This document shows, piece by piece, positions 1 to 64,000 of a DNA stretch of 64,000 bases. Position 1 is the stretch's first letter; each line of letters starts with the position of its first letter. Made by a program: the position numbers and the translations under genes. The stretch is from Acetobacter syzygii (lineage in GTDB: Bacteria; Pseudomonadota; Alphaproteobacteria; Acetobacterales; Acetobacteraceae), in NCBI RefSeq assembly GCF_000964225.1, contig NZ_BAMZ01000007.1, forward strand, positions 1 through 64,000, read 5' to 3'. Below the pieces are notes generated by a model that was not told the DNA's origin, made no database searches, and saw nothing but the letters and a program-made list of their open reading frames with translations.

Positions 1-2
1 TC

Positions 3-122
3 TCGGGTCGTTCTGTCTCCACAAAACCCGGGGCAATTCATTGCGTGGCCTTTGCTATCAGTCAGCCGGAAGATGTAGATGTTAATGAAATTCTTTTCCG
101 TCCCACCAAGCAGAAGATATAA
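3..122 (+). CDS. SDR family oxidoreductase, C-terminal fragment
   Basis: This is the last 39 residues of a gene that begins before the window. The frame ends in FAISQPEDVDVNEILFRP followed by a short basic tail and TAA. That ending (a hydrophobic helix, then QPEDVDVNEILFRPT) is the usual C-terminus of classical short-chain dehydrogenases of the YdfG type, which use NAD(P)H to reduce or oxidise small carbonyl or alcohol substrates in the cytoplasm. The Rossmann fold and the catalytic Tyr-x-x-x-Lys lie outside the window, so the substrate cannot be judged. A hairpin follows 27 bases after the stop. Confidence 0.7.
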   Translation, partial: SGRSVSTKPGAIHCVAFAISQPEDVDVNEILFRPTKQKI

Positions 123-148
123 GACGGATTAGATTGTAAGTTTTTGAT

Positions 149-185
149 GTAGATGGTCCATGTGCCAGAAACATGGATCATCTAC
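149..185 (+). terminator. Hairpin after the SDR gene, possible terminator
   Basis: Arms 149-163 and 171-185 pair over 15 positions with one G-T wobble, around a seven-base loop. It sits just after the SDR stop codon. There is no T-run after the right arm, so it may be a weak terminator or an mRNA-stabilising hairpin. Confidence 0.45.
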
Positions 186-427
186 AAGATTGTGTGAATG
201 ATATTATAAATAATAAATATAAAAATGTGGGTTTGTATTTTTGAAAACCTATATCAAAAAATGTCTTTTCTAAAATATTTCCGTAAAATTCCTTTTTTAT
301 TCCTCTCCACGGTGGGGAGCTCAACGGATGCGCAAATACAATATGTCAGTATAGAGTATTCTATCTCATTTTATGCGTATTTTTAAGGGAAAATCACAAC
401 TGGGAACTATCGTAATATCGGGGTGCA
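186..427. other. AT-rich intergenic region before the exporter gene
   Basis: Together with the hairpin at 149-185 this makes about 305 bases without a gene. It is strongly AT-rich, with several A/T runs, and must carry the promoter of the downstream exporter, but no single -35/-10 pair stands out. No reading frame with a credible start and ribosome site was seen. Confidence 0.5.
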
Positions 428-1639
428 ATGGATAATACTTCTCACACAGATTTCGAAATGAACTCAAAATCTGGTAATCAGGCAGGATCATGGGCCGCAG
501 TGCTTGCCATGTCTCTTGGAGCTTTTGCGCTGGTTGCATCAGAGTTTATGCCTGTCAGTCTGCTGACGCCGATCGCGGTTGACCTTCATATCAGCGAAGG
601 GCAGGCAGGGCAGGCTATCTCGGTCTCCGGTGCATTTGCAGTTTTAACCAGTCTTTTCATTTCCTCTCTGGTCAACGGAATAAACCGCAAAACGCTGTTA
701 TTGTCTCTTATTGGTATGATGATCGTTTCGGGAACTATTGTTTCTCTGGCACCAAACTACATCATTTTCATGTGCGGTCGGGCGATGATTGGCATTGTGA
801 TTGGAGGTTTCTGGTCGATGTCTGCCGCAACGGCAATGCGTCTTGTTGAGGATCACCATGTTCCGCGTGCGCTTGCGATCTTGAATGGAGGAAACGCGTT
901 GGCAACGGTGATTGCGGCACCTGCCGGTAGTTTTCTTGGTGGCTTGATCGGCTGGCGTGGAGCTTTTTTCTGCGTTGTGCCGGTGGCTGTTATTGTTTTT
1001 GTCTGGCAGTTTCTCAGTCTTCCGTCCATGCCGGGTGAACGTTATCGGCATTCTGCAAGTGTATTTGCATTGCTAATGCGACCGATTGTGAGAATGGGGA
1101 TGATTGCGGTTAGTCTCTTCTTTATGGGACAGTTCACGCTTTTTACATATGTAAGGCCGTTTCTTGAAGATGTTGCGTGTGTCGGTGTATCGACTCTGTC
1201 GTTAATTCTGTTTCTGATGGGTGTTTTTGGCTTTGTTGGCACAGTGCTGATTGGTCGCGTACTGAAGAAAAGTGTTTACCCCGTTCTGATTATTATTCCA
1301 ACCTTGATGGCATTTCTGGCTATCAGCCTTGTTGTTTTTGGAAAGTGGCTTGTTGTTGCCACCGTAATACTGGCTGTGTGGGGGCTGCTCGCAACATCGG
1401 CACCTGTAGGGTGGTGGACCTGGCTAGCCCGGACACTCCCGCAGGATGCTGAAGCAGGAGGCGGGCTTATGGTTGCTGTTGTTCAACTTGCCATTACGCT
1501 GGGAGCGACCTTTGGTGGTATTCTGTTTGACGGAATTGGTTATCAGGCAACCTTTGGGGTCAGTGCGGTTGAGCTCGCGATTGCGGCGTTACTTGCCGTC
1601 GTAACGATGCAAGCCGGACGTTCAGAGGCAATAAAGTAA
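428..1639 (+). CDS. MFS exporter, NepI-like (purine ribonucleoside efflux family)
   Basis: A 403-residue major facilitator of the DHA1 family with about 12 membrane segments, close to the size of E. coli NepI (about 396). The N-terminal half has the NepI-like stretch EFMPVSLLTPIAVDL followed by ISEGQAGQAISV, then a short cytoplasmic loop with NRK; the C-terminal half has a PVGWWTWLARTLPQDAEAGG-like segment that also matches that subfamily. NepI exports purine ribonucleosides and their analogues by proton antiport; whether this protein shares the substrate is inference. The ATG is preceded by CGGGGT at a short spacing. No regulator gene is adjacent. It is a monocistronic unit between the SDR fragment and the fecI-type sigma factor. 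Confidence 0.75.
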   Translation: MDNTSHTDFEMNSKSGNQAGSWAAVLAMSLGAFALVASEFMPVSLLTPIAVDLHISEGQAGQAISVSGAFAVLTSLFISSLVNGINRKTLLLSLIGMMIVSGTIVSLAPNYIIFMCGRAMIGIVIGGFWSMSAATAMRLVEDHHVPRALAILNGGNALATVIAAPAGSFLGGLIGWRGAFFCVVPVAVIVFVWQFLSLPSMPGERYRHSASVFALLMRPIVRMGMIAVSLFFMGQFTLFTYVRPFLEDVACVGVSTLSLILFLMGVFGFVGTVLIGRVLKKSVYPVLIIIPTLMAFLAISLVVFGKWLVVATVILAVWGLLATSAPVGWWTWLARTLPQDAEAGGGLMVAVVQLAITLGATFGGILFDGIGYQATFGVSAVELAIAALLAVVTMQAGRSEAIK

Positions 1640-1809
1640 GGTGGCTGACGGTGTTTCAAAAGCGCCAGCCGGTGTGCAGAACTGCGGAATACAGTTATGG
1701 CAGTGTGCGCGTGGTTGTGAAACTGTGTGTTTTATGGCACAGAGCTGAGAAACACTCTCAACTCCATATTTGATGGATGGAGACTGAAGCCTCTGGAGGG
1801 GGCCTTGCG

Positions 1810-2319
1810 TTGAACCGGAAGCGCACATCGCTGGAACTTTACCAGACCCATCGGGCCTGTCTTCTGTCTTATGCCGCGCGTCTTTCGGGGGATCAGACCG
1901 TTGCGGAGGATATTGTGCAAGATGTCTGGTTACTGTTCAGCCGTCAGCAGATTGAAACAATTGCAACACCTCTAAACTATTTGCGAACAATGGTTCGTAA
2001 TCTGGTCATTACCCGTATGCGCAGGCAATATCGGGAAGGGGTCGTTGATACGGATTTTGATGCCGCAACAGTCGATGTTGCAGATGAGCAGGTGTCACCA
2101 GAAGATCGTGTAGCTTCCCGCGAAGTCATGCAGCGGATTGTGGATACAATTGCGACCATGCCCGACCCACGCCAGCGCGATGCAATCCGCATGTACCATT
2201 TTGAAGGTATGAAACTGCGGGAAATCTCTGCTCAACTGGGGCTTTCTCTTACCCGTGTTCACGGTCTTATAGAAGACGGCATGGTCATTTGCGACCGTGT
2301 TCGCAAGGAAGGGCAATAG
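1810..2319 (+). CDS. fecI: FecI-like ECF RNA polymerase sigma factor
   Basis: An iron-starvation type extracytoplasmic-function sigma factor of about 169 residues. Region 2 is seen as LSYAARLSGDQTVAEDIVQDVWLLF (split here only by domain) with the typical AEDIVQDVW core, and region 4 as the helix-turn-helix around FEGMKLREISAQLGLS. The start is uncertain: a TTG at 1810 has GGAGGGGG about ten bases upstream, whereas the ATG at 1777 adds 11 residues but has no ribosome site. It is followed by a FecR-type anti-sigma gene and then a receptor with a signalling domain, the standard cell-surface signalling order. It should direct transcription of the receptor operon when the receptor reports ferric siderophore binding. 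The promoter in front of it shows no clear Fur site. Confidence 0.85.
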   Translation: MNRKRTSLELYQTHRACLLSYAARLSGDQTVAEDIVQDVWLLFSRQQIETIATPLNYLRTMVRNLVITRMRRQYREGVVDTDFDAATVDVADEQVSPEDRVASREVMQRIVDTIATMPDPRQRDAIRMYHFEGMKLREISAQLGLSLTRVHGLIEDGMVICDRVRKEGQ

Positions 2320-2458
2320 CGTCGCGTGTTGTGCCCAATCCGACAGAAAAAATGCAACGCCATCCATGCCTCCATAACACATGGATGGCAGTCCGGCTTA
2401 TGCCCTGAGTGCGTGGCAAAATGGTGCCTGCTACCCAAAATGGGAGGTTTTGCGGGTT

Positions 2459-3424
2459 ATGACTGAACGAAAAACGCCCGCTCAGGCTGCTGCCGGGTGG
2501 TATCTCTACCTCCGGGAAGATCCTGATGATGAGGATATAAAACGCCGGTTTGGAGAATGGCTGGCAAGCGACCCCGCACATGTGCAGGCATGGTCTGATA
2601 TGAATGTGACAGCGTCTATTATGGCTGCGGTTCCATCAGTCCAGCAAACAACAGTCATCTCTTCTCATGTTAGCTTACGGCAAAAGCGGACGCGTTTTTC
2701 TGCTTGGAAATTTATGCCTGCCTGCGGGGTGGCGTTGGCTGCGGTCTTTGCTGCCATGGCGTTTCTTCCATCCGATATGCTTGTGCGGCTCAGAGCGGAT
2801 GGTTATGCGCCTGTTGCGCAGATGCGGGATATTCGTCTGGCGGATGGGAGCAGGATTATTCTGGCACCCCGGGCTGCAGTCTCTATCCGAATGACTTCAT
2901 CCGAAAGGCGGGTTGAGTTGATACAGGGGGAAGCCCTGTTTGAGGCTCAGCATGATCCGTCACGCCCATTCCGGGTGACCAGTGGAGATGTGACCGTAAC
3001 GGATATTGGCACGGTTTTTGATGTCAGGGCTGATAACAATGCAACGATGGTGGCTGTGCGGGAAGGGGCTGTGCATGTGACTTCCCGCGGGTCAACGGCA
3101 GCTACGCGCGATCTCTATGCAGGGGAGTGGGAACGCATAACTGGGACAGTGAGTAACTCAGGTAAGCAGGCACCGACCAGTGTGGGGGCTTGGCGAGACG
3201 GCACATTGATTGCCCGGGATGAACCCATTGACGTTTTGGTTGAGGCCCTACGGCCATGGACGAAAACCAGAATAATTCTGGCCGATCGTAAATTGGCAAA
3301 CAAACGTGTGACAGGCACATATGACCTTACCCAGCCTGAAGCATCCTTGCGTCTGATTGTTGATGCCTATGGTGGAAAGGTGGCGTCAGTAATGTCGTGG
3401 GTTGATATTGTCACAGCGCGTTAG
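2459..3424 (+). CDS. fecR: FecR-family anti-sigma factor / sigma regulator
   Basis: A single-pass inner-membrane regulator of about 321 residues. Residues 8-50 form the DUF4880-type cytoplasmic domain (AAGWYLYLREDPDDEDIKRR, then FGEWLASDPAHVQAW) that binds the sigma factor; residues about 84-102 are a hydrophobic segment; the periplasmic FecR domain follows (RDIRLADGSRIILAPRA, then GEALFEAQHDPSRPFRV and GTVFDVRA), then a C-terminal STN-like fold that contacts the receptor. I chose the ATG at 2459, which has GGGAGG about 11 bases upstream; a longer frame opens at 2381 but its first 26 residues look unlike the family. It lies between the sigma factor and the receptor and should transmit the occupied-receptor signal across the membrane. 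Confidence 0.87.
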   Translation: MTERKTPAQAAAGWYLYLREDPDDEDIKRRFGEWLASDPAHVQAWSDMNVTASIMAAVPSVQQTTVISSHVSLRQKRTRFSAWKFMPACGVALAAVFAAMAFLPSDMLVRLRADGYAPVAQMRDIRLADGSRIILAPRAAVSIRMTSSERRVELIQGEALFEAQHDPSRPFRVTSGDVTVTDIGTVFDVRADNNATMVAVREGAVHVTSRGSTAATRDLYAGEWERITGTVSNSGKQAPTSVGAWRDGTLIARDEPIDVLVEALRPWTKTRIILADRKLANKRVTGTYDLTQPEASLRLIVDAYGGKVASVMSWVDIVTAR

Positions 3425-3454
3425 GGAACCGCATAAAGCCTGACCGGAGTATCA

Positions 3455-3474
3455 TGGTAAAAAATATTTTACCA
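3455..3474. terminator. AT-rich dyad after fecR
   Basis: TGGTAAAA and TTTTACCA pair over eight bases around a four-base loop, 30 bases after the fecR stop. It is followed by an A-rich, not T-rich, stretch, so termination is doubtful; it could instead be part of the receptor promoter region. Confidence 0.3.
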
Positions 3475-3588
3475 AAAAATATAATTTTATCAATCAGTTA
3501 AAATTTTTCAATTGCGGTAATCTTTAAAAAAAATCGTAAGGGAGGGAAAAAACGCATCGCGGCGATATCTATCTTATCGGAACCAACA

Positions 3589-3607
3589 AATGCGAATTAA
3601 TCGCATT
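3589..3607. promoter_or_regulatory. Palindrome in front of the receptor, possible Fur-type operator
   Basis: AATGCGA, five bases, then TCGCATT: a perfect seven-base dyad 24 bases before the receptor start. Its core, TGCGAAT-T-AATCGCA, resembles the TGCAAAT-N-ATTTGCA pattern known for alphaproteobacterial Fur-family sites. The position fits an iron operator, but the resemblance is only partial. Confidence 0.4.
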
Positions 3608-3630
3608 ATAAAATAGGACAACCGGACAGG

Positions 3631-6291
3631 ATGGAAGACGCCGCGACGATGATCCCCCTTGCCAACCCTTTTTTGCCCCCTTCTGCGCGGTGGACGATCG
3701 CATCCAGCATTTCGCTAAAATATCTTACAAAAAAACTCTTTTTAGTTCGCAATAATCGGGCGGGGGGTATTGCCGGTGGTTCTGTTGCCATGGAGTATGG
3801 AACGGGCCAGCGGACTACAGCGATGTTCCTGTTCCTTGCAACCTGTTCGGCTTTAACTCCGTTAATGTCAGCTCAGGTGCGTGCACAAACAGTGATGGCA
3901 AATTCCGCAGTTGCTGTGACCGGAGGGGCCGCATCGACTTCTGCCGCAGCGGCCATGGAGTTCAATATTCCTGCCGGTTCCCTGTCTGATGCGCTGGTAA
4001 GCTTTAGTACGCAGGCTCATGCGCCACTTACTGCGCAAGCTCCCATGCTTGCAGGTAGAACGACTACCGGATTGCAGGGGCATTTTGTACCATCTGAAGC
4101 TCTTGCGCGTCTTTTGCAGGGAACTGGATTGACATATTTGCCCGATGGAGCACGTGCTTATAAAATTGTTCCTGTTTCTGCATCCATAACACTTGGTCCT
4201 GTGCGTGTTGAAGGGAGCGGGTATAATCAGGTTCCATCAACCGGGATGATTGGTAATTTGCCGCCAGCTTTGCCAGGGGGGGAGGTTGCGCGTGGTGGTC
4301 AGTTGGGAATGCTGGGCAACCGTGATGTTATGGACACGCCGTTCAACCAGACCAGTTATACAGAAGAGTTTATTGAAAAGCGGCAGATACGCAGTATTCG
4401 TGATGCCCTTAAGGATGATCCGTCTGTAAGGGCAGGCTTTGCTACGGGCACTGCCGGGGTGGAACGTATACAGATCCGTGGTTTTAACGTGGATAACGTG
4501 GATATTGCCTATGGCGGTCTTTATGGCATGATGCCTTTGGGCGGTACAGTATCTGAACTCGCTGAAAGAGTGGAAGTTCTGCGCGGACCTGCGGCGCTCC
4601 TTAATGGTATGTCGCCGAGTGGTGTTGTTGGTGGTGTAGTTAATGTTGTACCCAAACGGGCACAGGATAAACCTCTTTCAAGGGTGGAGGCTGATTATAC
4701 TTCCAATGCTCAGTTTGGTGGACGTGCCGATGTTGGGCGGCGGTTTGGTAAGGAAAAACAGTTAGGTATTCGAATTAACGGTATGATCCGCTCCGGACCA
4801 ACCGCTATCCGGAACAATGATCAGAAAACAGCGCTGGTCGCAACAGGTGTCGATCTACGATTGCACCATGTTCGATTATCTACAGATTTTGGATACCAAT
4901 ATCGCGAGATAGAAGGAGTGCTTCCTTTTTATCAGCTTGCATCTGGCATTCCTGTGCCAGATGCAGCGCGTGCACGAAGAAGTTTTGATTTGCCCGGAAC
5001 ATATGTACGTGGTCAGGATATATTTGGTATTTTCCGTGGTGAGGTTGACCTTTTTCGGAATTTTACCGCTTATGGAACTGTTGGTGTTCATGATTATGAC
5101 GTAAGGGGGGCGTATTTCCAGCAGATTGTTGTTAACGACCGGGCAGGTAATGCAAAAGGTGCCACCCCTGTTGGGGTTGCCCAGCGCGCCCGTTACATTA
5201 CGGCTGAGGTTGGTGTGCGCGGTAAGGTTGTCAGTGGTCCAATCATGCAGGAGTTGGCATTTTCGGCCAACCGCCTTGATCTTGATTTTGGGCGGGTGTT
5301 TGGTGTCAACACTGGTCTTCCGTCATATAATCTCAATATTTACGATGGGGTGGGCGCATATTCATCGGGCGGAAAGATTTCAGTTCCCAATAATGTTGGA
5401 ACGACAAGTGTGTCCAGACTATCGAGCCTCGCATTTGTCGATACAATTTCTGCACTGGATAAGCGTATTCAGGTAACGGCAGGCTTGCGTGTGCAGCGTG
5501 TACAAAGCGCTAATACTGGTTCGGATCATGTCGGTACAAAAACCGGTGTTTATGATAGAACCGCAATTAGCCCCGCTGTTATGGCAGTTTTTAAACCTTT
5601 GAAAAATGTTTCGATTTACGGAAACTGGATTCAAGGTTTGCAGCAAGGAACCATCGTATCCTCAACCTATGCGAATGCAGGGGAGATTTTTGCACCGTAT
5701 AAATCCACGCAATATGAGGTTGGGGTTAAAGCCGATCTGAAAAAATTTATTGTTTCATTGGATGTGTTCCAGATATCGCAGCCTAGTACCGTTACCAATG
5801 TTAACACAAATACAATGTCCCTCAACGGTGTGCAGCGTAACCGTGGGCTGGAGCTCAATATTGCTGGGGAGATTGCACACGGATTACGCGCTACGGGTGG
5901 GCTGATGCTTTTAGACCCGGTTCTGACCCATACACAGGGGGGCGCTACTAACGGCCAGCGGGCTGCCAACACATCTCCAGTTAATTTTAACATGGGCCTC
6001 GATTACGACATTCCTTTTGTTAAGCGCCTGTCGGTTACAGCAGACGTAATGTACACCCACTCGGAATATATCGAAACAGGGGCCCACCGCAGAAGCATAC
6101 CCGGCTGGGTCCGGCTGGATATGGGCGCACGATACTGGTTGAAAAACCCGGCATCCAGAGACGGCAAGATCAGCTTTTTGCTGAATGTTGATAACGTAAC
6201 GAATGAACGTTACTGGAATTCGGGCGGATATAACTACCTTTCGTTAAGCACCCCCAGAACAGTGCGCTTTGCGGTTATGGCTGACTTCTGA
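3631..6291 (+). CDS. TonB-dependent siderophore receptor with STN signalling domain
   Basis: An 886-residue outer-membrane receptor that imports a ferric siderophore with energy from TonB. A signal peptide (FLFLATCSALTPLMSAQVRA) is followed by an STN signalling domain at about residues 107-180 (FNIPAGSLSDALVSFSTQAH), which talks to FecR, then the plug (about 230-345, with IRGFNVDNVDIAYGG and VEVLRGPAALLNGMSPSG), then the beta-barrel ending in an aromatic residue (FAVMADF). The ATG at 3631 leaves a 53-residue extension before the signal peptide; an ATG at 3790 with GGTGG ten bases upstream would give a normal signal peptide at once and may be the true start. The stop overlaps the next gene (TGATG), so the three following genes are co-transcribed. 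The siderophore is not identifiable, although the plug resembles ferrichrome and hydroxamate receptors. A G7 tract at 4276-4282 stays in frame. Confidence 0.88.
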   Translation: MEDAATMIPLANPFLPPSARWTIASSISLKYLTKKLFLVRNNRAGGIAGGSVAMEYGTGQRTTAMFLFLATCSALTPLMSAQVRAQTVMANSAVAVTGGAASTSAAAAMEFNIPAGSLSDALVSFSTQAHAPLTAQAPMLAGRTTTGLQGHFVPSEALARLLQGTGLTYLPDGARAYKIVPVSASITLGPVRVEGSGYNQVPSTGMIGNLPPALPGGEVARGGQLGMLGNRDVMDTPFNQTSYTEEFIEKRQIRSIRDALKDDPSVRAGFATGTAGVERIQIRGFNVDNVDIAYGGLYGMMPLGGTVSELAERVEVLRGPAALLNGMSPSGVVGGVVNVVPKRAQDKPLSRVEADYTSNAQFGGRADVGRRFGKEKQLGIRINGMIRSGPTAIRNNDQKTALVATGVDLRLHHVRLSTDFGYQYREIEGVLPFYQLASGIPVPDAARARRSFDLPGTYVRGQDIFGIFRGEVDLFRNFTAYGTVGVHDYDVRGAYFQQIVVNDRAGNAKGATPVGVAQRARYITAEVGVRGKVVSGPIMQELAFSANRLDLDFGRVFGVNTGLPSYNLNIYDGVGAYSSGGKISVPNNVGTTSVSRLSSLAFVDTISALDKRIQVTAGLRVQRVQSANTGSDHVGTKTGVYDRTAISPAVMAVFKPLKNVSIYGNWIQGLQQGTIVSSTYANAGEIFAPYKSTQYEVGVKADLKKFIVSLDVFQISQPSTVTNVNTNTMSLNGVQRNRGLELNIAGEIAHGLRATGGLMLLDPVLTHTQGGATNGQRAANTSPVNFNMGLDYDIPFVKRLSVTADVMYTHSEYIETGAHRRSIPGWVRLDMGARYWLKNPASRDGKISFLLNVDNVTNERYWNSGGYNYLSLSTPRTVRFAVMADF

Positions 6292-6575
6292 TGTCACAGT
6301 CCGCGCTCAGAGTAGTGGCACGCATTTTTTTGGCGACTGGCGGAGGGTATCTGGCATCCTCCGCTGTTATGGCTCTGTTCAGTTTTGCGCTTGTGGCCAT
6401 GGGGATGCCACGTGCAGATGCGGTTACTCTGGGGCTTCTGCTTGTTTTTATAGTGTATCTCTGCCTTGGCCTCTGGGTATTTGCGGCACGCGCTTTGTGG
6501 CGGCCTGCTGCGTTGTTTGCAGTCCTTGTTGTTGCCAGTTACGGGGTGATCGCAGTTTTTGGGCACGGAGGCTGA
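6291..6575 (+). CDS. DUF3649-type small iron-uptake membrane protein
   Basis: A 94-residue protein with three predicted membrane helices (about 6-33, 42-62 and 66-90) and little else. Small proteins like this (DUF3649) are found directly after siderophore receptors and before PepSY proteins in proteobacteria and are thought to help the inner-membrane step of siderophore use; their biochemistry is unknown. The ATG overlaps the receptor stop by one base, so translation is coupled. The reading frame is continuous and ends two bases before the PepSY gene. Confidence 0.75.
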   Translation: MSQSALRVVARIFLATGGGYLASSAVMALFSFALVAMGMPRADAVTLGLLLVFIVYLCLGLWVFAARALWRPAALFAVLVVASYGVIAVFGHGG

Positions 6576-6577
6576 GC

Positions 6578-8131
6578 ATGAAAGACGATTTCCGTCGTTC
6601 CATGGGCTGGCTGCATACATGGGCCGGGGTAGTGCTGGGAAGCATCCTTTTTGCAATTTTTTGGATGGGAACACTTTCCGTTTTTGATTGCGAAATTGAT
6701 CAGTGGATGAAACCCGCCACACGGCTGGCACCTGCTGCCCATGCTTTGCCACTTGAGAGTTATCGTCCCTTTTTAAATGAGGCAATTGCTGCAAAGGCTT
6801 CTTTTTGGAATGTAACATTGTCAGGAGAGCGCGAAGCCGTTGTGCATACACATTATGGAACACGGCAAAAATTCATCAGCCATGATGTTAACCCCGTGAC
6901 AGGGCAGATTTTGCCAGATGCGGGAACATTGGGGGCAACCGGGTTTATTTTTCCCTTTCATTATACTCTTAATCTGGAGTTGATGAATATGGGGGAATGG
7001 CTTGTAGGGCTGGCTTCCATGGCCATGCTGGCTTTATGTGTTACGGGTGTTATTATTCACCGAAAAATATTTACAGATTTCTTCACGTTCAGATCGCAGG
7101 CAAAATCACGGCGGATGTTGCTGGACCTGCATAATATATCTGGCGTTCTGGGATTACCTTTTCATTGTATTCTTACATTATCAGGTCTCATTCTTTTGGG
7201 GGCAACCTTTTTTCCCGCAGGGATTAATGCTGTTTATCCCAACACGCGCAGCTACTTTTTTGATTCGAATGGGTTGTCGTTTCTGGCTGTCAAACACGGC
7301 AAGGCCGGAGCCTCAGTTGTTTCGTTGGATCAGGCAGCCGTGCGGGCGCAGTCCTTATGGGGAAATGGAGCAGAACCCCATCTGGTCTTGGTGGCTAATC
7401 CCGGTTTAACAACAAGCCGCATTGCCTTCTTTCGTGGAACGGAAGGGCAGGTGATGGTGGATAGGGATGTTATTGCTTTCGAAGGTTCAACGGGCGCATT
7501 CCTGTCCCGCCCACAAGCGCTTGGCAAGATTATGCAAACCCAGCGGTTTTTGAGCGGGTTGCATCTGATCGAATTCCATCATTGGGTTTTGCGTTGGATT
7601 TATTTTGTTCTTGGCTTGGGGAGTTGTGTTCTTATCGCCACAGGTTTTCTGTTCTGGCTGGACGCACGGCGTAAACGACAGGCGGCGCAGTTTGGCTTCC
7701 GTCTGGTAGAAGGGCTGGCAGCTGGTTCTGTTACCGGGATTATTCTTGCAACGCTGGCATTCTTTGTTGCTAATCGGTTATTGCCGGTCGGTGTCAGTTT
7801 TTGGGGTATGGAGCGTGCAACAGTAGAAATCTGTGCTTTTTACACCGTCTGGTTGGCTGCATGTGTGTATGGTTGGTTATGGCCGCGTAGCGTGTGGGTT
7901 GTGCACTGTATTGCAATTGGCACATTGGCCATTCTGGCAATTGTGCTCAACTGGACTACAACGGGTGATCACCTTTTTCGAACAATGTCGCATCGCTATC
8001 TGTGGCCGGTTGGAGGTATGGATGCGGTGTTGCTGGTTGGCGCTTTGTTGGCGTTTTTAGCTGCTGGTCGTTTGTTGCGCCGGTTACGTAAACAACAGCA
8101 TTCCTCCCGTTTGATAGTGGAGGCAGCATAA
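6578..8131 (+). CDS. PepSY-associated membrane protein, probable ferric-siderophore reductase
   Basis: A 517-residue integral membrane protein of the PepSY-TM (PiuB-like) family. The start MKDDFRRSMGWLHTWAGVVL has the conserved N-terminal RxxGxLHxWxG pattern, followed by a first membrane helix, a periplasmic PepSY segment (about 45-135), and further helices with histidines (DLHNISGVLGLPFHCIL; LHLIEFHHWVLRWIYF) that could bind haem. Members of this family act next to siderophore receptors and are believed to reduce siderophore iron or help release it. The frame is open further upstream, but the ATG at 6578 follows the preceding stop by two bases and starts exactly at the family N-terminus. It overlaps the next gene by one base. 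Confidence 0.82.
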   Translation: MKDDFRRSMGWLHTWAGVVLGSILFAIFWMGTLSVFDCEIDQWMKPATRLAPAAHALPLESYRPFLNEAIAAKASFWNVTLSGEREAVVHTHYGTRQKFISHDVNPVTGQILPDAGTLGATGFIFPFHYTLNLELMNMGEWLVGLASMAMLALCVTGVIIHRKIFTDFFTFRSQAKSRRMLLDLHNISGVLGLPFHCILTLSGLILLGATFFPAGINAVYPNTRSYFFDSNGLSFLAVKHGKAGASVVSLDQAAVRAQSLWGNGAEPHLVLVANPGLTTSRIAFFRGTEGQVMVDRDVIAFEGSTGAFLSRPQALGKIMQTQRFLSGLHLIEFHHWVLRWIYFVLGLGSCVLIATGFLFWLDARRKRQAAQFGFRLVEGLAAGSVTGIILATLAFFVANRLLPVGVSFWGMERATVEICAFYTVWLAACVYGWLWPRSVWVVHCIAIGTLAILAIVLNWTTTGDHLFRTMSHRYLWPVGGMDAVLLVGALLAFLAAGRLLRRLRKQQHSSRLIVEAA

Positions 8132-8472
8132 TGGCCGTGTTGCTGTTCTCTCTGGCTCTTGGGGGGCTGTTATTTCTGGCCTTTGCTTTGCTGGCCTTAA
8201 CGCAGTTTCAGCACCGGCGTGCCACAGGTCAGCAGGACTTGCCTGCTCATCGCATAGTGGTGGTGCGGAAGATTGCAGGGGTATTACTGGTAATGGCTTT
8301 AGCCATGGCTGTTTGGCAGCAGGGTGGTGGCTTTGGCTTTTTGTTATGGGTTGGTCTGGCATCGCTTGCGGCATGTATGGTGGCGCTAGCTCTGAGCTGG
8401 CAGCCCCGCACGCTCGTGCCTTTAGCCATGCTGATGCAGGCGCGTGTTTTTTGGAAAAAACAGTCAGAGTGA
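8131..8472 (+). CDS. DUF3325-type membrane protein
   Basis: A 113-residue protein with three hydrophobic helices (about 3-24, 50-62 and 67-87) and a conserved basic loop after the first (QFQHRRATGQ). DUF3325 proteins form the last gene of the receptor-DUF3649-PepSY-DUF3325 order seen in many siderophore operons. The function is unknown; a role in inner-membrane iron handling is inferred from context. The start ATG overlaps the PepSY stop by one base (TAATG). No terminator was seen after it. Confidence 0.75.
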   Translation: MAVLLFSLALGGLLFLAFALLALTQFQHRRATGQQDLPAHRIVVVRKIAGVLLVMALAMAVWQQGGGFGFLLWVGLASLAACMVALALSWQPRTLVPLAMLMQARVFWKKQSE

Positions 8473-8901
8473 TGGTTGGTTTTGCTTATTCTTATGATTG
8501 ATGAGTAAAGAGGTCATGTAAATTCTGCTGTTCTGGCGAATCAGCCCCCGACTGCGGGAGGTCGCACGTATGATGGCATTCGTTGTTATACAATTTTATC
8601 TTCTGAAACAGATCGTTGTCTGCTTTCCCTGTTGCTGTAAAAATTGGTAAGAGCAGGATCAGCCTTTATTATTCCGTAGCTGAACTGATGCAGGTATTGA
8701 ATAAATATGGTGTGAAAAAAGCCACAGATAAAATTCTCATTGTGTTAATGGTTAATTATTCATCAAATTTGCTTTCATCTGTATGAAAATACTTTATTAG
8801 CGTTGGATAATAAATAACGCATGTCATGCTGCGATGCGCGCCATTTCTGATTTGATCATGCGATTAAGTACAATTTGTGTTTTAAGACTGGAATAACACT
8901 T
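8473..8901. other. Intergenic region before the GGDEF/EAL gene
   Basis: About 430 bases, AT-rich after 8690, without a convincing reading frame. There is no clear terminator for the iron operon and no recognisable riboswitch. It presumably holds the promoter of the large cyclic-di-GMP gene. A short dyad GCGTT...AACGC near 8800 is too weak to call. Confidence 0.5.
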
Positions 8902-11900
8902 ATGCGCTTGCTGCGTCCTTTGTTGCCTGCTTCACGTCGCCTCACCACACTGGCTGAAGCTGCGTTGGATGGTATGCAGCGCAAGACGTTGGAGCGGTTG
9001 AACGGATTTAATGCGTTTTTGGCGCGGGTTGGGATGGCTGTTGATCCTGCACAGGACGAGGCGACGCTCTTCCATGCGGCCTGTGAGTCCGCTACCAGAA
9101 ACGCCCGCCTTAAAGCAGCGTTTATTGCGCAGCCGGATGATAAAGGAGATTTTCATCTTCTGGCATCCAGTGGGCCGATTGCACAACTGCACAAACCAGC
9201 TTTTTCGGCTAGTGCCGACATGCCTGCACGTTACGGCCTTATCGGTCGCGTTTGGCATGGTGGGCAGTCGCTTTTTTGCGTGAATGTGGAGGAAGAGGCT
9301 GATTTGCAGCCATGGCGTGCGCTCATGCTCAAGCAGGGTGTACGGTCTTGTGCGGCCTTGCCATTGTGGCGCGCAGGCAAGGTCTGGGCCGTGTTCGGCG
9401 TGTATGACGAGCAGGACGACGTATTTGACCCAGCGATCAGAACTATTCTGCAAGATGCGGCGACAGCCCTGTCACGCGGGTTGAAAATATATGACGAACT
9501 TCGCTCCCGTGCGGCTCAGCTTGATCGATCTCAGGTCGGTATCATGCTGCTGCATGATGCGCGGATCCAGCGTGCCAACACATTTGCCGCCGGTCTGGTC
9601 GGGTGCGCACCGAGTGATATGCACAATGCGTTGGCGGAAACAATTTTAGCCAGCAAAGCCTATGGTCCTCATATGGAGCGGGCGCAGGAGCAACTGCGCA
9701 AAACCGGTCGTGCCAAATTGTCCGGTGTGCATCTGCCCAAGCCTGATGGGCATGATGTCATTGTGGATTTGTCCGCTGTTACGTTGGATGACTCTTCAGG
9801 TTCTGAATCTGTCTGGACGATGGAAGACGTAACAGAGCGTGAAGAGGCGCAACGGTTATACAGCGCCTTGATCAACGCTGTGTCAGCCATGTTATCGGCT
9901 GAAGATCAAGTGGAAAAATGCCATGCCGTTTGCAGCATTTTGGTCGATAATACCCTGTTTAGCGCAGTCTGGTTGGCACAGGCAGATCCTTCTGCGCATA
10001 TGCGCGTGTTCTCCCATGCAGGGAAAGGGGGAAGTGCGGTTGCGCGACTGAATTGGCCGGTTGAACCTAAAGGTTCTGCTCTGCCAGTAACAGTGCGGGC
10101 ATGGTTGAAGCGCAAGCTGGTTTACACCAATAACCCGGCAGACGACCTTGTCGGGATCAACGGTTACCAGAATGTTCTTGATTATAAATGGCGTGGTATT
10201 CTTTCCGTTCCGGTATGGCGTGGTGGTCAGGTCTGGGCTGTTCTGACATTTGTGACACAGCGTGTTTATGGCTTTGATAAAAAGAGCATAACGCTGTGCC
10301 AAAGAGTGGCAGACCTGTTAGGTCAAAGTTTAGATCGACTGGATACAAACCATAATCTGGAAAAATTGCGGCATGAGGAAGCGCAGCGGGCCCGCCGTGA
10401 TTCACTTACCGCACTGCCGAACCGTTTGGCGCTGGAAGAGTATTTGCCCAAAGCGCAGGAACGTGCCAGCGAACGCGGTACATCCTTGGCCATCGGGTTA
10501 ATGGACCTGGATGGTTTTAAGGCTGTGAACGATACTTACGGCCATGCAGCGGGAGACCGGGTGCTGGCCGAACTGAGCCAGAGGTTATGGGAGGCTCTGC
10601 GCGAGAATGGTTATGTCGCGCGTATGGGGGGCGATGAATTTGTTGTTGTGCTGGAAAATCTTGATTCTGCAACAGCCAATGAACAGGCCGCCGCAATGCT
10701 GGATAGCCTGTCCTCGGTTGTGGCCGAACCGTTTACTGTAGAGGATGGCAAAACAGCCAAAGTTGGCCTGACAATGGGGGTCGTGCTTTATCCGCAGGAT
10801 GGAGACAAACCAGCTTCATTATTACGTCGGGCGGATCAGGCTATGTACAAAGCCAAGCAAAGTCCGGATAAAAGTGCGGCAAACTGGCACTTTGCTGCCG
10901 CATTGGAAGATGCGCTTGATCTGGAGGATGATGCTGCGACCGACCTGTTCCCGATTGCTCCCTACGGCATAAAAGCTGTGGAACTTCTGGGCCGTGCGCA
11001 TAAAGCCGCAACAAAAATAAGAGAGAGTGTTCGCAAAGGCGCCATTCCTGCAATCTGGAAAAAGAGCGGTGGCGCACTGTTTTTATCTCATTTAACGCAG
11101 GACCAGCACGAGCGCCTGATTGACCGGGAAGCCCTGCATCTGGAGTTTTTGGTTGATGCCGCAACGATCAGGAAGGATGTGCTGGCGTCCGCACATACGC
11201 TTGGCACCATGTATGCTCTTTTTGGTGTTGATCCAGTTGTGTTTGTGGCGGAGCAGACGGCATATTTGCGCCTGCTGCTGGCAGAATTGGAAAACGAGCA
11301 CGTCGGCAGTGATGACCGCTATCTCATACAGCAGATTGTAGAAGCCCGTTATCGGGATGACCGCAGAATGCGGCGTCTGGTGCGCTTGGGTGTGCACAAA
11401 GCATATTCGGCATTCCTTTCTTGTAACATAGCAGAAGGTACGTGGGGGGAGGCCAGTGCAGATGCCCTATCCACCCTTGCAAAATTGCCCGGTATTCAGG
11501 CAGCTTTTCTGGTTCAGTCCAATATTGCTGATGAACTGGTTGCGCTGGCGGCCGCAGGGCCATGTGCCACAGCACTGGATGAAGCCCTTTTGCGTGGCGA
11601 TGCACGACCCGTCATCACCCGCTCTCAATATGGTAGTTTTATTGGCGCGCACACATGGCGGCAAGGAGAGCGGCGGAGCTACCCGTCGATTGAAAAAGAC
11701 AGCGGTATGGCACCATGGCATACTTTGTTGGCCAATTTGCGCATTCATTCTGCCATGAGTGTACCAATTCGTCGTCAGGATGGTTCAACTGCATTGGTGC
11801 TGAATCTGTTTGGTGCATGTCCAAATCAGTTTGAATCGGCCGAGATGCAACAATTTGCCACCGGCTTACAGGAAAAGTGGGAAACACTGTGGCGGGACAG

Positions 11901-12930
11901 GCAGGGTATGTCTGACGAGCGCTCATCCCACCTGCGCCAACGTCTGTTTTCAGGCGGGCTGCATATGTTCATGCAGCCGGTTGTTGACCTGCGCACGGGC
12001 CGGTTGCTCAAGGTTGAAGCGCTGGCAAGACTGAAGGATGCCGACGGAACAATCCTCTCTCCAGGCACGTTTCTGGCGCTGCTTGGGCATGATGAATTGG
12101 ACAGATTGTTTGAGAGCGGGCTGGAACAGGGGTTGGCATGGTTGCAATCGTGGGATGCCAAAGGGCTGTCGACTGAATTATCGCTTAACCTGCCTCCTTC
12201 ATGTCTGTCGAATACCAATATCCTGAGCATGGTCAAGGATATGCTGGATCGTTATCATATTACGCCCAACCGGCTGACGCTGGAAGTGCTGGAAACGCAG
12301 GATATAGATTCCGACAAGCAGGAAGCTGCTTTACGAGACTTCCGGGCAATGGGCGTGCAAATGGCCATTGATGATCTGGGAGCCGGGCATAGCAATCTGT
12401 TGCGGTTATCAGCAACAGCATTTGACTGCATTAAGGTTGATCGGGGGCTACTGCGGCATATTCGTGAGGTACCGTTACAGATATTCAGCGTTGTTCGGTC
12501 CTTGCGGGAAATGGGTAATGATCTGCACAGTCAGGTCGTGGTCGAAGGATTGGAAGACGCCGATATTATTGAGGCCATGCGTCATTTAGGCTGCCGTTAT
12601 GGGCAGGGGTTTGGTATAGCGCGCCCTATGCCGCCGGATAATTTTCTGGATTGGTATCTGGTTAATGCCGAACAGGAGCCGATGGAGGAAGAGACTGCAA
12701 TCCATAGCGATCTTGGGGCCTTGGCTTACATGTGGGCCGCAACCCGTGGGCAGCCTGTAGCTGGGCTGTATCACTTGGAAAATGGGCCATTAATACAATG
12801 GTTCAAGGAACTGGCTCGTAAGGATAGTGATGCAGCACAGTGGCATGTTCTGCTCTCTGCTGGGCCTGTTCCCGAAGAGGTCGTTCGTCCATTGCGCGAG
12901 TGGCTGGTTGGTCGTGTGGTCCGTTCCTAG
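8902..12930 (+). CDS. Large multidomain GAF-GGDEF-EAL cyclic-di-GMP protein
   Basis: A 1342-residue soluble protein that may make or break down cyclic di-GMP. Order of domains: a GAF domain (about 25-195), a PAS-like segment (about 205-305), a second GAF (about 310-480, with the repeated LPLWRAGKVWAVFGVY / VPVWRGGQVWAVLTF theme), GGDEF (about 490-650, motif GGDEF at 576-580), an unassigned helical segment (about 690-850), a third GAF (about 855-1000) and EAL (about 1010-1260). The GGDEF active site is intact, but the inhibitory RxxD is replaced by RENG. In EAL, the E of VEAL (about 1039), the N of LNLP, DDLGAGHSN, IKVD and the VVEG glutamate are all present, so phosphodiesterase activity is likely. 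The ATG at 8902 has a GGA about nine bases upstream; a TTG at 8875 is less likely. No transmembrane segment is seen, so sensing is cytoplasmic. Confidence 0.87.
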   Translation: MRLLRPLLPASRRLTTLAEAALDGMQRKTLERLNGFNAFLARVGMAVDPAQDEATLFHAACESATRNARLKAAFIAQPDDKGDFHLLASSGPIAQLHKPAFSASADMPARYGLIGRVWHGGQSLFCVNVEEEADLQPWRALMLKQGVRSCAALPLWRAGKVWAVFGVYDEQDDVFDPAIRTILQDAATALSRGLKIYDELRSRAAQLDRSQVGIMLLHDARIQRANTFAAGLVGCAPSDMHNALAETILASKAYGPHMERAQEQLRKTGRAKLSGVHLPKPDGHDVIVDLSAVTLDDSSGSESVWTMEDVTEREEAQRLYSALINAVSAMLSAEDQVEKCHAVCSILVDNTLFSAVWLAQADPSAHMRVFSHAGKGGSAVARLNWPVEPKGSALPVTVRAWLKRKLVYTNNPADDLVGINGYQNVLDYKWRGILSVPVWRGGQVWAVLTFVTQRVYGFDKKSITLCQRVADLLGQSLDRLDTNHNLEKLRHEEAQRARRDSLTALPNRLALEEYLPKAQERASERGTSLAIGLMDLDGFKAVNDTYGHAAGDRVLAELSQRLWEALRENGYVARMGGDEFVVVLENLDSATANEQAAAMLDSLSSVVAEPFTVEDGKTAKVGLTMGVVLYPQDGDKPASLLRRADQAMYKAKQSPDKSAANWHFAAALEDALDLEDDAATDLFPIAPYGIKAVELLGRAHKAATKIRESVRKGAIPAIWKKSGGALFLSHLTQDQHERLIDREALHLEFLVDAATIRKDVLASAHTLGTMYALFGVDPVVFVAEQTAYLRLLLAELENEHVGSDDRYLIQQIVEARYRDDRRMRRLVRLGVHKAYSAFLSCNIAEGTWGEASADALSTLAKLPGIQAAFLVQSNIADELVALAAAGPCATALDEALLRGDARPVITRSQYGSFIGAHTWRQGERRSYPSIEKDSGMAPWHTLLANLRIHSAMSVPIRRQDGSTALVLNLFGACPNQFESAEMQQFATGLQEKWETLWRDRQGMSDERSSHLRQRLFSGGLHMFMQPVVDLRTGRLLKVEALARLKDADGTILSPGTFLALLGHDELDRLFESGLEQGLAWLQSWDAKGLSTELSLNLPPSCLSNTNILSMVKDMLDRYHITPNRLTLEVLETQDIDSDKQEAALRDFRAMGVQMAIDDLGAGHSNLLRLSATAFDCIKVDRGLLRHIREVPLQIFSVVRSLREMGNDLHSQVVVEGLEDADIIEAMRHLGCRYGQGFGIARPMPPDNFLDWYLVNAEQEPMEEETAIHSDLGALAYMWAATRGQPVAGLYHLENGPLIQWFKELARKDSDAAQWHVLLSAGPVPEEVVRPLREWLVGRVVRS

Positions 12931-12968
12931 AATAAAAAGGTCATTCGTATTCCTATCAACTGAGTATT

Positions 12969-13000
12969 TCAGAATAAGGAAATATAAAAACTTATTCTGA
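12969..13000. terminator. Hairpin after the GGDEF/EAL gene
   Basis: TCAGAATAAG (12969-12978) and CTTATTCTGA (12991-13000) pair perfectly over ten bases around an A-rich 12-base loop, 39 bases after the stop codon. No T-run follows, so it is at best a weak terminator. Confidence 0.35.
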
Positions 13001-13165
13001 TTGGTATTCAGGGCGAATATCTGGTTGATGGAAGTTAACCTTAAAGAAAATCAAGTTGTCCGCTTATGCTGGCGGTGCGATATTATATCCATCAAGGCGA
13101 TTGGGTTTCTTCACGGCATCAGCTAGAACGCGCTTGATCAGGTCCCGTCTTATCTGTGATAATCA

Positions 13166-14017
13166 ATGTCCAGTTGGTTCAGGGCAGTTCATTGGACAAT
13201 GTTGATACAGAATGGACTGGATTCAAGTCGCATGAAACGTACGGCAGATCTTCCACGCCATCCCCCTCCTGTTGTGGGTTTTGCTGATTGTTATATGGGT
13301 GGTTTTGTTGATGGTCTGCATATGCATGACCGGGCACAACTCTCCATTTTTCTTTCTGGCAGCGTGACGGTTAATACGCAGGATGCAAGTTTTGTGTTGG
13401 GTCCGGGGCAGGCCATGTGGATTCCTGCCAAAACGGTCCATCAGGCGACCTGTCGTACGGATTTGGTTTTTCAGGTTGTGTATGTGGAGGAAGGTTTTAA
13501 GGGCACCGAACAACTGGCCTGCAAGATGTTCGATGCCTCCTCCCTTATACGCGGCCTTGTAGATGAAATTATCGCCATGACATTCCACTTTGCCATGGAT
13601 GAGCGCATGTCGGCCATAGCGCGGCTTTTGGTGGATGAAATTGAGCGCGCTCCCCGTATTGCTGACAGGCTTTTTTTTCCATCCGATCCCAGATTGCGAC
13701 GTGTGTGCGAAGCAATAATCGCCCAGCCGGGAGATTGCCACGATATAGATTACTGGGCGAGGGAAGCGGGCATGGCCCGGCGCACCTTTACGCGTCTTTT
13801 CCAGCAGGAAATGGGAATGGGCTTTGCTGCGTGGCGGCGCAGGGTCAGGGTTGTGGAAGCTGCATCCCGGATTGCCACGGGCCAGTCCATAGCCGAGGTC
13901 GCGTTTGATCTTGGCTACGATAATGCGGGCAGTTTTAGTACGATGTTTCATCGTACATTCGGTGTGGCACCTCGGAAGTTGCGACTTAGTTCTCAACACC
14001 AGACGCGTACGGAATAG
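13166..14017 (+). CDS. AraC-family transcriptional regulator (cupin N-terminus)
   Basis: A regulator of up to 283 residues. An N-terminal cupin-like domain (HMHDRAQLSIFLSGSVTV, then VLGPGQAMWIPAKTVHQA) is followed by two helix-turn-helix motifs typical of AraC (YWAREAGMARRTFTRLFQQE and IAEVAFDLGYDNAGSFSTMF, ending FGVAPRKLR). This arrangement resembles NimR-like and related regulators. It lies upstream of a siderophore receptor in the same direction, but two hairpins separate them, so it is a candidate local regulator, not a proven one. The start is uncertain: ATGs at 13166, 13199 (GGA five bases upstream) and 13232 are all in frame, and 13199 has the best ribosome site. Confidence 0.85.
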   Translation: MSSWFRAVHWTMLIQNGLDSSRMKRTADLPRHPPPVVGFADCYMGGFVDGLHMHDRAQLSIFLSGSVTVNTQDASFVLGPGQAMWIPAKTVHQATCRTDLVFQVVYVEEGFKGTEQLACKMFDASSLIRGLVDEIIAMTFHFAMDERMSAIARLLVDEIERAPRIADRLFFPSDPRLRRVCEAIIAQPGDCHDIDYWAREAGMARRTFTRLFQQEMGMGFAAWRRRVRVVEAASRIATGQSIAEVAFDLGYDNAGSFSTMFHRTFGVAPRKLRLSSQHQTRTE

Positions 14018-14025
14018 CGCATAAC

Positions 14026-14057
14026 CATACCAGAGCCACTGCGGTGGTTTTGGTATG
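14026..14057. terminator. Long-stem hairpin after the araC-type gene
   Basis: Arms 14026-14039 and 14044-14057 pair over 14 bases with two G-T wobbles around a TGCG loop, eight bases after the stop. There is no T-run directly after it. It is followed by a second, canonical hairpin at 14094. Confidence 0.5.
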
Positions 14058-14093
14058 CCTAGAGAAACTGGCCTGTCATTTGGCCTATTAGAC

Positions 14094-14126
14094 CCGCTTG
14101 CCAATATTCGGCAGGCGGTTTTTTTT
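14094..14126 (+). terminator. Rho-independent terminator
   Basis: CCGCTTGCC (14094-14102) pairs with GGCAGGCGG (14110-14118) with one wobble, seven-base loop, and is followed by eight T residues. This is a standard intrinsic terminator for the araC-type gene and separates it from the receptor. Confidence 0.85.
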
Positions 14127-14283
14127 GCGTTCAGGCGGAATTTTATTGCTTTTGGGCCAATGGCAGGTCCGTCGCTTGAAGCGCTTTTCGAATATGGCTA
14201 CGACCGCAATTAAGTATCATTATTAACATGAATACCGATAGCTGCCCTCCGGCAGGAGAAGCCGGTAATGAAGTGAGTTGGGT

Positions 14284-16509
14284 ATGAAGCGCAGCAGAAT
14301 TTTTTATACGGCTTTTTTCTCGTTTGTTCTCAGTGATGTTGCTCTGGCAGCCGAACAGGAGAAAAAAGCGGATGATAATCAGCGTTCAGGCACGGTTGCT
14401 GCGGGGCAAGTCACAGCAAGTAAAGCCAATGCCCGTGCTATTCAGGATGAACAGGTTGAGGTGCGTGGTCATAAGTCATCAACCATGGCGTCGTCTGCAA
14501 CAAAATCCAACACGCCACTGGTCGAAACTGCACAGTCGGTTACCGTAATCAGTCGCGAAGAGATGGACCTGCGAGGCGTGTTGAGCCTTAATCAGGCCGT
14601 GCGTTACGCCGCTGGTGTTACATCAGATACCCGTGGTGGTGAGGGCACACGTTATGATCTGTTCGATGTGCGTGGCTTTACTGTCCCCACGTTTTTGGAT
14701 GGGCTGAAGCTCCAGGATAGTCCAACGGGCTTTGCCGTCGCCCAAACAGATACTTTCCGCCTTGATCGGGTTGAACTTCTTAAAGGTCCTGCTTCTGCCC
14801 TGTATGGGCAGTCCAGTCCGGGTGGTTTAACGGCTCTGTCGAGCAAGCTGCCAACCGATCAAAAATTTTATGGAGATGTCGGTACAACTGGAGGCATGTT
14901 TGACCTTTACCGAGTTGATGCAGATGTTGGAGGCTTCGCAACAGATAATGGTCTTGTCCGCTACAGGCTGTATGGCACGGTAAATGGCCAGCACACGCAG
15001 CTTGCCCGCACAGGTAACAGACGCTTTAGCATTAGTCCGGCCTTTACGTTTGGTGGAGATGGACCAACAACTCTGACCCTGCTTGGTAATTACCAGTATG
15101 ACCCGGAAAATGGCTCATACGGAGGTGTGCCACTTGTCGGGTCATACAGGCGTGGAACGTTTGGTTTTCTACCACGCAATTTTTATGACGGTGACGTGCC
15201 TTTTGAAAAATATAACCGCAGGCAGGGAGCTATTACCTACATCTTTAACCATCGTTTTAATGAAGACTGGAGCTTTAGCACGCGCGGTCGTTACGACGAT
15301 ATTATGACAACGTATCGGAGTGCATATAACAACGGCTATTACGATAGCGAGGATATGACCAGTGGTCATATGTTATCCCGCAGTGCTTTTGGTGCGCACG
15401 AACATAACCATAATCTGGCGTTTGATAGCCAGTTTAAAGGGCATGTTCGCACAGGTCCGTTGCAACATAATCTTATGTTCGGGTTTGATTACCAGCAGCA
15501 GCACTCCAAAGATAATGAGATCATAGGAGCAGGTGATGGTTCTGCACCGGATATGGATGTATTGCACCCCGATTACCACATGACCATGCCCGACATGGTG
15601 CCATATGAAAATTATCGTACTGACTCACAGCAGATTGGTGTTTATGCGCAAGATGAGATCCGCTGGCATCGTTTTGTTCTGACTGGCAGCATCCGAAATG
15701 ACTGGTTTCATGCGCATCGGATCCAATATATTGCCGGGACGAATGACCAGCAACGTTCCAGCCAGATTACGTGGCGCGCTTCTGGCCTTTATCATTTTGA
15801 TTTTGGTCTTGCACCGTATATCAGTTACGCGACATCTTTTCAGCCGCAGGTCGGGAATGTTGTGAGTGCAGACGGTTTGAGCACACACATGGCCGATCCC
15901 TCGATTGGGAAACAGCTTGAAGGTGGGCTTAAGTATCAGCTACCGGGTACGTCTCTTCTGTTGACTGCCGCAGGCTTCCATATTGAACAGAGTAATGTTC
16001 TGGTGGATACAGGCGCTGTTGGGCAATATACACAAAGTGGTCTTGTACATTCAGATGGTTTTGAGTTTGAAGCTCATGCGGAGCCATTTCATAATCTGAT
16101 GTTGACCGCAGCGGTGAGTGTGCAAAAAATCAAGGATGATTCAACAGGAAAACCGCTTGTTCAGTCGGGTAAGGGGAATGCTTCTCTGTTTGCATTCTAC
16201 ACTATTCCATCCGGACGTTTGAAAAGTTTTGGGTTTGGCGGTGGTATGCGTTACTCAGCCAAAACCTATGGTGGAGAACTGCAGGATGGCAGCGTATGGT
16301 TGCCGCAGTATGCACTCTTTGATGCGTCTGTCTCTTATGACCTGTCTAATATATCCAGCTCACTCCATGGCTGGAAGGTTTCCGCCAATGTGAGAAATCT
16401 GTTTGATAAAGGTTATATAGCCAATTGCTATGCCGATGGTGCAGTTGGAGGGTATTGCTATTACGGCGAGCGGCGTAATGCGCAGGCAAGCATAGGGTAT
16501 AGCTGGTAA
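14284..16509 (+). CDS. TonB-dependent siderophore receptor (ferrichrome/FhuA-like class)
   Basis: A 741-residue outer-membrane receptor. It has a signal peptide (FYTAFFSFVLSDVALA), a plug domain at about 70-185 (TPLVETAQSVTVISREEM; VRGFTVPTFLDGLKLQD; DRVELLKGPASALYGQSSPG) and a beta-barrel with the siderophore-receptor end SIGYSW. It lacks the STN domain of the first receptor, so it does not signal through FecI/FecR. The plug pattern places it with TonB siderophore receptors of the FhuA/FcuA type, but the ligand is not certain. The ATG at 14284 is preceded by GAGTTGG; a TTG six bases earlier is also possible. The gene is alone on its transcript, with a terminator on each side, and may be controlled by the AraC regulator upstream. 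Confidence 0.87.
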   Translation: MKRSRIFYTAFFSFVLSDVALAAEQEKKADDNQRSGTVAAGQVTASKANARAIQDEQVEVRGHKSSTMASSATKSNTPLVETAQSVTVISREEMDLRGVLSLNQAVRYAAGVTSDTRGGEGTRYDLFDVRGFTVPTFLDGLKLQDSPTGFAVAQTDTFRLDRVELLKGPASALYGQSSPGGLTALSSKLPTDQKFYGDVGTTGGMFDLYRVDADVGGFATDNGLVRYRLYGTVNGQHTQLARTGNRRFSISPAFTFGGDGPTTLTLLGNYQYDPENGSYGGVPLVGSYRRGTFGFLPRNFYDGDVPFEKYNRRQGAITYIFNHRFNEDWSFSTRGRYDDIMTTYRSAYNNGYYDSEDMTSGHMLSRSAFGAHEHNHNLAFDSQFKGHVRTGPLQHNLMFGFDYQQQHSKDNEIIGAGDGSAPDMDVLHPDYHMTMPDMVPYENYRTDSQQIGVYAQDEIRWHRFVLTGSIRNDWFHAHRIQYIAGTNDQQRSSQITWRASGLYHFDFGLAPYISYATSFQPQVGNVVSADGLSTHMADPSIGKQLEGGLKYQLPGTSLLLTAAGFHIEQSNVLVDTGAVGQYTQSGLVHSDGFEFEAHAEPFHNLMLTAAVSVQKIKDDSTGKPLVQSGKGNASLFAFYTIPSGRLKSFGFGGGMRYSAKTYGGELQDGSVWLPQYALFDASVSYDLSNISSSLHGWKVSANVRNLFDKGYIANCYADGAVGGYCYYGERRNAQASIGYSW

Positions 16510-16555
16510 GCTTTTAACCTGATTGTTTGGTCGCTTCTGGCACAGGAGGAGTGGG

Positions 16556-16585
16556 GTTGACCAACCTGTTAAAAGGTTGGTCAAC
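16556..16585. terminator. Bidirectional hairpin between convergent genes
   Basis: GTTGACCAACCT (16556-16567) and AGGTTGGTCAAC (16574-16585) are a perfect 12-base inverted repeat with a six-base loop. It lies between the converging receptor and cupin genes, where a shared terminator is expected. T-runs are absent on both sides. Confidence 0.55.
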
Positions 16586-16591
16586 ATCAGG

Positions 16592-16963
16592 TTATTCAGT
16601 AACTATCTTGTGGCGGTTACCATTATGGTTTGTAATAAACATTAATGTAACAGCCTCTGGTGCATCCTGCCTGTGCCAGGTTTTGCCGGGGACAACAAGA
16701 ACATCCCCTTTGCTTGCCGTGCCTGAGGTTTCGCCTTCCGATGTTCGGAGGGTAAGGGTTGTCTTTCCTTCTACAACAAGCAGAAATTCATCATTGGGGT
16801 GTTCTTCCCAAGGTGTGGAACCTTTGAACCGTAAAAGTCCCACATCATGTAAGCCAAATGGAAAAAGCATTTTTAAACCCGTAGTAGAGACCGCTTCAGT
16901 CTGCTTGTTAATGTCAATAACAGACAGGTCAGTCGCCTGGGTCTGTAAATTTAAGATTTTCAT
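16592..16963 (-). CDS. Small cupin-domain protein
   Basis: A 123-residue single-cupin protein: the first cupin motif is seen as PWEEHPNDEFLLVVEGKTTL and the second as GDVLVVPGKTWHRQDAP, with His and Glu positioned to bind a metal. Such proteins range from enzymes to small-molecule sensors, and nothing fixes a reaction here. The ATG at 16963 has AGGAGAG upstream; a longer frame is open but lacks a ribosome site. The gene lies downstream of the siderophore permease and the frameshifted receptor on the same strand, with a 46-base gap, so it is probably the last gene of that operon. Confidence 0.75.
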   Translation of the reverse strand: MKILNLQTQATDLSVIDINKQTEAVSTTGLKMLFPFGLHDVGLLRFKGSTPWEEHPNDEFLLVVEGKTTLTLRTSEGETSGTASKGDVLVVPGKTWHRQDAPEAVTLMFITNHNGNRHKIVTE

Positions 16964-17009
16964 AAATATCGCTCTCCTGCTCTCAGGTGTGTATGTGATG
17001 TGTTTGTTG

Positions 17010-18260
17010 TTAGGTGTAAGGGCGCAGTTTTCTGGTCGCCAATGCAAGTAGTAAAAGCAGTCCTGCACCGATGCCCCACACAATCAGAAAAATGCCTTCA
17101 TAACCGACAATCGCTGCCAGGGGTGGCATGGATAGCCCTGCCAGAACATTGGTCAGGCTTTCTCCACACTGCAAAAAACTGTAGTCTGTGCCTGGTCGTT
17201 CAGCTGAAGACCAGTTCATCAGCAGGGCCCAGATGGATACGTAAAATCCGCCATCAACAAAGTTTTCCAACCCGAGAATGGCGTATAAAATAGTATGGTT
17301 TGCCAGTTCCATGGTTTGCAAAAACCATAAACAGCCAAGGAGTGTGACCGAAGGCCCAGCGAGGTAAAGGACAGCACGGCGGCTGCCCATCAACCGGACT
17401 GCGGGAAAGCCAATAACTGCTCCTCCAAGAGCACTCCATATGATGTTGGACATCTGAAGTGTTCCGCAAAAGGTAATGGAAAATGAACGGTCAATTAACC
17501 ATGGCTGGAGCATAATGGCCATAGCGGAACCAGAAAATTTGAAGGTTACTGCAATAAGAATTGCCCATAAAAAACCCGGTTGATTAAAAAGAGCAATAAG
17601 TGTGGAGGGGGTGCGTTGTTTATTGCTCAGGCAAGGTTCCACGCAGGTCCGTAATGGCAGAAGAAACAGCCAGAGTATAAAGAGTTCACAAGCCATGCAG
17701 AGCATAACGCCACCCCAACCTGTGCGCTCATAGATTAGTAGAGAGCCAGCACCGCCAACGACCATGCCTAACAGAAAGGTAATGACCTGTAAGGCGTTGG
17801 CTAGACCTGCATAGCGTCCTTGCATATGGGAAACAGCGCAGGCATTTGTAAAAATATCCTGTGTAGCAAAAATTGTGTTGAGCAGAAGAATACCGCCTAA
17901 CACGATTGGAAAGTTTTGCGCAGGAGGCATAAAAGCTAGCAGCAGACATACCAGGATCGCAGTCATATGCGTCCATAATGCAAGGCGACCGTAGCCCCAT
18001 TGTTTGCCGGCATTATCGGCCATGCCTGACCATAAAAATTTTAAGGCCCATGGCAGAAACAGAAGTCCTGTTAAGCCAATGTGAGCTAATGATGTGCCGC
18101 TATGGCGCAGAATGGTCGAGAATGCATTGAATGCCAGACCTGCGGGAATACCTTGTGCGCAGTACATAAGACTAATGGACAACAAACGTTTGCATAGCAT
18201 CTGTTTTGTTCCAAACATATGTTCTGCAGCCGTAAGCGAGGGATGTTTGCGATTGAGCAT
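17010..18260 (-). CDS. RhtX/FptX-like siderophore permease (MFS)
   Basis: A 416-residue membrane protein with about 12 helices. The region YCAQGIPAGLAFNAFSTIL, followed by LPWALKFLWSGMADN, fits the RhtX/FptX family, single-subunit inner-membrane importers of siderophores such as rhizobactin and pyochelin, and is also related to AmpG permeases. It starts two bases after the stop of the receptor gene on the same strand (TAG-TT-ATG), which supports a role in the same uptake pathway: the receptor brings the chelate into the periplasm and this protein moves it into the cytoplasm. AmpG-like muropeptide import is the main alternative, but the context argues against it. Confidence 0.78.
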   Translation of the reverse strand: MLNRKHPSLTAAEHMFGTKQMLCKRLLSISLMYCAQGIPAGLAFNAFSTILRHSGTSLAHIGLTGLLFLPWALKFLWSGMADNAGKQWGYGRLALWTHMTAILVCLLLAFMPPAQNFPIVLGGILLLNTIFATQDIFTNACAVSHMQGRYAGLANALQVITFLLGMVVGGAGSLLIYERTGWGGVMLCMACELFILWLFLLPLRTCVEPCLSNKQRTPSTLIALFNQPGFLWAILIAVTFKFSGSAMAIMLQPWLIDRSFSITFCGTLQMSNIIWSALGGAVIGFPAVRLMGSRRAVLYLAGPSVTLLGCLWFLQTMELANHTILYAILGLENFVDGGFYVSIWALLMNWSSAERPGTDYSFLQCGESLTNVLAGLSMPPLAAIVGYEGIFLIVWGIGAGLLLLLALATRKLRPYT

Positions 18261-18262
18261 AA

Positions 18263-20393
18263 CTAAAAATTCACACCCACACGGAAGCCAAGCTGGCGTG
18301 GATTGGCAGCCACAACATACCCACCGGATAATCCACGGGTAAAATAACCGGCATCAGCCAGATTGTGCCCGTAGAGTGCGACGTTCCAGTGTGCCCAGCG
18401 TTTTTCTATCTGAGCATCAACAAGCACATATGGGGCATTTTGTACCGCGCTGCTGGGGTAAAGCGTTGTGTGTCCACGCCGGACAACGCTGGCATTAACC
18501 ATCCATCCGGGGAATGGATGCCACTCGCCCGAAAAACCGAAGTTGCTGCGGGGTGTTCCTGCCATCTGCTTGCCGTTGTAATCTGTTCCTCCAAATACAA
18601 AATGGTCATACGCAGCATACGTTAATCCAAGAAAAGCACTGAACTGCAGAGTATCCATCGGTTTCCAGCGGGCAGTTGCTTCCATCCCGCGCGAGTGTGC
18701 GGATTGCGCCGTACCAATCAGGGATTCTCCTGCGCCATTTGTGGCAGATACTTGGAGGTTGGATAAAAAGTTAGCAAAACCAATGGCTTCTACAGACCAT
18801 TTTCCGCTGGGTTGGCCTAGTCTGTACCCGATTTCCAGGTTGTTGCCGTAGCTTGGAGCATATGGCTGTGCAACCGTGCTGGCGTAAGAACCATAAGGAC
18901 TATAGTTGGGGGGGTAGAAAAGAACGGGTGTAACTAAGCCAGCCAAACTGACTTAAACTGTTAGTGGACCTAGGATTATATTCTAATTTAAGGCCGGGCA
19001 GGGGGGCTGTTTTGGAAAGTGTCTGGCGTGGCAGACTTTCCTGCATGTTATAAGCTAACGGCACCGAACCACTCATGGCACTGGTCCAGTGGCTGATGCT
19101 GCTGTCTACATGTTCAATGCGCAAGGATGGGGCTAGCCGCCAGTTTGATGCAAAATGCCAGCCCAGTTCGCCCATAAAAACAACATTGGTCGTGCCGAGT
19201 GTGGCGGTTGTCCGGCTTGCATAATAAGGCGACATATCAAAATCATATGGTGCCCAGCGTTTGATCTGTTGGCCGTAAATTCCTCCTTTCCAGTCCAGTG
19301 TTCCAGCAGAGCCGGAAAGCATAACCGAACCACCAATTTGTCGGGTGGGGAGCGTAAAGCCGGAGTTAGCCGAAAAAACGGAATATGGATTGCTGTAACG
19401 CCAGTCAGTCGATGCTCCGCCAAATGTGACATCCAGAAGCATATGTTGGTTAAAGCGACGATGGTACTGCGCAGATCCCAGAAGGTATTCTGTATCGTTT
19501 ACCCCGGCCGATGTGTTGTAGGAGACATGGTTGCGGGCATGTTCAGGTGTTTCAAAATAATCATTGCCGCCGTGGTTTAGCATATGATGCAGGCTAAACC
19601 GCCATTCTCCTCCATGACTATCTGTGTGGAGGAGTTTGATGCGGCCAAACCATCCATGCCAGCCACCTGTATCATGCCGGTCGAGAGTGCGGTTATGAAT
19701 ATATCCATCAGCAGTTTCTCCCCCTACGGAGAGGCGAAGACTGGTCGATGCATTAATTGGCATATCGCCCGAGAATGTTGCACGTTTGCGATTACCTGTT
19801 CCGTATTCAAAATCCAAAGCTCCAGCCATTTGTTTTCCAGGATCGCGGGACTGGGCGGAAACCATGCCGCTAAAAGCATTAATCCCCTCTGTTAATTGTG
19901 GTCCACGCAAGACATCCACATTACTGAAGTCAAACATTTGCCCCATTGCAAAACTGGGCATTGGCACACCATCTATAAGTGTGGGCGTATAAAGGACGGG
20001 CCCTTCATCTTCTGTTCCACCCAGCCCACGTACCATAAGCACCGGGTTGTTTGGTGTTGTGTTGGTGAAGGAAAGGTTGGGAACACGTTCGGCTATGTCG
20101 CCCAAAGTTTGCATCCGGTAAGCCTGCATATCCTGAGCAGACAGATGGGTGGCACTGGTGGGGGTAGTAAATCCTGCCCGTTTGCCTCTTACGGTGACAT
20201 GCTCCTTATCGGGCGGGCAGGTGGAGTTCTGCTCCACTTTGGTGGAGGGATGAGCACATGAGGTTGTTCGTTCGGTTGCAGCCCATCCGGTTAAGGGAAA
20301 CACGGTCAAGGCTGTGCAGACAAGTGTAAGGGAACCCGCATTCCACATACGAGGCGTAATCCTGTACCTTGCAAGAGAGAGGTTTTCTTTCAT
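18263..20393 (-). pseudogene. TonB-dependent siderophore receptor, frameshifted at a C7 tract
   Basis: A receptor of about 709 residues read in two frames. The first part (20393 down to 18900, 497 codons) has a signal peptide, plug (VRGLGGTEDEGPVLY; VDVLRGPQLTEGINAFSG) and most of the barrel, and ends with GWLSYTRSFLPPQL. The second part (to 18263) carries the remaining barrel and the end GFRVGVNF. On the coding strand the tract at 18914-18908 reads seven C; with six, the protein would run straight through as RSFLPPNYSPYG. So this copy is off frame by one base: a true pseudogene, an off-phase state of a slippage-prone tract, or a sequencing error. The gene is followed by the FptX-like permease and the cupin and is divergent from an AraC regulator, matching FptA-FptX-PchR type loci. 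The start ATG at 20393 follows TTGAAG. Confidence 0.8.
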
Positions 20394-20403
20394 ACTTCAA
20401 GAT

Positions 20404-20422
20404 GATAATAATTCTTATTATA
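20404..20422. promoter_or_regulatory. Probable Fur box between divergent receptor and regulator
   Basis: The 19 bases GATAATAATTCTTATTATA match the classical Fur consensus GATAATGATAATCATTATC at 14 of 19 positions and sit in the 80-base gap between the divergently transcribed receptor and AraC regulator. Iron-dependent repression of both genes would be expected. AT-richness makes a chance match possible. Confidence 0.55.
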
Positions 20423-20474
20423 CACGCTACCCGGATTAGCCTGTACACCCCAATCGGACAGGAAAGACCTTGTT

Positions 20475-21377
20475 TTGACGGCAGAAGTCACTTCCACTCA
20501 GGTGCATCGGCTCCACCCGGAGCACGTTGTTGGCACATCCCTGCTTTATCCACATTCGCGTGGTTTTCCCGGCGGGGTATGGACAAGCGGTTTTGTGGCA
20601 GCGCATGCCGGTCAAATCAGGGGATATTTTGATGAACCGGGCTTAACTACCCGCTGCACTGTTATCTTATCTGGCTCATGTAGCATGAGCGCTGGTGGCA
20701 AAACGTATTCTTTTGCAGCCAGCGATCTTATTCTTGCCAATACATCGCCTGAATCGTTTACGTTTGAGAATAGTGCTGAATTTTCCGCACTTGAAATCCA
20801 TATTCCTACACGGTTACTGGACCAGATGAGCATGGCGGCGCCATCAGGTCTTGCAGTTCGGTCAGTGGGTGTTCAGGACCCTGTTTTGCGAACAGCCAGA
20901 CAGTTGTTCAGTTCTTTACTTGTGGCGTCTCGCGCATCGTTTAAAACGACCCCTGCGGATGCATTGGTCGGGTATGGATTGGCCATGACCGTTGTAGGCT
21001 ATGCTTTTGCGCAAGATAAAGAACATGCCACCCGCTGGACGGAGGATACAGCAGAGGGTCTTAACGCCGCAAAACAGGCGCTCCTTGCGCGGTTTGACCA
21101 TGCTCCAACCATTAATCAGTTAGCCGCTTTGAGTGGGATGAGCCTGACGCGCTTTAAGGAACTGTTCAGGGAGCGGTTTGGCTGCGCACCTTTTGCGCTG
21201 TATCAGGCGCACCGCATGGAGCGTGCCTGCCAGCTATTGCAAGATCACAATGTAACAGAAACCGCCATGGAACTGGGTTACAGCAATGTCAGTCATTTTA
21301 GCGCGGCTTTCCAGCGGCAGTATGGTTGTTCACCGGGGCAATGGCAGCGTTTGATGCGCCTTAAAAGCAAACCATAA
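20475..21377 (+). CDS. AraC-family regulator, PchR-like
   Basis: A 300-residue regulator. The N-terminal half is an AraC ligand-binding-like domain (TVILSGSCSMSAGGKTYSF, then ASDLILANTSPESFTF) and the C-terminal 95 residues carry two helix-turn-helix motifs (TINQLAALSGMSLTRFKELF and VTETAMELGYSNVSHFSAAF) with the usual end YGCSPGQWQR. PchR/YbtA-type regulators sense the cytoplasmic siderophore and activate the adjacent receptor, and this gene is divergent from a siderophore receptor with a Fur-like site between them. The start is a TTG with AGGAAAG seven bases upstream; no ATG fits as well. Confidence 0.85.
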   Translation: MTAEVTSTQVHRLHPEHVVGTSLLYPHSRGFPGGVWTSGFVAAHAGQIRGYFDEPGLTTRCTVILSGSCSMSAGGKTYSFAASDLILANTSPESFTFENSAEFSALEIHIPTRLLDQMSMAAPSGLAVRSVGVQDPVLRTARQLFSSLLVASRASFKTTPADALVGYGLAMTVVGYAFAQDKEHATRWTEDTAEGLNAAKQALLARFDHAPTINQLAALSGMSLTRFKELFRERFGCAPFALYQAHRMERACQLLQDHNVTETAMELGYSNVSHFSAAFQRQYGCSPGQWQRLMRLKSKP

Positions 21378-21485
21378 AGGCGAGCTAATAGTCTGTTTTT
21401 TTGCGCATAATCTCAAGCATGTTATTATGAATCCAATGATATAAAACAGTTTTGCTACATGCTTTTGCCTGAAAGGAACATCCGG

Positions 21486-22277
21486 ATGAAAGTCGCCTTG
21501 GGACAGTTTGCCGTTGCTCCGGAATGGAAGCTAAACCTTGATCAATGTCTGTCGCTTATAGACCGGGCCATAGCTGGTGGCGCGGAACTACTTATTTTGC
21601 CAGAAAGCATTATTGCTGCGGACATGAATGATCCCGGTATTACCGTACGGACGGCGCAGCCCTTGGATGGTCCTTTTGTTAACGGTTTGGTTAAGGCGCT
21701 CGCAGGTACAAACCTGAGCCTTATCTGCTGCATTGCCACACCGGCTCAACCAGTGCTGACGCATAATTGCCAGATTGTTATCAATGCGACCGGAGTGGTG
21801 GCCTGTTACCGCAAACTCCATCTTTACGATGCCTTTAACATGAAGGAATCCCGCGATTACGTACCGGGCACGGAACTCCCCCCCATTGTGCAGATCGGAG
21901 ATGTGCGCGTGGGGTTGATGACCTGTTATGACGTTCGCTTCCCCGAGGTTGCGCGTTCGCTTGTGGTGCGTGGGGCGGATGTACTGAGCGTACCGGCTGC
22001 GTGGGTCCGTGGGCCGGGCAAGGAGTGGCACTGGGAGGTTATGGTAACAGCCCGTGCGTTGGAAAATACCTGCTACGTGGCTGCTGTGGGGGAGTGTGGT
22101 CCCCGGAATATAGGGTGCAGTATGCTGGTTGACCCAATGGGAGTTGCTGTGGTGCGCGCAGGGAGTGAACCTGATCTGCTCTTTGCCAACGTGGACAATG
22201 AGCGCATTCGTGCAACACGTGCAGTATTGCCTGTGCTGGCGAACCGGAGGTTCAGGGACCCGGAACTTAACGCCTGA
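21486..22277 (+). CDS. Carbon-nitrogen hydrolase (nitrilase superfamily amidase)
   Basis: A 263-residue enzyme of the nitrilase superfamily. The Glu-Lys-Cys triad is visible: E in LLILPESI (about residue 41), K in YRKLHLYDAF (about 113) and C in LMTCYDVRFPE (about 148). This subgroup includes deaminated-glutathione amidase (NIT1/YbeM) and omega-amidases such as YafV, which clear side-products of transamination in the cytoplasm. I cannot tell which substrate applies. The ATG at 21486 has AGGA eight bases upstream and starts directly at the family N-terminus (MKVALGQFAV); an earlier ATG at 21459 is unlikely. The UvrA paralogue starts 22 bases after the stop, so the two may share a transcript. 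Confidence 0.85.
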   Translation: MKVALGQFAVAPEWKLNLDQCLSLIDRAIAGGAELLILPESIIAADMNDPGITVRTAQPLDGPFVNGLVKALAGTNLSLICCIATPAQPVLTHNCQIVINATGVVACYRKLHLYDAFNMKESRDYVPGTELPPIVQIGDVRVGLMTCYDVRFPEVARSLVVRGADVLSVPAAWVRGPGKEWHWEVMVTARALENTCYVAAVGECGPRNIGCSMLVDPMGVAVVRAGSEPDLLFANVDNERIRATRAVLPVLANRRFRDPELNA

Positions 22278-22298
22278 GAACAATTTAGTCGGGTTGTA

Positions 22299-24821
22299 AT
22301 GAACAGTGTGAACGAGCAGAAAAAAACAGGACAAGACCGGGATGATGGTTATGTTCATGTGCGTGGTGCCCGTGAACATAATTTGCAAAATGTGAATGTC
22401 GATATTCCGCGGGATAGTCTGGTCGTGTTTACCGGGCTTTCTGGCTCGGGCAAATCTTCGCTTGCGTTTGGTACGCTTTACGCAGAGGCGCAGCGACGTT
22501 ACCTGGAATCTGTTTCGCCCTATGCGCGCCGTCTATTCCAGCAGATGCCTGTGCCGGATGTGGATGTGGTGGACGGTTTGCCTCCGGCCATAGCCCTTCA
22601 GCAGCAGCGTGGTGGCAGCTCCGGTCGTTCCTCGGTTGGTAGCCTGACCACTCTCTCCAACCTTTTGCGCATGTTGTATTCGCGCGCAGGGGTTTACCCG
22701 CCGGGGCTTGCCCGGCTGGAAGCGGAATCATTTTCGCCCAATACACCTATGGGGGCCTGCCAGCAGTGCCACGGGTTAGGGCGTATTCACGATGTTACAG
22801 AAGCCCGGATGGTGCCTGACCCTTCCCTGACCATCCGCCAACGTGCCGTGGCATCATGGCCTACGGCATGGCAGGGCCAGAATTTACGGGATATTCTGAT
22901 TACAAAAGGGGTTAATGTTGATATCCCTTGGCGCGATCTGCCAAAAAAAACACGGGACTGGATCCTTTTTACGGAGGAAACACCAACTTATCCGGTTTAT
23001 CCCGGACTAACGCATGCGCAGGTCAGGCAGGCCATGGCGCAAGGGCTAGAACCTGCTTACCAAGGCACATTTACCGGTGCGCGACGTTATATCCTGCAGA
23101 CTTTTGCGCACTCGCAAAGTGCCATGATGCGCCGACGGGTAGAGGCGTTCATGACTGCAGCGGAGTGTCCATCCTGCCAAGGATTACGCCTTAATGCCGA
23201 TGCTCTGAGTGTCACATTCGGGGGCTACAGCATTGCGGCAATGACCGCCTTGCCGCTGGAGGTCATTGCCGCAACATTGCGCAGCGTGGTGGACGTTCAG
23301 CCGCAAGCCAGCGCAACTGCCATAGCGGCTGAACGCATTGTGGCGGATATGATTGCCCGCATAGGAGTGCTGGAGGGGCTGGGGCTTGGTTACCTTCAGA
23401 TGGACCGCAGTGTTCAGACCCTTTCCCCCGGGGAATACCAGCGCCTGCGGCTTGGCACGCAAATTCACTCCAATCTGTTTGGGGTGGTGTATGTGCTGGA
23501 TGAGCCATCGGCTGGCCTGCATCCGGCAGATACACAGGCTCTGCTCACAGCATTAAGACGGCTGCAAGGGGCAGGGAACTCGCTCTTTCTTGTGGAGCAT
23601 AATCTGGACATTGTCCGCCATGCGCAATGGGTGGTGGATGTGGGGCCGCAGGCAGGCACGCGTGGGGGAACAATTCTTTACTCAGGTCCGCTGGCCGGGC
23701 TGAAGGATGTTACAACCTCTCACACAAAAGATTATGTGTTTGCTACGAAAACTATGGCACGTCATACGCCCGGACAACCGACGGGCTGGCTCCATTTGCA
23801 ACAGATCCAATGGAACAACCTGCATAATCTGAATGTATCGTTCCCGCTGGGGGTGCTGGTGTCCGTGACCGGAGTGTCAGGGTCAGGTAAATCATCATTG
23901 GTGAGCCAGGTGCTAACAAGTGTTGTGGCCAGAGCGCTCGGGCAAACACCGGTTTGGACGGAGGAGGAGGGCAGTGATCTTCTGAACCATTCCGTGGAAG
24001 GGGAGCCACAGGGCCTTATTGCGGGGGGAGGGGAGTGCCTGCGCCGACTTGTGGTGATTGACCAAAAACCTATTGGCCGCACACCACGCTCCAACCTTGC
24101 TACCTATACAGGCTTGTTTGATATTATTCGTAAGCTTTACGCCAGAACGGAACTGGCACAGGAACGCGGTTATGATGCCGGGTATTTTTCGTTTAATTTG
24201 CCCAAAGGGCGTTGCCCTACGTGCGAGGGAGCGGGGGCGACCATGGTGGAGCTTCTGTTCCTGCCCAGTGTGTATGCGCCATGCCCCACTTGCCGCGGCA
24301 AGCGCTATAAACCGGAAATACTGGAAGTAACCTACAAAGACCGTTCTATTGCCGAACTTTTAGCCATGACGGTTGATGAAGCCTGTCTTTTTTTGGCGGA
24401 GGATGCCGGGCCTGCGCAAATTCTGACCACATTGCAACGTGGCGGCCTTGGGCACCTTACACTGGGCCAACCCGCAACAGAATTGTCTGGCGGGGAGGCG
24501 CAGCGGATCAAACTGGCAACGGAGTTGCAAAAACAGCGGCGCGGTCACACCCTATACGTGCTGGATGAACCTACGACAGGGTTGCATCCGTTTGATGCAG
24601 ACAGATTGATGGAGCATCTGCACGAACTGGTGCAGGCGGGCAATACGGTTATTGTTGCAGAGCATGATATGCGGCTGGTTGCGCGGAGTGATTGGGTTAT
24701 TGATCTGGGACCGGGGGCCGGCAACAAGGGTGGGCGCATTGTGGCCGAAGGCAAGCCACATGATGTTGCGCAAACCCAAGGCAGTATAACCGCGCCATTT
24801 TTGGCCCGTTACACCGGGTAA
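22299..24821 (+). CDS. UvrA-like ABC ATPase (short UvrA paralogue)
   Basis: An 840-residue tandem ABC ATPase of the excinuclease A family, about 100 residues shorter than standard UvrA (around 940). Both Walker A motifs are present ([10 protein letters not shown] near residue 48 and [10 protein letters not shown] near 528), with CxxC zinc-binding pairs (CQQCHG and CPSCQG; CPTCEG and CPTCRG). The signature of the second cassette is normal ([11 protein letters not shown]), but the first is [11 protein letters not shown], with Pro in place of the first Gly. Together with the short first half, this suggests a UvrA2-type paralogue that lacks the UvrB-binding insert, as found in drug-tolerance and antibiotic-resistance proteins. 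It probably binds DNA or damaged DNA; a repair role is unproven. A canonical uvrA would be expected elsewhere in the genome. Confidence 0.85.
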
Positions 24822-24871
24822 AAGTGAGAAAATAGAGCAGCGGGAATTGTTTGCGTATATGTAATGCACTG

Positions 24872-24907
24872 GAATGTAAGAAGAAGTTTTACATTCTTCT
24901 GTTTGTT
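24872..24907 (+). terminator. Probable terminator of the UvrA-like gene
   Basis: GAATGTAA (24872-24879) pairs with TTACATTC (24889-24896) around a nine-base loop, then a T-rich tail TTCTGTTTGTT. It lies 50 bases after the stop codon. Confidence 0.5.
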
Positions 24908-24999
24908 AAAAACGACCTATTCCGTTTTGAGGCAAGGAATGTCAGAACGGCTGCGAAGAAACGACACCGGTCGGTATTTCTGTATCTAAACAGGTTATC

Positions 25000-26193
25000 A
25001 TGCTTTTTAAAAATCTTTCGACAGGGTCCATTATTGGGCTTTGGGCCTTATTCGCCTGTACGTTTACGGCACTGACCAGCGAGGTTGCGCCGGTGGGTAT
25101 CCTCATTGATATGGCGCAGACCTTCCATATTCAGGAAGGGCAGGCGGGACTGGCAGTCAGTGCCTTTGCGCTGATGGTGGCTGTAGGGGCTGTGCCACTG
25201 ACCATTATGACCGCGCATATTGATCGCAAGCAGCTTATGCTTCTCTCTCTTTCCGGGTATGTGCTGTCCAATCTGGTGGTGGCCATGGCACCGACCTTTC
25301 TTCTGCTATGTGTTGGTCGGCTGTTAGGTGGGCTGGCTCACGCACTCCTTATGTCCATAGTATCGGCTTATGCCGCGCGTCTTGTGGCACCAAGCATGAC
25401 GGGGCGAGCAATCTCGTTTGTGTATGGGGGAACCTCCCTTGGTGCCATTCTGGGGGTGCCAGGTACGGCAGCGATCGGGCATTTGGCCAGCTGGCGTGTT
25501 GCCATGTATATTATGACTGGCCTTGCTGTTGTGCTGACAATCTGCATTGCATTTTTTCTGCCGCCTGTACCATCCACTGTGCATGTCAAAGAAAGTCTGC
25601 CAAGCATTAGCTCACGCAAGGTTATGCGTACTTTTCTTATTGTGGTTGGCGTGGATGCCATATTCTTTTTTGCGCATAATCTACTTTATACTTATGTAAC
25701 TCCCCTGCTGCTTGACCATGGTTTATCCAGTAATGTCCTGAGCATAGCCCTGCTATTGACCGGAGCTGTTAGTATTCTGGGGCTGTGGGGGGCTGGGCAT
25801 CTTGTAGATCGTCGTCCCGCTGGCGGTATGTTGGCCAGCGGCATGGCCATGCTGATTGGCATGGGGCTCATGTACGGTCATATCCTGTCAGGGTGGATGT
25901 CTGTTGGTGCAGTAGGGCTGTGGTGCATTGGCTATTCAGCCATGATCCCATTTGTCATGTCTGGTGCCATTCGCGCTCGTGCAACCAGGTCCGATGTGGC
26001 GGGTGCTGCTATTAACGCGGCCAGTAATGCCGGTATTCTGCTTGGTTCCGCCGCTGGTGGGATAGTGCTAACGCATGGTGGTTTTGCCGTATTAACCCCG
26101 TTGGCTATGGGGGTGGCGCTATGCGGCATTCTTCTTGCTTTTTTTAGTCCTTCGGCATTCCCTCATATCCTGCATTCTTCGGAATATGACTAA
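25000..26193 (+). CDS. MFS exporter, AraJ-like
   Basis: A 397-residue major facilitator of the DHA1 family with about 12 helices. The N-terminus has FACTFTALTSEVAPVGILID, then EGQAGLAVSAFALMVA and a DRK loop, as in AraJ/YdhP/sugar-efflux exporters. The substrate is unknown. It resembles the exporter at 428 in plan but is not a close copy. The ATG at 25000 has only a weak ACAGG upstream. The gene is a single unit that faces the GGDEF gene, with a hairpin between them. Confidence 0.72.
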   Translation: MLFKNLSTGSIIGLWALFACTFTALTSEVAPVGILIDMAQTFHIQEGQAGLAVSAFALMVAVGAVPLTIMTAHIDRKQLMLLSLSGYVLSNLVVAMAPTFLLLCVGRLLGGLAHALLMSIVSAYAARLVAPSMTGRAISFVYGGTSLGAILGVPGTAAIGHLASWRVAMYIMTGLAVVLTICIAFFLPPVPSTVHVKESLPSISSRKVMRTFLIVVGVDAIFFFAHNLLYTYVTPLLLDHGLSSNVLSIALLLTGAVSILGLWGAGHLVDRRPAGGMLASGMAMLIGMGLMYGHILSGWMSVGAVGLWCIGYSAMIPFVMSGAIRARATRSDVAGAAINAASNAGILLGSAAGGIVLTHGGFAVLTPLAMGVALCGILLAFFSPSAFPHILHSSEYD

Positions 26194-26209
26194 GGGTGCA
26201 TTCCTTCAT

Positions 26210-26247
26210 TGCCCATTCGATCTGGCTACCTGATGGTTGAATGGGCA
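26210..26247. terminator. Hairpin between convergent genes
   Basis: TGCCCATTC (26210-26218) and GAATGGGCA (26239-26247) pair over nine bases with a 20-base loop. It lies between the exporter and the converging GGDEF gene and may serve both. Confidence 0.4.
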
Positions 26248-26317
26248 GTTCCGGGGCGACGAGAGGAAGAATTTTAAGCAGAAATTCATGCCCAGTGTTC
26301 GCTGTAACGGACGTAAA

Positions 26318-27283
26318 TTATTTGGGTTTTGTGCCCAGATCATTGGCTTGTGCTGTTGAAAGCCCGTTATGTTTCCGTAAAGGCACGCTTTTTTTGGTAT
26401 TATACATGGAGTGGTCTGCATGGACCATAATGGTGGGCAGGTCTTGCCCATCATCGGGGTAAAGACCGCCGCCGATGCTGCCAGAAAGTGTGAGTTTGAG
26501 TGTGTTTGTTACAACCGGGCGGGACAAAACCGTAAGGAGTTTGTTGCTGATTGTGTCCAGCATGGCCCGGCAATCAATATCCGGGAGTAGAATGCCAAAT
26601 TCATCTCCACCCAGACGAACAACATAATCACTTTTACGAACATTTTTGCGCAATCTGCCTGCCAATATGCGCAACACGGTATCGCCAATAGCGTGGCCAT
26701 ATGTATCGTTGATCGGTTTAAACTGATCCAGATCGATCATCAGGAACCCAATTTTCTGTGCTGGGTCATCTTCTATTTCTTCACTCCAGCGTTCCATAAG
26801 ACCACGCCGGTTGCCAACGCCTGTTAGCTCATCAGTAAAAGCATCTTTCTGTAGGGCTCTATATTTACGTTTGATATCCGATATATCGCGGAAAATATTG
26901 ATGGCAATGCCCAGTTTATGGAACATGAGAGCATAGTGCTGTACAATGCGTACGCGCCCATCTGCACCTTTGAGGTCCAAAACCAGTTCGGGTAGTTCAC
27001 TGGTTTCTTCCTTATTGGCCCGGTTGCGGGCTTCCTCAATCTGAGCCCGGAGAATTTCCTGCTGCTTGGGGTTAATGCAACTGCTGCCGATCAGGTCTGA
27101 AATAGTGACAACATTGTCATCCACAATATGGCGGAAGGCGGGGTTGCGTAAGATAATCTGCCCGTCCGACAGACGTACAACGGCTGCGCCTATTGGAACA
27201 TGCTGGAAAAGGGTTTGCCCCAGTGTTGCAAGGTCTGGAAGATTTTTAAAATTGATCTCACCAGACGGGAAAGTGGTTTGCAT
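26318..27283 (-). CDS. PAS-GGDEF diguanylate cyclase
   Basis: A 321-residue protein with an N-terminal PAS-like sensor (about 20-135, starting FQHVPIGAAVVRLSDGQIIL) and a C-terminal GGDEF domain (about 145-310; DELTGVGNRRGL, then GGDEF). The active-site motif is intact, and the RxxD product-inhibition site is present five residues before it (RKSD), so it should be a regulated cyclic-di-GMP synthase. It has no membrane segment. I chose the ATG at 27283; a TTG four codons earlier is in frame but sits directly on the AGGA sequence. The gene is monocistronic on the minus strand. The PAS domain suggests sensing of oxygen, redox state or a small ligand, with no cofactor evident. Confidence 0.87.
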   Translation of the reverse strand: MQTTFPSGEINFKNLPDLATLGQTLFQHVPIGAAVVRLSDGQIILRNPAFRHIVDDNVVTISDLIGSSCINPKQQEILRAQIEEARNRANKEETSELPELVLDLKGADGRVRIVQHYALMFHKLGIAINIFRDISDIKRKYRALQKDAFTDELTGVGNRRGLMERWSEEIEDDPAQKIGFLMIDLDQFKPINDTYGHAIGDTVLRILAGRLRKNVRKSDYVVRLGGDEFGILLPDIDCRAMLDTISNKLLTVLSRPVVTNTLKLTLSGSIGGGLYPDDGQDLPTIMVHADHSMYNTKKSVPLRKHNGLSTAQANDLGTKPK

Positions 27284-27695
27284 AGATGGGTACAATCCTG
27301 TTCATCTGTTCAGGCCGGTCATATGCCCGATAAGAGATCGTTCAGGGCCCTTTTGTTTGCTATGATTCAACCTTAAATACAGCACAGGCAATGACATATA
27401 TCAATCTCTTAGTATTATCCGTCCCATGTGTATGGTGAATGACAGAAATTCATACGCGTTTTGCGCGTGAAGGAAGGATATATGCAGATCTCCTTAGAAT
27501 AATGAGGAAGAAAATTAAGTATCCTGCTGATTTGTTTTGGTTTTTATGTATGGCTTTGGTGGGTGGTGTTAAATTTTTAAGTAAGTTTTTTGTATATGGA
27601 TGGTAAAATATGCCATAGAGATGAGATGTAAGTTAAATTATTTATAACATTTTATTTTAGAAATGTACTTCCCGTATTTCAGTAGAAAAGTCGGG
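27284..27695. other. Intergenic region between GGDEF and yceI genes
   Basis: About 410 bases, very AT-rich from 27480 on. It holds the promoter side of the GGDEF gene; no reading frame, repeat or RNA structure of note was seen apart from the hairpin that follows it at 27696. Confidence 0.5.
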
Positions 27696-27737
27696 TATAA
27701 TGCGGCACTGTCTGTGGCCAAACCGTGCCGCATTATA
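27696..27737. terminator. Perfect 13-base inverted repeat after yceI
   Basis: TATAATGCGGCAC (27696-27708) and GTGCCGCATTATA (27725-27737) pair perfectly with a 16-base loop, 24 bases past the yceI stop on the minus strand. A short T-run follows on that strand. It is probably the yceI terminator. Confidence 0.55.
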
Positions 27738-27761
27738 GAGTATTCTCTTTTGAAGGCAGGT

Positions 27762-28379
27762 TTAATCCTGTTTTTCAAAAGCACCAGCAATGTGCAAAGT
27801 TACCTCATCGCTAATATACGGAACGTAGGTTTTTATGCCAAAATCGCTCCGTTTAAGGGCGCCTGTGGCGTCAAAGCCAATGGTATATTTTTTGTCCATG
27901 GGGTTCACGCCTGCCCCAACAAAATGAACCTGCAGGGTCTCGGGCTTGGTTACGCCGTGGAGTGTCAGATTGCCCTGAACAGTTGCATTGTTTGGGTCAG
28001 TTATTTTCACACTGGTGGAAACAAAGGTCGCAACAGGAAATTTGGTGGCATCAAACCATTGAGCGCCTTTGAGCTCATCCGTTAGCTGGGAGCTGGTTGT
28101 TTGTACGGATGCGACTGGAATGTTAACGGTCAGTTTGGACGAAGCGGGAGTCTGAGCATTGAACGCCAGTGTGCCCGAAGCATTGGAGAACGCGCCAAAA
28201 TAGTTGGTAAAGCCAAAGTGCAGAACCGAAAATCCTACCTGAGTATGGCCCGGTTCTACAGCATACGCACCAGATTTGATTTGTGCAGCATTGCTGATTG
28301 TCTGGGCAGAAGCCACGTTAAAAGTGCTTAAGGCCAGAATGGCAGATGTGGCGGATAGTAGAACGGATGTACGTCTCAT
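27762..28379 (-). CDS. YceI family periplasmic lipocalin-like protein
   Basis: A 205-residue secreted protein: the signal peptide is the first 25 or so residues (LLSATSAILALSTFNVASA), followed by the YceI beta-barrel (AYAVEPGHTQVGFSVLHFGF; GALKRSDFGIKTYVPYISDEV). YceI proteins bind isoprenoid lipids such as quinones in a lipocalin-like pocket and are often induced by acid, base or osmotic stress. The ATG at 28379 sits 12 bases after a GAGAG element; a TTG seven codons earlier would add residues that do not fit a signal peptide. No partner gene (such as cytochrome b561) is next to it. Confidence 0.88.
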   Translation of the reverse strand: MRRTSVLLSATSAILALSTFNVASAQTISNAAQIKSGAYAVEPGHTQVGFSVLHFGFTNYFGAFSNASGTLAFNAQTPASSKLTVNIPVASVQTTSSQLTDELKGAQWFDATKFPVATFVSTSVKITDPNNATVQGNLTLHGVTKPETLQVHFVGAGVNPMDKKYTIGFDATGALKRSDFGIKTYVPYISDEVTLHIAGAFEKQD

Positions 28380-28608
28380 GGGCGGTAATATCTCTCTCAA
28401 TTAGGTTTTAACATCACACTGCCAGGCAGAGCATTTTGTGTCTTGTCTGCCTACCGTGTGAAGGCGTGTTGAATCTGAAATAGCAGGTCAGGAATGAATT
28501 AATAAATAACAATAATATAAATGCTTTGTTTCTAAATTTTTCCGTTCCAGATCGTGGTGAGGTTTGCCCAAGCGGCTTGTGGGGTAGAGTCCGCTTTGCA
28601 ACAAACGA

Positions 28609-29616
28609 TTAGTTATGGGAGAGAACCGGGTAATGGCAGGCTACCTCATGGTTGGGGGCAATTGGCCTTAATTGGGGGGCATCATGCGCGCAGCGGGCCT
28701 GTGCGGCAGGGCAGCGCGTATGAAAACGACAGCCAGACGGTTTGTGCACAGGGCTGGGAATTTCCCCCCGTAAAGGGGCATGTTGTGGCGTGCCAACAAC
28801 TGGTCTAGGCACTGCCTGTGTGAGTGCAATCGTATAAGGGTGGACGGAATGGTGGAGAACGTTATCTGTCTCTCCCAATTCCACAATGGCGCCAAGGTAC
28901 ATCACGGCAACGCGGGTTGATATCTGCCGGACCACTGCCAGATCATGTGCTATAAAAACATAGGTGAGGCCCAACTGCTTTTGCAGGTCTGCGAAGAGAT
29001 TAACAATTTGTGCCTGCACGGAAACATCCAGAGCTGAAACAGGCTCGTCCGCCACGATCAGGCGGGGGGAGAGGGCAAGGGCACGTGCAATGTTAATGCG
29101 TTGGCGTTGGCCGCCGGAAAATTCGTGTGGATAACGTGCAAGGGCAGCACGGGGCAGGCTGACCAGCTCCATTAGTTCAGCCAGCCTTTGTGTTATGGCG
29201 CTGGCTGATCGGCGCTCTCCATTGACGGTGCCGTGGACTTTTAAAGGTTCTGCTAGTAGATCGCCTATTCGCCTGCGGGGATTGAGGGACGCATAGGAAT
29301 CCTGAAACACCATCTGCATTCGTTGCCGTAGAGGGCGTAGCGTGCGTTCGGGCAGATGAGTGATGTCCTGTCCCTCAAATATAATCTGCCCGGATGTTAC
29401 GTCGTGTAATCGTAATAAACAGCGGCCTAGTGTGGACTTGCCACAGCCTGATTCACCAACCAGCCCCAGTACTTCCCCAGACATGACAGAGAAGGAAATG
29501 CCGTCAACAGCTTTGAGGGTTTGCCCCTTGTTCAGCGTATAGGTTTTGTAAACATCCTTGACGGTAAGAACGGGCTCATCGCGCGTAGTCTGTAGGGAGG
29601 TGCTGTTTGGGGGCAT
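28609..29616 (-). CDS. dppF: Oligo/dipeptide ABC transporter ATPase (DppF/OppF-like)
   Basis: A 335-residue ATPase with Walker [10 protein letters not shown], signature [15 protein letters not shown], Walker [15 protein letters not shown] and the C-terminal oligopeptide/dipeptide domain with its cysteine cluster (CRFHTRCP ... CAHDAP ... ACHYP), known in some members to hold an iron-sulfur cluster. It powers import of peptides or similar solutes together with the DppD-like ATPase and the two permeases upstream. The start is uncertain: an ATG at 29616 has AGGT six bases upstream, while a GTG at 29628 overlaps the preceding stop. It is the last gene of the dpp-like operon (dppC-dppB-dppD-dppF order on the minus strand). 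Confidence 0.85.
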
Positions 29617-29624
29617 GAGGCACC

Positions 29625-30653
29625 TCACACAGTTGCTGTTGTGTTGGCGGAAAAACGAGGAGGTAAAGGTGTTCCCTCCATTGGCAGCAGGCAGGCGACT
29701 TTATGATGGGAGTTTATGGCATGGAATGCCGGAGGTGGAGCAGGCAGGCAGGTCGCGTGACTATAGGTGCAGCGTGGTGCAAAAGCACATCCAGCCGGAC
29801 GTTCCAGAGGCTGGGGTGGGCTGCCCGGAATGGCGGGTAAACGCTCCGGGCGAGGGCCGCTCATGGGGGGGATGGAAGCCAGCAGTGCAGCGGTATAAGG
29901 GTGTTGCGGATGTGCGAACAGGGCTTGGGTAGTTCCTGTTTCGGCCACACGCCCGGAATACAGGACCAGAGTTTTGTCACATGTTTCGGCCACCACGCCC
30001 ATATCGTGGGTGATCAGTAAAACAGAAGAACCATAGGTTTTGCGCAAATTCCGCATGAGGTCCAAAATCTGGGCCTGCACCGTTACGTCTAAGGCGGTGG
30101 TAGGTTCATCGGCAATCAGCAGAGATGGATTGCAGGAGAGGGCCATGGCAATCATGGCACGCTGGCGTAATCCGCCGGAAAGCTGGTGGGGATAACGGTT
30201 TGCGGTATTGAGCGGGTCAGGAACTCCCATTTCCCCCAGCAGCTCCACAGTGCGGGCACGGGCTTGCCTGCGGGAGAGCTTTTGGTGAACACGCAACTGC
30301 TCGTCTATCTGCCAGCCAATGGTATAAACGGGGGTAAAGGCTGTCATGGGGTCTTGGAAAATCATGGCAATCTCTTGCCCCCGCAGCGTGCGGAGCTGCT
30401 TGCCAGACATGGCCAGAAGGTCCTGCCCCTTAAAGAGGGCCATGCCTGTAATGCGTACGCCCGGTGCGTCTATTAACCCCATCAGGGCCATGGCCGTAAC
30501 GGATTTGCCAGATCCAGATTCCCCGACCAGTCCCAGTATTTCCTGCTCGCCGATACTGAAGGAGATGTTTTCAACAATAGGTATCATCTGCCCGCGTGTG
30601 GCAAAGCTTACACACAGGTTCTGCACTTCAAGCAGGGGAGCATTAACGGGCAT
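29625..30653 (-). CDS. dppD: Oligo/dipeptide ABC transporter ATPase (DppD/OppD-like)
   Basis: A 342-residue ATPase with Walker [10 protein letters not shown], signature [15 protein letters not shown] and Walker [18 protein letters not shown], ending with the same peptide-transporter C-terminal domain ([10 protein letters not shown] ... KVACLLP). The ATG at 30653 has AAGGG seven bases upstream and overlaps the end of the permease gene by 11 bases, so translation is coupled. A C7 tract (29865-29871 on the plus strand) stays in frame. It forms the heterodimeric motor with the DppF-like protein. Confidence 0.86.
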
Positions 30654-31617
30654 CGCGTACCCTTGGGTCAAGGAGAAGGTAGGCAGCATCAACAAGAGCG
30701 TTAGCCAACACAACAAATACGGCGGAATACATGACTGTAGCCATGATTAGTGGCAGGTCCAGACTGTTGAGAGCCTGATAGGTCAGACGGCCTACACCGG
30801 GCAGGCCAAATACGACCTCGGTGAGCAAGGCTCCTCCCCCAACAAGCTGTGCAAAGTCCATGCCAAAAAGGGAGACAAATGTAATCAGTGCTGTGCGCAG
30901 GCCGTGGCGGAGGAGCACGCGGGTGGGAGACAACCCTTTGGCACGTGCTGTGCGCATGAAGTCTTCTCCCATAATGGCAACCAGATCTGCTCGTAAAATA
31001 CGGCTATAGATACCAACAAACATAACGGCCAGAACACACCACGGAATAACCAGAGACCGAAACCAGTCAAAAGGACTTTGGGTGAATGGAACATAACCTA
31101 GCCCCGGCACCCACGAAAACAGCCATGTATCGTGGTAACTGTTCTGGGTAATCAGATTGACGACCTGACCGAGCCAGAAAACAGGGATGGAAATACCAAC
31201 CAGCCCAAGCATCATCAGCAACCGGTCCAGCCAGGAACCCTTGAATGCTGCTGCAAGCACTCCCATGCCAATGGAGAGAACTACCCAGATAACAGCAGCC
31301 CCTGTAACGAGCGAAAGTGTGACGGGAGCCGCCCGCATGATTTCTGGCACAACACGCTCACCACGGTTGGCGTAAGATGCCAGATCACGCGTAATGAACA
31401 GTTTTTTCATCATAATGGCATATTGCACAGGTAATGGGCGATCAAACCCATATTCCTTGCGGACTTTTTCCATTGTTTGTGGGGCTGCGTTACGCCCTGC
31501 AATGCGGGCAGTGGGGTCAGCCCCCGGTGTTGCAAAAAAGACCGCAAACACCAAAGCTGAAATGCCAAACAACACAAAAATAGTCTGACCCATACGACGC
31601 ATGAGAGGGATGATCAT
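30643..31617 (-). CDS. dppB: Peptide ABC transporter permease (DppB-like)
   Basis: A 324-residue inner-membrane permease with about six helices. It starts with the family pattern RRMGQTIFVLFGISALVF and PGADPTAR, and has the cytoplasmic EAA loop (GEDFMRTARAKGLSPTRVLL) that docks to the ATPases. The ATG at 31617 has a GGGGGG run eight bases upstream. It lies 13 bases after the dppC-like gene. With DppC it forms the channel; the two ATPases follow immediately. The substrate may be a di- or oligopeptide, glutathione or an opine-like solute. Confidence 0.85.
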   Translation of the reverse strand: MIIPLMRRMGQTIFVLFGISALVFAVFFATPGADPTARIAGRNAAPQTMEKVRKEYGFDRPLPVQYAIMMKKLFITRDLASYANRGERVVPEIMRAAPVTLSLVTGAAVIWVVLSIGMGVLAAAFKGSWLDRLLMMLGLVGISIPVFWLGQVVNLITQNSYHDTWLFSWVPGLGYVPFTQSPFDWFRSLVIPWCVLAVMFVGIYSRILRADLVAIMGEDFMRTARAKGLSPTRVLLRHGLRTALITFVSLFGMDFAQLVGGGALLTEVVFGLPGVGRLTYQALNSLDLPLIMATVMYSAVFVVLANALVDAAYLLLDPRVRDAR

Positions 31618-31630
31618 GATTCTGCCCCCC

Positions 31631-32638
31631 TCATTCCCGCCGGGATGTGTCGCGCACGTCCAGCGCATCGCGTAGACCATCTCCCAGAATGTTCAGTGCC
31701 AGCACAACAGCTACAATAGCCATACCCGGTGCAATGGCGACCATGGGGCGGGTATAAATCAGTCCTTCTCCGTCCAGTATGATTGTTCCCCATGATGCAG
31801 CGGGTGCCTGCACCCCGATGGATAAAAAAGACAAAGCACTTTCCGCCAGAAGAGCCATGGCCATAAGCAGGGGGCCCATTACTACCAATGTTGTGCTCAC
31901 ATTGGGTAGAATATCATGCAATATTATGCGCCAACGTGGTACACCCAAGCATTTGGCGGCGGTAACAAATTCTGCCTGTCTCAGTGCAATCACGCGCCCT
32001 CGCACTGGGCGGGCGGCATAGGGTACATACACCAGTGCAATAATAACAATAGGAATAAGCAGGTTATCAGCTTCGATGACAAATGGGCCGATCTGCAATC
32101 CTGATGTGATGGTGACAATGGAGAGAGAAATAGCAAACAGATAAACAGGTACTGCCCACATTATATCCATAAGCCTGCATAGAATAATATCCGTTATTCC
32201 ACCAAAAAAACCTGCGGTAATGCCGACAATACCAGACATGATCAGGCAGAGTACAGCCGCACTGAAGGAAATAAGCAGCGAGTTCCGCCCCCCGTATAAC
32301 AGGCGTGCCATAATGTCGCGCCCTTGGCTGTCCGCTCCTAAAAAGTAGGTTGCCTGCCATGTTGGTCCAATGGGACTAAGGCCCAGGTGCAAAGGATTGT
32401 CGTTAGGCTGCATAATGTCAGTTTCCTGACCATTAAGCATAATCGTGCCAGCAACATCGGACAGAAACGGGTTGGTGTGGGCAATATGATGGGCATAAAA
32501 CGGAGCGCACAGGCTTGCCAGAATGATAAAAGCCAGTACCGCCACGGAGGCAAGGGCTGAGTGGTTACGCAGTAAGGAGCGAAGCGCACTTGTCCATGGT
32601 CCGGCGGAAAAGGGGCGTGTGTCGGACGGCTGTGTCAT
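31631..32638 (-). CDS. dppC: Peptide ABC transporter permease (DppC-like)
   Basis: A 335-residue permease: an N-terminal helix (VAVLAFIILASLCAPFYA), a periplasmic segment with the family pattern LGADSQGRDIMARLLYGGRNSL, and the EAA loop (AEFVTAAKCLGVPRWRII). It is the first gene of the dpp-like operon and has its own upstream region of about 180 bases after a terminator. No gene for a periplasmic binding protein is near, although these transporters normally need one, so the binding protein must be encoded elsewhere or substituted. Confidence 0.85.
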   Translation of the reverse strand: MTQPSDTRPFSAGPWTSALRSLLRNHSALASVAVLAFIILASLCAPFYAHHIAHTNPFLSDVAGTIMLNGQETDIMQPNDNPLHLGLSPIGPTWQATYFLGADSQGRDIMARLLYGGRNSLLISFSAAVLCLIMSGIVGITAGFFGGITDIILCRLMDIMWAVPVYLFAISLSIVTITSGLQIGPFVIEADNLLIPIVIIALVYVPYAARPVRGRVIALRQAEFVTAAKCLGVPRWRIILHDILPNVSTTLVVMGPLLMAMALLAESALSFLSIGVQAPAASWGTIILDGEGLIYTRPMVAIAPGMAIVAVVLALNILGDGLRDALDVRDTSRRE

Positions 32639-32821
32639 TATGCCTGCGTTTATTCAAGGACGATAAAAAGGAACTGTAACCTTGCGGGAACAACAGAGTT
32701 AAAAACAAGTTGGTATTGTGAACGTCCTTGCCCGCAAGAGCAAGTCAGAGCACCGCAAAGGCGCATGGTATGGTGAAGAAGAGTTGAGGGAGTTGCCGTA
32801 AATCAGACTGCGCATAAACAG

Positions 32822-32850
32822 AAAGGGGAAGGCCAGAAGCCTTCCCCTTT
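32822..32850 (-). terminator. Rho-independent terminator of the aldolase operon
   Basis: On the minus strand AAAGGGGAAGGC and GCCTTCCCCTTT (32850-32839 and 32833-32822) form a perfect 12-base stem with a five-base loop, followed by TCTGTTT. It lies 26 bases past the aldolase stop and separates that operon from dppC. The T-tail is short. Confidence 0.75.
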
Positions 32851-32875
32851 TGTGCGATGTGGGTGGAGTGTTGTG

Positions 32876-33613
32876 TTAGTTTTTGTAGTCGGGTTGCTCG
32901 CGGTCAAGCTTGCGGCGCAGGGCTTTCCAAATCATCTGGCCCTGATCGGGGTCGGTATCGAACTGTTTTTTGGTGCGCAGGAGTTTCTCTTCAGAAGGAA
33001 TATGCAAAGGCATACCAGTGGATTGCGCTGCAATCTGGATTTTGCAGGCCTGTTCCATATAATACATCCGGTAAAAAGCCTGTGCCACCGTGCTGCCAAC
33101 TGTCAGCAGGCCGTGGTTTTGTAAAATAATGGCGTTACGCGTGCCAAGGTCACGTACAAGGCGTTCACGTTCGCTGAGGTTGTCGTCAGCGGCAATGCCT
33201 TCGTAAGCGTGGAAGGCTACTGCACCATAAAATTCAATATTGATCTGGTTAAGTGGCAGAATACCCTTTTCCTGCGCAGCAATGACCATGCCGGGTATGG
33301 TGTGGGTATGCATAACGCATTCGGCATCCGGTCGGTTGGCGTGAATGGCGGAATGGATAACAAAGCCAGCGGGGTTAATGGCCCAGCTTGTTTCCTGTTG
33401 GGGAATGCCATCGGCATCCACAACGACCAGAGAGCTTGCTGTAATTTCCTCAAACAAAAGCCCGTAAGGGTTGACCAGGTAGCGGTGCCCACCACCGGGC
33501 AGGCGTAAGGATAGGTGGGTATAAACCAGATCGGTCATGTCAAACTGGGCAATAAGCCGGTAAGCCGCAGCCAGATCTTCGCGCAGTTCCTGTTCGGTCT
33601 GTAGTGTTGTCAT
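32876..33613 (-). CDS. Class II aldolase/adducin family protein
   Basis: A 245-residue zinc-dependent aldolase-like enzyme. The metal-binding histidines are visible in CVMHTHTIPG and ILQNHGLLTVG, with the early THLSLRLPGG loop. Members cleave sugar phosphates such as fuculose-1-phosphate, or act on 3-oxo acid phosphates and small alcohol acids; adducin-type members without clear substrate are common. The ATG at 33613 has AAGGA ten bases upstream. It lies 34 bases after the 2OG-oxygenase gene and ends the operon TBDR-isomerase-oxygenase-aldolase. It probably splits the carbon skeleton after the other enzymes have acted; this is inference. Confidence 0.83.
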   Translation of the reverse strand: MTTLQTEQELREDLAAAYRLIAQFDMTDLVYTHLSLRLPGGGHRYLVNPYGLLFEEITASSLVVVDADGIPQQETSWAINPAGFVIHSAIHANRPDAECVMHTHTIPGMVIAAQEKGILPLNQINIEFYGAVAFHAYEGIAADDNLSERERLVRDLGTRNAIILQNHGLLTVGSTVAQAFYRMYYMEQACKIQIAAQSTGMPLHIPSEEKLLRTKKQFDTDPDQGQMIWKALRRKLDREQPDYKN

Positions 33614-33646
33614 TGTCTGGTGGTCCTTAAATGCAAATGGTTGGAA

Positions 33647-34693
33647 TTAGTGCGTTGCTACACGTTTAAAATGGCCAAAAGTCGCGGTTTTGCGTGCTCC
33701 AGTAGGGAGTTGCAGGTCGCCTTTTTCAACCTTGCGTACCAGGTACTGATACGTTTGCAAGGCTTGTGCCCACATGTGTTCACCTATTGTAATGGTTTCG
33801 TAAGATGCTTCGTCTCCTTTGGCAAAAGCGGGCAGGGGGCGGATCTGGGTGTGATAATCGCACGCATAAAAGAGTGGGAAGGAATAGCGCTCTTCGGCGA
33901 CCTTGCGTACCCGGTGAGCTGTTGCCACAAATTGCCCTGCGGTCATGACTTCCAGCATGTCACCAATGTTGACCACAAATGCCCCCGGAATAGGGGGGGC
34001 ATCAATCCAGTCTCCATGACCATTCATGACCTCTAGCCCCGGTTTGTCAGCGAGCAGAATGGTAAAGCATTCATAATCCGTATGCGCGCCAATGCCCGGA
34101 GCATCCTGTGCTTCGGCATCGTATGGGTAGTGGATCATGCGGAGTTTGGATGGTGGAAAATTGGCAACATCATCAAAATAGTTTTCATCCAGCCCCAAAG
34201 CCAGAGCAAACCCGCGGAAGAGCGTGCGCCCAAGATCAAACACAGCACGGTAATAAGCTTCCGCGGCAACCCGGAAGCCCGGAACATCCGGCCAGTTATT
34301 GGGCCCGAGCAAAGGGGTACCTGCCTGTACAAGCGGATGGTTGGCTGGAACCTCATACCCAATATCAAAAGCTTCTTTGTGGTCGGGTCGCCCTGCGGAA
34401 TAGACTTCCTCGCCTTCCGGCACAAAGCCTTTATGGGTGGCTGATGTGCCTATGTAATAATCCATTTTTTTGTCAAATGGCTGGGCAAAAAAATCTCGCG
34501 CAGCCTTGCGGACACCTTCTATCAGGTCAGTTCCAACATGATGGCCAGAAATATAGAGAAAACCGATATTGCTTGCGGCATCACCCAGTTTTTCGGCTAC
34601 AGCCTGTCGTTCGGCTACGTCCGTGCTATAAAGACCGCTGATATCAATAACGGGAATACGGGTGAAAGTTTCAGCTGTTTTGGAAACAGACAT
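33647..34693 (-). CDS. 2-Oxoglutarate/Fe(II)-dependent oxygenase (isopenicillin N synthase-like)
   Basis: A 348-residue oxygenase of the isopenicillin N synthase family. It has the N-terminal DIOX-N part ([11 protein letters not shown], then [10 protein letters not shown]) and the catalytic barrel with the iron triad H-x-D...H (GIGAHTDYE and ATAHRV) plus the 2-oxoglutarate arginine/serine pair (ERYSFPLFY). Relatives include ethylene-forming enzyme and plant homoarginine hydroxylases, which act on arginine-like compounds, but the substrate is not readable from sequence. The ATG at 34693 overlaps the stop of the isomerase gene (TGATG). A C7 tract (33993-33999 on the plus strand) stays in frame. 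It is one of four genes under the receptor promoter. Confidence 0.85.
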
Positions 34694-35559
34694 CAACCCA
34701 GTTCCTTCTTGTTGTCAGTGTTTGACATGACATGTTGAAAGTGCTCGCGTTCTGTTTGTCCGGTCCAGACATTAAGGGACCACAGATCAGCAACGGGCAT
34801 GTTGGTAAATGGCAGCGTATGTAAATAACCATCTGGCCCGCATTCGGGGGTCATGGTGGTGGTGGTGTATCCACGCGCTTGCTGGCTCTGCCATATTTGT
34901 TGCCATATGCTCTGGTGGAAGTGCAGAGCTGAAGCATATTCCGGTGCGCCGGGGTGAGGAGCCTGTGGCCCCTGATCATATCCAACGCGCGCCTGAATAT
35001 GATGCACACGCTCCACAAAAGCGGACAGATCATCCGCAGGGTCATTCAGCAGACGTTCACAGCAGACAACCCAGTGACTGATGTCGGCTGTAAAAAGGGC
35101 GGAGGGAAGCTGGGCAATAACGTCCAGTGTAACCCATGGTGTTGCCAGAATACGGGAGCGATGCGTTTCAAAGCAGCAAGGCACCTGTGCTGCACGGCAA
35201 ATATCCTGTGCCTGTGCCATAAATTCCACCTGCTGGTTTGCAGGCCAGCGGTCATTGCCGCCCAGAATAGTAATAAAACGTGGTTGCATGAGCAGGGCGC
35301 GTTCTACCGCCCCGTGCAAATCATCCAGATGCTCCTGCACTGTGGCGCTCTGGTTGGGAATAACGCCACCGCCGGTCATGGCAATGGCAATGTAAGGTGC
35401 GCCTTCGTCTTTCAGAATTGTGGCGCATGTGCGGGCCTGGCTGAGGGTTGGAGGAATACGGGCTTCCAAGCCGACAAAGCCTGCCGTGCGGGCTTCCGCC
35501 AGTGGGTGGTCCCACTGGCGGTTGTCTCCCCATAAAGTGCGGAAAAGTTCAAATTGCAT
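34693..35559 (-). CDS. Sugar phosphate isomerase/epimerase-like TIM-barrel protein
   Basis: A 288-residue protein of the xylose-isomerase-like TIM-barrel family (AP endonuclease 2 fold). It has the Glu at FVGLEARIP, a conserved ITILGGND strand, the FETHRSR metal-ligand strand, the TADISHWVV strand and a late HIQARVGY strand. Such proteins isomerise or epimerise sugars and keto acids, or dehydrate 3-keto acids. The ATG at 35559 has GGAAAG upstream and begins at the family start ([11 protein letters not shown]). It is 30 bases after the receptor gene, and its stop overlaps the oxygenase start, so it is in the same operon. Confidence 0.78.
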
Positions 35560-35588
35560 CAACGCTTTCCCGGTTCTTTGCTGGTTGA

Positions 35589-38000
35589 TCAGAAGTTGTA
35601 GTGCAGGTCGCAACCAACCCAGCGCGGTGTTTGAATGTACTGTGCCCGGTTGCCATCGCTCCCTGTAAAGGAATAGGTGGAGCCGTGGTTGTCTTGCAGG
35701 TTGTCAACGTAAACAGCAGCAGTCCATTTTCCGGTTTTCGGACCAACTTCCATACGCAGGCCCAAAGAGCTGATCTTGCTGGTTTTTGCGTTGTTGTCGC
35801 CCAGTGCAGCCCACATGTTGTCTTTCCAAGTGTAGCTGGCCTGCAGTGTGGTGCGGTAGTTACGGATGTCGATGTTGTAGCGTGCGACAGCACTCCATGA
35901 AAAGCGCGGCGCAAACGGGAGCTGGGAGTTGTGTGCAATTTTTGGATCAAGCGTAAGGCCCGGCAAAGAATCAACCGGACTTTTGATCTGTGCATCCAGG
36001 TAAGCAAATGACCCACGCAGATCAAGATTGGGGATCAGGTTATGGAGCGATGCAGACGCTTCGCCACCACGGGTGCGTGCGCGCGGAATGGTGCCCAGAG
36101 TCAGGGAGTTGCTGGTTACGTTTGAATTCGGATAGGGGTGGAATGTCCCAAAGAACAACGTCTGGCGGTTGTGGTATTCATAATCAAACAGAGACCCTTC
36201 CAGCACCAGTTTGTTGTGCAGGAGAGAGGATTTAATACCCACTTCATATGCAATCAGATTTTCCGGGCGGACATAATCCAGAGCAGCAGGTGCAAGCACA
36301 GGGGCTGCAAAGTAACTACCAGCCTTATACCCGTTAGAAATTGTGCCGTAGGCGTAAGTGCCCGGCACAATCTGGTAGCGCAGCCCTACGCGGCCGGTAA
36401 AGCGTTCGTAATCATGGCGTTCATTCAGGTGGTTGATCTGGCCATTCTGGGTTGCATAAAAAGGTGCGCCCAGACGTGGGCTGTTGGCCCCTACATACGA
36501 ATAGCTTGAACCACCATTAAAGCCACGTTCATCATAAGAAAAACGACCGGATGCAATAAAGTCCAGTTTTTTGGTAATATTGGTGACTGTATTGACGTAA
36601 ACGCCCGTGGACAGGTTCTGCTGCGAAAAATGATTGGTCAGGTTGACCATGCTGCCGGGGTCATCCTTACGGTAGCTGGTGTAATCCCCGTCAATCTTGT
36701 CATAGGACTCAAAAACACCGACTGTCAGGTGGAAGATTTTTGCCAGATTCATACGCAGGTGCATATCGTGCGACTGTGCAATGGCGGTATCATTCCAACG
36801 GTAATCTGCGTATTTTGTGCCAACACCATCGACCACGGCGGAGGTTGAATCTCCCCCGTTGTTTCTTACGCCACCGGGGACCGTGCCCAGACCATCGTAG
36901 TTATCCAGATCATCGCGGCGATAAAAATCGATCCCTGTTGTGGAGGAGAAGGTACCGAAGTCAAAAGCCTTGGTATAGTTGACTGATACGCCACCACCGT
37001 TTTCATTCCGTTTTGGGGGAGTATCACCAACATTAACGGCGTGTGGATTGGGGTTTGCCCCCACCCCGCCGTTGGCCACGCTGTCCAGATCCTGAGGAGA
37101 GGTGGAGCGTCCTTTGTCACGCGTGTAGTGAATATTCAGCAGCACGGAGGATGTATCGTCCACCACAAACTTGGTCAGGTTGCGGATTGCCAGCAGATCC
37201 TGCGAGCCATAGCGTGCTCCTGTGGCAACGTCCTTCTGCCAGCCGTCGCCTTTAACGTAGTTGAACGCCAGACGGTTGGAAATTTTGCTGGTAATAGGCG
37301 TGTTAATGGCAAAGCGACCACGGTTTGTGTTGTAGCTGCTGTAGCCCCATTCTGCATACCCGCCGAATTTATCAGATGGTTTAACAGATTGAACGTTAAT
37401 GCTGCCGCCCGTGGTGCTGCGACCCATATCAAAACCCTGAGGGCCTTTTTCTGTGGCAACGCTTTCAACATCCAGCATCTGCCCCGTGTAAAAAACGGGG
37501 AAAGGAGCCAGCACACCGTCCAGATAAATGCCAATCCCGCCCATGTTGGTGCCCACATAGTCATCCAGACCAACGCCACGGATGGAAAAGATGGGAGCCG
37601 AGCCTGAAACCGCATTTGTTGCGGTGACGCCGGGCGTAAAGGAGGCAATGTCCTTGGGGTTTTCAAGGTGAAGCGAGCGTAGTTCCTGACCGCTGATCAC
37701 GTTAACCGTTGTCGGTTCGGACAGGTAGCGGTGGGTGTGTGACTGCGTAACTTCTACCTGTTCGGTAGCCCCTTTACGCGGTGCTGTGTTTTTCCGGCGT
37801 GGTGTGGTTCCAGCGTGCTTGCGGCCACTGGCGGCATGGTTAGCCGTTACGGGGTGAGCACTGCTGGAGACCGGTGTCGTTGCGGCTGCTGCCAGCGGCG
37901 AGGTGGAAGCCAGAAGAAGGCAGGGCAAGGCTGGCAGGGTTACATAAGCTGGAACCGTAGCCAGAAGACGGAAGGACCGACGTAAAAAACATGATTTCAT
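35589..38000 (-). CDS. TonB-dependent receptor of a catabolic operon
   Basis: An 803-residue outer-membrane receptor. A long signal peptide (VTLPALPCLLLASTSPLAAA) is followed by a basic linker, a TonB-box-like TEQVEVTQ, the plug (about 95-215; ISGQELRSLHLENPKDIASF, then SIRGVGLDDYVGTNMGG and ATEKGPQGFDMGRSTTGG) and a barrel ending CDLHYNF. Its plug lacks the classical siderophore-receptor features, and it sits with catabolic enzymes, so it probably imports an organic nutrient, not iron. It is the first gene of its operon, followed by the isomerase, oxygenase and aldolase genes. Alternating TTCGTT elements lie in its promoter region. The start is the ATG at 38000. Confidence 0.86.
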   Translation of the reverse strand: MKSCFLRRSFRLLATVPAYVTLPALPCLLLASTSPLAAAATTPVSSSAHPVTANHAASGRKHAGTTPRRKNTAPRKGATEQVEVTQSHTHRYLSEPTTVNVISGQELRSLHLENPKDIASFTPGVTATNAVSGSAPIFSIRGVGLDDYVGTNMGGIGIYLDGVLAPFPVFYTGQMLDVESVATEKGPQGFDMGRSTTGGSINVQSVKPSDKFGGYAEWGYSSYNTNRGRFAINTPITSKISNRLAFNYVKGDGWQKDVATGARYGSQDLLAIRNLTKFVVDDTSSVLLNIHYTRDKGRSTSPQDLDSVANGGVGANPNPHAVNVGDTPPKRNENGGGVSVNYTKAFDFGTFSSTTGIDFYRRDDLDNYDGLGTVPGGVRNNGGDSTSAVVDGVGTKYADYRWNDTAIAQSHDMHLRMNLAKIFHLTVGVFESYDKIDGDYTSYRKDDPGSMVNLTNHFSQQNLSTGVYVNTVTNITKKLDFIASGRFSYDERGFNGGSSYSYVGANSPRLGAPFYATQNGQINHLNERHDYERFTGRVGLRYQIVPGTYAYGTISNGYKAGSYFAAPVLAPAALDYVRPENLIAYEVGIKSSLLHNKLVLEGSLFDYEYHNRQTLFFGTFHPYPNSNVTSNSLTLGTIPRARTRGGEASASLHNLIPNLDLRGSFAYLDAQIKSPVDSLPGLTLDPKIAHNSQLPFAPRFSWSAVARYNIDIRNYRTTLQASYTWKDNMWAALGDNNAKTSKISSLGLRMEVGPKTGKWTAAVYVDNLQDNHGSTYSFTGSDGNRAQYIQTPRWVGCDLHYNF

Positions 38001-38063
38001 TGCCCGTATTCCTGTTTCATTCCCGTTGGAACCGGTGCCTGGGGCGCATAGGGCAACCGATCT

Positions 38064-38105
38064 TTTCGTTTTTATTTGATAACGAAATCTCCTCCATATT
38101 CGTTT
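38064..38105. promoter_or_regulatory. Alternating TTCGTT elements upstream of the catabolic receptor
   Basis: Three hexamer-like elements in alternating orientation occur at 38064-38070 (TTTCGTT), 38081-38087 (AACGAAA) and 38099-38105 (TTCGTTT). The first pair forms a seven-base inverted repeat with a ten-base spacer. They lie 64-105 bases upstream of the receptor start and could be an operator. Confidence 0.35.
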
Positions 38106-38156
38106 AAAAAGAACTAAATCATACTTTTGCTGATTGGTACGTGGTGGGCAAAAAAT

Positions 38157-38909
38157 TTAATAACGAAGCATCTGGTTAAGAAAATTTTGAGCTCTATCGC
38201 TTTTGGGGGAGGTGAAAAAAATTTCAGGTGGTGTAATTTCCACTATTTTTCCTTGATCCATAAAAATAATACGATCAGCAATACGGCGGCTAAACGCCAT
38301 TTCGTGCGTTACGCAAACAGTTGTAATGCCCTGTTCGGACAATTCGTCCATAATGCTGACAACCCCCACAATGGCTTCGGGGTCCAGTGCGGCTGTGGGC
38401 TCATCAAACAACATAACTTCTGGCTGCATACACAAGGCACGAGCAATGGCCACGCGCTGCTGCTGCCCACCAGAAAGCTGGATGGGGTATTTGTCCGCCT
38501 GATCTGGAATACCTACCTGATTCAGGTACCTGCGTGCCAGGGTCGTGGCTTCTATTCTGGACATGCGCCTGACGCGCATGGGGGCCAGAATACAGTTGTC
38601 CAGCACACTCAGGTGCGGGAACAGGTTATAATTCTGGAACACCATCCCCACCATGCAGCGGAGCTGGATAGGATCCGTTTTGTCATTGATCAGTTTGCCG
38701 TCAATGGTCAGCGTGCCGCTATCATGTGGTTCAATGCGATTAAGGGTGCGGATCAGGGTTGATTTACCGGACCCCGATGGCCCTAGAACCACAATTTTTT
38801 CGCCACGGCTAACATCAAAATCTATGCGGTCAAGGGCAACAAACTCACCAAAGAGCTTGCTCATACCTCTGACGGAGATCATGGGGGGAGATGTGGGTTC
38901 ATGCTGCAT
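38157..38909 (-). CDS. Polar amino acid ABC transporter ATPase (HisP/GlnQ-like)
   Basis: A 250-residue ATPase with Walker [12 protein letters not shown]-loop [10 protein letters not shown], signature [15 protein letters not shown] and Walker [15 protein letters not shown], followed by [15 protein letters not shown], all typical of the amino acid (HisP/GlnQ/ArtP) subfamily. The ATG at 38909 overlaps the end of the SBP-permease gene by 11 bases. With that fusion protein it should import an amino acid or related polar solute. It is the last gene of the LysR-led operon; 156 bases separate it from the receptor. Confidence 0.87.
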
Positions 38910-40476
38910 TGGAAACAACCTTTTTACGGTCAGACCAGGCAAAGCGACGTTCCACCCGTTTCTGAAGGAAAAGGAAAAAGAAAACCATTACAAGATAATA
39001 AACCAGCGCAGCTGCGTAATATTCCGTAAAGGCAAAGGTACGAGCTACCTGAATTTGCGTTACGGCAAGGAGTTCTTGCAACGAGATGACCGATGCAAGC
39101 GAGGTTATTTTGAGCAGATTAATAAACTCGTTAATGGTTGGCGGGAGCGCGATGCGAAAAGCCTGCGGAAAAATAACTCGCCAGTAAATATCGCGTCGGC
39201 TTAAGCCCAATGCACTTGCACCAAGCTCCTGTCCGGGATCAACGGCACTCAGTGCCGCACGATTAATTTCGACCTGATAAGCAGATTCATTAATGGAGAG
39301 CGCCAAAATGGTGGCCAAGAACGGAGTAAACCACTGTTCCCGAAAAATAGGAAAAAACTGCGGCACGGCGTTCCATATAAACAGCAGCTGGAGCAGCGTG
39401 GGCGCTGCGCGAAACAGCGATACATAACCTTCCAGCACAATTTTAAGCACAGACCGCTGGGGGCTGTTGAGCACAATAGCGATCGGCACGGAGAGCGTGA
39501 TGGCAATGAAGTGAGAAATCAGCGCAACGCTTAGGGTAATAAGCGCTCCATGCAGGAATGCTGTTGACGTAAGCGCAGAAAAGAATGCCGCCCAGTCGAA
39601 CATTGCGCTGGAGGTGGTGCTTGGTGCTTCATTGCCTGTGGATGGATCGGTTACCGACCATTTTGTGCGTAATGCCTGCAAATTACCATCAGTTTCCAGC
39701 GCAGTAACGGCAGATTGCAGCGCAGTCAGGTCCTGCGGATTTTGGCGCAGGTAAATGGCAAAATGCCGGTAATCCGGAATGTCTGGAGTAATGAGCACAT
39801 GCAGCTTATCCTTAAGCTGGCGCATTCTGTAAAAAAGCTCGACATCCTGGCTGACAAAAGCAAAAACCCGCCCGATCAGAACCTGCTGCACAACCTGTTC
39901 TTCGGTTGGATATTGCTGGATGATCATAGGGGGCTTGCCAGCGGCAACCAGCGCATCGTTGACTACGCCCAGTCGGGTTATGTAGCTGGTGCCAGATTCT
40001 ACAGCGACATTTTTGCCCGAGAGTTCGTCCATGCTTGTCAGGGAAGGCGTGCCTTTGCGCCCCACAACCACCAGTGCCGTATCCTGATAGGTCACGGCAT
40101 CAAAACTTTTTTCCCGCGAGGGCATACGGATAATGCCACTCATGACCAAACCGCACCGTTGGGCCGACAGGCTGGGGAACAGGCCGGTAAAGTCCATGGT
40201 CACAACAGACAGGCGGGCGTTCCAGCGGTTGGCAAGTGCTTGGGCAACATCAATGTCATACCCTTCCGGGTGGCTGACATCTTGCCCCTTAACAAAGGTC
40301 ATGGGGGGGAGTGTAGGGTTGGTGCAGATGGTCAGCGTACCATCATGCACAAACGAGGGAGGCTGTTCGGCGTGGGCCAGCCCATGCAGCCCAGCGGTTG
40401 CAAAAAGAACGCCAGCAAGAGCCGCAACAGGACGAAACCGCTGCATGAGCGGCAGACGGAAAAAAAAGCTGGTCAT
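38899..40476 (-). CDS. Fused periplasmic binding protein / ABC permease for amino acids
   Basis: A 525-residue single-chain transporter subunit. A signal sequence (PVAALAGVLFATAGLHGLAHA) is followed by a type 3 solute-binding domain (about 40-275; GTLTICTNPTLPPMTF, EGYDIDVAQALANRW and a GKNVAVESGTSY lobe) and then, after a short Ser/Thr linker, a membrane permease domain (about 300-515) with the EAA motif around QELGASALGLSRRDIYWRVI. Fused subunits of this type are known in some amino acid transporters, such as GlnPQ of Gram-positive bacteria, but are less usual in Gram-negative ones, where a free binding protein is normal. The ATG at 40476 overlaps the LysR stop (TAATG). A G7 tract (40303-40309 on the plus strand) stays in frame. 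Confidence 0.87.
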   Translation of the reverse strand: MTSFFFRLPLMQRFRPVAALAGVLFATAGLHGLAHAEQPPSFVHDGTLTICTNPTLPPMTFVKGQDVSHPEGYDIDVAQALANRWNARLSVVTMDFTGLFPSLSAQRCGLVMSGIIRMPSREKSFDAVTYQDTALVVVGRKGTPSLTSMDELSGKNVAVESGTSYITRLGVVNDALVAAGKPPMIIQQYPTEEQVVQQVLIGRVFAFVSQDVELFYRMRQLKDKLHVLITPDIPDYRHFAIYLRQNPQDLTALQSAVTALETDGNLQALRTKWSVTDPSTGNEAPSTTSSAMFDWAAFFSALTSTAFLHGALITLSVALISHFIAITLSVPIAIVLNSPQRSVLKIVLEGYVSLFRAAPTLLQLLFIWNAVPQFFPIFREQWFTPFLATILALSINESAYQVEINRAALSAVDPGQELGASALGLSRRDIYWRVIFPQAFRIALPPTINEFINLLKITSLASVISLQELLAVTQIQVARTFAFTEYYAAALVYYLVMVFFFLFLQKRVERRFAWSDRKKVVSNAA

Positions 40477-41429
40477 TAATATGAAGCTTCCAGAAGGGAA
40501 CGGAACGTCTCGACCATCAGGCTGGTTTCGGGAGACGTGCGCGCCAGAAAATGACAGCAGGTGATAAGCCGCAGATCGTTAAAAACAATCCTGCGTAGGA
40601 GCCCCTGCGTAACAAGGGGAGCGGCAAAAACTTCGGGCAGAAAGCCAATATAACTCCCCGAGAGAATGAGGAGCGCGCGTGCATCCACCTTGTCCGCCTT
40701 GGCGCGGTAGGTAAAGTGCGGACGAATTTCCTCCCATCCATCGGATGTAGCGGCATCAGCGACACTGATCATGCTCTGACTGGTCAGGACATCAAGTGTA
40801 ATGTCCTTTTCAGGCATGTGGAACAGGGGATGCCGCGCACCGCAAAACAGGTAGGAGGCCTCGGCAACCAGCGGTCGGCAGCCCAGAGGGGCCTGCCCCT
40901 GCGCATACAGGGCAATGGCGGCAGTGGCCTGACCATTCATGACCGCGACTTCCACTTCCTTGGTGGAGGCGGAGTGCAGGTTCATAAACACCCCGGGGTG
41001 GCTTTGCGTAAAGGTGTGAATGGCTTTGACCAGCGGTGTTTCGCCGTGGGTCTGTATGTTGTCGGGGACGTAGAGGTTGAATGTCCCGCTCAGCATTCCA
41101 CTGGTCTGGTTGATCTGCTGGCGGAAGTGTTCAAGGTTGACAAAGAGCGTGCGGGTTGCGTCCAGCACCTCCCGGCCTTCATCTGTCAGGGCAAAACCGC
41201 TGCGCCCGCGAAGGCAGATTGTCAGCCCAAGGCGGGTCTCCAGAGCGGAAATGTCCAGACTGATGGATGATTTGCTTTTGCCCAGCGTAATTTCGGCCGC
41301 ACTAAACCCACCCTGTTCTGCCACCGTGTGAAAGACACGTAACAGCCGCAGGTCAATTTCTGAAACATGGCCCTGAAAACCACGTGCCCTTTTTCTGGGG
41401 CGGGGTGTTTTATGGCTGCTTCCCGTCAT
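40476..41429 (-). CDS. LysR-family transcriptional regulator
   Basis: A 317-residue LysR regulator with an unusually basic N-terminal extension (SSHKTPRPRKRARGF) before the winged helix-turn-helix (LRVFHTVAEQGGFSAAEITL, then KSKSSISLDISALETRLGL). The effector-binding region follows. The ATG at 41429 has AGGAG ten bases upstream. It is divergent from the dimethylargininase-like gene and overlaps the transporter gene by one base, so it heads that operon and probably controls both directions, responding to the imported compound. A TTAT-N5-ATAA element upstream fits a LysR T-N11-A site. Confidence 0.87.
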   Translation of the reverse strand: MTGSSHKTPRPRKRARGFQGHVSEIDLRLLRVFHTVAEQGGFSAAEITLGKSKSSISLDISALETRLGLTICLRGRSGFALTDEGREVLDATRTLFVNLEHFRQQINQTSGMLSGTFNLYVPDNIQTHGETPLVKAIHTFTQSHPGVFMNLHSASTKEVEVAVMNGQATAAIALYAQGQAPLGCRPLVAEASYLFCGARHPLFHMPEKDITLDVLTSQSMISVADAATSDGWEEIRPHFTYRAKADKVDARALLILSGSYIGFLPEVFAAPLVTQGLLRRIVFNDLRLITCCHFLARTSPETSLMVETFRSLLEASY

Positions 41430-41746
41430 GGTTTGAATGCTCCTGTAGGGTGGGGCGTCAAGAAAAGGGCGGAATGTGCTGCCAAAAGCTCCTGTTCTGT
41501 GCTGGCAAACAGTTATTGTTCTTTATCCAAAATAATTATGGCGTGGAAAATATACGATGTGAAGAGCGAACAGAGAGCCGGGCATAAACATGCACAGGCA
41601 GGATACTGGGAGAATGACGGTTTTCCGCGTTATTTGGATATGTTTGCGAAAAAACTAAAGTAAACTCATGTCTGTTCATATTGGGCCCGTAACGAGGCTC
41701 GGATAGCCTGCAAGGGAAACATAGATACCTTGGGGATTTTCAAGTG
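41430..41746. other. Divergent promoter region of the catabolic genes
   Basis: About 317 bases between the LysR and dimethylargininase-like genes. It should hold the two divergent promoters. A short reading frame on the plus strand overlaps the lysR start but has composition and codons unlike a gene. Apart from the T-N11-A element, no strong repeat was seen. Confidence 0.5.
41523..41535. promoter_or_regulatory. Candidate LysR-type operator (T-N11-A)
   Basis: TTATCCAAAATAA contains TTAT-N5-ATAA, a symmetric T-N11-A arrangement of the LysR kind, placed in the divergent gap between the LysR gene and the dimethylargininase-like gene. Such sites are easily met by chance in AT-rich DNA. Confidence 0.35.
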
Positions 41747-42619
41747 ATGGCTGCAAACAGATGGTTCATTGATAGCGAAACCGGTGTGCTGACAGATGTC
41801 CTTTTGTGCCCGCCTGACTATTATGAATGGATTCCGAGCAACGACATTGCCATTCAGACCATGGCTGGTGGCGGCAGCATAGACCGTAGCATCCTGCGCA
41901 GTCAGTTTGAGGAACTGGTTGCAACCCTTAAAGGGGCGGATGTTTCCTGTCATTTTCTTACGCCACATAAGGATATGCCTTATGAGGTTTATACCCGCGA
42001 CAGTTCGCAGACAACGCCTTTTGGCACGGTGGTCACCAGTCTTTCCCGCCCTGAACGGGTAGGAGAAGAAAAGGAAATCCGTACATTTTATGCTCCGGAT
42101 GAAATCTGGCGTACCTGCACCGCAGGCCGGATTGAAGGGGGGGACATCCACATTATCCGCCCCGGACTGCTGGCTGTTGGTGTGAGCGGCGGCCGGACAG
42201 ACACAAAAGGTGCAGCCGAATTTATTGGCTGGTTTGAGGAGGCAGGCTGGACCTGCCGCATGATCCACTTCCCCGAACATTTTTTGCACCTTGATGTTAT
42301 TTTTTGCATGGTGGCGGAAAATCTGGCGATTGCAGCGGTGGATGTGCTCGATGAAGCCGATCTGGAGTGGTTCCGCGAGCAGGGCATTCGCATTCTGCCC
42401 GTAACCTACCGTGAGGCCATGCGCGATATGGGCTGCAATGTTCTGGCTTTGGGGCGTGACAGGGTTGTCAGTCCGCGCCATTCTACCCGTATCAATGCGA
42501 TGCTGCGTGCGGAAGGGCTGACGGTGCTCGACCCCGAACTCAACCAGTTCTCCCGTGGTGGGGGTAGCATTCATTGCATGACCATGCCTTTGCGCCGTCA
42601 GTCATTGCAGACAGCGTAA
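41747..42619 (+). CDS. Dimethylargininase/arginine deiminase-family hydrolase
   Basis: A 290-residue enzyme of the guanidino-group-modifying superfamily. It shows the substrate-binding acidic motif (GRIEGGDIHI), the catalytic His (EHFLHLDVIF) and the nucleophilic Cys near the end (GSIHCMTMPLRR), as in dimethylarginine dimethylaminohydrolase. Such enzymes hydrolyse or transfer a guanidino-type C-N group, for example turning methylated arginine into citrulline. The real substrate is unknown, and citrulline-type hydrolases of the same fold are an alternative. The ATG at 41747 is preceded by GGGG; a GTG three bases before is also possible. It heads a plus-strand operon with the reductase and M20 hydrolase. 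A G7 tract at 42137-42143 stays in frame. Confidence 0.83.
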   Translation: MAANRWFIDSETGVLTDVLLCPPDYYEWIPSNDIAIQTMAGGGSIDRSILRSQFEELVATLKGADVSCHFLTPHKDMPYEVYTRDSSQTTPFGTVVTSLSRPERVGEEKEIRTFYAPDEIWRTCTAGRIEGGDIHIIRPGLLAVGVSGGRTDTKGAAEFIGWFEEAGWTCRMIHFPEHFLHLDVIFCMVAENLAIAAVDVLDEADLEWFREQGIRILPVTYREAMRDMGCNVLALGRDRVVSPRHSTRINAMLRAEGLTVLDPELNQFSRGGGSIHCMTMPLRRQSLQTA

Positions 42620-42646
42620 GGTCAGCAGCCAGAGGAGTAGAGGCGA

Positions 42647-43591
42647 ATGTCTGCACGTATAGTTGTCAGCGCGGATGGTAGAAAAGCGTTTGAAAGCTGG
42701 AGGCAGGCATTTGCTGCTGTCGCACCGGATGTGGATGTGTGCTCGTGGTATGACCCCGCGTGGCAGCCACAGCCGGGCGACTATGCCCTGATCTGGAAGC
42801 CCAGGTCCGAGCATATGGAGCGCCTCGCCCAGATGAAAGGCATTGTCTGCACAGGTGCCGGGGTTGACCACCTTCTGGCGCACACAGACTTCCCGCGTAA
42901 TATTCCTCTGGTGCGCATGGGGGGCGGCCAAACAGCCCGACTTATGGCGGATTATGTCATTTGGGCTGTTCTTGGGCTGCTGCGTGGTGCTCGTACATGG
43001 GCCGCCAGTCAGGAGCAGGGCGTATGGTACAACAATGTGTGCAGCCGCACGTCCGATACGACCAGAGTGGGTGTTATGGGGCTGGGGCATCTGGGTGCTT
43101 ATGTTGCTCAGACGCTTTCCCGCATGGGGTTTTGTGTGTCGGGCTGGAAGCGCTCTCCTGCTGAACTGGATGGTGTGACTGTCTGGCATGGTATGGACAA
43201 CCTGCCTTCATTTCTGGCTGAGGTGGATATTCTGGTTAATCTTCTACCATCCACACCGGCGACAGATGGGTTGATTGACTATGGTTTGCTTAGCCACCTG
43301 CCCAAAGGGGCAGGATTTGTAAATGTCGGGCGTGGTCGCCATGTGGTGCAGGGTGATCTGCTGCGAGCCCTGGATGATGGCACCTTGTCTGGTGCTGTGC
43401 TGGACGTGGTAACGCCTGAGCCTCTGCCGCAGGATAGTGCGCTATGGCACAACCCTCGGTTGACGATAACGCCTCATGTTGCATCCGAAGCATCCCGCGA
43501 GGCACAGGCCCGCTACGCAGTGGACGTTGTGGCCATGCTGGAGCGGGGAGAAACGCCAGCCCTCCTGTGTGATGTGGCGCGTGGTTACTAA
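42647..43591 (+). CDS. Glyoxylate/hydroxypyruvate reductase A-like dehydrogenase
   Basis: A 314-residue D-2-hydroxyacid dehydrogenase of the GhrA subgroup. The NAD(P)-binding GxGxxG is visible as VMGLGHLGAYV (about residue 145), with the catalytic residues R in VNVGRGRHVV, E in VTPEPLP and H in ITPHVASE. It reduces 2-keto acids such as glyoxylate or hydroxypyruvate to 2-hydroxyacids. The ATG at 42647 has AGGAG upstream. It lies 27 bases after the guanidino hydrolase, which suggests that a keto acid is produced in that pathway. Its stop is 35 bases before the M20 hydrolase start. Confidence 0.85.
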   Translation: MSARIVVSADGRKAFESWRQAFAAVAPDVDVCSWYDPAWQPQPGDYALIWKPRSEHMERLAQMKGIVCTGAGVDHLLAHTDFPRNIPLVRMGGGQTARLMADYVIWAVLGLLRGARTWAASQEQGVWYNNVCSRTSDTTRVGVMGLGHLGAYVAQTLSRMGFCVSGWKRSPAELDGVTVWHGMDNLPSFLAEVDILVNLLPSTPATDGLIDYGLLSHLPKGAGFVNVGRGRHVVQGDLLRALDDGTLSGAVLDVVTPEPLPQDSALWHNPRLTITPHVASEASREAQARYAVDVVAMLERGETPALLCDVARGY

Positions 43592-43626
43592 AGATCAAAC
43601 TGTTTAAACAGGGAATGGACAGGATA

Positions 43627-44871
43627 ATGAGCCAGTATGCCAACCTGACAATTAATGGGCAGGCCCTGTGGCATGATCTTGTCACAACCGCAGCCTATGG
43701 CGGAACGGAAAAAGGCGGCATATGCCGCCTCGCCCTAACAGATGAAGACGCGCAGGTGCGGAGTTGGTTCGAACAGACCTGCACCGCTCTGGGCTGCACG
43801 GTGACTTATGATTCAATGGGGAACCAGTTTGCCCGCCGCCCCGGAACACAGAATGATTTGCCCCCGATTATGATGGGCAGCCATTTGGATACCCAGGTTA
43901 CTGGTGGTCGGTTTGATGGCATTCTGGGCGTTCTGGGGGGTGTTGCCGTGTTGCGTGCCTTGCACACGGCCGGAATAAATACCCGCCATCCACTGGAAGT
44001 GGTGAACTGGACCAATGAGGAAGGCGCACGCTTTACCCCCCCCATGCTGGCTTCGGGTGTTTTTGGCGGTGCATTTACCGAAGAGTTTGCTGGTAGTCGG
44101 CCCGATGCTGCGGGCATAACCCTGCGGCAGGAGCTGGAACGTGGTGGTTTTGTTGGTGCAGAACAATGCGGTCAGCACCCGGCAACAGCGTATTTTGAAT
44201 TGCATATTGAGCAAGGACCAGTGCTGGAGGCCGAAGAACGTACCATTGGCGTTGTAACAGGCGTGCAGGGTATGCGGTGGTACGATGTTGTGGTGCGTGG
44301 ACGCTCGGCTCATGCAGGTACAACGCCCATGCCAATGCGTAAGGATGCCCTGCTGGCTGCTGCTGGTATGATTGAACAGGTCAATGCCGTTGCACAGGCT
44401 CATGCCCCGGAAGGTTTGAGCACAATAGGCATTATTACGGCCCTTCCGGCCAGCAGCAATGTGGTTCCAAGGGAGGTCAGGTTTACTGTGGATCTGCGCA
44501 ATCCTTCTGAGCCGGTTTTGCAGGCCATGGAGGAGGATTTTTTACGGCGGATGGACGAATGTGCGCAAAAAAGCGACGTGCATGTCAGTGTAACCCCGAC
44601 ATGGAACTCCCCGGCAGTACATTTTGATTCGCGTTGTGTTGCTTGTGTTAAGGACAGCACGCACGAGTTGGGCTACTCAATGCGCGATATTGTTTCTGGT
44701 GCAGGGCATGATGCGGTTTATGTTTCCCGAGTGGTGCCAACAGCCATGATTTTTGTGCCTTGCCTGCATGGTATCAGCCATAATGAAGCAGAAAGTGCTA
44801 CCCCGGAAGATGTAACAGCTGGGAGCAATGTATTGCTCCATGCCGTATTAAAAGCAGATCAGGAATTTTAA
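43627..44871 (+). CDS. M20-family hydrolase (allantoate amidohydrolase / N-carbamoyl amino acid hydrolase-like)
   Basis: A 414-residue zinc-dependent amidohydrolase of the HyuC/AllC group. Metal ligands are seen in GSHLDT, GGRFDGILGV, NWTNEEGARF, ELHIEQGP and HGISHNE, and the substrate-binding RSAHAGTTPMP motif is present. The family hydrolyses N-carbamoyl amino acids or allantoate, releasing carbon dioxide and ammonia. The ATG at 43627 has ACAGG upstream; the ATG at 43615 is too close to its own purine run. It is the last gene of the operon, and a strong terminator follows 50 bases later. With the guanidino hydrolase it suggests breakdown of a ureido or guanidino compound. Confidence 0.85.
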   Translation: MSQYANLTINGQALWHDLVTTAAYGGTEKGGICRLALTDEDAQVRSWFEQTCTALGCTVTYDSMGNQFARRPGTQNDLPPIMMGSHLDTQVTGGRFDGILGVLGGVAVLRALHTAGINTRHPLEVVNWTNEEGARFTPPMLASGVFGGAFTEEFAGSRPDAAGITLRQELERGGFVGAEQCGQHPATAYFELHIEQGPVLEAEERTIGVVTGVQGMRWYDVVVRGRSAHAGTTPMPMRKDALLAAAGMIEQVNAVAQAHAPEGLSTIGIITALPASSNVVPREVRFTVDLRNPSEPVLQAMEEDFLRRMDECAQKSDVHVSVTPTWNSPAVHFDSRCVACVKDSTHELGYSMRDIVSGAGHDAVYVSRVVPTAMIFVPCLHGISHNEAESATPEDVTAGSNVLLHAVLKADQEF

Positions 44872-44922
44872 GAAAAATCATTTACATCCATCTCTGGTAA
44901 ACAGGGATAGTCAGTAAAATGC

Positions 44923-44968
44923 ACAGGAGAGGGAAAGAAGATTAACGTCTTTCCCTCTCCTGTTTTTT
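44923..44968. terminator. Strong bidirectional terminator
   Basis: A perfect 16-base stem (44923-44938 with 44948-44963) with a nine-base loop and a T-run to 44968 on the plus strand. It lies between the converging M20 hydrolase and aminotransferase genes and probably ends both transcripts. Confidence 0.88.
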
Positions 44969-44989
44969 GTCGTTTACAAGGTGGATGCG

Positions 44990-46168
44990 TTAAAGCAGCG
45001 ATGCAACGCTTTCCATGGCCTTGCAAAAAACCTGCACGTCATCAGTCGAACCAACGCTAATTCTGGAACATGTTGGCCAGATGCTCCAGCTACGACCAAT
45101 AATCACATGGTTTTGTGCAAATGCTGCCGTTATGGCATCGGGCGATTTGCGCCAGTCAGCCATAAGCATATTGGCCTCGCTGGGAATAGTGCGCACGCCA
45201 TAATGGCTTAGACATTCCTGCATGGTTTTGCGATTTTTGCGTGTTTCGGATCGTCGCTTTGCAACTTCAGCCGGATCTTTCAGGCTGTCTGTGCCAATGA
45301 CTGCGGCCGGAACGGACAGCATGGTCGTCTGATAAATGCCATCGTAACGCATCATTTTTTCATGGAGTGCCGGGTGTGCAATACTCAGGCCCAACCGTAG
45401 TCCGGCCATACCAAATAATTTGGAAAAAGTCCGCAGAACAATAATATTGCGGCAAGAACCAAGTAGGGAAACGGCGGAAGGTGCATTGCAAAAATGCAAG
45501 TAGGCCTCATCCACAACAAGTACTGCGTTGGGGGGGATATGGCGCGCCAGCCACGCAATATCGGCCAGTGGTGTTACTGTGCCTGTTGGGTTGTTTGGGC
45601 TGCAAATATAATACATTCCTGCATTGGGGTTGGCTTTTAACATGGCGCGTACGTCCACCTTGTAGCCGTTGTCCGCCCTAAGAGGCACTTTGGCTAAAGG
45701 AATTTGCAGCCATTCAGCAACGCCCCATACCGTTTCGTATGTTGGATCACAGGTTACAAGCCCCTGTGTGGGGGAGCAGAAGGAAATAACAGTTCTGCAT
45801 AGCGGATCGCTAGAACCCGGCCAGGGTGTAATCAGGTCGGGAGAGATGTGGTCGTATGCAGCGGCTGATTCAACAAGAGCTTGCCGTTCTTGTCCCGTAA
45901 GGTAGCGGTTACCGTTGAGCAGGGCTTTTTGCCCGGCTGGGAGCGCAGAAGGGAAGGGGCCAGTCCAAAACTCGTTCCCGTTCAGTAAAATGGAACCGGG
46001 AGGGTAAATCCCACCAACCGGCAAGGTGTCGGCCCGGCTTTTGTGCCATGGCATCCCCGCCATTACGCTACCAGCGCCTAAAACAAGGGCTATGCGGCCA
46101 ATCTGCCTGCGGGAAAACCCTCGTTCTTTAAAGTCCTGCTGTGTTTGTTGTGGCAGAGGGGCGACCAT
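44990..46168 (-). CDS. Histidinol-phosphate aminotransferase-like enzyme with Tat signal
   Basis: A 392-residue PLP-dependent class I/II aminotransferase. The first 47 residues contain a twin-arginine signal (FSRRQIGRIALVLGAG, then a hydrophobic stretch and an AxA-like end near RAD), so the enzyme is probably exported folded, with its PLP, to the periplasm. The catalytic core is standard: SPNNPTGTV, VDEAYLHF, the PLP lysine in LRTFSKLFGMAG and the phosphate-binding RLGL. The ATG at 46168 has AGGAG seven bases upstream. It resembles HisC in sequence, but with an export signal it is unlikely to serve histidine synthesis. It follows the catabolic operon on the opposite strand and may deaminate an amine or amino acid in the periplasm. 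Confidence 0.85.
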   Translation of the reverse strand: MVAPLPQQTQQDFKERGFSRRQIGRIALVLGAGSVMAGMPWHKSRADTLPVGGIYPPGSILLNGNEFWTGPFPSALPAGQKALLNGNRYLTGQERQALVESAAAYDHISPDLITPWPGSSDPLCRTVISFCSPTQGLVTCDPTYETVWGVAEWLQIPLAKVPLRADNGYKVDVRAMLKANPNAGMYYICSPNNPTGTVTPLADIAWLARHIPPNAVLVVDEAYLHFCNAPSAVSLLGSCRNIIVLRTFSKLFGMAGLRLGLSIAHPALHEKMMRYDGIYQTTMLSVPAAVIGTDSLKDPAEVAKRRSETRKNRKTMQECLSHYGVRTIPSEANMLMADWRKSPDAITAAFAQNHVIIGRSWSIWPTCSRISVGSTDDVQVFCKAMESVASLL

Positions 46169-46656
46169 GGTGTGTCTCCTGTTGAAAAAAGGAACAAGGT
46201 GCGATTGGCATCACAACTCTTGGCAAAGCCCTGCTGTTGCAAAGGCATTTGTTAACCAGAATAAAGTGGCCCCAACAGATGGGGGAAGATATGAATGGAA
46301 AAGTTTACTTTTGTTATAACGAATAATTCCATCTCTTTCTTGATCGTAATGAAAAAGACGGGGCGAGCGCAAGCTTGAGCAGGTTGATAATTTGCGCGTT
46401 ATCATCCGGTTTGATAATGAAAGTATTGTTGTGGTGAAGAGTGGTGTAAAATAATTGTTTATATAAAAAGGATTTTCTTAATTAATATGTTTTTCGCAAA
46501 TGCGTTTTGAGCAAAACACGGATGCGAATAAAATTTTTCTCATTTATCCGTCGTCTGGAACGAAGCGTGAGAAAACAAAGAATTTTCTAACTGTTTTCTC
46601 ACGCTAGGATTGGTTTAACGTCCAGCTGGCGGATAATTGATGCATTCAGGATTGAC
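46169..46656. other. Intergenic region with a palindrome and a hairpin
   Basis: About 490 AT-rich bases between the aminotransferase and uup. It holds the promoter of the minus-strand aminotransferase. At 46385-46404, TGATAA and TTATCA flank a GC-rich centre, a possible operator. The perfect hairpin at 46564-46605 is listed separately. No reading frame is convincing. Confidence 0.45.
46564..46605. terminator. Perfect 13-base inverted repeat after uup
   Basis: AGCGTGAGAAAAC (46564-46576) and GTTTTCTCACGCT (46593-46605) pair perfectly around a 16-base loop, about 52 bases past the uup stop on the minus strand. No T-run follows, so termination would be weak. Confidence 0.5.
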
Positions 46657-48465
46657 TTACTCAGAAAGCAACGCTTCCCGTTTCATTTCAAGTTCCAGCC
46701 ATTGCTCTTCACATTCTGCCAGTCTTGTTTCAATTTTCTGTAATTCGGCAGAGTGGCGGTCAAAAGCTTTGGGGTCTTTGCTGTAAAGATCGGGGTCGGC
46801 CATTTTGGCCCTGTGTTCGGTCGCCTTGGCTTCCAGCTTTTCCATTTCCAGTGGCAGATTATCCAGTGCGTACTGGTCTTTATAGCTTAGTTTTCGTGCA
46901 GTCTGTCTGGCGGGCTGTTCACGTGGTTTATCTGCTGCCGGTGTGGGAATAACCTGTGCGGTTTCCAGCGGCTGCTGGCCACGCTGGACCAGCATGTCAC
47001 TGTACCCACCGGCATATTCAATCCATTCTCCCTGACCATCGGCCGCAAGTACAGAGGTGGCAATGCGGTCCAGAAAGTCACGGTCATGGCTGACCAGCAG
47101 GACCGTACCGGGATAATTGCAGAGCATGTCTTGCAAAATATCCAACGTTTCCAGATCCAGATCGTTGGTGGGTTCGTCCAGAATGAGCAGGTTGGACGGC
47201 TTGGCGAGTGCGCAGGCCAGCATTAGACGACCACGCTCCCCACCAGATAATGCGCTTACAGGTGTGCGCGCCTGTTCCGGACGGAACAGAAAATCCTTCA
47301 TGTAACCAATAACATGCCGCTTTTCTTCCCCGATCTGCACCATGTCTCCACCACCATCGGTCAGGGTTTCGGCCAAGGTGCGTTCGGGATTAAGGGAGCG
47401 GCGTTGTTGGTCCAGTGTAACCATGCTCAGGGAAGGGCCAAGAGCAATGGTGCCACTATCAGGTTGGTCATAGCCGGTCAGCAGGCGTAGCAGGGTCGTT
47501 TTGCCTGCGCCGTTGGCCCCCACAATGCCTAGCCTGTCGCCGCGCAGAACGCGCAGGTTCAGATTGTGAATAACACGTTTTGTGCCCCATGATTTGCATA
47601 CATCCTCAGCAACAGCCACAAGGCGGCTGGAGGTTGAAGCCGATTGGGCATTCAGCGTGACCGTGCCGGGGGCACGCACAGCCTCGCGTCTGGCGGTGCG
47701 TAGGTCAGCCAGTTCACGCACGCGGCGCACATTACGCTTACGGCGAGCTGTAACGCCATAGCGCATCCAGTCTTCTTCGCGGGCAATCTGGCGATCCAGT
47801 TTATGGGCGTCGCGCTCTTCCTGTTCCAGAACCTCCTCACGCCACGTCTCAAAGCGATCAAACCCCTCATCAAGTCTGCGTGTTATGCCACGATCAAGCC
47901 AGACCACAGAGCGCGACAGGGTAGAGAGCAAGCGTCGGTCATGGCTGATCATGACCATGGCGGAACCAAGGCTGAGCAGTTCGCGCTCCAGCCATTCAAT
48001 GGTTGGCATGTCTAGATGGTTGGTGGGTTCGTCGAGCAGAAGCACGTCAGGTGCTGCGGCAAGTGCGCCTGCAATGGCACAGCGCCGTGTTTCCCCGCCG
48101 GAAAGGTGGCTTGTGCTTTCCTGCCCATTCAGGCCGAGGGCATCCAGCATGGGGCCTGCCCGCCATTCCATGTTGGGGTCGTCAATCTGGGCAGCAACAT
48201 ACTCTGCCGTTGTGGCATAAGCGCTCAGGTCTGGTTCTTGCGGAAGGTAACGCAGGGACGCGCCAGGCTGGACGAATACGCTGCCTGCATCTGGCTGGAT
48301 AAGGCCTGCAGCAATTTTAAGTAATGTGGATTTGCCCGAGCCGTTGCGGCCCACAAGGCAGAGGCGCTCCCCTTTGCCAACGGCAAATCCTGCTCCGTTC
48401 AGGAGCGGCTTGCCACCGAGTGTAAGGGTAATGTCCTGTAAATGCAGTAAAGGGGGTAGCGCCAT
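46657..48465 (-). CDS. uup: ABC-F ATPase, Uup-like
   Basis: A 602-residue ABC-F protein with two ATPase cassettes (Walker A GRNGSGKST and GANGAGKTTL; signatures LSGGETRR and LSGGERGR; Walker B LLLDEPTNHLD and LILDEPTNDLD), the inter-cassette linker, and a C-terminal basic coiled coil (KLSYKDQYALDNLPLEMEKL and onward) that marks the Uup group. ABC-F proteins act on the ribosome or on DNA intermediates and are not transporters, since there is no membrane segment. In E. coli, Uup limits transposon excision. The ATG at 48465 begins at the family start. It is alone on the minus strand, 65 bases after phyR. Confidence 0.87.
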   Translation of the reverse strand: MALPPLLHLQDITLTLGGKPLLNGAGFAVGKGERLCLVGRNGSGKSTLLKIAAGLIQPDAGSVFVQPGASLRYLPQEPDLSAYATTAEYVAAQIDDPNMEWRAGPMLDALGLNGQESTSHLSGGETRRCAIAGALAAAPDVLLLDEPTNHLDMPTIEWLERELLSLGSAMVMISHDRRLLSTLSRSVVWLDRGITRRLDEGFDRFETWREEVLEQEERDAHKLDRQIAREEDWMRYGVTARRKRNVRRVRELADLRTARREAVRAPGTVTLNAQSASTSSRLVAVAEDVCKSWGTKRVIHNLNLRVLRGDRLGIVGANGAGKTTLLRLLTGYDQPDSGTIALGPSLSMVTLDQQRRSLNPERTLAETLTDGGGDMVQIGEEKRHVIGYMKDFLFRPEQARTPVSALSGGERGRLMLACALAKPSNLLILDEPTNDLDLETLDILQDMLCNYPGTVLLVSHDRDFLDRIATSVLAADGQGEWIEYAGGYSDMLVQRGQQPLETAQVIPTPAADKPREQPARQTARKLSYKDQYALDNLPLEMEKLEAKATEHRAKMADPDLYSKDPKAFDRHSAELQKIETRLAECEEQWLELEMKREALLSE

Positions 48466-48529
48466 AACAGTTTGTCAGCCGTTCCAGAATAAGGTCGATC
48501 GAGGTTCTGGCAGCTTTTTACCTAACAAA

Positions 48530-49279
48530 TCAGGCCTGAGCTACACCCATACTGCTTACGGCCTGATAGGTGGCAACGGCAAGCGTTAAGGGGTCGAATG
48601 GCTTGGTAATGACAAAACAGGGTTCCAGCTTTTCGCCGGTCAGCAGCCTTTCGGGGTATGCGGTTACGTAAATGACCGGTACTTTAAAAGTGGCTGTAAT
48701 CTCAGCGACAGCTGCCATACCGTCCCCTCCGGGCCCCAGATTGATGTCTGCCAGAATAAGGCCGGGTTTGGTTTGGGCTGCAAGTTGTATGGCATCAGCC
48801 TGTGTATGGGCAATACCTGCAACCTTGTGACCACATTGCAGTACAAGCAGTTCAATATCCATGGCAATAATCGGCTCGTCCTCAATAATCAGGACGGATG
48901 TCTGCACACCTTTGTGAAGCTGCTTTTGGGCCGCTTCCAGCTCCTGCACGGCCTGTTCGTGCTGTAGGCCAATAATGCGGCCTGCAATCTCCACGTTCAC
49001 TTCTTCGAGTGTGGTCAGCAGCAGTAACTGCCGCTGGATGGGGGAAAGTCCAGGCCCTTGGGTGCTACGCTGCACCTCGTGCGTGCCATAAAGGCGCGAG
49101 ATTGCCTGATAAAGCTGGAGCAGGGGGGTAAACCCTTCCGCCGGGGGTTGAGAGGTCAGGCCCCTCAGGCTTTCCGCAACAAGCAGGTCACCTTCTGGCT
49201 GGTTGCCAGTCAGGGCGCGTGCATAACGTCTGCCATAAGGGAGAGCCCGGATCAGCCCGTCACGCAGTGACTCTGACAT
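48530..49279 (-). CDS. phyR: General stress response regulator PhyR
   Basis: A 249-residue PhyR-type regulator. Residues 1-110 form the sigma-like domain (RALPYGRRYARALTGNQPEG, then LLLLTTLEEVNVEIAGRIIG) and residues 125-245 the receiver (LIIEDEPIIAMDIELL; phospho-acceptor Asp at 178 in ILADINLG; T206; K226 in ITKPFDP). On phosphorylation PhyR exposes its sigma-like domain and sequesters the anti-sigma factor NepR, releasing the EcfG sigma factor. The ATG at 49279 has AAGGAG seven bases upstream; a longer frame opens at 49378 but does not fit. The gene is divergent from the sigma factors, as in other Alphaproteobacteria. Confidence 0.93.
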   Translation of the reverse strand: MSESLRDGLIRALPYGRRYARALTGNQPEGDLLVAESLRGLTSQPPAEGFTPLLQLYQAISRLYGTHEVQRSTQGPGLSPIQRQLLLLTTLEEVNVEIAGRIIGLQHEQAVQELEAAQKQLHKGVQTSVLIIEDEPIIAMDIELLVLQCGHKVAGIAHTQADAIQLAAQTKPGLILADINLGPGGDGMAAVAEITATFKVPVIYVTAYPERLLTGEKLEPCFVITKPFDPLTLAVATYQAVSSMGVAQA

Positions 49280-49400
49280 GACAAATCTCCTTATGATTAG
49301 GTCATGGTAAAAACATACGGTAAAGCAATGATGCCACGGAGCGGCGATTGCCGAAAGGGGATGAATCCTGATTAACACACCAAATCCCGATCATGGTGAC

Positions 49401-49913
49401 GTGCGTTTGGTCTTTCGGACCGAATTGCTGGCACTTTTGCCCTCCCTGCGCGGCTTTGCGCGTTTTTTGGCGCGGGAGCCTTCCATGGCGGATGATCTGG
49501 TGCAGGAAACCGTTTTGCGGGCATTGGACCGCATGGCGCAGTTTGAGGTCGGGAGCAGCCTTAAAGCATGGTGTTTTACAATCCTGCGTAATATTTTTCT
49601 GGAGCAGCGCCGGCGTGGCAAAAAAGAGCAGGAAGTGCTGGAGCATTATGGGCAGCACTCTCCTCATCGTGCGCCACCTTCCGCAGATGGGCGGCAGGAG
49701 GTGCAGGAGCTGGAAACCCTGTTATGGCAGCTAACGCCGCTACTGCGAGAAGCGCTGGTGCTGATTGGTGCGCAGGGCATGACGTATGGTGAGGCGGCTG
49801 AAATTTGCGGTGTGGATGTGGGTACGATCAAGGCCCGCGTTTCTCGCGCCCGGTCCATGCTGCACAGATTGACCCAGCAGCAGGTAGGAGAAGGCGAGGC
49901 TGGTCCTGAGTAA
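49401..49913 (+). CDS. EcfG-like general stress sigma factor (first copy)
   Basis: An ECF sigma factor of about 170 residues. Region 2 is seen in FLAREPSMADDLVQETVLRA, then SLKAWCFTILRNIFL, and region 4 in EALVLIGAQGMTYGEAAEICG with the VDVGTIKARVSRAR helix. It lies divergent from phyR, as the EcfG partner does in other Alphaproteobacteria. The start is unusual: the GTG at 49401 has no ribosome site, whereas an ATT at 49371 in the same frame has AAGGGG about ten bases upstream and would add ten residues; either could be used. There is a second, slightly different sigma gene 100 bases downstream, and the anti-sigma gene follows that. Confidence 0.82.
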   Translation: MRLVFRTELLALLPSLRGFARFLAREPSMADDLVQETVLRALDRMAQFEVGSSLKAWCFTILRNIFLEQRRRGKKEQEVLEHYGQHSPHRAPPSADGRQEVQELETLLWQLTPLLREALVLIGAQGMTYGEAAEICGVDVGTIKARVSRARSMLHRLTQQQVGEGEAGPE

Positions 49914-50016
49914 TTGCCGCTCTCTTTTTCGTGATAATAAAAATAAGACCCGCATGTAACCTTTTGGTGCTGTCGTTCATTGCTTGCATAAACGGAAGAA
50001 GAGCGGAGTAAAAACA

Positions 50017-50619
50017 ATGACAGCGACAGCCTCGTTATTCCACGATCAGGTAATTGCCATTCTGCCCAAACTGCGCGTGCAGGCTCTGGCTTTGACCCGC
50101 AACCGTACTGCTGCGGAAGATCTGGTGCAGGACGCCGTTTGCAACGCTCTGGCTGCACAGGAAAGTTTTATTCCCGGCACCAATTTTGGGGCATGGATGC
50201 ACCGTATCCTGCGCAACCGCTTTATTTCCGACCTGCGCAAAAAACGCGAGACCACGGACATTGATGATGCTCCGCAGTCCATGCTGGCAGTCGCAGCCCG
50301 ACATGATGACCGGTTGTCCCTGATGGAGTTGGATGCAGCACTTGCACGTCTGCCAGACGACCAGCGGGAAGCTTTGGTGCTGGGGGTTCTTGAAGGAATG
50401 AGTTATCAGGAACTGGCAGAAATTTCTGGCTGCGCGGTGGGTACGGCCAAAAGTCGGGTTTTCCGCGCCCGGCGGCAGTTGGAAGTCTGGTTAACTGGAG
50501 AAGAATCCGCCTCTGAGGTGAGTGGTCGGCAAAAAGGTGATCATGCACAGGCAAAGGCGGCAAAAAACACTGGCTCTGCGCGATTGGCTTCTTCTCGCAT
50601 GAGTGTTGCGGCAGTCTGA
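50017..50619 (+). CDS. EcfG-like general stress sigma factor (second copy)
   Basis: A 200-residue ECF sigma factor. Region 2 is the LTRNRTAAEDLVQDAVCNAL segment followed by NFGAWMHRILRNRFISDL, and region 4 is LVLGVLEGMSYQELAEISGC with VGTAKSRVFRARRQL. The tail of about 35 residues is longer and basic (DHAQAKAAKNTGSARLASSR). The ATG at 50017 has GCGGAG eight bases upstream; a TTG at 49984 is poorer. It shares a plus-strand run with the first sigma factor, the NepR-like anti-sigma gene and a histidine kinase. Two EcfG-type genes in one locus suggest two target sets or partial redundancy, both probably inhibited by NepR. Confidence 0.87.
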   Translation: MTATASLFHDQVIAILPKLRVQALALTRNRTAAEDLVQDAVCNALAAQESFIPGTNFGAWMHRILRNRFISDLRKKRETTDIDDAPQSMLAVAARHDDRLSLMELDAALARLPDDQREALVLGVLEGMSYQELAEISGCAVGTAKSRVFRARRQLEVWLTGEESASEVSGRQKGDHAQAKAAKNTGSARLASSRMSVAAV

Positions 50620-50723
50620 GCATGGCGTATGCTGAGCTTGCAAGGTGCAGGTCTGCGGGGAATGAATTGCCTGCCCCGCAGGTAGTGGCGTCAGGCGAAC
50701 AACGGCAGGACCATAAGTTCGGA

Positions 50724-50897
50724 ATGGGAAAGAGTATGGACGGTGCTCCCCCTCGCAAGGGCAGGCAGTCTCGGGATCAGGCGTTTGATGTCTGGCTGAA
50801 GCGCGGCTTGCACCAGCTTTTTGATGATGTCGTGAATGAACCTGTGCCTGAAGAGCTTTTGAAGTTGATTGAGCAGGATCGGGACAAGCAGGACTGA
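50724..50897 (+). CDS. nepR: NepR-type anti-sigma factor
   Basis: A short protein of 57 residues (or 53 from the ATG at 50736, whose GGGAAAGAG is the better ribosome site; the frame is open up to 50622). It has the NepR core: a helix with DVWLKRGLHQLFDDVVNEPV, then PEELLKLIEQ, which binds the sigma factor in the unstressed cell and PhyR-phosphate when stress is sensed. It follows the second sigma gene and precedes the kinase by five bases. It is easily missed because of its size and because the upstream residues are not part of the family. Confidence 0.88.
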   Translation: MGKSMDGAPPRKGRQSRDQAFDVWLKRGLHQLFDDVVNEPVPEELLKLIEQDRDKQD

Positions 50898-50902
50898 GCC
50901 GT

Positions 50903-52672
50903 TTGCTTTTCTTTTCATGGTCGGGCCGTGTGGCCCGGCGCGTTGGTGCTGCACTTATGTCCGGTCTGGGCAGGGTGTTCATAACCACCAGTGCCCGTAT
51001 GCGGGTGTTAATCTGTCTATCGGGTATTCCCGTACTGAGCATTGGTGCGGTTCTGGCCTTGCGCAATTATCAGGAAGTCAAGGTAGGCAGCGCCCAGCGT
51101 GCGGTGGCCGCCATTATGCGGTTGGACCAGCAGTTTCGCCACGATACGGATCGCCTGCGCAGTGCGCTGGAAACAATCGGCAACATGGATCTGACCCACG
51201 ATCAGATTGTCCATGCGCTCAAACTGGCTGAGACGATTAGTGGCCAGCGCTACTGTTTTTTGGCTGTTCTGAATGAAAAAGGGGAGAAAATAGATTCTGT
51301 CTCTCCTTCCGGTCGTTCCTGTGCAGAGGTTGGCACTTTAACGCCTCCTGCACGCATTAACGCGACTGTTATGGAAGCCGTACAAAAAAGCGGCGGTGCG
51401 GAAGATAATGGGGCGTTCCTGCGTATAACAGTGCCTGCGGCTTTTCTGGCAGACCCGGAGGCGCATGGGTATCTGGTAGGAATTCTACAAATTTCGCGCA
51501 CACGGGCGTATTTGGGTGGAGCTTCCGGGTGGGAGGCTTTTTCGGATGATACAAACCCAGTGCAGGCATGGCTGTTAATGCACGATGGGGAGTTATTCCC
51601 TGTTTGTACAAACTGTAATTGGGAGCAGCCTCCCCCAGAGCTGGTGTTCCGTTTAAAAGAACAGCTGGAAAAAAGTGACCGCTCGGTTGTGTCTCTCCCA
51701 TCCATGCAGGGAGGGTATGCGCTGGGTGGCATTGCGGGTGGTGCGGATATTTTTGTGTCCACCCAACGTACCCCCATAGAGGCGGATGCTCTGCGAGCGA
51801 TGATTTTTCAGATCGCAGCACTGTTGTTCCTGTTAGCCGCTGGGCTGATCGGGGTCACACTGGCCGCCAACATTGTGTTGGTATGGCCATTGCGGCGTCT
51901 GACGTATTCTGTGCGCAAATGGCAGATGGAGGGGGTGTTTGACGGTCGGGTGACCCGGTCCATGCCCTTGGAGCTTCAGCGGCTGGGGCAGGCTTTTACG
52001 CGTGCTACGCAACGTTTGTCCCGGCATGAGGCGCGGTTAAAAAAAGCCATGGCGCACCAGGAACTGCTGATGAAGGAAATTCATCATCGGGTGAAGAATA
52101 ATCTTCAGATCGTGGCGTCTTTGCTGAACTTGCAGGCCAACCAAATTGCACACCCGGAGGTCAAGGCAGAGTTTGCCCTTGCGCGTGACCGAATCCGGGC
52201 GCTGGCAACCCTGCATCGCACCCTGTACGCAGAAGATACGCTGACCAGCCTGAACATGGCAGTGTTTCTGAAGGATCTGTGTGAGCAGACATTCCATATA
52301 GCGGGAGAAGCCGATGCAGGCCGTATTCGGCTTGAGGTAGAATCAGACAGCTTCTGGATGGACCCGGATCAGGCTGTACCTCTGGCCTTAATTGTGACGG
52401 AAGTTGTTACCAACTCGATCAAATATGCCTTTCCGGACGATCGGGAGGGGATTATTCATGTGCGTCTGACAAAAAATGGCAATCTGGTTACACTGCTTGT
52501 CGGTGATAACGGTGTGGGATGCTCATTCGACCCCGCGTCTGGTACGCAAGGGATCGGTCTTAAGCTCATTCATGGTTTTGCCAGACAGCTTAAGGCATCT
52601 TTGAGCTATACTGGCAAAGATGGCGTGCAGTTTACGCTGGTGATGCATCTGGATAAAGCGCAAAACCCATAA
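50903..52672 (+). CDS. Membrane histidine kinase of the HisKA_2/HWE type
   Basis: A 589-residue sensor kinase. There is a first membrane helix at about 35-53, a periplasmic sensor domain (about 55-290, with two pairs of cysteines such as CTNC near 238), a second helix at about 300-322, a HAMP-like segment, the HisKA_2 dimerisation domain with phospho-acceptor His394 (EIHHRVKNNLQIVASLL) and an ATPase domain with NSIKYAF and GDNGVGC. Kinases of this kind phosphorylate PhyR in other Alphaproteobacteria. The start is a TTG with AGGA nine bases upstream, five bases after the nepR stop, so translation is probably coupled. The periplasmic part suggests sensing of an envelope or redox signal. Confidence 0.87.
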   Translation: MLFFSWSGRVARRVGAALMSGLGRVFITTSARMRVLICLSGIPVLSIGAVLALRNYQEVKVGSAQRAVAAIMRLDQQFRHDTDRLRSALETIGNMDLTHDQIVHALKLAETISGQRYCFLAVLNEKGEKIDSVSPSGRSCAEVGTLTPPARINATVMEAVQKSGGAEDNGAFLRITVPAAFLADPEAHGYLVGILQISRTRAYLGGASGWEAFSDDTNPVQAWLLMHDGELFPVCTNCNWEQPPPELVFRLKEQLEKSDRSVVSLPSMQGGYALGGIAGGADIFVSTQRTPIEADALRAMIFQIAALLFLLAAGLIGVTLAANIVLVWPLRRLTYSVRKWQMEGVFDGRVTRSMPLELQRLGQAFTRATQRLSRHEARLKKAMAHQELLMKEIHHRVKNNLQIVASLLNLQANQIAHPEVKAEFALARDRIRALATLHRTLYAEDTLTSLNMAVFLKDLCEQTFHIAGEADAGRIRLEVESDSFWMDPDQAVPLALIVTEVVTNSIKYAFPDDREGIIHVRLTKNGNLVTLLVGDNGVGCSFDPASGTQGIGLKLIHGFARQLKASLSYTGKDGVQFTLVMHLDKAQNP

Positions 52673-52772
52673 AGTTTAAGGCTGGTGCGGGTGCTGGCAT
52701 GTCATTCCTGCAGCAGGGGCAGGCGATCTAAACTGTTGCGTCCTTGGCAGAGCAGTATAAACGCTGTCTGTC

Positions 52773-54494
52773 ATGAAGAACGAGAAAGCAGCAATACGTA
52801 GCTGGACGCGCCTCCAGTCACGTCTTGGTCGTCACGCAGCGCGATCAGTGGTTGGGTCCGGGCTGCTCTCCAGTCTTGCTGGTATTGGGCAGGCTTGGTG
52901 TGTGGCCGTTGTTCTTGGGCACGCTCTTGTGGCGTGGCGTGTGGGGGGGCAGGAGAGCATTTTCCCTGCATGGCCTTTTCTGGTGTTTCCCGCCCTGGCG
53001 ATTGTTCGCGCCCTTTGCATGATCAAGGCGGATATGGCGGCCGCACAAGCTGGAATTATAGCCCGCAGGCGTTTGCGTGGCGAGGTCATGACCTCCATTC
53101 TTGCCGGTGGTCCAGCATTGCTGCGCCGTACTCATAGCGGTGCCCTTGCTTCGATCGTGGTGGACCGCATAGAAGCGCTGGATGGTTTTTTTGGTCGCTG
53201 GGTGCCTGCTTCGGTTTTGTGGATTGTAGCGCCGTTGGCTATTTTGGTGCCTGTTGGCATTGCGCAGCCTCGGGCAGCCCTTATTCTGGGTATATGCGGC
53301 ATAGTGGTGCCTTTTGGGCAGGCCGTGTTTGGCATTGGCGCCGCAGTTGCATCCCGCAACCAGTTTCTGGCCATGACGCGGCTTCAGTCCCGCTTTCTGG
53401 ACCGTATTAAAGGTATTGCCACCATTGTTCTGGCTGGCCGTACGGAGGATGAGACCCGTAGGCTCGGTGCTGCGGCGGAGGAGTTGCGACTGCGGACAAT
53501 GAAGGTGCTGCGCGTGGCATTTTTATCTTCTGCATCCATTGATTGCGCCATGGTCGCGGCGTTTATTCTGCTGGCTGTTTTGGATGGCCGTCAGGCGCTG
53601 GCCATGCAGGCAAATGGTCAGCTGGAGGGCTTGCAACCCATGGTGGTTGCAAGCCTGTTTGCTCTGCTTGCTGTGCCAGAGTTTTTTGCTCCACTCCGTG
53701 GTCTGGCGCTTGCTTATCAGGATCGGGCTCATGCACAGGGTGCCGCAACGGCTATTCTGGACCTGCCGGATGTCATTGAACGACCCGTGCTGGAAGGGGC
53801 CAGAACGGTTAATGCCAATGGCGTTATGGTCGCGTTTGATGATGTCGGTTTTACATGGGACCCAGCCCGTGGCCCCGCGCTGGAGCATGTTAGCTTTACC
53901 GTTCCGGCAGGCGAAACTCTGGTCATGGCAGGGGCTTCTGGCGCCGGTAAATCGACCATTATGGAATTGTTGCTGGGCTTTATTACGCCCCAGACCGGCC
54001 GCGTGCTGTTTAATGGAGCGCCGCTGGAGAGCATTGTGCCGGATGCTCTTTCTCGCGTGGTATCATGGATCGGGCAGAAGCCGGTTCTGTTTGCTGGGTC
54101 TTTGCGGGATAATATTCTTTTTGCCAAGCCGGATGCCAACGAGGCGGAACTGGCCAATGCCCTGCGGTCTGCCGCCGTTGATGAATTTTTACCTTCCTTG
54201 CCCGATGGGTTGGATACGCAGATAGGCGAGGGAGGTTTTGGTCTTTCTGGGGGGCAGGCCCAGCGTATTGCCATTGCACGCGCCTACCTGAAAAACGCAC
54301 CAGTCCTGCTGCTGGATGAACCTACCGCTCATTTGGACCCGGCAACAGAGAAAAGCGTTTTTGAAAGTCTGCAACGTCTTGCTGTTGGCCGTACCGTTAT
54401 TCTGGCTACGCACTCTGCTGCGGCACATATGTTCAAGGGCCGCCGGATAGACCTTCAGAATGGGCGTATAGTAAGTCGGCAGGGGGCTGCATAA
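52773..54494 (+). CDS. cydD: CydD, ABC exporter subunit for cytochrome bd assembly
   Basis: A 573-residue ABC exporter half with six membrane helices in the first 310 residues and an ATPase domain (Walker A GASGAGKSTI; signature LSGGQAQRIAIARAYL; Walker B PVLLLDEPTAHLDPA). With CydC it exports cysteine or glutathione to the periplasm and is needed for assembly of cytochrome bd. The cydAB genes for the oxidase itself are not in this window. The ATG at 52773 has no clear ribosome site but fits the family start. It is one base before cydC, which shows the usual cydDC operon. Confidence 0.88.
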   Translation: MKNEKAAIRSWTRLQSRLGRHAARSVVGSGLLSSLAGIGQAWCVAVVLGHALVAWRVGGQESIFPAWPFLVFPALAIVRALCMIKADMAAAQAGIIARRRLRGEVMTSILAGGPALLRRTHSGALASIVVDRIEALDGFFGRWVPASVLWIVAPLAILVPVGIAQPRAALILGICGIVVPFGQAVFGIGAAVASRNQFLAMTRLQSRFLDRIKGIATIVLAGRTEDETRRLGAAAEELRLRTMKVLRVAFLSSASIDCAMVAAFILLAVLDGRQALAMQANGQLEGLQPMVVASLFALLAVPEFFAPLRGLALAYQDRAHAQGAATAILDLPDVIERPVLEGARTVNANGVMVAFDDVGFTWDPARGPALEHVSFTVPAGETLVMAGASGAGKSTIMELLLGFITPQTGRVLFNGAPLESIVPDALSRVVSWIGQKPVLFAGSLRDNILFAKPDANEAELANALRSAAVDEFLPSLPDGLDTQIGEGGFGLSGGQAQRIAIARAYLKNAPVLLLDEPTAHLDPATEKSVFESLQRLAVGRTVILATHSAAAHMFKGRRIDLQNGRIVSRQGAA

Positions 54495-54495
54495 T

Positions 54496-56229
54496 ATGAT
54501 AACGCAAGACCACGCGGCACAAAAGCCAACGACTGCGCAGGCCATAACCGGCACTCCCCATCATGCCGCAGGATTAACCGACTGGCAGGCTATTTGCGTC
54601 ATATTCGGTCTGTGGCGCAGGCAGGCTATGCGGCTGTTTGTGGGGGCTTTGCTGGCTCTGGCTGCTCTGGCCTGCGGGCTTGCGCTCATGCAGGCATCTG
54701 GTTTGCGTCTGGCTGGGTGTGTTCTGGGTGAACTGGTGGTCACAACGGCTCTGCTTCGCTGGGTGGGTGTGGGGCGCGTGACCTTGCGTTATGCGGAGCG
54801 TCTTTTTGCGCATGATGCAATGTTCCGTGCTCTGGCCGATCTGCGGGTATGGTTTTTCCATTCTCTGGCACATGGAGCTGCTGCGGGGCTTGGTTTCCGC
54901 CGGGCAGGGGATATGTTGTCCCGCCTTGTGTCCGATATTGGTACGCTGGACGGATTGTACCTGCGTATTGTGGTTCCTCTGGTCTGTGCGGGGCTGACCT
55001 TTCCGGCACTTCTGGTTATTATTGGGCGGCAGAGTCTTGCGCTTGGCCTTTGCGTTGGCTTGCTGTTCGCCTGTGCTGCTTTTCTGGTGCCATGGTTGAT
55101 TGCACGGTCTGGCCAAAAAGCCGCTGATCAAGCGGCTCATCTGCTCGCCCATTTGCGTATTTCCGTGTTGGATCTGGTTGGTGGCCTGCGCGAAATCCGC
55201 GCTTTTGGTGCGGAAGGGCGGATGCTTGCCCGGGTTCAGGCGGCGGATGCCGCTTTGTTACAGGGGCAGATGGCACTTGCCCGGCGCGCCGCTTTTGCCA
55301 ATGCGCTGGCTTTTTTGTTCGGGCAGATGGCTATTTTTCTGGTGTTGCTGGCCGTTGGCGGTGTCATGCTCCCCAAACTTCATGCGTTGGAGGGGGTGAG
55401 CATTCTGTTCCTGAGCGTTGCTGCGTTTGAAAGTGCGGTGACACTGACGCGGGCAGGGTTACAGGCCGGGATTATGGGGGCTTCTGCTAGCCGTGTGGTG
55501 GAAATGGCAGTGCAGCCTGCTGCCGCTCATGCGCAGACTGCGCAGAAAGATGCCCCAGAGGATACCCACATCCGGCTGGACAATGTGCACTTCCGGTGGG
55601 CGGAAGACAGAGCTTGGGTTTTAAAGGGGTTAACACTGGATATTCCCGCCGGGAGTCGTGTGGCCATTCTTGGGCCTTCCGGTGTTGGTAAATCTAGCCT
55701 TGCGGCGCTGTTGCTACGGGCAGCGACACCACAGACCGGTCAGATTCTTTTGGGGGGGGAAGATATAACAACCCTTCGGGCAGACTCTGTGCGTACTAAA
55801 ATGGCATGGCTTTCTCAGGCTACGCATTTGTTTGACGATACTATTCGCGCCAACCTGCTGTTGGGACGCCCGGATGCCACGGAAGATGAACTGTGGAAAG
55901 CTCTGGACGAAGCTGCCGTATCGGAGGTGGTGCGGAACTTGCCTGAAGGGTTGGATACGTGGCTGGGCGAAGGGGGGATTCGTCTTTCTGGTGGTCAGGG
56001 GCGACGTATTGCGTTGGCCCGTACATTGCTGGCACCCGCACCAATTCTTATTCTGGACGAACCTGCGACCGGGTTGGATGCCCAGACTGAGCAGGAATTT
56101 CTCCGGACATTGAATGCTGTAACCGAGGGGCGCACGGTTATTCTTATCGCCCACCGCCTGACTGGCGTGGAAAAGCTGGACCGGATATGGCGTCTGTCGG
56201 ATGGCTTGGCCAAAGCTGCGGCGGCATAG
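54496..56229 (+). CDS. cydC: CydC, ABC exporter subunit for cytochrome bd assembly
   Basis: A 577-residue partner of CydD with six helices and an ATPase domain (Walker A GPSGVGKSSL; signature LSGGQGRRIALARTLL; Walker B LILDEPATGLDAQ). The ATG follows the cydD stop by one base and has AGGGGG upstream. A G8 tract at 55752-55759 lies near the ATPase domain and stays in frame. The pair exports thiols across the inner membrane, which matter for haem and disulfide chemistry in the periplasm; a link to cytochrome bd rests on homology. Confidence 0.88.
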   Translation: MITQDHAAQKPTTAQAITGTPHHAAGLTDWQAICVIFGLWRRQAMRLFVGALLALAALACGLALMQASGLRLAGCVLGELVVTTALLRWVGVGRVTLRYAERLFAHDAMFRALADLRVWFFHSLAHGAAAGLGFRRAGDMLSRLVSDIGTLDGLYLRIVVPLVCAGLTFPALLVIIGRQSLALGLCVGLLFACAAFLVPWLIARSGQKAADQAAHLLAHLRISVLDLVGGLREIRAFGAEGRMLARVQAADAALLQGQMALARRAAFANALAFLFGQMAIFLVLLAVGGVMLPKLHALEGVSILFLSVAAFESAVTLTRAGLQAGIMGASASRVVEMAVQPAAAHAQTAQKDAPEDTHIRLDNVHFRWAEDRAWVLKGLTLDIPAGSRVAILGPSGVGKSSLAALLLRAATPQTGQILLGGEDITTLRADSVRTKMAWLSQATHLFDDTIRANLLLGRPDATEDELWKALDEAAVSEVVRNLPEGLDTWLGEGGIRLSGGQGRRIALARTLLAPAPILILDEPATGLDAQTEQEFLRTLNAVTEGRTVILIAHRLTGVEKLDRIWRLSDGLAKAAAA

Positions 56230-56314
56230 ACCTGCATCAATCTTTATTGACGCAGGCACGGGGGCGATGCACCAAATAAACTGTTTTTGTTTTTATAATT
56301 CAGGAATGATCATT

Positions 56315-56692
56315 ATGCGCCGCCTTTTTTCTGTTGCCTGCCTGAGCCTTCTGGCCGCCTGTGCAACGCAGACACCCCGTAAATATGTTGTATTTTTTTC
56401 CAATCAGTCGGCTGAGCTTGATCAGGCAGGGCTTGATGTGGTTGCTCAGGTTGCGCAGGAAGCGGGCAAGCATCCTTCGCGCATTGTGCGGGTGGAAGGC
56501 TACGCAGGGGCCAGCAAGGACCTTTCTGCCGATGCACTGGTGGCAATCCAGCGGGCCAAAGCCGTTACCCAGAAACTGCATGATGATGGGGTTCCCAGCG
56601 AACGTATTGTGCAGACGCCGCGCGCGCCTTCCAATCTGGAAGGAATGGTTGTTGGGTCCCGCCGTGTAGAGATCGAACTGACAAGCCCCTGA
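56315..56692 (+). CDS. OmpA-like lipoprotein
   Basis: A 125-residue protein with a lipoprotein signal (RLFSVACLSLLAAC; lipobox LAAC, lipidated Cys at about 15) and an OmpA-like C-terminal domain (YVVFFSNQSAELDQAGLDVV, then IVRVEGYAG and RAKAVTQKLHDDGVPSERI) that binds peptidoglycan. It probably ties the outer membrane to the cell wall. The ATG at 56315 has AGGA nine bases upstream; earlier in-frame starts do not give a signal peptide. The stop is six bases before recQ, so the two may be co-transcribed, though they are not known to be related in function. Confidence 0.78.
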   Translation: MRRLFSVACLSLLAACATQTPRKYVVFFSNQSAELDQAGLDVVAQVAQEAGKHPSRIVRVEGYAGASKDLSADALVAIQRAKAVTQKLHDDGVPSERIVQTPRAPSNLEGMVVGSRRVEIELTSP

Positions 56693-56697
56693 TTGCC

Positions 56698-58608
56698 ATG
56701 GATGAAAGGGAGGCTGCATTAGCCGGAAGTGAGCCGTATGAGCCGCCTTCGGCCCCATGGGAGAATGGGTCACCGCCACGGGATCGGTTTTGTAACCGGT
56801 CCGTGCAGGAGGTTCTGCAGGCTGTTTTTGGTTTTCCGGGGTTTAGGAGCCTGCAGGCGCAAGCAGTAGACTGTGCCATGCAGGGGCAGGATGCTCTTGT
56901 GCTTATGCCTACGGGTGGAGGCAAGAGCGTCTGCTACCAGATTCCAGCATTATGCCGACCGGGCATGGGTCTGGTTATCTCCCCCCTGATCGCGCTCATG
57001 GATGATCAGGTTGCAGGGCTCAGACAATTAGGCATTAATGCCGCTGCCTTGCATTCCGAACTGGATGAGAATGAGTCCGCGCAGATCAGGTCCGATCTGG
57101 CGAATGGTCGGGTGGACTTGTTGTATATTTCTCCCGAACGGCTTTTATCGTCCGGCACGCTGGACCGACTGACCCGCATTCCGCTTTCTATTATTGCTAT
57201 TGATGAAGCACATTGTATTTCGGCCTGGGGGCATGAGTTCCGGCCGGAATACCGGGCCTTGACCGCACTGCCACGCCATTTTCCCAATGTGCCTCGTCTG
57301 GCCTTGACCGCAACAGCGGACGAACGCACGCGGGATGATATTCTTACTGCTCTGGACATGCCCCATGCGCATGTTCTGGTTTCCAGCTTTCATCGTCCCA
57401 ATCTGAACATTGCCGTTCAACCCAAAGGTTCCGAGCTGAAGCAACTGCTGGTGGCGCTGGAGCGGTACAGGGAAGACGCGGCTATTGTTTATTGCGGCAG
57501 CCGTGCGAGAACCGAACGTATTGCGGCGTCCCTGCGGGAGCGTGGGTGGCCTGCCCTTGCGTACCATGCCGGATTATCTCCGGTGGAAAAGCGGGCTGCG
57601 TTACTGCGCTTTCGGTCCGGGGAGCCGCTGGTTATTGTCGCGACTGTTGCTTTTGGTATGGGGATAGACCGGCCAGATGTGCGGGCTGTTATCCATCTGG
57701 ATATGCCATCCTCACCCGAGGCATATTACCAGCAGATTGGCAGGGCCGGACGGGATGGGCTGCCATCGGATACTGTTTTGTTATACGGGGGGGAAGATAT
57801 TGCCCGTGCGCGGTACTGGCTCGACCAGTCATCCGCCCCGGATAATGAAAAACGCATTATGCGCAACCGTTTGGAAGCCATGATCGCGTTTACGGAAACC
57901 ACAGGTTGCCGCACGCAGGCTTTGCTGCATTGTTTTGGCGAGGAACTGGCGCAACCTTGCGGGCATTGCGACAACTGCCGCCATCCGGTGCTGACGTTTG
58001 ATGGCACGGAAGCTGCCCGTAAACTACTTTCTGCCGTATATCGTACGGGCGAAAGCTTTGGTGCTTTGCATGTTATTGCTGTTCTGCGAGCAAAAAAGAC
58101 GGATGGCGTAAGCCGCAATGGGCACGACAAACTCTCGGTCTGGGGAATTGGGCAGGATAGGAGCGAACAGTTCTGGCGTGGCGTTGTACGCCAGCTTATT
58201 GCGCGTGGTGCCTTGCGCATAGAAGGGCAGTATGGCGGCTTACGGCTTAACCCGGATATTGCGAGGCCTATTCTCCGCGGGGAGGAAAATGTCGCATTAC
58301 GGGCAGACCCGGTTGTAGAGCATGGGGGCAATGCGGGCTTTACACGGGGCGAGCGGCAGTCTGTAGCGCTGGACCTGCCCGAGGAGTGCCAGCCCCTGTT
58401 TGAAGCTCTGCGCAAATGGCGGCGGGAGGAAGCAAAAGAGCAGGAAATACCCCCATATGTGATTTTCCATGATTCTGTTCTGAAAGATATTGCTCTGGAA
58501 AAGCCGGATGATCTGGATACGCTGGGGGATATTAAAGGGGTCGGCCGTTCCAAGCTGGAGCGCTATGGCGAGGCGGTACTGGCTGTGATTGAGGCAGCCC
58601 CCACATGA
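56698..58608 (+). CDS. recQ: ATP-dependent DNA helicase RecQ
   Basis: A 636-residue RecQ helicase. Walker A is in LMPTGGGKSVCYQ (about 70-80), the DEAH box is at 169-172 (IDEAHCISAWGHE), followed by motif VI (QQIGRAGRDG), the zinc-binding RQC part (CFGEELAQPCGHCDNC, about 410-425) and a C-terminal HRDC domain (about 560-630). It unwinds DNA 3' to 5' in recombinational repair and replication-fork processing. The N-terminus before the helicase has about 30 extra residues, so a later start is possible; the ATG at 56698 lacks a ribosome site. Its stop overlaps the glpR start (ATGA). Confidence 0.93.
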   Translation: MDEREAALAGSEPYEPPSAPWENGSPPRDRFCNRSVQEVLQAVFGFPGFRSLQAQAVDCAMQGQDALVLMPTGGGKSVCYQIPALCRPGMGLVISPLIALMDDQVAGLRQLGINAAALHSELDENESAQIRSDLANGRVDLLYISPERLLSSGTLDRLTRIPLSIIAIDEAHCISAWGHEFRPEYRALTALPRHFPNVPRLALTATADERTRDDILTALDMPHAHVLVSSFHRPNLNIAVQPKGSELKQLLVALERYREDAAIVYCGSRARTERIAASLRERGWPALAYHAGLSPVEKRAALLRFRSGEPLVIVATVAFGMGIDRPDVRAVIHLDMPSSPEAYYQQIGRAGRDGLPSDTVLLYGGEDIARARYWLDQSSAPDNEKRIMRNRLEAMIAFTETTGCRTQALLHCFGEELAQPCGHCDNCRHPVLTFDGTEAARKLLSAVYRTGESFGALHVIAVLRAKKTDGVSRNGHDKLSVWGIGQDRSEQFWRGVVRQLIARGALRIEGQYGGLRLNPDIARPILRGEENVALRADPVVEHGGNAGFTRGERQSVALDLPEECQPLFEALRKWRREEAKEQEIPPYVIFHDSVLKDIALEKPDDLDTLGDIKGVGRSKLERYGEAVLAVIEAAPT

Positions 58609-59375
58609 GCAATGCTCTGGAAAAACGGCGCAGGCATATCCTTCGTCTGGTTAACCAGCATGGTTATGTTGCCAGCGAGGAACTGGCGCGCGAGTTGGGT
58701 GTTACAGTTCAGACCGTGCGGCGCGATGTTAACATAATGGCAGGGCAGGGGCTTCTTGCGCGCCACCACGGGGGTGCCAGTACACTCTCGCCCGCTGAAA
58801 ATATCGCCTATTCGGATCGGCAGATCCTGCATTTGCAGGAAAAAGAAGCAATAGGGCGGGAAGCCGCAAAGGCTATTCCCAATGGAGCGTCCCTGTTCAT
58901 AAATATTGGCACAACGACAGAGGCATTTGCACGGTCTTTACGTGCCCACAGAACGTTGCGGGTTATTACCAACAACATTCATGTGGCAACATTGTTGGCC
59001 CCAGCACCCGAGTGCAGTCTGATTATTACGGGTGGCAGTGTACGGTTGCGCGATGGCGGTATTGTTGGCCCTGCTGCTGCGGCCATGATTGAACAGTACC
59101 GTGCGGATTTTGGGGTTATTGGCATTTCGGGCATTGATGCGGATGGCACACTGCTGGATTTTGACGCTGATGAGATTAATGCCGCACAGGCCATTATGCG
59201 CAATGCCCGAACGGTTTTTCTGCTCGCGGATCATACCAAGTTTTTGCGTCGTCCCATGGCGCGGGTGGGGCATATTTCTCAGGTTACGGCATTTTTTACG
59301 GATCAGATGCCGCCGCCGGGAATTCGCGCCATTTTGCGCGAACATGGCGTGCAGTTGCATGTGACCGGTGAGTGA
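58605..59375 (+). CDS. glpR: DeoR-family glycerol regulon repressor GlpR
   Basis: A 256-residue DeoR-type repressor. The N-terminal helix-turn-helix is seen as VASEELARELGVTVQTVRRD, and the C-terminal sugar-phosphate-binding part has the motifs INIGTTTEAFAR, ITNNIHVATLL and GIDADGTLLDFD. GlpR represses the glycerol genes until glycerol-3-phosphate is bound. The ATG overlaps the recQ stop by four bases, so its expression depends on the recQ transcript unless a promoter lies inside recQ. It lies 119 bases before glpD, with a GlpR-type operator between. Confidence 0.9.
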   Translation: MSNALEKRRRHILRLVNQHGYVASEELARELGVTVQTVRRDVNIMAGQGLLARHHGGASTLSPAENIAYSDRQILHLQEKEAIGREAAKAIPNGASLFINIGTTTEAFARSLRAHRTLRVITNNIHVATLLAPAPECSLIITGGSVRLRDGGIVGPAAAAMIEQYRADFGVIGISGIDADGTLLDFDADEINAAQAIMRNARTVFLLADHTKFLRRPMARVGHISQVTAFFTDQMPPPGIRAILREHGVQLHVTGE

Positions 59376-59455
59376 TTTTTTTTCGTAAAAGAAACGTATG
59401 GCGCCAAAAAAATCTCTCCCAAAGGGGACGGTCAGCATTGTTCTTGCGTTCTGTT

Positions 59456-59467
59456 TTCGAATTCGAA
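59456..59467. promoter_or_regulatory. Probable GlpR operator upstream of glpD
   Basis: TTCGAATTCGAA is a perfect 12-base palindrome with the TTCG/CGAA half sites typical of GlpR and other DeoR operators. It lies 27 bases before the glpD start, where a repressor would block transcription. Confidence 0.6.
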
Positions 59468-59493
59468 TAAAATAGGTCAAAGCCTTCGTATAG

Positions 59494-61029
59494 ATGGAAC
59501 CGATCAAAGCCATGTCAGCACCAGCATCATCCGAGCGTATTCATGACCTTCTCATTGTAGGGGGGGGCGTTAACGGCACCGGCATTGCGCGTGACGCGAC
59601 TGGGCGTGGCGCGTCCGTCCTGCTGGTAGAGCAGGATGATCTGGCGAGCTACACATCCTCTTCGAGCACAAAGCTGATCCATGGCGGGCTGCGTTATCTG
59701 GAATATTATGAGTTCCGTCTGGTGCGTGAAGCGCTGATGGAGCGTGAACGACTGCTGACCATGGCCCCCCACATTATGTGGCCACTGCGTTTTGTACTGC
59801 CTCATTCCAAGCTGGTACGTCCGGCGTGGATGCTCAAGGCTGGGTTGTTCCTGTATGACCATCTGGCGTCCAACATGACGCTGCCTAAATCCATTGGTGT
59901 GGATTTCCGCAAGCATTCTTCCGGCCGTGCGCTTAAGCCCGAATACACCAAAGGCTTTATCTATTCCGATGGATGGGTGCAGGATAGCCGTCTGGTTGTG
60001 TTGAATGCCATGGATGCCGCCGAGCGTGGTGCCGATGTACGTGTGCACACGCGCCTGACTGGCGCAAAACGTGTGAATGGTCTGTGGGAAGCCACGCTGG
60101 AAAACCGCACAACCGGTCAGACCGAAACGGTGCGGGCCAAAGCAATGGTGAACGCCGCTGGGCCATGGGTTGCCCGCCTGCTGGCCGATACGCTTAAAAT
60201 TCCCAACTCCAAATCCGTACGTCTGGTTAAGGGCAGCCATATTATTGTGCCGCGTGTGTATGAAGGACCGCAGGCATACATCTTCCAGAACCCGGATAAA
60301 CGTATTGTTTTTGCTATTCCCTACGAACAGAAGTTTACTCTGATCGGCACCACGGACATTCCGTGGAAGGAAGAACCCGGCAAGGTTGGCATTGCTGCGG
60401 ATGAAGTGACCTATCTGTGCGAGAGCGTTAACCGCTACCTTAACGTGCAGGTCAAGGAAAGCGATGTGGTCTGGAGCTACGCCGGGCTGCGGCCTCTGTA
60501 TGATGATGCTTCGGCAAATGCTTCTGCCGTAACGCGGGATTACGTATTGGATCTGGACACGCAGGATGGAGCGCCCCTGCTTTCCATTTTTGGTGGCAAG
60601 ATTACAACTTACCGCAAGCTTGCTGAACATGCGTTGGAAAAGCTGGCACCTGTTCTGCCCGCAGTTGGCGGCCAGAGCTGGACGGCAACCGAGGTACTCC
60701 CCGGTGGAGATATTGGTGAAGGCGGGTTTGATGGTGCATTGGCCCGTCTGCGCCGGGTTGCCCCGTGGCTGCCTGAAGGGCTGGCATGGCGTCTGATGCG
60801 CAATTATGGCAGCCGCACGTACGAAATTATTGGTCAGGCCAGTTCCATGGCGGATATGGGAGAACTGCTCGGTGGTGATCTGACCGCGCGGGAGGTTGAC
60901 TATCTGATCAATCGGGAATGGGCCCGTACGGCGGAAGATGTGCTCTGGCGCCGCAGCAAGCTGGGGCTCCACCTTGATGATGCGGAGAAAGCCCGTGTTG
61001 CAACCTATGTTCAGAAGAAAGCCGTTTAA
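59494..61029 (+). CDS. glpD: Aerobic glycerol-3-phosphate dehydrogenase GlpD
   Basis: A 511-residue FAD-dependent membrane-associated enzyme that oxidises glycerol-3-phosphate to dihydroxyacetone phosphate and passes electrons to ubiquinone. The FAD-binding motif is in LLIVGGGVNGTGIARDA, and the family motifs SSSTKLIHGGLRYLEYYEF, VNAAGPWV and IFGGKITTYRKLAE are present. The start is ATG 59494 or 59512; the second is closer to the conserved part. It carries a G8 tract at 59560-59567 inside the FAD-binding glycines, so a slip there would destroy the enzyme. It follows glpR and a GlpR operator and is followed by glpF and glpK. Confidence 0.93.
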   Translation: MEPIKAMSAPASSERIHDLLIVGGGVNGTGIARDATGRGASVLLVEQDDLASYTSSSSTKLIHGGLRYLEYYEFRLVREALMERERLLTMAPHIMWPLRFVLPHSKLVRPAWMLKAGLFLYDHLASNMTLPKSIGVDFRKHSSGRALKPEYTKGFIYSDGWVQDSRLVVLNAMDAAERGADVRVHTRLTGAKRVNGLWEATLENRTTGQTETVRAKAMVNAAGPWVARLLADTLKIPNSKSVRLVKGSHIIVPRVYEGPQAYIFQNPDKRIVFAIPYEQKFTLIGTTDIPWKEEPGKVGIAADEVTYLCESVNRYLNVQVKESDVVWSYAGLRPLYDDASANASAVTRDYVLDLDTQDGAPLLSIFGGKITTYRKLAEHALEKLAPVLPAVGGQSWTATEVLPGGDIGEGGFDGALARLRRVAPWLPEGLAWRLMRNYGSRTYEIIGQASSMADMGELLGGDLTAREVDYLINREWARTAEDVLWRRSKLGLHLDDAEKARVATYVQKKAV

Positions 61030-61078
61030 TCTGTAAAATACTGCTTTCCGAACAAAAAAAACAAAAAGAGGAAAGATT

Positions 61079-61897
61079 ATGGATAAGGTGAAAAATACGC
61101 TGCTGGGCGAGCTGATAGCTGAGTGTCTGGCTGTACTGATTATCATTCTGGTGGGTGATTCAGTTGCCGCCATGTACTCGCTCTACGACCCCAGCCCTTA
61201 CCAGTTATCCTACTGGGGGGTCGCCATTACGTGGGGCCTGGGGGTTACCCTTGCAATTTATGTAACGGGTGCCGTTTCGGGCACACATGCCAATCCGGCT
61301 GTTACACTGGCATTGGCATGTTACCGGGGGTTTTCGTGGCGCAAGGTTCTGCCTTACTGGGCTGCACAGGTTGTGGGCGGCTTTTTGGGGGCATGTCTGG
61401 TTTATGCCCTTTATGGTTCGGTCATTGTTCATTACGCGCAGGCGCATCATCTCGATTTTGCAAATGATGGCGCAGCGGCAGGGGTGTTTTTTACCCACCC
61501 CGGTGAGTTTGTAACGCCGTTCCATGCACTGCTGAATGAGACAATTCTGACGGCTTTTCTAATCCTTGGTATTTTTGCAATTACCTGCCAGTACAATACG
61601 GCTGCACCGCAGGCTAATTCCGGTGCGTTGATTATTGGGCTGCTGGTTGCCATTATTGGTGCGTCTTCAGGGTATCTGGAAGGTTGGGCCATTAATCCCG
61701 CGCGTGACTTTGGGCCGCGCCTGTTCTGCTTTGTTGCAGGGTGGGGGCAGACGGCTCTTCCTTCTCCCCAGAATTATTGGTGGGTACCGGTTGTTGGTCC
61801 GCTTGCAGGCGGCGTTATTGGTGCCACAATTTATCAGACGCTGCTGCGTCCGTTCATGCCCGCTCTGGGCCGTCAATCCACTCCTGCGGCAGACTGA
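61079..61897 (+). CDS. glpF: Glycerol facilitator GlpF
   Basis: A 272-residue aquaglyceroporin with six membrane helices and the two NPA motifs in THANPAVTLALA and AINPARDFGPRLF, the second followed by the glycerol-selective D at the aquaglyceroporin position. It lets glycerol cross the inner membrane by facilitated diffusion. The ATG at 61079 has GAGGAAAG upstream. It lies between glpD and glpK and supplies the kinase. Confidence 0.93.
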   Translation: MDKVKNTLLGELIAECLAVLIIILVGDSVAAMYSLYDPSPYQLSYWGVAITWGLGVTLAIYVTGAVSGTHANPAVTLALACYRGFSWRKVLPYWAAQVVGGFLGACLVYALYGSVIVHYAQAHHLDFANDGAAAGVFFTHPGEFVTPFHALLNETILTAFLILGIFAITCQYNTAAPQANSGALIIGLLVAIIGASSGYLEGWAINPARDFGPRLFCFVAGWGQTALPSPQNYWWVPVVGPLAGGVIGATIYQTLLRPFMPALGRQSTPAAD

Positions 61898-61925
61898 CTG
61901 CTCAGAATAGAAGGGATACTCCCAC

Positions 61926-63425
61926 ATGACCAAAAAAGACTGCGTTCTGGCGATTGATCAGGGAACAACGTCAACACGGAGCATTGTGTTTGACCGTGAC
62001 GCCAATGAACTGGCCGCAGCCCGTCAAGAATTTCCACAGCATTATCCAAATGCCGGTTGGGTTGAACATTGCCCGGAAGACATCTGGAATGATGTGCTGA
62101 GCACAAGCAAGGCAGCACTGGAACAGAGTGGTGCGTTGGATCGTATTGCAGGCATTGGCATTACAAACCAGCGCGAGACGATTGTTGTGTGGGAGCGTAG
62201 CACGGGCAAGCCCATCCACCGTGCTATTGTGTGGCAGGATCGCCGTACTGCAAGTGTTTGCCAGAAATTGCGTGATGAAGGGGCGGAAACGCTGGTGCGT
62301 GAGCGCACAGGTCTGCTGCTGGACCCTTATTTTTCGGCTACAAAGCTGGCCTGGCTTTTGGATAACGTGGCCGATGCCCGCACCCGTGCAGAAAAAGGCG
62401 AGCTGGCCTTTGGCACCATTGATTCCTTTATTTTATGGCGTCTGACTGGTGGCAAGGTTCACGCGACCGATGCGACCAATGCCTCTCGTACCATGCTGTT
62501 TGATATTCACCGCCAACAGTGGGACGAGGATCTGCTGACCCTGTTCCGCATTCCGGCGGCCTTGCTGCCAGAGGTCAAGGATAGCAGTACCCTGTATGGA
62601 CATACTGACCCGGCTTTGCTGGGTCGTGCTATTCCGATCGCCGGTATTGCGGGTGACCAGCAGGCCGCTGTGGTGGGGCAGGCCTGCTTTACCCCCGGCA
62701 TGGCCAAAGCGACTTACGGCACGGGTTGCTTTTTGCTGCTGAACACGGGTGACAAGCCAGTCGAATCCCGCAACCGGATGTTGACCACCGTTGCCTACCG
62801 GTTGAATGGCAAGCCGACCTATGCTCTGGAAGGGTCCATTTTTGTGGCCGGTGCGGCTATTAAATGGCTGCGGGATGGGTTGCATCTGATTACCCATGCG
62901 TCCCAGACGGACGATATGGCAACCCGTGTGCCCCATAGCCATGGTGTGTATATGGTGCCGGGCTTTGTTGGTCTGGGCGCTCCACACTGGGACCCTGATG
63001 CACGTGGTCTGATCTGCGGTCTGACACTGGATGCAACGGCAGCCCACATTGCCCGCGCAGCCCTTGAATCCGTTGCCTACCAGACGTTGGATCTGGTCAG
63101 CGCAATGGTGCAGGACGGTGGTGGAACAACCGAGAGCATTCGTGTGGATGGGGGCATGTCCGCCAATGACTGGTACTGCCAGTTCCTTGCCGATATGTTG
63201 CAAGCCAAGGTCGAGCGCCCACGTAATGTTGAAACAACAGCCCTTGGGGCTGGTTTTCTTGCGGGTATGGCAACAGGTGTGTGGGAGAACGAGGCAACTG
63301 TTGCCGCCGAATGGGCCCGTGGTTCCCTGTTTGAACCCAAAATGGATAGTACCCAGCGGCGTACCATGATTGCAGGGTGGCATCAGGCTGTTAAGCGTAC
63401 GCTTAGCACATACACCGGCGGCTAG
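61926..63425 (+). CDS. glpK: Glycerol kinase GlpK
   Basis: A 499-residue FGGY-family kinase that phosphorylates glycerol with ATP to glycerol-3-phosphate. The N-terminus [18 protein letters not shown], the substrate-binding [11 protein letters not shown], the ATPase stretch [15 protein letters not shown] and the [10 protein letters not shown] motif are all present, and the length matches the family. The ATG at 61926 has AAGGGA upstream. It ends the glp operon; a hairpin lies after it. Confidence 0.94.
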
Positions 63426-63436
63426 GCCTGTATTAC

Positions 63437-63469
63437 GCCAGAAGAGCTACGTAGGCTGGCTCTTCTGGC
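63437..63469. terminator. Bidirectional hairpin after glpK
   Basis: GCCAGAAGAGC (63437-63447) and GCTCTTCTGGC (63459-63469) pair perfectly over 11 bases around an 11-base loop. It lies between the converging glpK and PCuAC genes and may end both. Confidence 0.6.
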
Positions 63470-63481
63470 TAAGTTCTTCCT

Positions 63482-63976
63482 TTAATGGGAAGCCGGTATG
63501 ATGGTGGCTGAAATGCTTTTGCTTGAACCACCCAGAAACTGGAACGAGACCTGTACATTGGGTTGGCTTAGTACCTGAGCAACAGGTTCCATGCACAGCA
63601 TATGGTAGCCTGCACTTGAGAACACGAGTGTGGTGGCTTCCGGCAGGGCCAGGTGCTGGAACAGATGGCGCATTCCCACAGTGTTTTCCTGATCCGTATG
63701 GTAACCAACCAGTTGCTTGCAGGCTGGCGAGGTGACACTGGTTAACAGATGGGTCGAGTGGCTGTTATTGGTCAGTGTAAAATAAAGTTCGGGTAGGCCC
63801 TGTGTCTGTGCAGCAGGCATGTGGAATGCTCCATCGGATATAGTAATATCCTTCTGGGCATCAACCTGTCCGGGAATGGCCTGTTCGGCGTGGTTATCCT
63901 CTGCATGGGCAGGGAGCAGCGTAGTAAGGCTGAGCAGGGCAAGGCTGGTCAGTATTGCTTTGCAACAAGATTTCAT
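63482..63976 (-). CDS. PCuAC-type periplasmic copper chaperone
   Basis: A 164-residue secreted protein: signal peptide (AILTSLALLSLTTLLPAHA) and a PCuAC/DUF461 domain with the copper-binding Met and His set seen in MRHLFQHLALP and AGYHMLCMEP. PCuAC proteins deliver copper in the periplasm, often to cytochrome oxidase. It starts at 63976, 24 bases from the window end, so its promoter and any operon partner upstream lie outside. It faces glpK and shares a hairpin with it. Confidence 0.82.
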   Translation of the reverse strand: MKSCCKAILTSLALLSLTTLLPAHAEDNHAEQAIPGQVDAQKDITISDGAFHMPAAQTQGLPELYFTLTNNSHSTHLLTSVTSPACKQLVGYHTDQENTVGMRHLFQHLALPEATTLVFSSAGYHMLCMEPVAQVLSQPNVQVSFQFLGGSSKSISATIIPASH

Positions 63977-64000
63977 GGTGACTCCGTAGGCCTTTGGGCA

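Follow-up and report, generated by a model that had tools for sequence, protein, structure and literature searches.

Within the window, a 64,000-nucleotide stretch of DNA from Acetobacter syzygii, the genes of a PhyR-NepR-EcfG type general stress response lie together in 4.1 kb. The initial annotation had named phyR, two EcfG-like genes, nepR, and a HisKA_2 kinase there, and profile matches placed all five genes at the locus, alongside two smaller features:

48530..49279, minus strand: phyR, anti-anti-sigma response regulator with a sigma-like and a receiver domain (start ATG at 49279, taken from the sequence)
49354..49360, plus strand: Shine-Dalgarno-like AAAGGGG of ecf1, 7 nt ahead of the CTG (read from the sequence)
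49368..49913, plus strand: ecf1, first EcfG-type sigma factor (proposed start CTG, 49368-49370)
49955..49982, plus strand: conserved ECF-type promoter-like element ahead of ecf2, from a dyad search, a matrix, and a held-out scan (boxes GTAAC at 49956-49960 and CATTG at 49978-49982, plus strand, separated by N17)
50017..50619, plus strand: ecf2, second EcfG-type sigma factor (ATG start)
50622..50897, plus strand: nepR, anti-sigma factor (ATG at 50622, an inner ATG being possible)
50903..52672, plus strand: PhyK-like HisKA_2 sensor kinase (start TTG at 50903 or ATG at 50957)

PhyR matched the NCBIfam PhyR model NF006623 at 277.5 bits (cut-off 240) and the Response_reg and PhyR_sigma2 models above their cut-offs, with PhyR_sigma-like falling below (22.3 vs. 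27), and both the sigma-like and the receiver domain were thus present in the profile search. The products of the two sigma genes, ECF1 and ECF2, each matched the Pfam models of sigma-70 region 2 and region 4 (Sigma70_r2, Sigma70_r4_2) above cut-off; PhyR_sigma2 (cut-off 27) also matched ECF1 at 42.3 bits and ECF2 at 26.5 bits, just under the cut-off, in one search and at 28.2 bits, above it, in another. As the initial annotation held, the two differ and are both EcfG-like: they share 38% identity across 151 aa, and among solved structures both match chain 5uxx_A best, which we take to be an EcfG-NepR complex. With ECF2 as the query in its own genome, ECF1 was recovered at E 2.4e-22 and the next match beyond the pair at E 2.6e-5. 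Both sigma factors carry regions 2 and 4 only, have EcfG as their closest relative, and are encoded next to phyR and nepR, on which we assigned them to the EcfG type (ECF15) by way of Pfam domains, structure match, and tree rather than an ECF15 model. NepR is a small anti-sigma factor with a NepR core, its Pfam match (31.0 bits, cut-off 25.7) covering residues 61-85 and the stricter NCBIfam model being missed (32.6 vs. 100), and the kinase has a HisKA_2 core (82.4 bits, cut-off 22.3) and scored 166.6 bits with the PhyK equivalog NF051872, under its cut-off of 750.

The order of a divergent phyR followed by ecf1, ecf2, and nepR recurred in 64 of 81 loci of a family set and in 63 of 70 loci of a named set; the kinase also stood alongside the four genes in 49 and 58 of these loci, respectively. 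The 80 family loci were picked by hand, one for each genome, among the matches listed (119 of 150 genomes had a match), and the two sets have 12 genomes in common. In a tree whose bootstrap had not settled and some of whose rows were long, ECF1 and two genes from other families formed one group of 43 rows (99/93), and ECF2 and genes of the same other-family pairs formed another of 41 rows (100/98), so that the two groups include pairs from two other families. ECF1 made up its own group beside the EcfG rows and the ECF2 group fell among them, which, with the shared match to 5uxx_A, argues against reading ecf1 as the gene of an unrelated ECF sigma factor. Terminal branches were longer in ECF1 and short in ECF2. 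Each group had a separate set of fixed residues, those of ECF2 falling in segments that we presume to contact promoter DNA, and the dN/dS ratios in eight species pairs (0.07-0.15 for ECF1, 0.01-0.13 for ECF2) indicated purifying selection on both. ECF1 and ECF2 thus appear from these comparisons to be ancient sister sigma factors, with the two-sigma form common in acetic acid bacteria; the tree and the common gene order rule out a recent local duplication as the origin of the pair. The expectation that the tandem departs from the usual single EcfG stands insofar as there are two genes, and falls insofar as it implied an odd local copy, since the pair is of old origin and occurs widely across the family. 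The fixed residues, the longer terminal branches of ECF1, and purifying selection on both speak against one gene being simply a derived copy, and specialization of the two, the other option initially raised, is rated likely.

The reported lack of a GGAAC-N16/17-CGTT promoter in the gap from phyR to ecf1 was borne out, the single exact match in the whole window lying at 12046 with a chance expectation of 0.71. When the 400 bp upstream of phyR were scanned for exact matches, this canonical promoter turned up in 15 of 23 one-EcfG loci (10/15 from other families and 5/8 from the same family), whereas it did so in 0/69 and 0/70 two-sigma-type loci, the last two counts taking in loci with just one of the two sigma genes, including 7 from Gluconacetobacter; a canonical promoter at the phyR end was therefore rejected for the two-sigma loci. 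Because the locus lacks the canonical promoter, we class it as a variant of the EcfG type. Across the own genome, GGAAC-N16/17-CGTTG was not enriched, with 6 matches vs. 25 for a reversed-pattern control that carries a composition bias of its own, and some other family genomes held more matches than the control. Elsewhere at the loci, the canonical promoter was seen in 2/65 ecf1-ecf2 gaps and 2/64 ecf2-nepR gaps (shuffled mean 0.1). By eye, some loci appeared to have GTTAC-N17-CGTTA-like boxes between phyR and ecf1.

The gap between ecf1 and ecf2 holds a conserved promoter-like element that the initial annotation had overlooked, GCAAC-N17-CATTG, with a first box that is mostly GTAAC in Acetobacter. 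Each box is one base off GGAAC and CGTT, with a few loci having CGTT as the second box, and the box distance was exactly 17 in 49 of 50 copies. An element score of at least 12 was reached in this gap in 58 of 67 tandem loci of the first set, a count that is partly circular, as 50 of 65 first-set gaps went into the score matrix; the check comes from the second, named set, where all 63 loci reached it, including 51/51 outside the first set. A good copy was missing in 9 of the 67 tandem loci, and same-length stretches ahead of ecf1 reached the score in 1/67 and 0/63. The related pair that another family has in L188 shows a canonical GGAAC-CGTT match ahead of its ECF1 and only a poor copy of the new element.

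Beyond the locus, strict matches to the element in the own and family genomes lay mostly inside long reading frames, and no wider regulon emerged from them. In the own genome, TGYAACN{16,17}CATTG had 7 matches vs. 4 for the control; of the 6 outside ecf2, 5 were inside reading frames of at least 315 aa, and the ecf2 element was the single strict match that closely precedes a suitable gene start without lying in a long frame. Among 150 family genomes, TGCAACN{15,16}TCATTG gave 88 matches across 62 genomes, an excess over the 6 matches of its reversed-pattern control among the genomes listed; by the places listed, 18 of the 88 fell in the ecf2 gap. When 29 of the 88 were examined as new loci, 5 proved to be ecf2 gaps and, by the crude test of a reading frame of at least 300 aa, 20 of the other 24 were inside frames and 4 (L133, L141, L148, L155) were not. 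A looser pattern, TGTAACCN{16}CATT, had 78 matches in 37 of 49 Acetobacter genomes vs. 64 for its control, and a second match in one genome (G006) sits in a helicase-like reading frame.

The first sigma gene had also been described as having a weak start, and comparison with relatives agrees, pointing to the CTG at 49368-49370. A CTG stood 7-9 nt past a Shine-Dalgarno sequence in 27 of 28 Acetobacter genomes, the remaining one having GTG, and in 20 of 20 Gluconobacter genomes, with varied codons next to it. The scan considered just ATG, GTG, TTG, and CTG with a Shine-Dalgarno sequence 7-9 nt upstream, so that finding nothing but start codons follows in part from its design; the independent part is that every genome passed, together with the alignments, in which the site is CTG everywhere except for a GTG in L075, with a TTG in L061 next to the CTG of L060. 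Four Komagataeibacter-like loci (L045, L046, L049, L050) were missed by the Shine-Dalgarno rule, yet have an aligned CTG. An in-frame ATG, GTG, or TTG near the domain was lacking in 22 of 140 ECF1 genes vs. 0/138 for ECF2 and 0/139 for phyR. By comparison, therefore, ecf1 appears to have a conserved start other than ATG, GTG, or TTG and to be translated from a normally poor CTG.

Taken together, the apparent CTG start of ecf1 and the altered promoter-like element of ecf2 suggest a low-dose starter and an amplifier, and we favor, at a probability of roughly 0.6, a variant PhyR-NepR-EcfG switch with two sigma factors in which ECF1 is a seed with throttled translation and an ECF-driven second operon is the amplifier. 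As expected from the gene families, the kinase would phosphorylate PhyR, PhyR would pull NepR off sigma, and the freed EcfG-type sigma would direct RNA polymerase. ECF1 would be present at a low level independent of the response, as we infer from the lack of a canonical EcfG promoter and the apparent CTG start of its gene; ecf2 and nepR, probably with the kinase gene, would form an operon behind GC/TAAC-N17-CATTG, turned on by freed ECF2, ECF1, or both, and would amplify the response with NepR feedback. Gene content, conserved order, the two old groups, purifying selection, the new element, the CTG, and the lack of a canonical promoter enter this reading from comparison, and NepR binding by both sigma factors, the pairing of sigma with promoter, the low ECF1 dose, and the seed-amplifier logic are its predictions.

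The genomes lacking ecf1 bear on which sigma factor would read the element. ECF2 alone might be the general-stress sigma factor, acting on its own promoter, with ECF1 a separate, NepR-independent small circuit kept at the locus; ECF2 adjoins nepR, has short terminal branches and the fixed changes in presumed promoter-contacting segments, and two ecf1-less genomes (G028, G115) retain the element with diverged spacers. We consider this reading unlikely: of the 14 genomes that have an ECF2-type gene and no ecf1, 12 lack the element, which counts against ECF2 alone retaining it, and ecf1 is kept between phyR and ecf2 in the same 63 of 70 named loci. Equally hard to favor is a strict cascade with ECF1 as the sole activator of ecf2, as in Sphingopyxis granuli. 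The element tracks ecf1 in one genus of 14 genomes (7 with both, 7 with neither), it is also missing in G020 and four further genomes that have an ECF2-like gene and no ECF1, and ecf1 lacks the canonical EcfG promoter; however, the 7 Gluconacetobacter genomes may represent one deletion that removed the gene along with the promoter, G129 and G082 among the five other genomes are just 73% complete, and G028 and G115, with the element and no ecf1, count against ECF1 as sole reader.

That the element is instead an operator or mRNA leader signal of ecf2 accords with the ecf2 copy being the own genome's only strict match at a fitting start outside a long frame, but two short boxes at a near-constant distance of 17, each one base from GGAAC and CGTT and in a few loci with CGTT itself as the second, make this quite improbable. 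We regard as similarly improbable that ECF1 starts at an upstream ATG or an inner ATT or GTG, the CTG being a mere conserved leucine codon. Some species do have an in-frame upstream ATG or TTG, and the best-ranked codon varies outside Acetobacter and Gluconobacter; in the window, the ATT at 49371 is also well spaced and ranks first, ahead of the CTG, by plain Shine-Dalgarno energy, and the GTG at 49401 has no Shine-Dalgarno sequence. Against this, the upstream codons in Acetobacter precede the Shine-Dalgarno sequence and, like the ATT, are not common to relatives, several species lack any ATG, GTG, or TTG near the domain, and the aligned site stays CTG with the exceptions given above.

The seed-amplifier reading can be set against known systems. 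Like the PhyR-NepR-EcfG systems of Caulobacter, Methylobacterium, and Rhizobium, the locus has the partner-switch genes, a divergent phyR, and a HisKA_2 kinase; unlike them, it has tandem sigma genes in most sampled family members and, with no GGAAC-N16/17-CGTT found at the locus, GCAAC-N17-CATTG ahead of the second. Both a hierarchy of two EcfG factors and a stress sigma factor with a non-standard start are already known. In Sphingopyxis granuli TFA, one locus has two EcfG genes with an EcfG-type promoter on one, and the EcfG lacking such a promoter is constitutive, with the other under its control; there, the EcfG genes are divergently oriented and the promoter has the canonical form, and a non-standard start or altered promoter code was not found in the part of its description covered (PMC7083833). 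In Methylobacterium extorquens (EcfG1-6, PMC4814048) and Rhizobium etli (EcfG1/EcfG2, PMC3892343), several EcfG paralogues have roles that are partly separate, and, unlike here, neither a response regulator nor an anti-sigma gene neighbors the second R. etli copy; by word count, “Acetobacteraceae” is absent from the main text of the R. etli report and “Acetobacter” from that of the M. extorquens report. Our searches of a library of open-access papers found no account of this locus in acetic acid bacteria, whether vinegar, cellulose, or insect-associated species.

The closest parallel to the start of ecf1 is Streptomyces SigR, a stress ECF sigma factor with a strong Shine-Dalgarno sequence and a conserved non-standard start, GTC in 32 of 34 species, that is repressed by IF3; it differs in phylum, in having GTC rather than CTG, and in its anti-sigma factor RsrA, and IF3 control is demonstrated for SigR (PMC5472188), the likeness of ecf1 coming from sequence comparison. 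Tentatively, and with well under even odds, the conserved CTG may act as a translational fuse, the ECF1 dose following initiation fidelity (IF3, ribosome state), with the promoter code having moved from GGAAC/CGTT to GCAAC/CATT along with the fixed changes in the recognition segments of ECF2; if true, this would be a convergent counterpart of SigR in a different phylum. If the two-sigma reading is true, the canonical promoter cannot reveal the stress regulon of acetic acid bacteria, annotation is apt to misplace the start of ecf1, and it becomes directly testable why EcfG duplicates persist and whether start-codon choice sets the sigma:anti-sigma dose in more than one phylum. Further EcfG-like copies were also seen in family members, in 20 stretches, of which 17 had no PhyR- or NepR-like match among the matches listed and 3 (L397, L402, L409) had one.

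The locus at 48530-52672 of the window consists of phyR on the minus strand, two EcfG-type sigma genes (ecf1 and ecf2, encoding ECF1 and ECF2), nepR, and a HisKA_2 kinase gene. The NCBIfam PhyR, Pfam NepR, and Pfam HisKA_2 models reached their cut-offs here; NepR and the kinase fell below the cut-offs of the NCBIfam NepR and PhyK equivalog models, respectively. ECF1 and ECF2 are 38% identical to each other, and the best solved-chain match of both is 5uxx_A, which we take to be an EcfG in complex with NepR. The closest named matches of the window ECF2, at 89% identity, are the ECF2 proteins of Acetobacter okinawensis and A. fabarum, which places the genome in Acetobacter or a near neighbour of it. 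An ECF2 query of the whole 2.68 Mb genome returned no further gene approaching the pair in similarity. Directly after the kinase, at 52773-56229, lies a tandem of two ABC-transporter-like genes that by eye resembles cydDC.

Within the Acetobacteraceae, the ECF1/ECF2 pair is common and of old origin. An ECF1 search of 150 family genomes gave matches in 119, from 80 of which one stretch each was taken, making a first set of 81 loci with the window. Both sigma genes were close together in 67 of these; phyR, ecf1, ecf2, and nepR occurred together in 64, 49 of them also with the kinase. In a second set of 70 named loci (L228-L297), 63 had all four genes (kinase in 58), spanning Acetobacter, Gluconobacter, Acidomonas, Ameyamaea, Endobacter, Brytella, Nguyenibacter, Acidisphaera, and further relatives. 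The remaining seven, all Gluconacetobacter, lacked ecf1 at the locus, and the ECF1 query found no match above 39% identity in their whole genomes. Gluconacetobacter loci without ecf1 (L250, L252-L255, L259, L260) have a phyR-ecf2 gap of 326-375 bp between homology ends, with another common stretch (around CGTCATGATTAAAAC...CATTACACTG) before ecf2. Beyond the family, 142 genomes were sampled across the class; 53 of them had a match, and two, from other families (G235, G214), held such a pair. Nine family loci (L094, L102, L103, L105, L108-L110, L112, L117) carry one canonical EcfG and no pair, and form their own tree group (100/99). In six small genomes of about 1.9-2.2 Mb (G029, G032, G061, G066, G070, G101), no match of the ECF1 type reached E 1e-8; the general stress response may have been lost in genome-reduced family members.

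In a tree of 133 sequences whose bootstrap had not settled, ECF1 and its two counterparts from G235 and G214 formed one group of 43 (99/93), ECF2 and its counterparts from those genomes formed one group of 41 (100/98), and the other EcfG rows fell outside the ECF1 group; end branches were longer in ECF1 than in ECF2. Across eight species pairs, dN/dS was 0.07-0.15 for ECF1 and 0.01-0.13 for ECF2, placing both under purifying selection, with 0.02-0.12 for phyR, 0.03-0.06 for the kinase, and 0.07-0.34 for nepR. Compared with 18 EcfG proteins of other families, 39 ECF2 rows showed near-fixed changes: Q for F in LRAFA (97%), R for T in FTILRN (97%), R after ILRN (100%), and F for S/N in the GTxKSRVxRAR helix (95%). 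The 41 ECF1 rows had A for S in that helix (98%). Going by other ECF sigma factors, the changed segments presumably contact the -10 and -35 boxes.

The canonical EcfG promoter, GGAAC-N16/17-CGTT, lay no more than 400 bp upstream of phyR at 10 of 15 single-EcfG loci of other families and 5 of 8 of the same family, and in none of 69 and 70 loci of the two-sigma type, sets that include some loci with just one of the two genes (shuffled means 0.04-0.4). In the other-family pair of G235 (L188), a canonical match does precede ECF1. A GTTAC-N17-CGTTA-like box pair, possibly an ECF-type promoter, lies in the phyR-ecf1 gap of L045, L047, L049, and L050 and in Gluconacetobacter loci.

A different promoter-like element, G(C/T)AAC-N17-CATTG, occupies the ecf1-ecf2 gap. 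Its copy in the window is:

49955-49982, promoter-like element, 34 nt before the ecf2 ATG

A spaced word-pair search of this gap found GCAA-N18-CATT in 45 of the 65 loci, against at most 6 after shuffling, and a matrix built from 50 gaps gave (GAT)GCAACC-N13-TTCATTG, equivalent to GCAAC-N17-CATT, with identical spacing in 49. Counting matrix scores of at least 12 as copies, the element was found in 58 of 67 tandem gaps of the first set and in all 63 named ones, 51 of which belong to genomes that the first set does not contain; equally long stretches upstream of ecf1 reached this score in 1/67 and 0/63. From the element's end to the start of ECF2 homology there are 22-52 nt in 61 of the 63 named loci and 130 nt in two. 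The first box is GTAAC in 22 of 26 Acetobacter loci, and CGTT as the second box in some loci (L055, L085, L107, L118) ties the element to the canonical -10 box. In Sphingopyxis, the -35 box keeps its AAC almost without exception, with more variation in the -10 box (PMC7083833). In genome G043 the locus is split over two contigs (L386, L393), phyR-ecf1 on one and ecf2-nepR-kinase on the other, the latter with a weaker copy (score 15.1).

The start of ecf1 is also unusual. In 22 of 140 ECF1 loci the domain has no in-frame ATG, GTG, or TTG nearby, versus 0/138 for ECF2 and 0/139 for phyR. A CTG stands 7-9 nt after AAAGGGG, GAGG, or AAGG in 27 of 28 Acetobacter genomes, with GTG in its place in the remaining one (G117, L075), and in 20 of 20 Gluconobacter genomes. 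The flanking codons vary, and alignment puts the CTG in a single column in 18/19 Acetobacter, 12/12 Gluconobacter, and 6/6 Komagataeibacter- and Gluconacetobacter-like rows; in the pair L060/L061, this site reads CTG in L060 and TTG in L061. When candidate starts were ranked simply by Shine-Dalgarno energy, CTG came first in 53 of 140 loci; ATT led in the window and 19 others. Judged from sequence, CTG appears to be the ecf1 start codon in these genera. CUG is described as a poor initiator with E. coli ribosomes (PMC11497404). The Streptomyces sigR gene starts with a GTC that is repressed by IF3, and replacing the GTC overproduces the sigma factor relative to its anti-sigma factor (PMC5472188).

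We propose that the locus would act as a two-sigma general stress switch, in which ECF1, without a canonical EcfG promoter, would be a low-dose seed and ECF2-NepR, probably with the kinase, the inducible part; NepR binding, the pairing of sigma factors with promoters, and the ECF1 dose are what we infer here. The proposed arrangement resembles that of Sphingopyxis granuli, in which one EcfG has no EcfG promoter of its own, is constitutive, and governs its partner EcfG (PMC7083833). EcfG paralogues as such are already known (PMC3892343, PMC4814048). The open-access papers searched yielded nothing on this locus in Acetobacter, other Acetobacteraceae, Gluconobacter, or Gluconacetobacter; a bee-symbiont paper mentions EcfG a single time.

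Candidate readers of the element would be ECF1, ECF2, or both. Among 14 genomes of one genus, the element was present in all seven with ecf1 and absent in all seven without it, possibly the outcome of one deletion event. In a second genus, G028 and G115 lack ecf1 yet keep the element (scores 20.6 and 19.7), their spacers having diverged; G300 has ecf1 and the element (score 19.3), plus a second ECF2-like copy that lacks the element. Five more genomes with an ECF2-like gene and no ECF1 lacked the element; around four of these genes (L417, L418, L419, L421) the stretch analysed held neither phyR nor nepR. In total, 2 of 14 ecf1-less genomes keep the element. Matches elsewhere in the genomes formed no clear regulon. 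At L141 and L148, strict copies that do not fall within long reading frames precede, by 29 and 90 nt, ATG frames whose starts resemble signal peptides or lipoproteins, and these frames are possible further targets.
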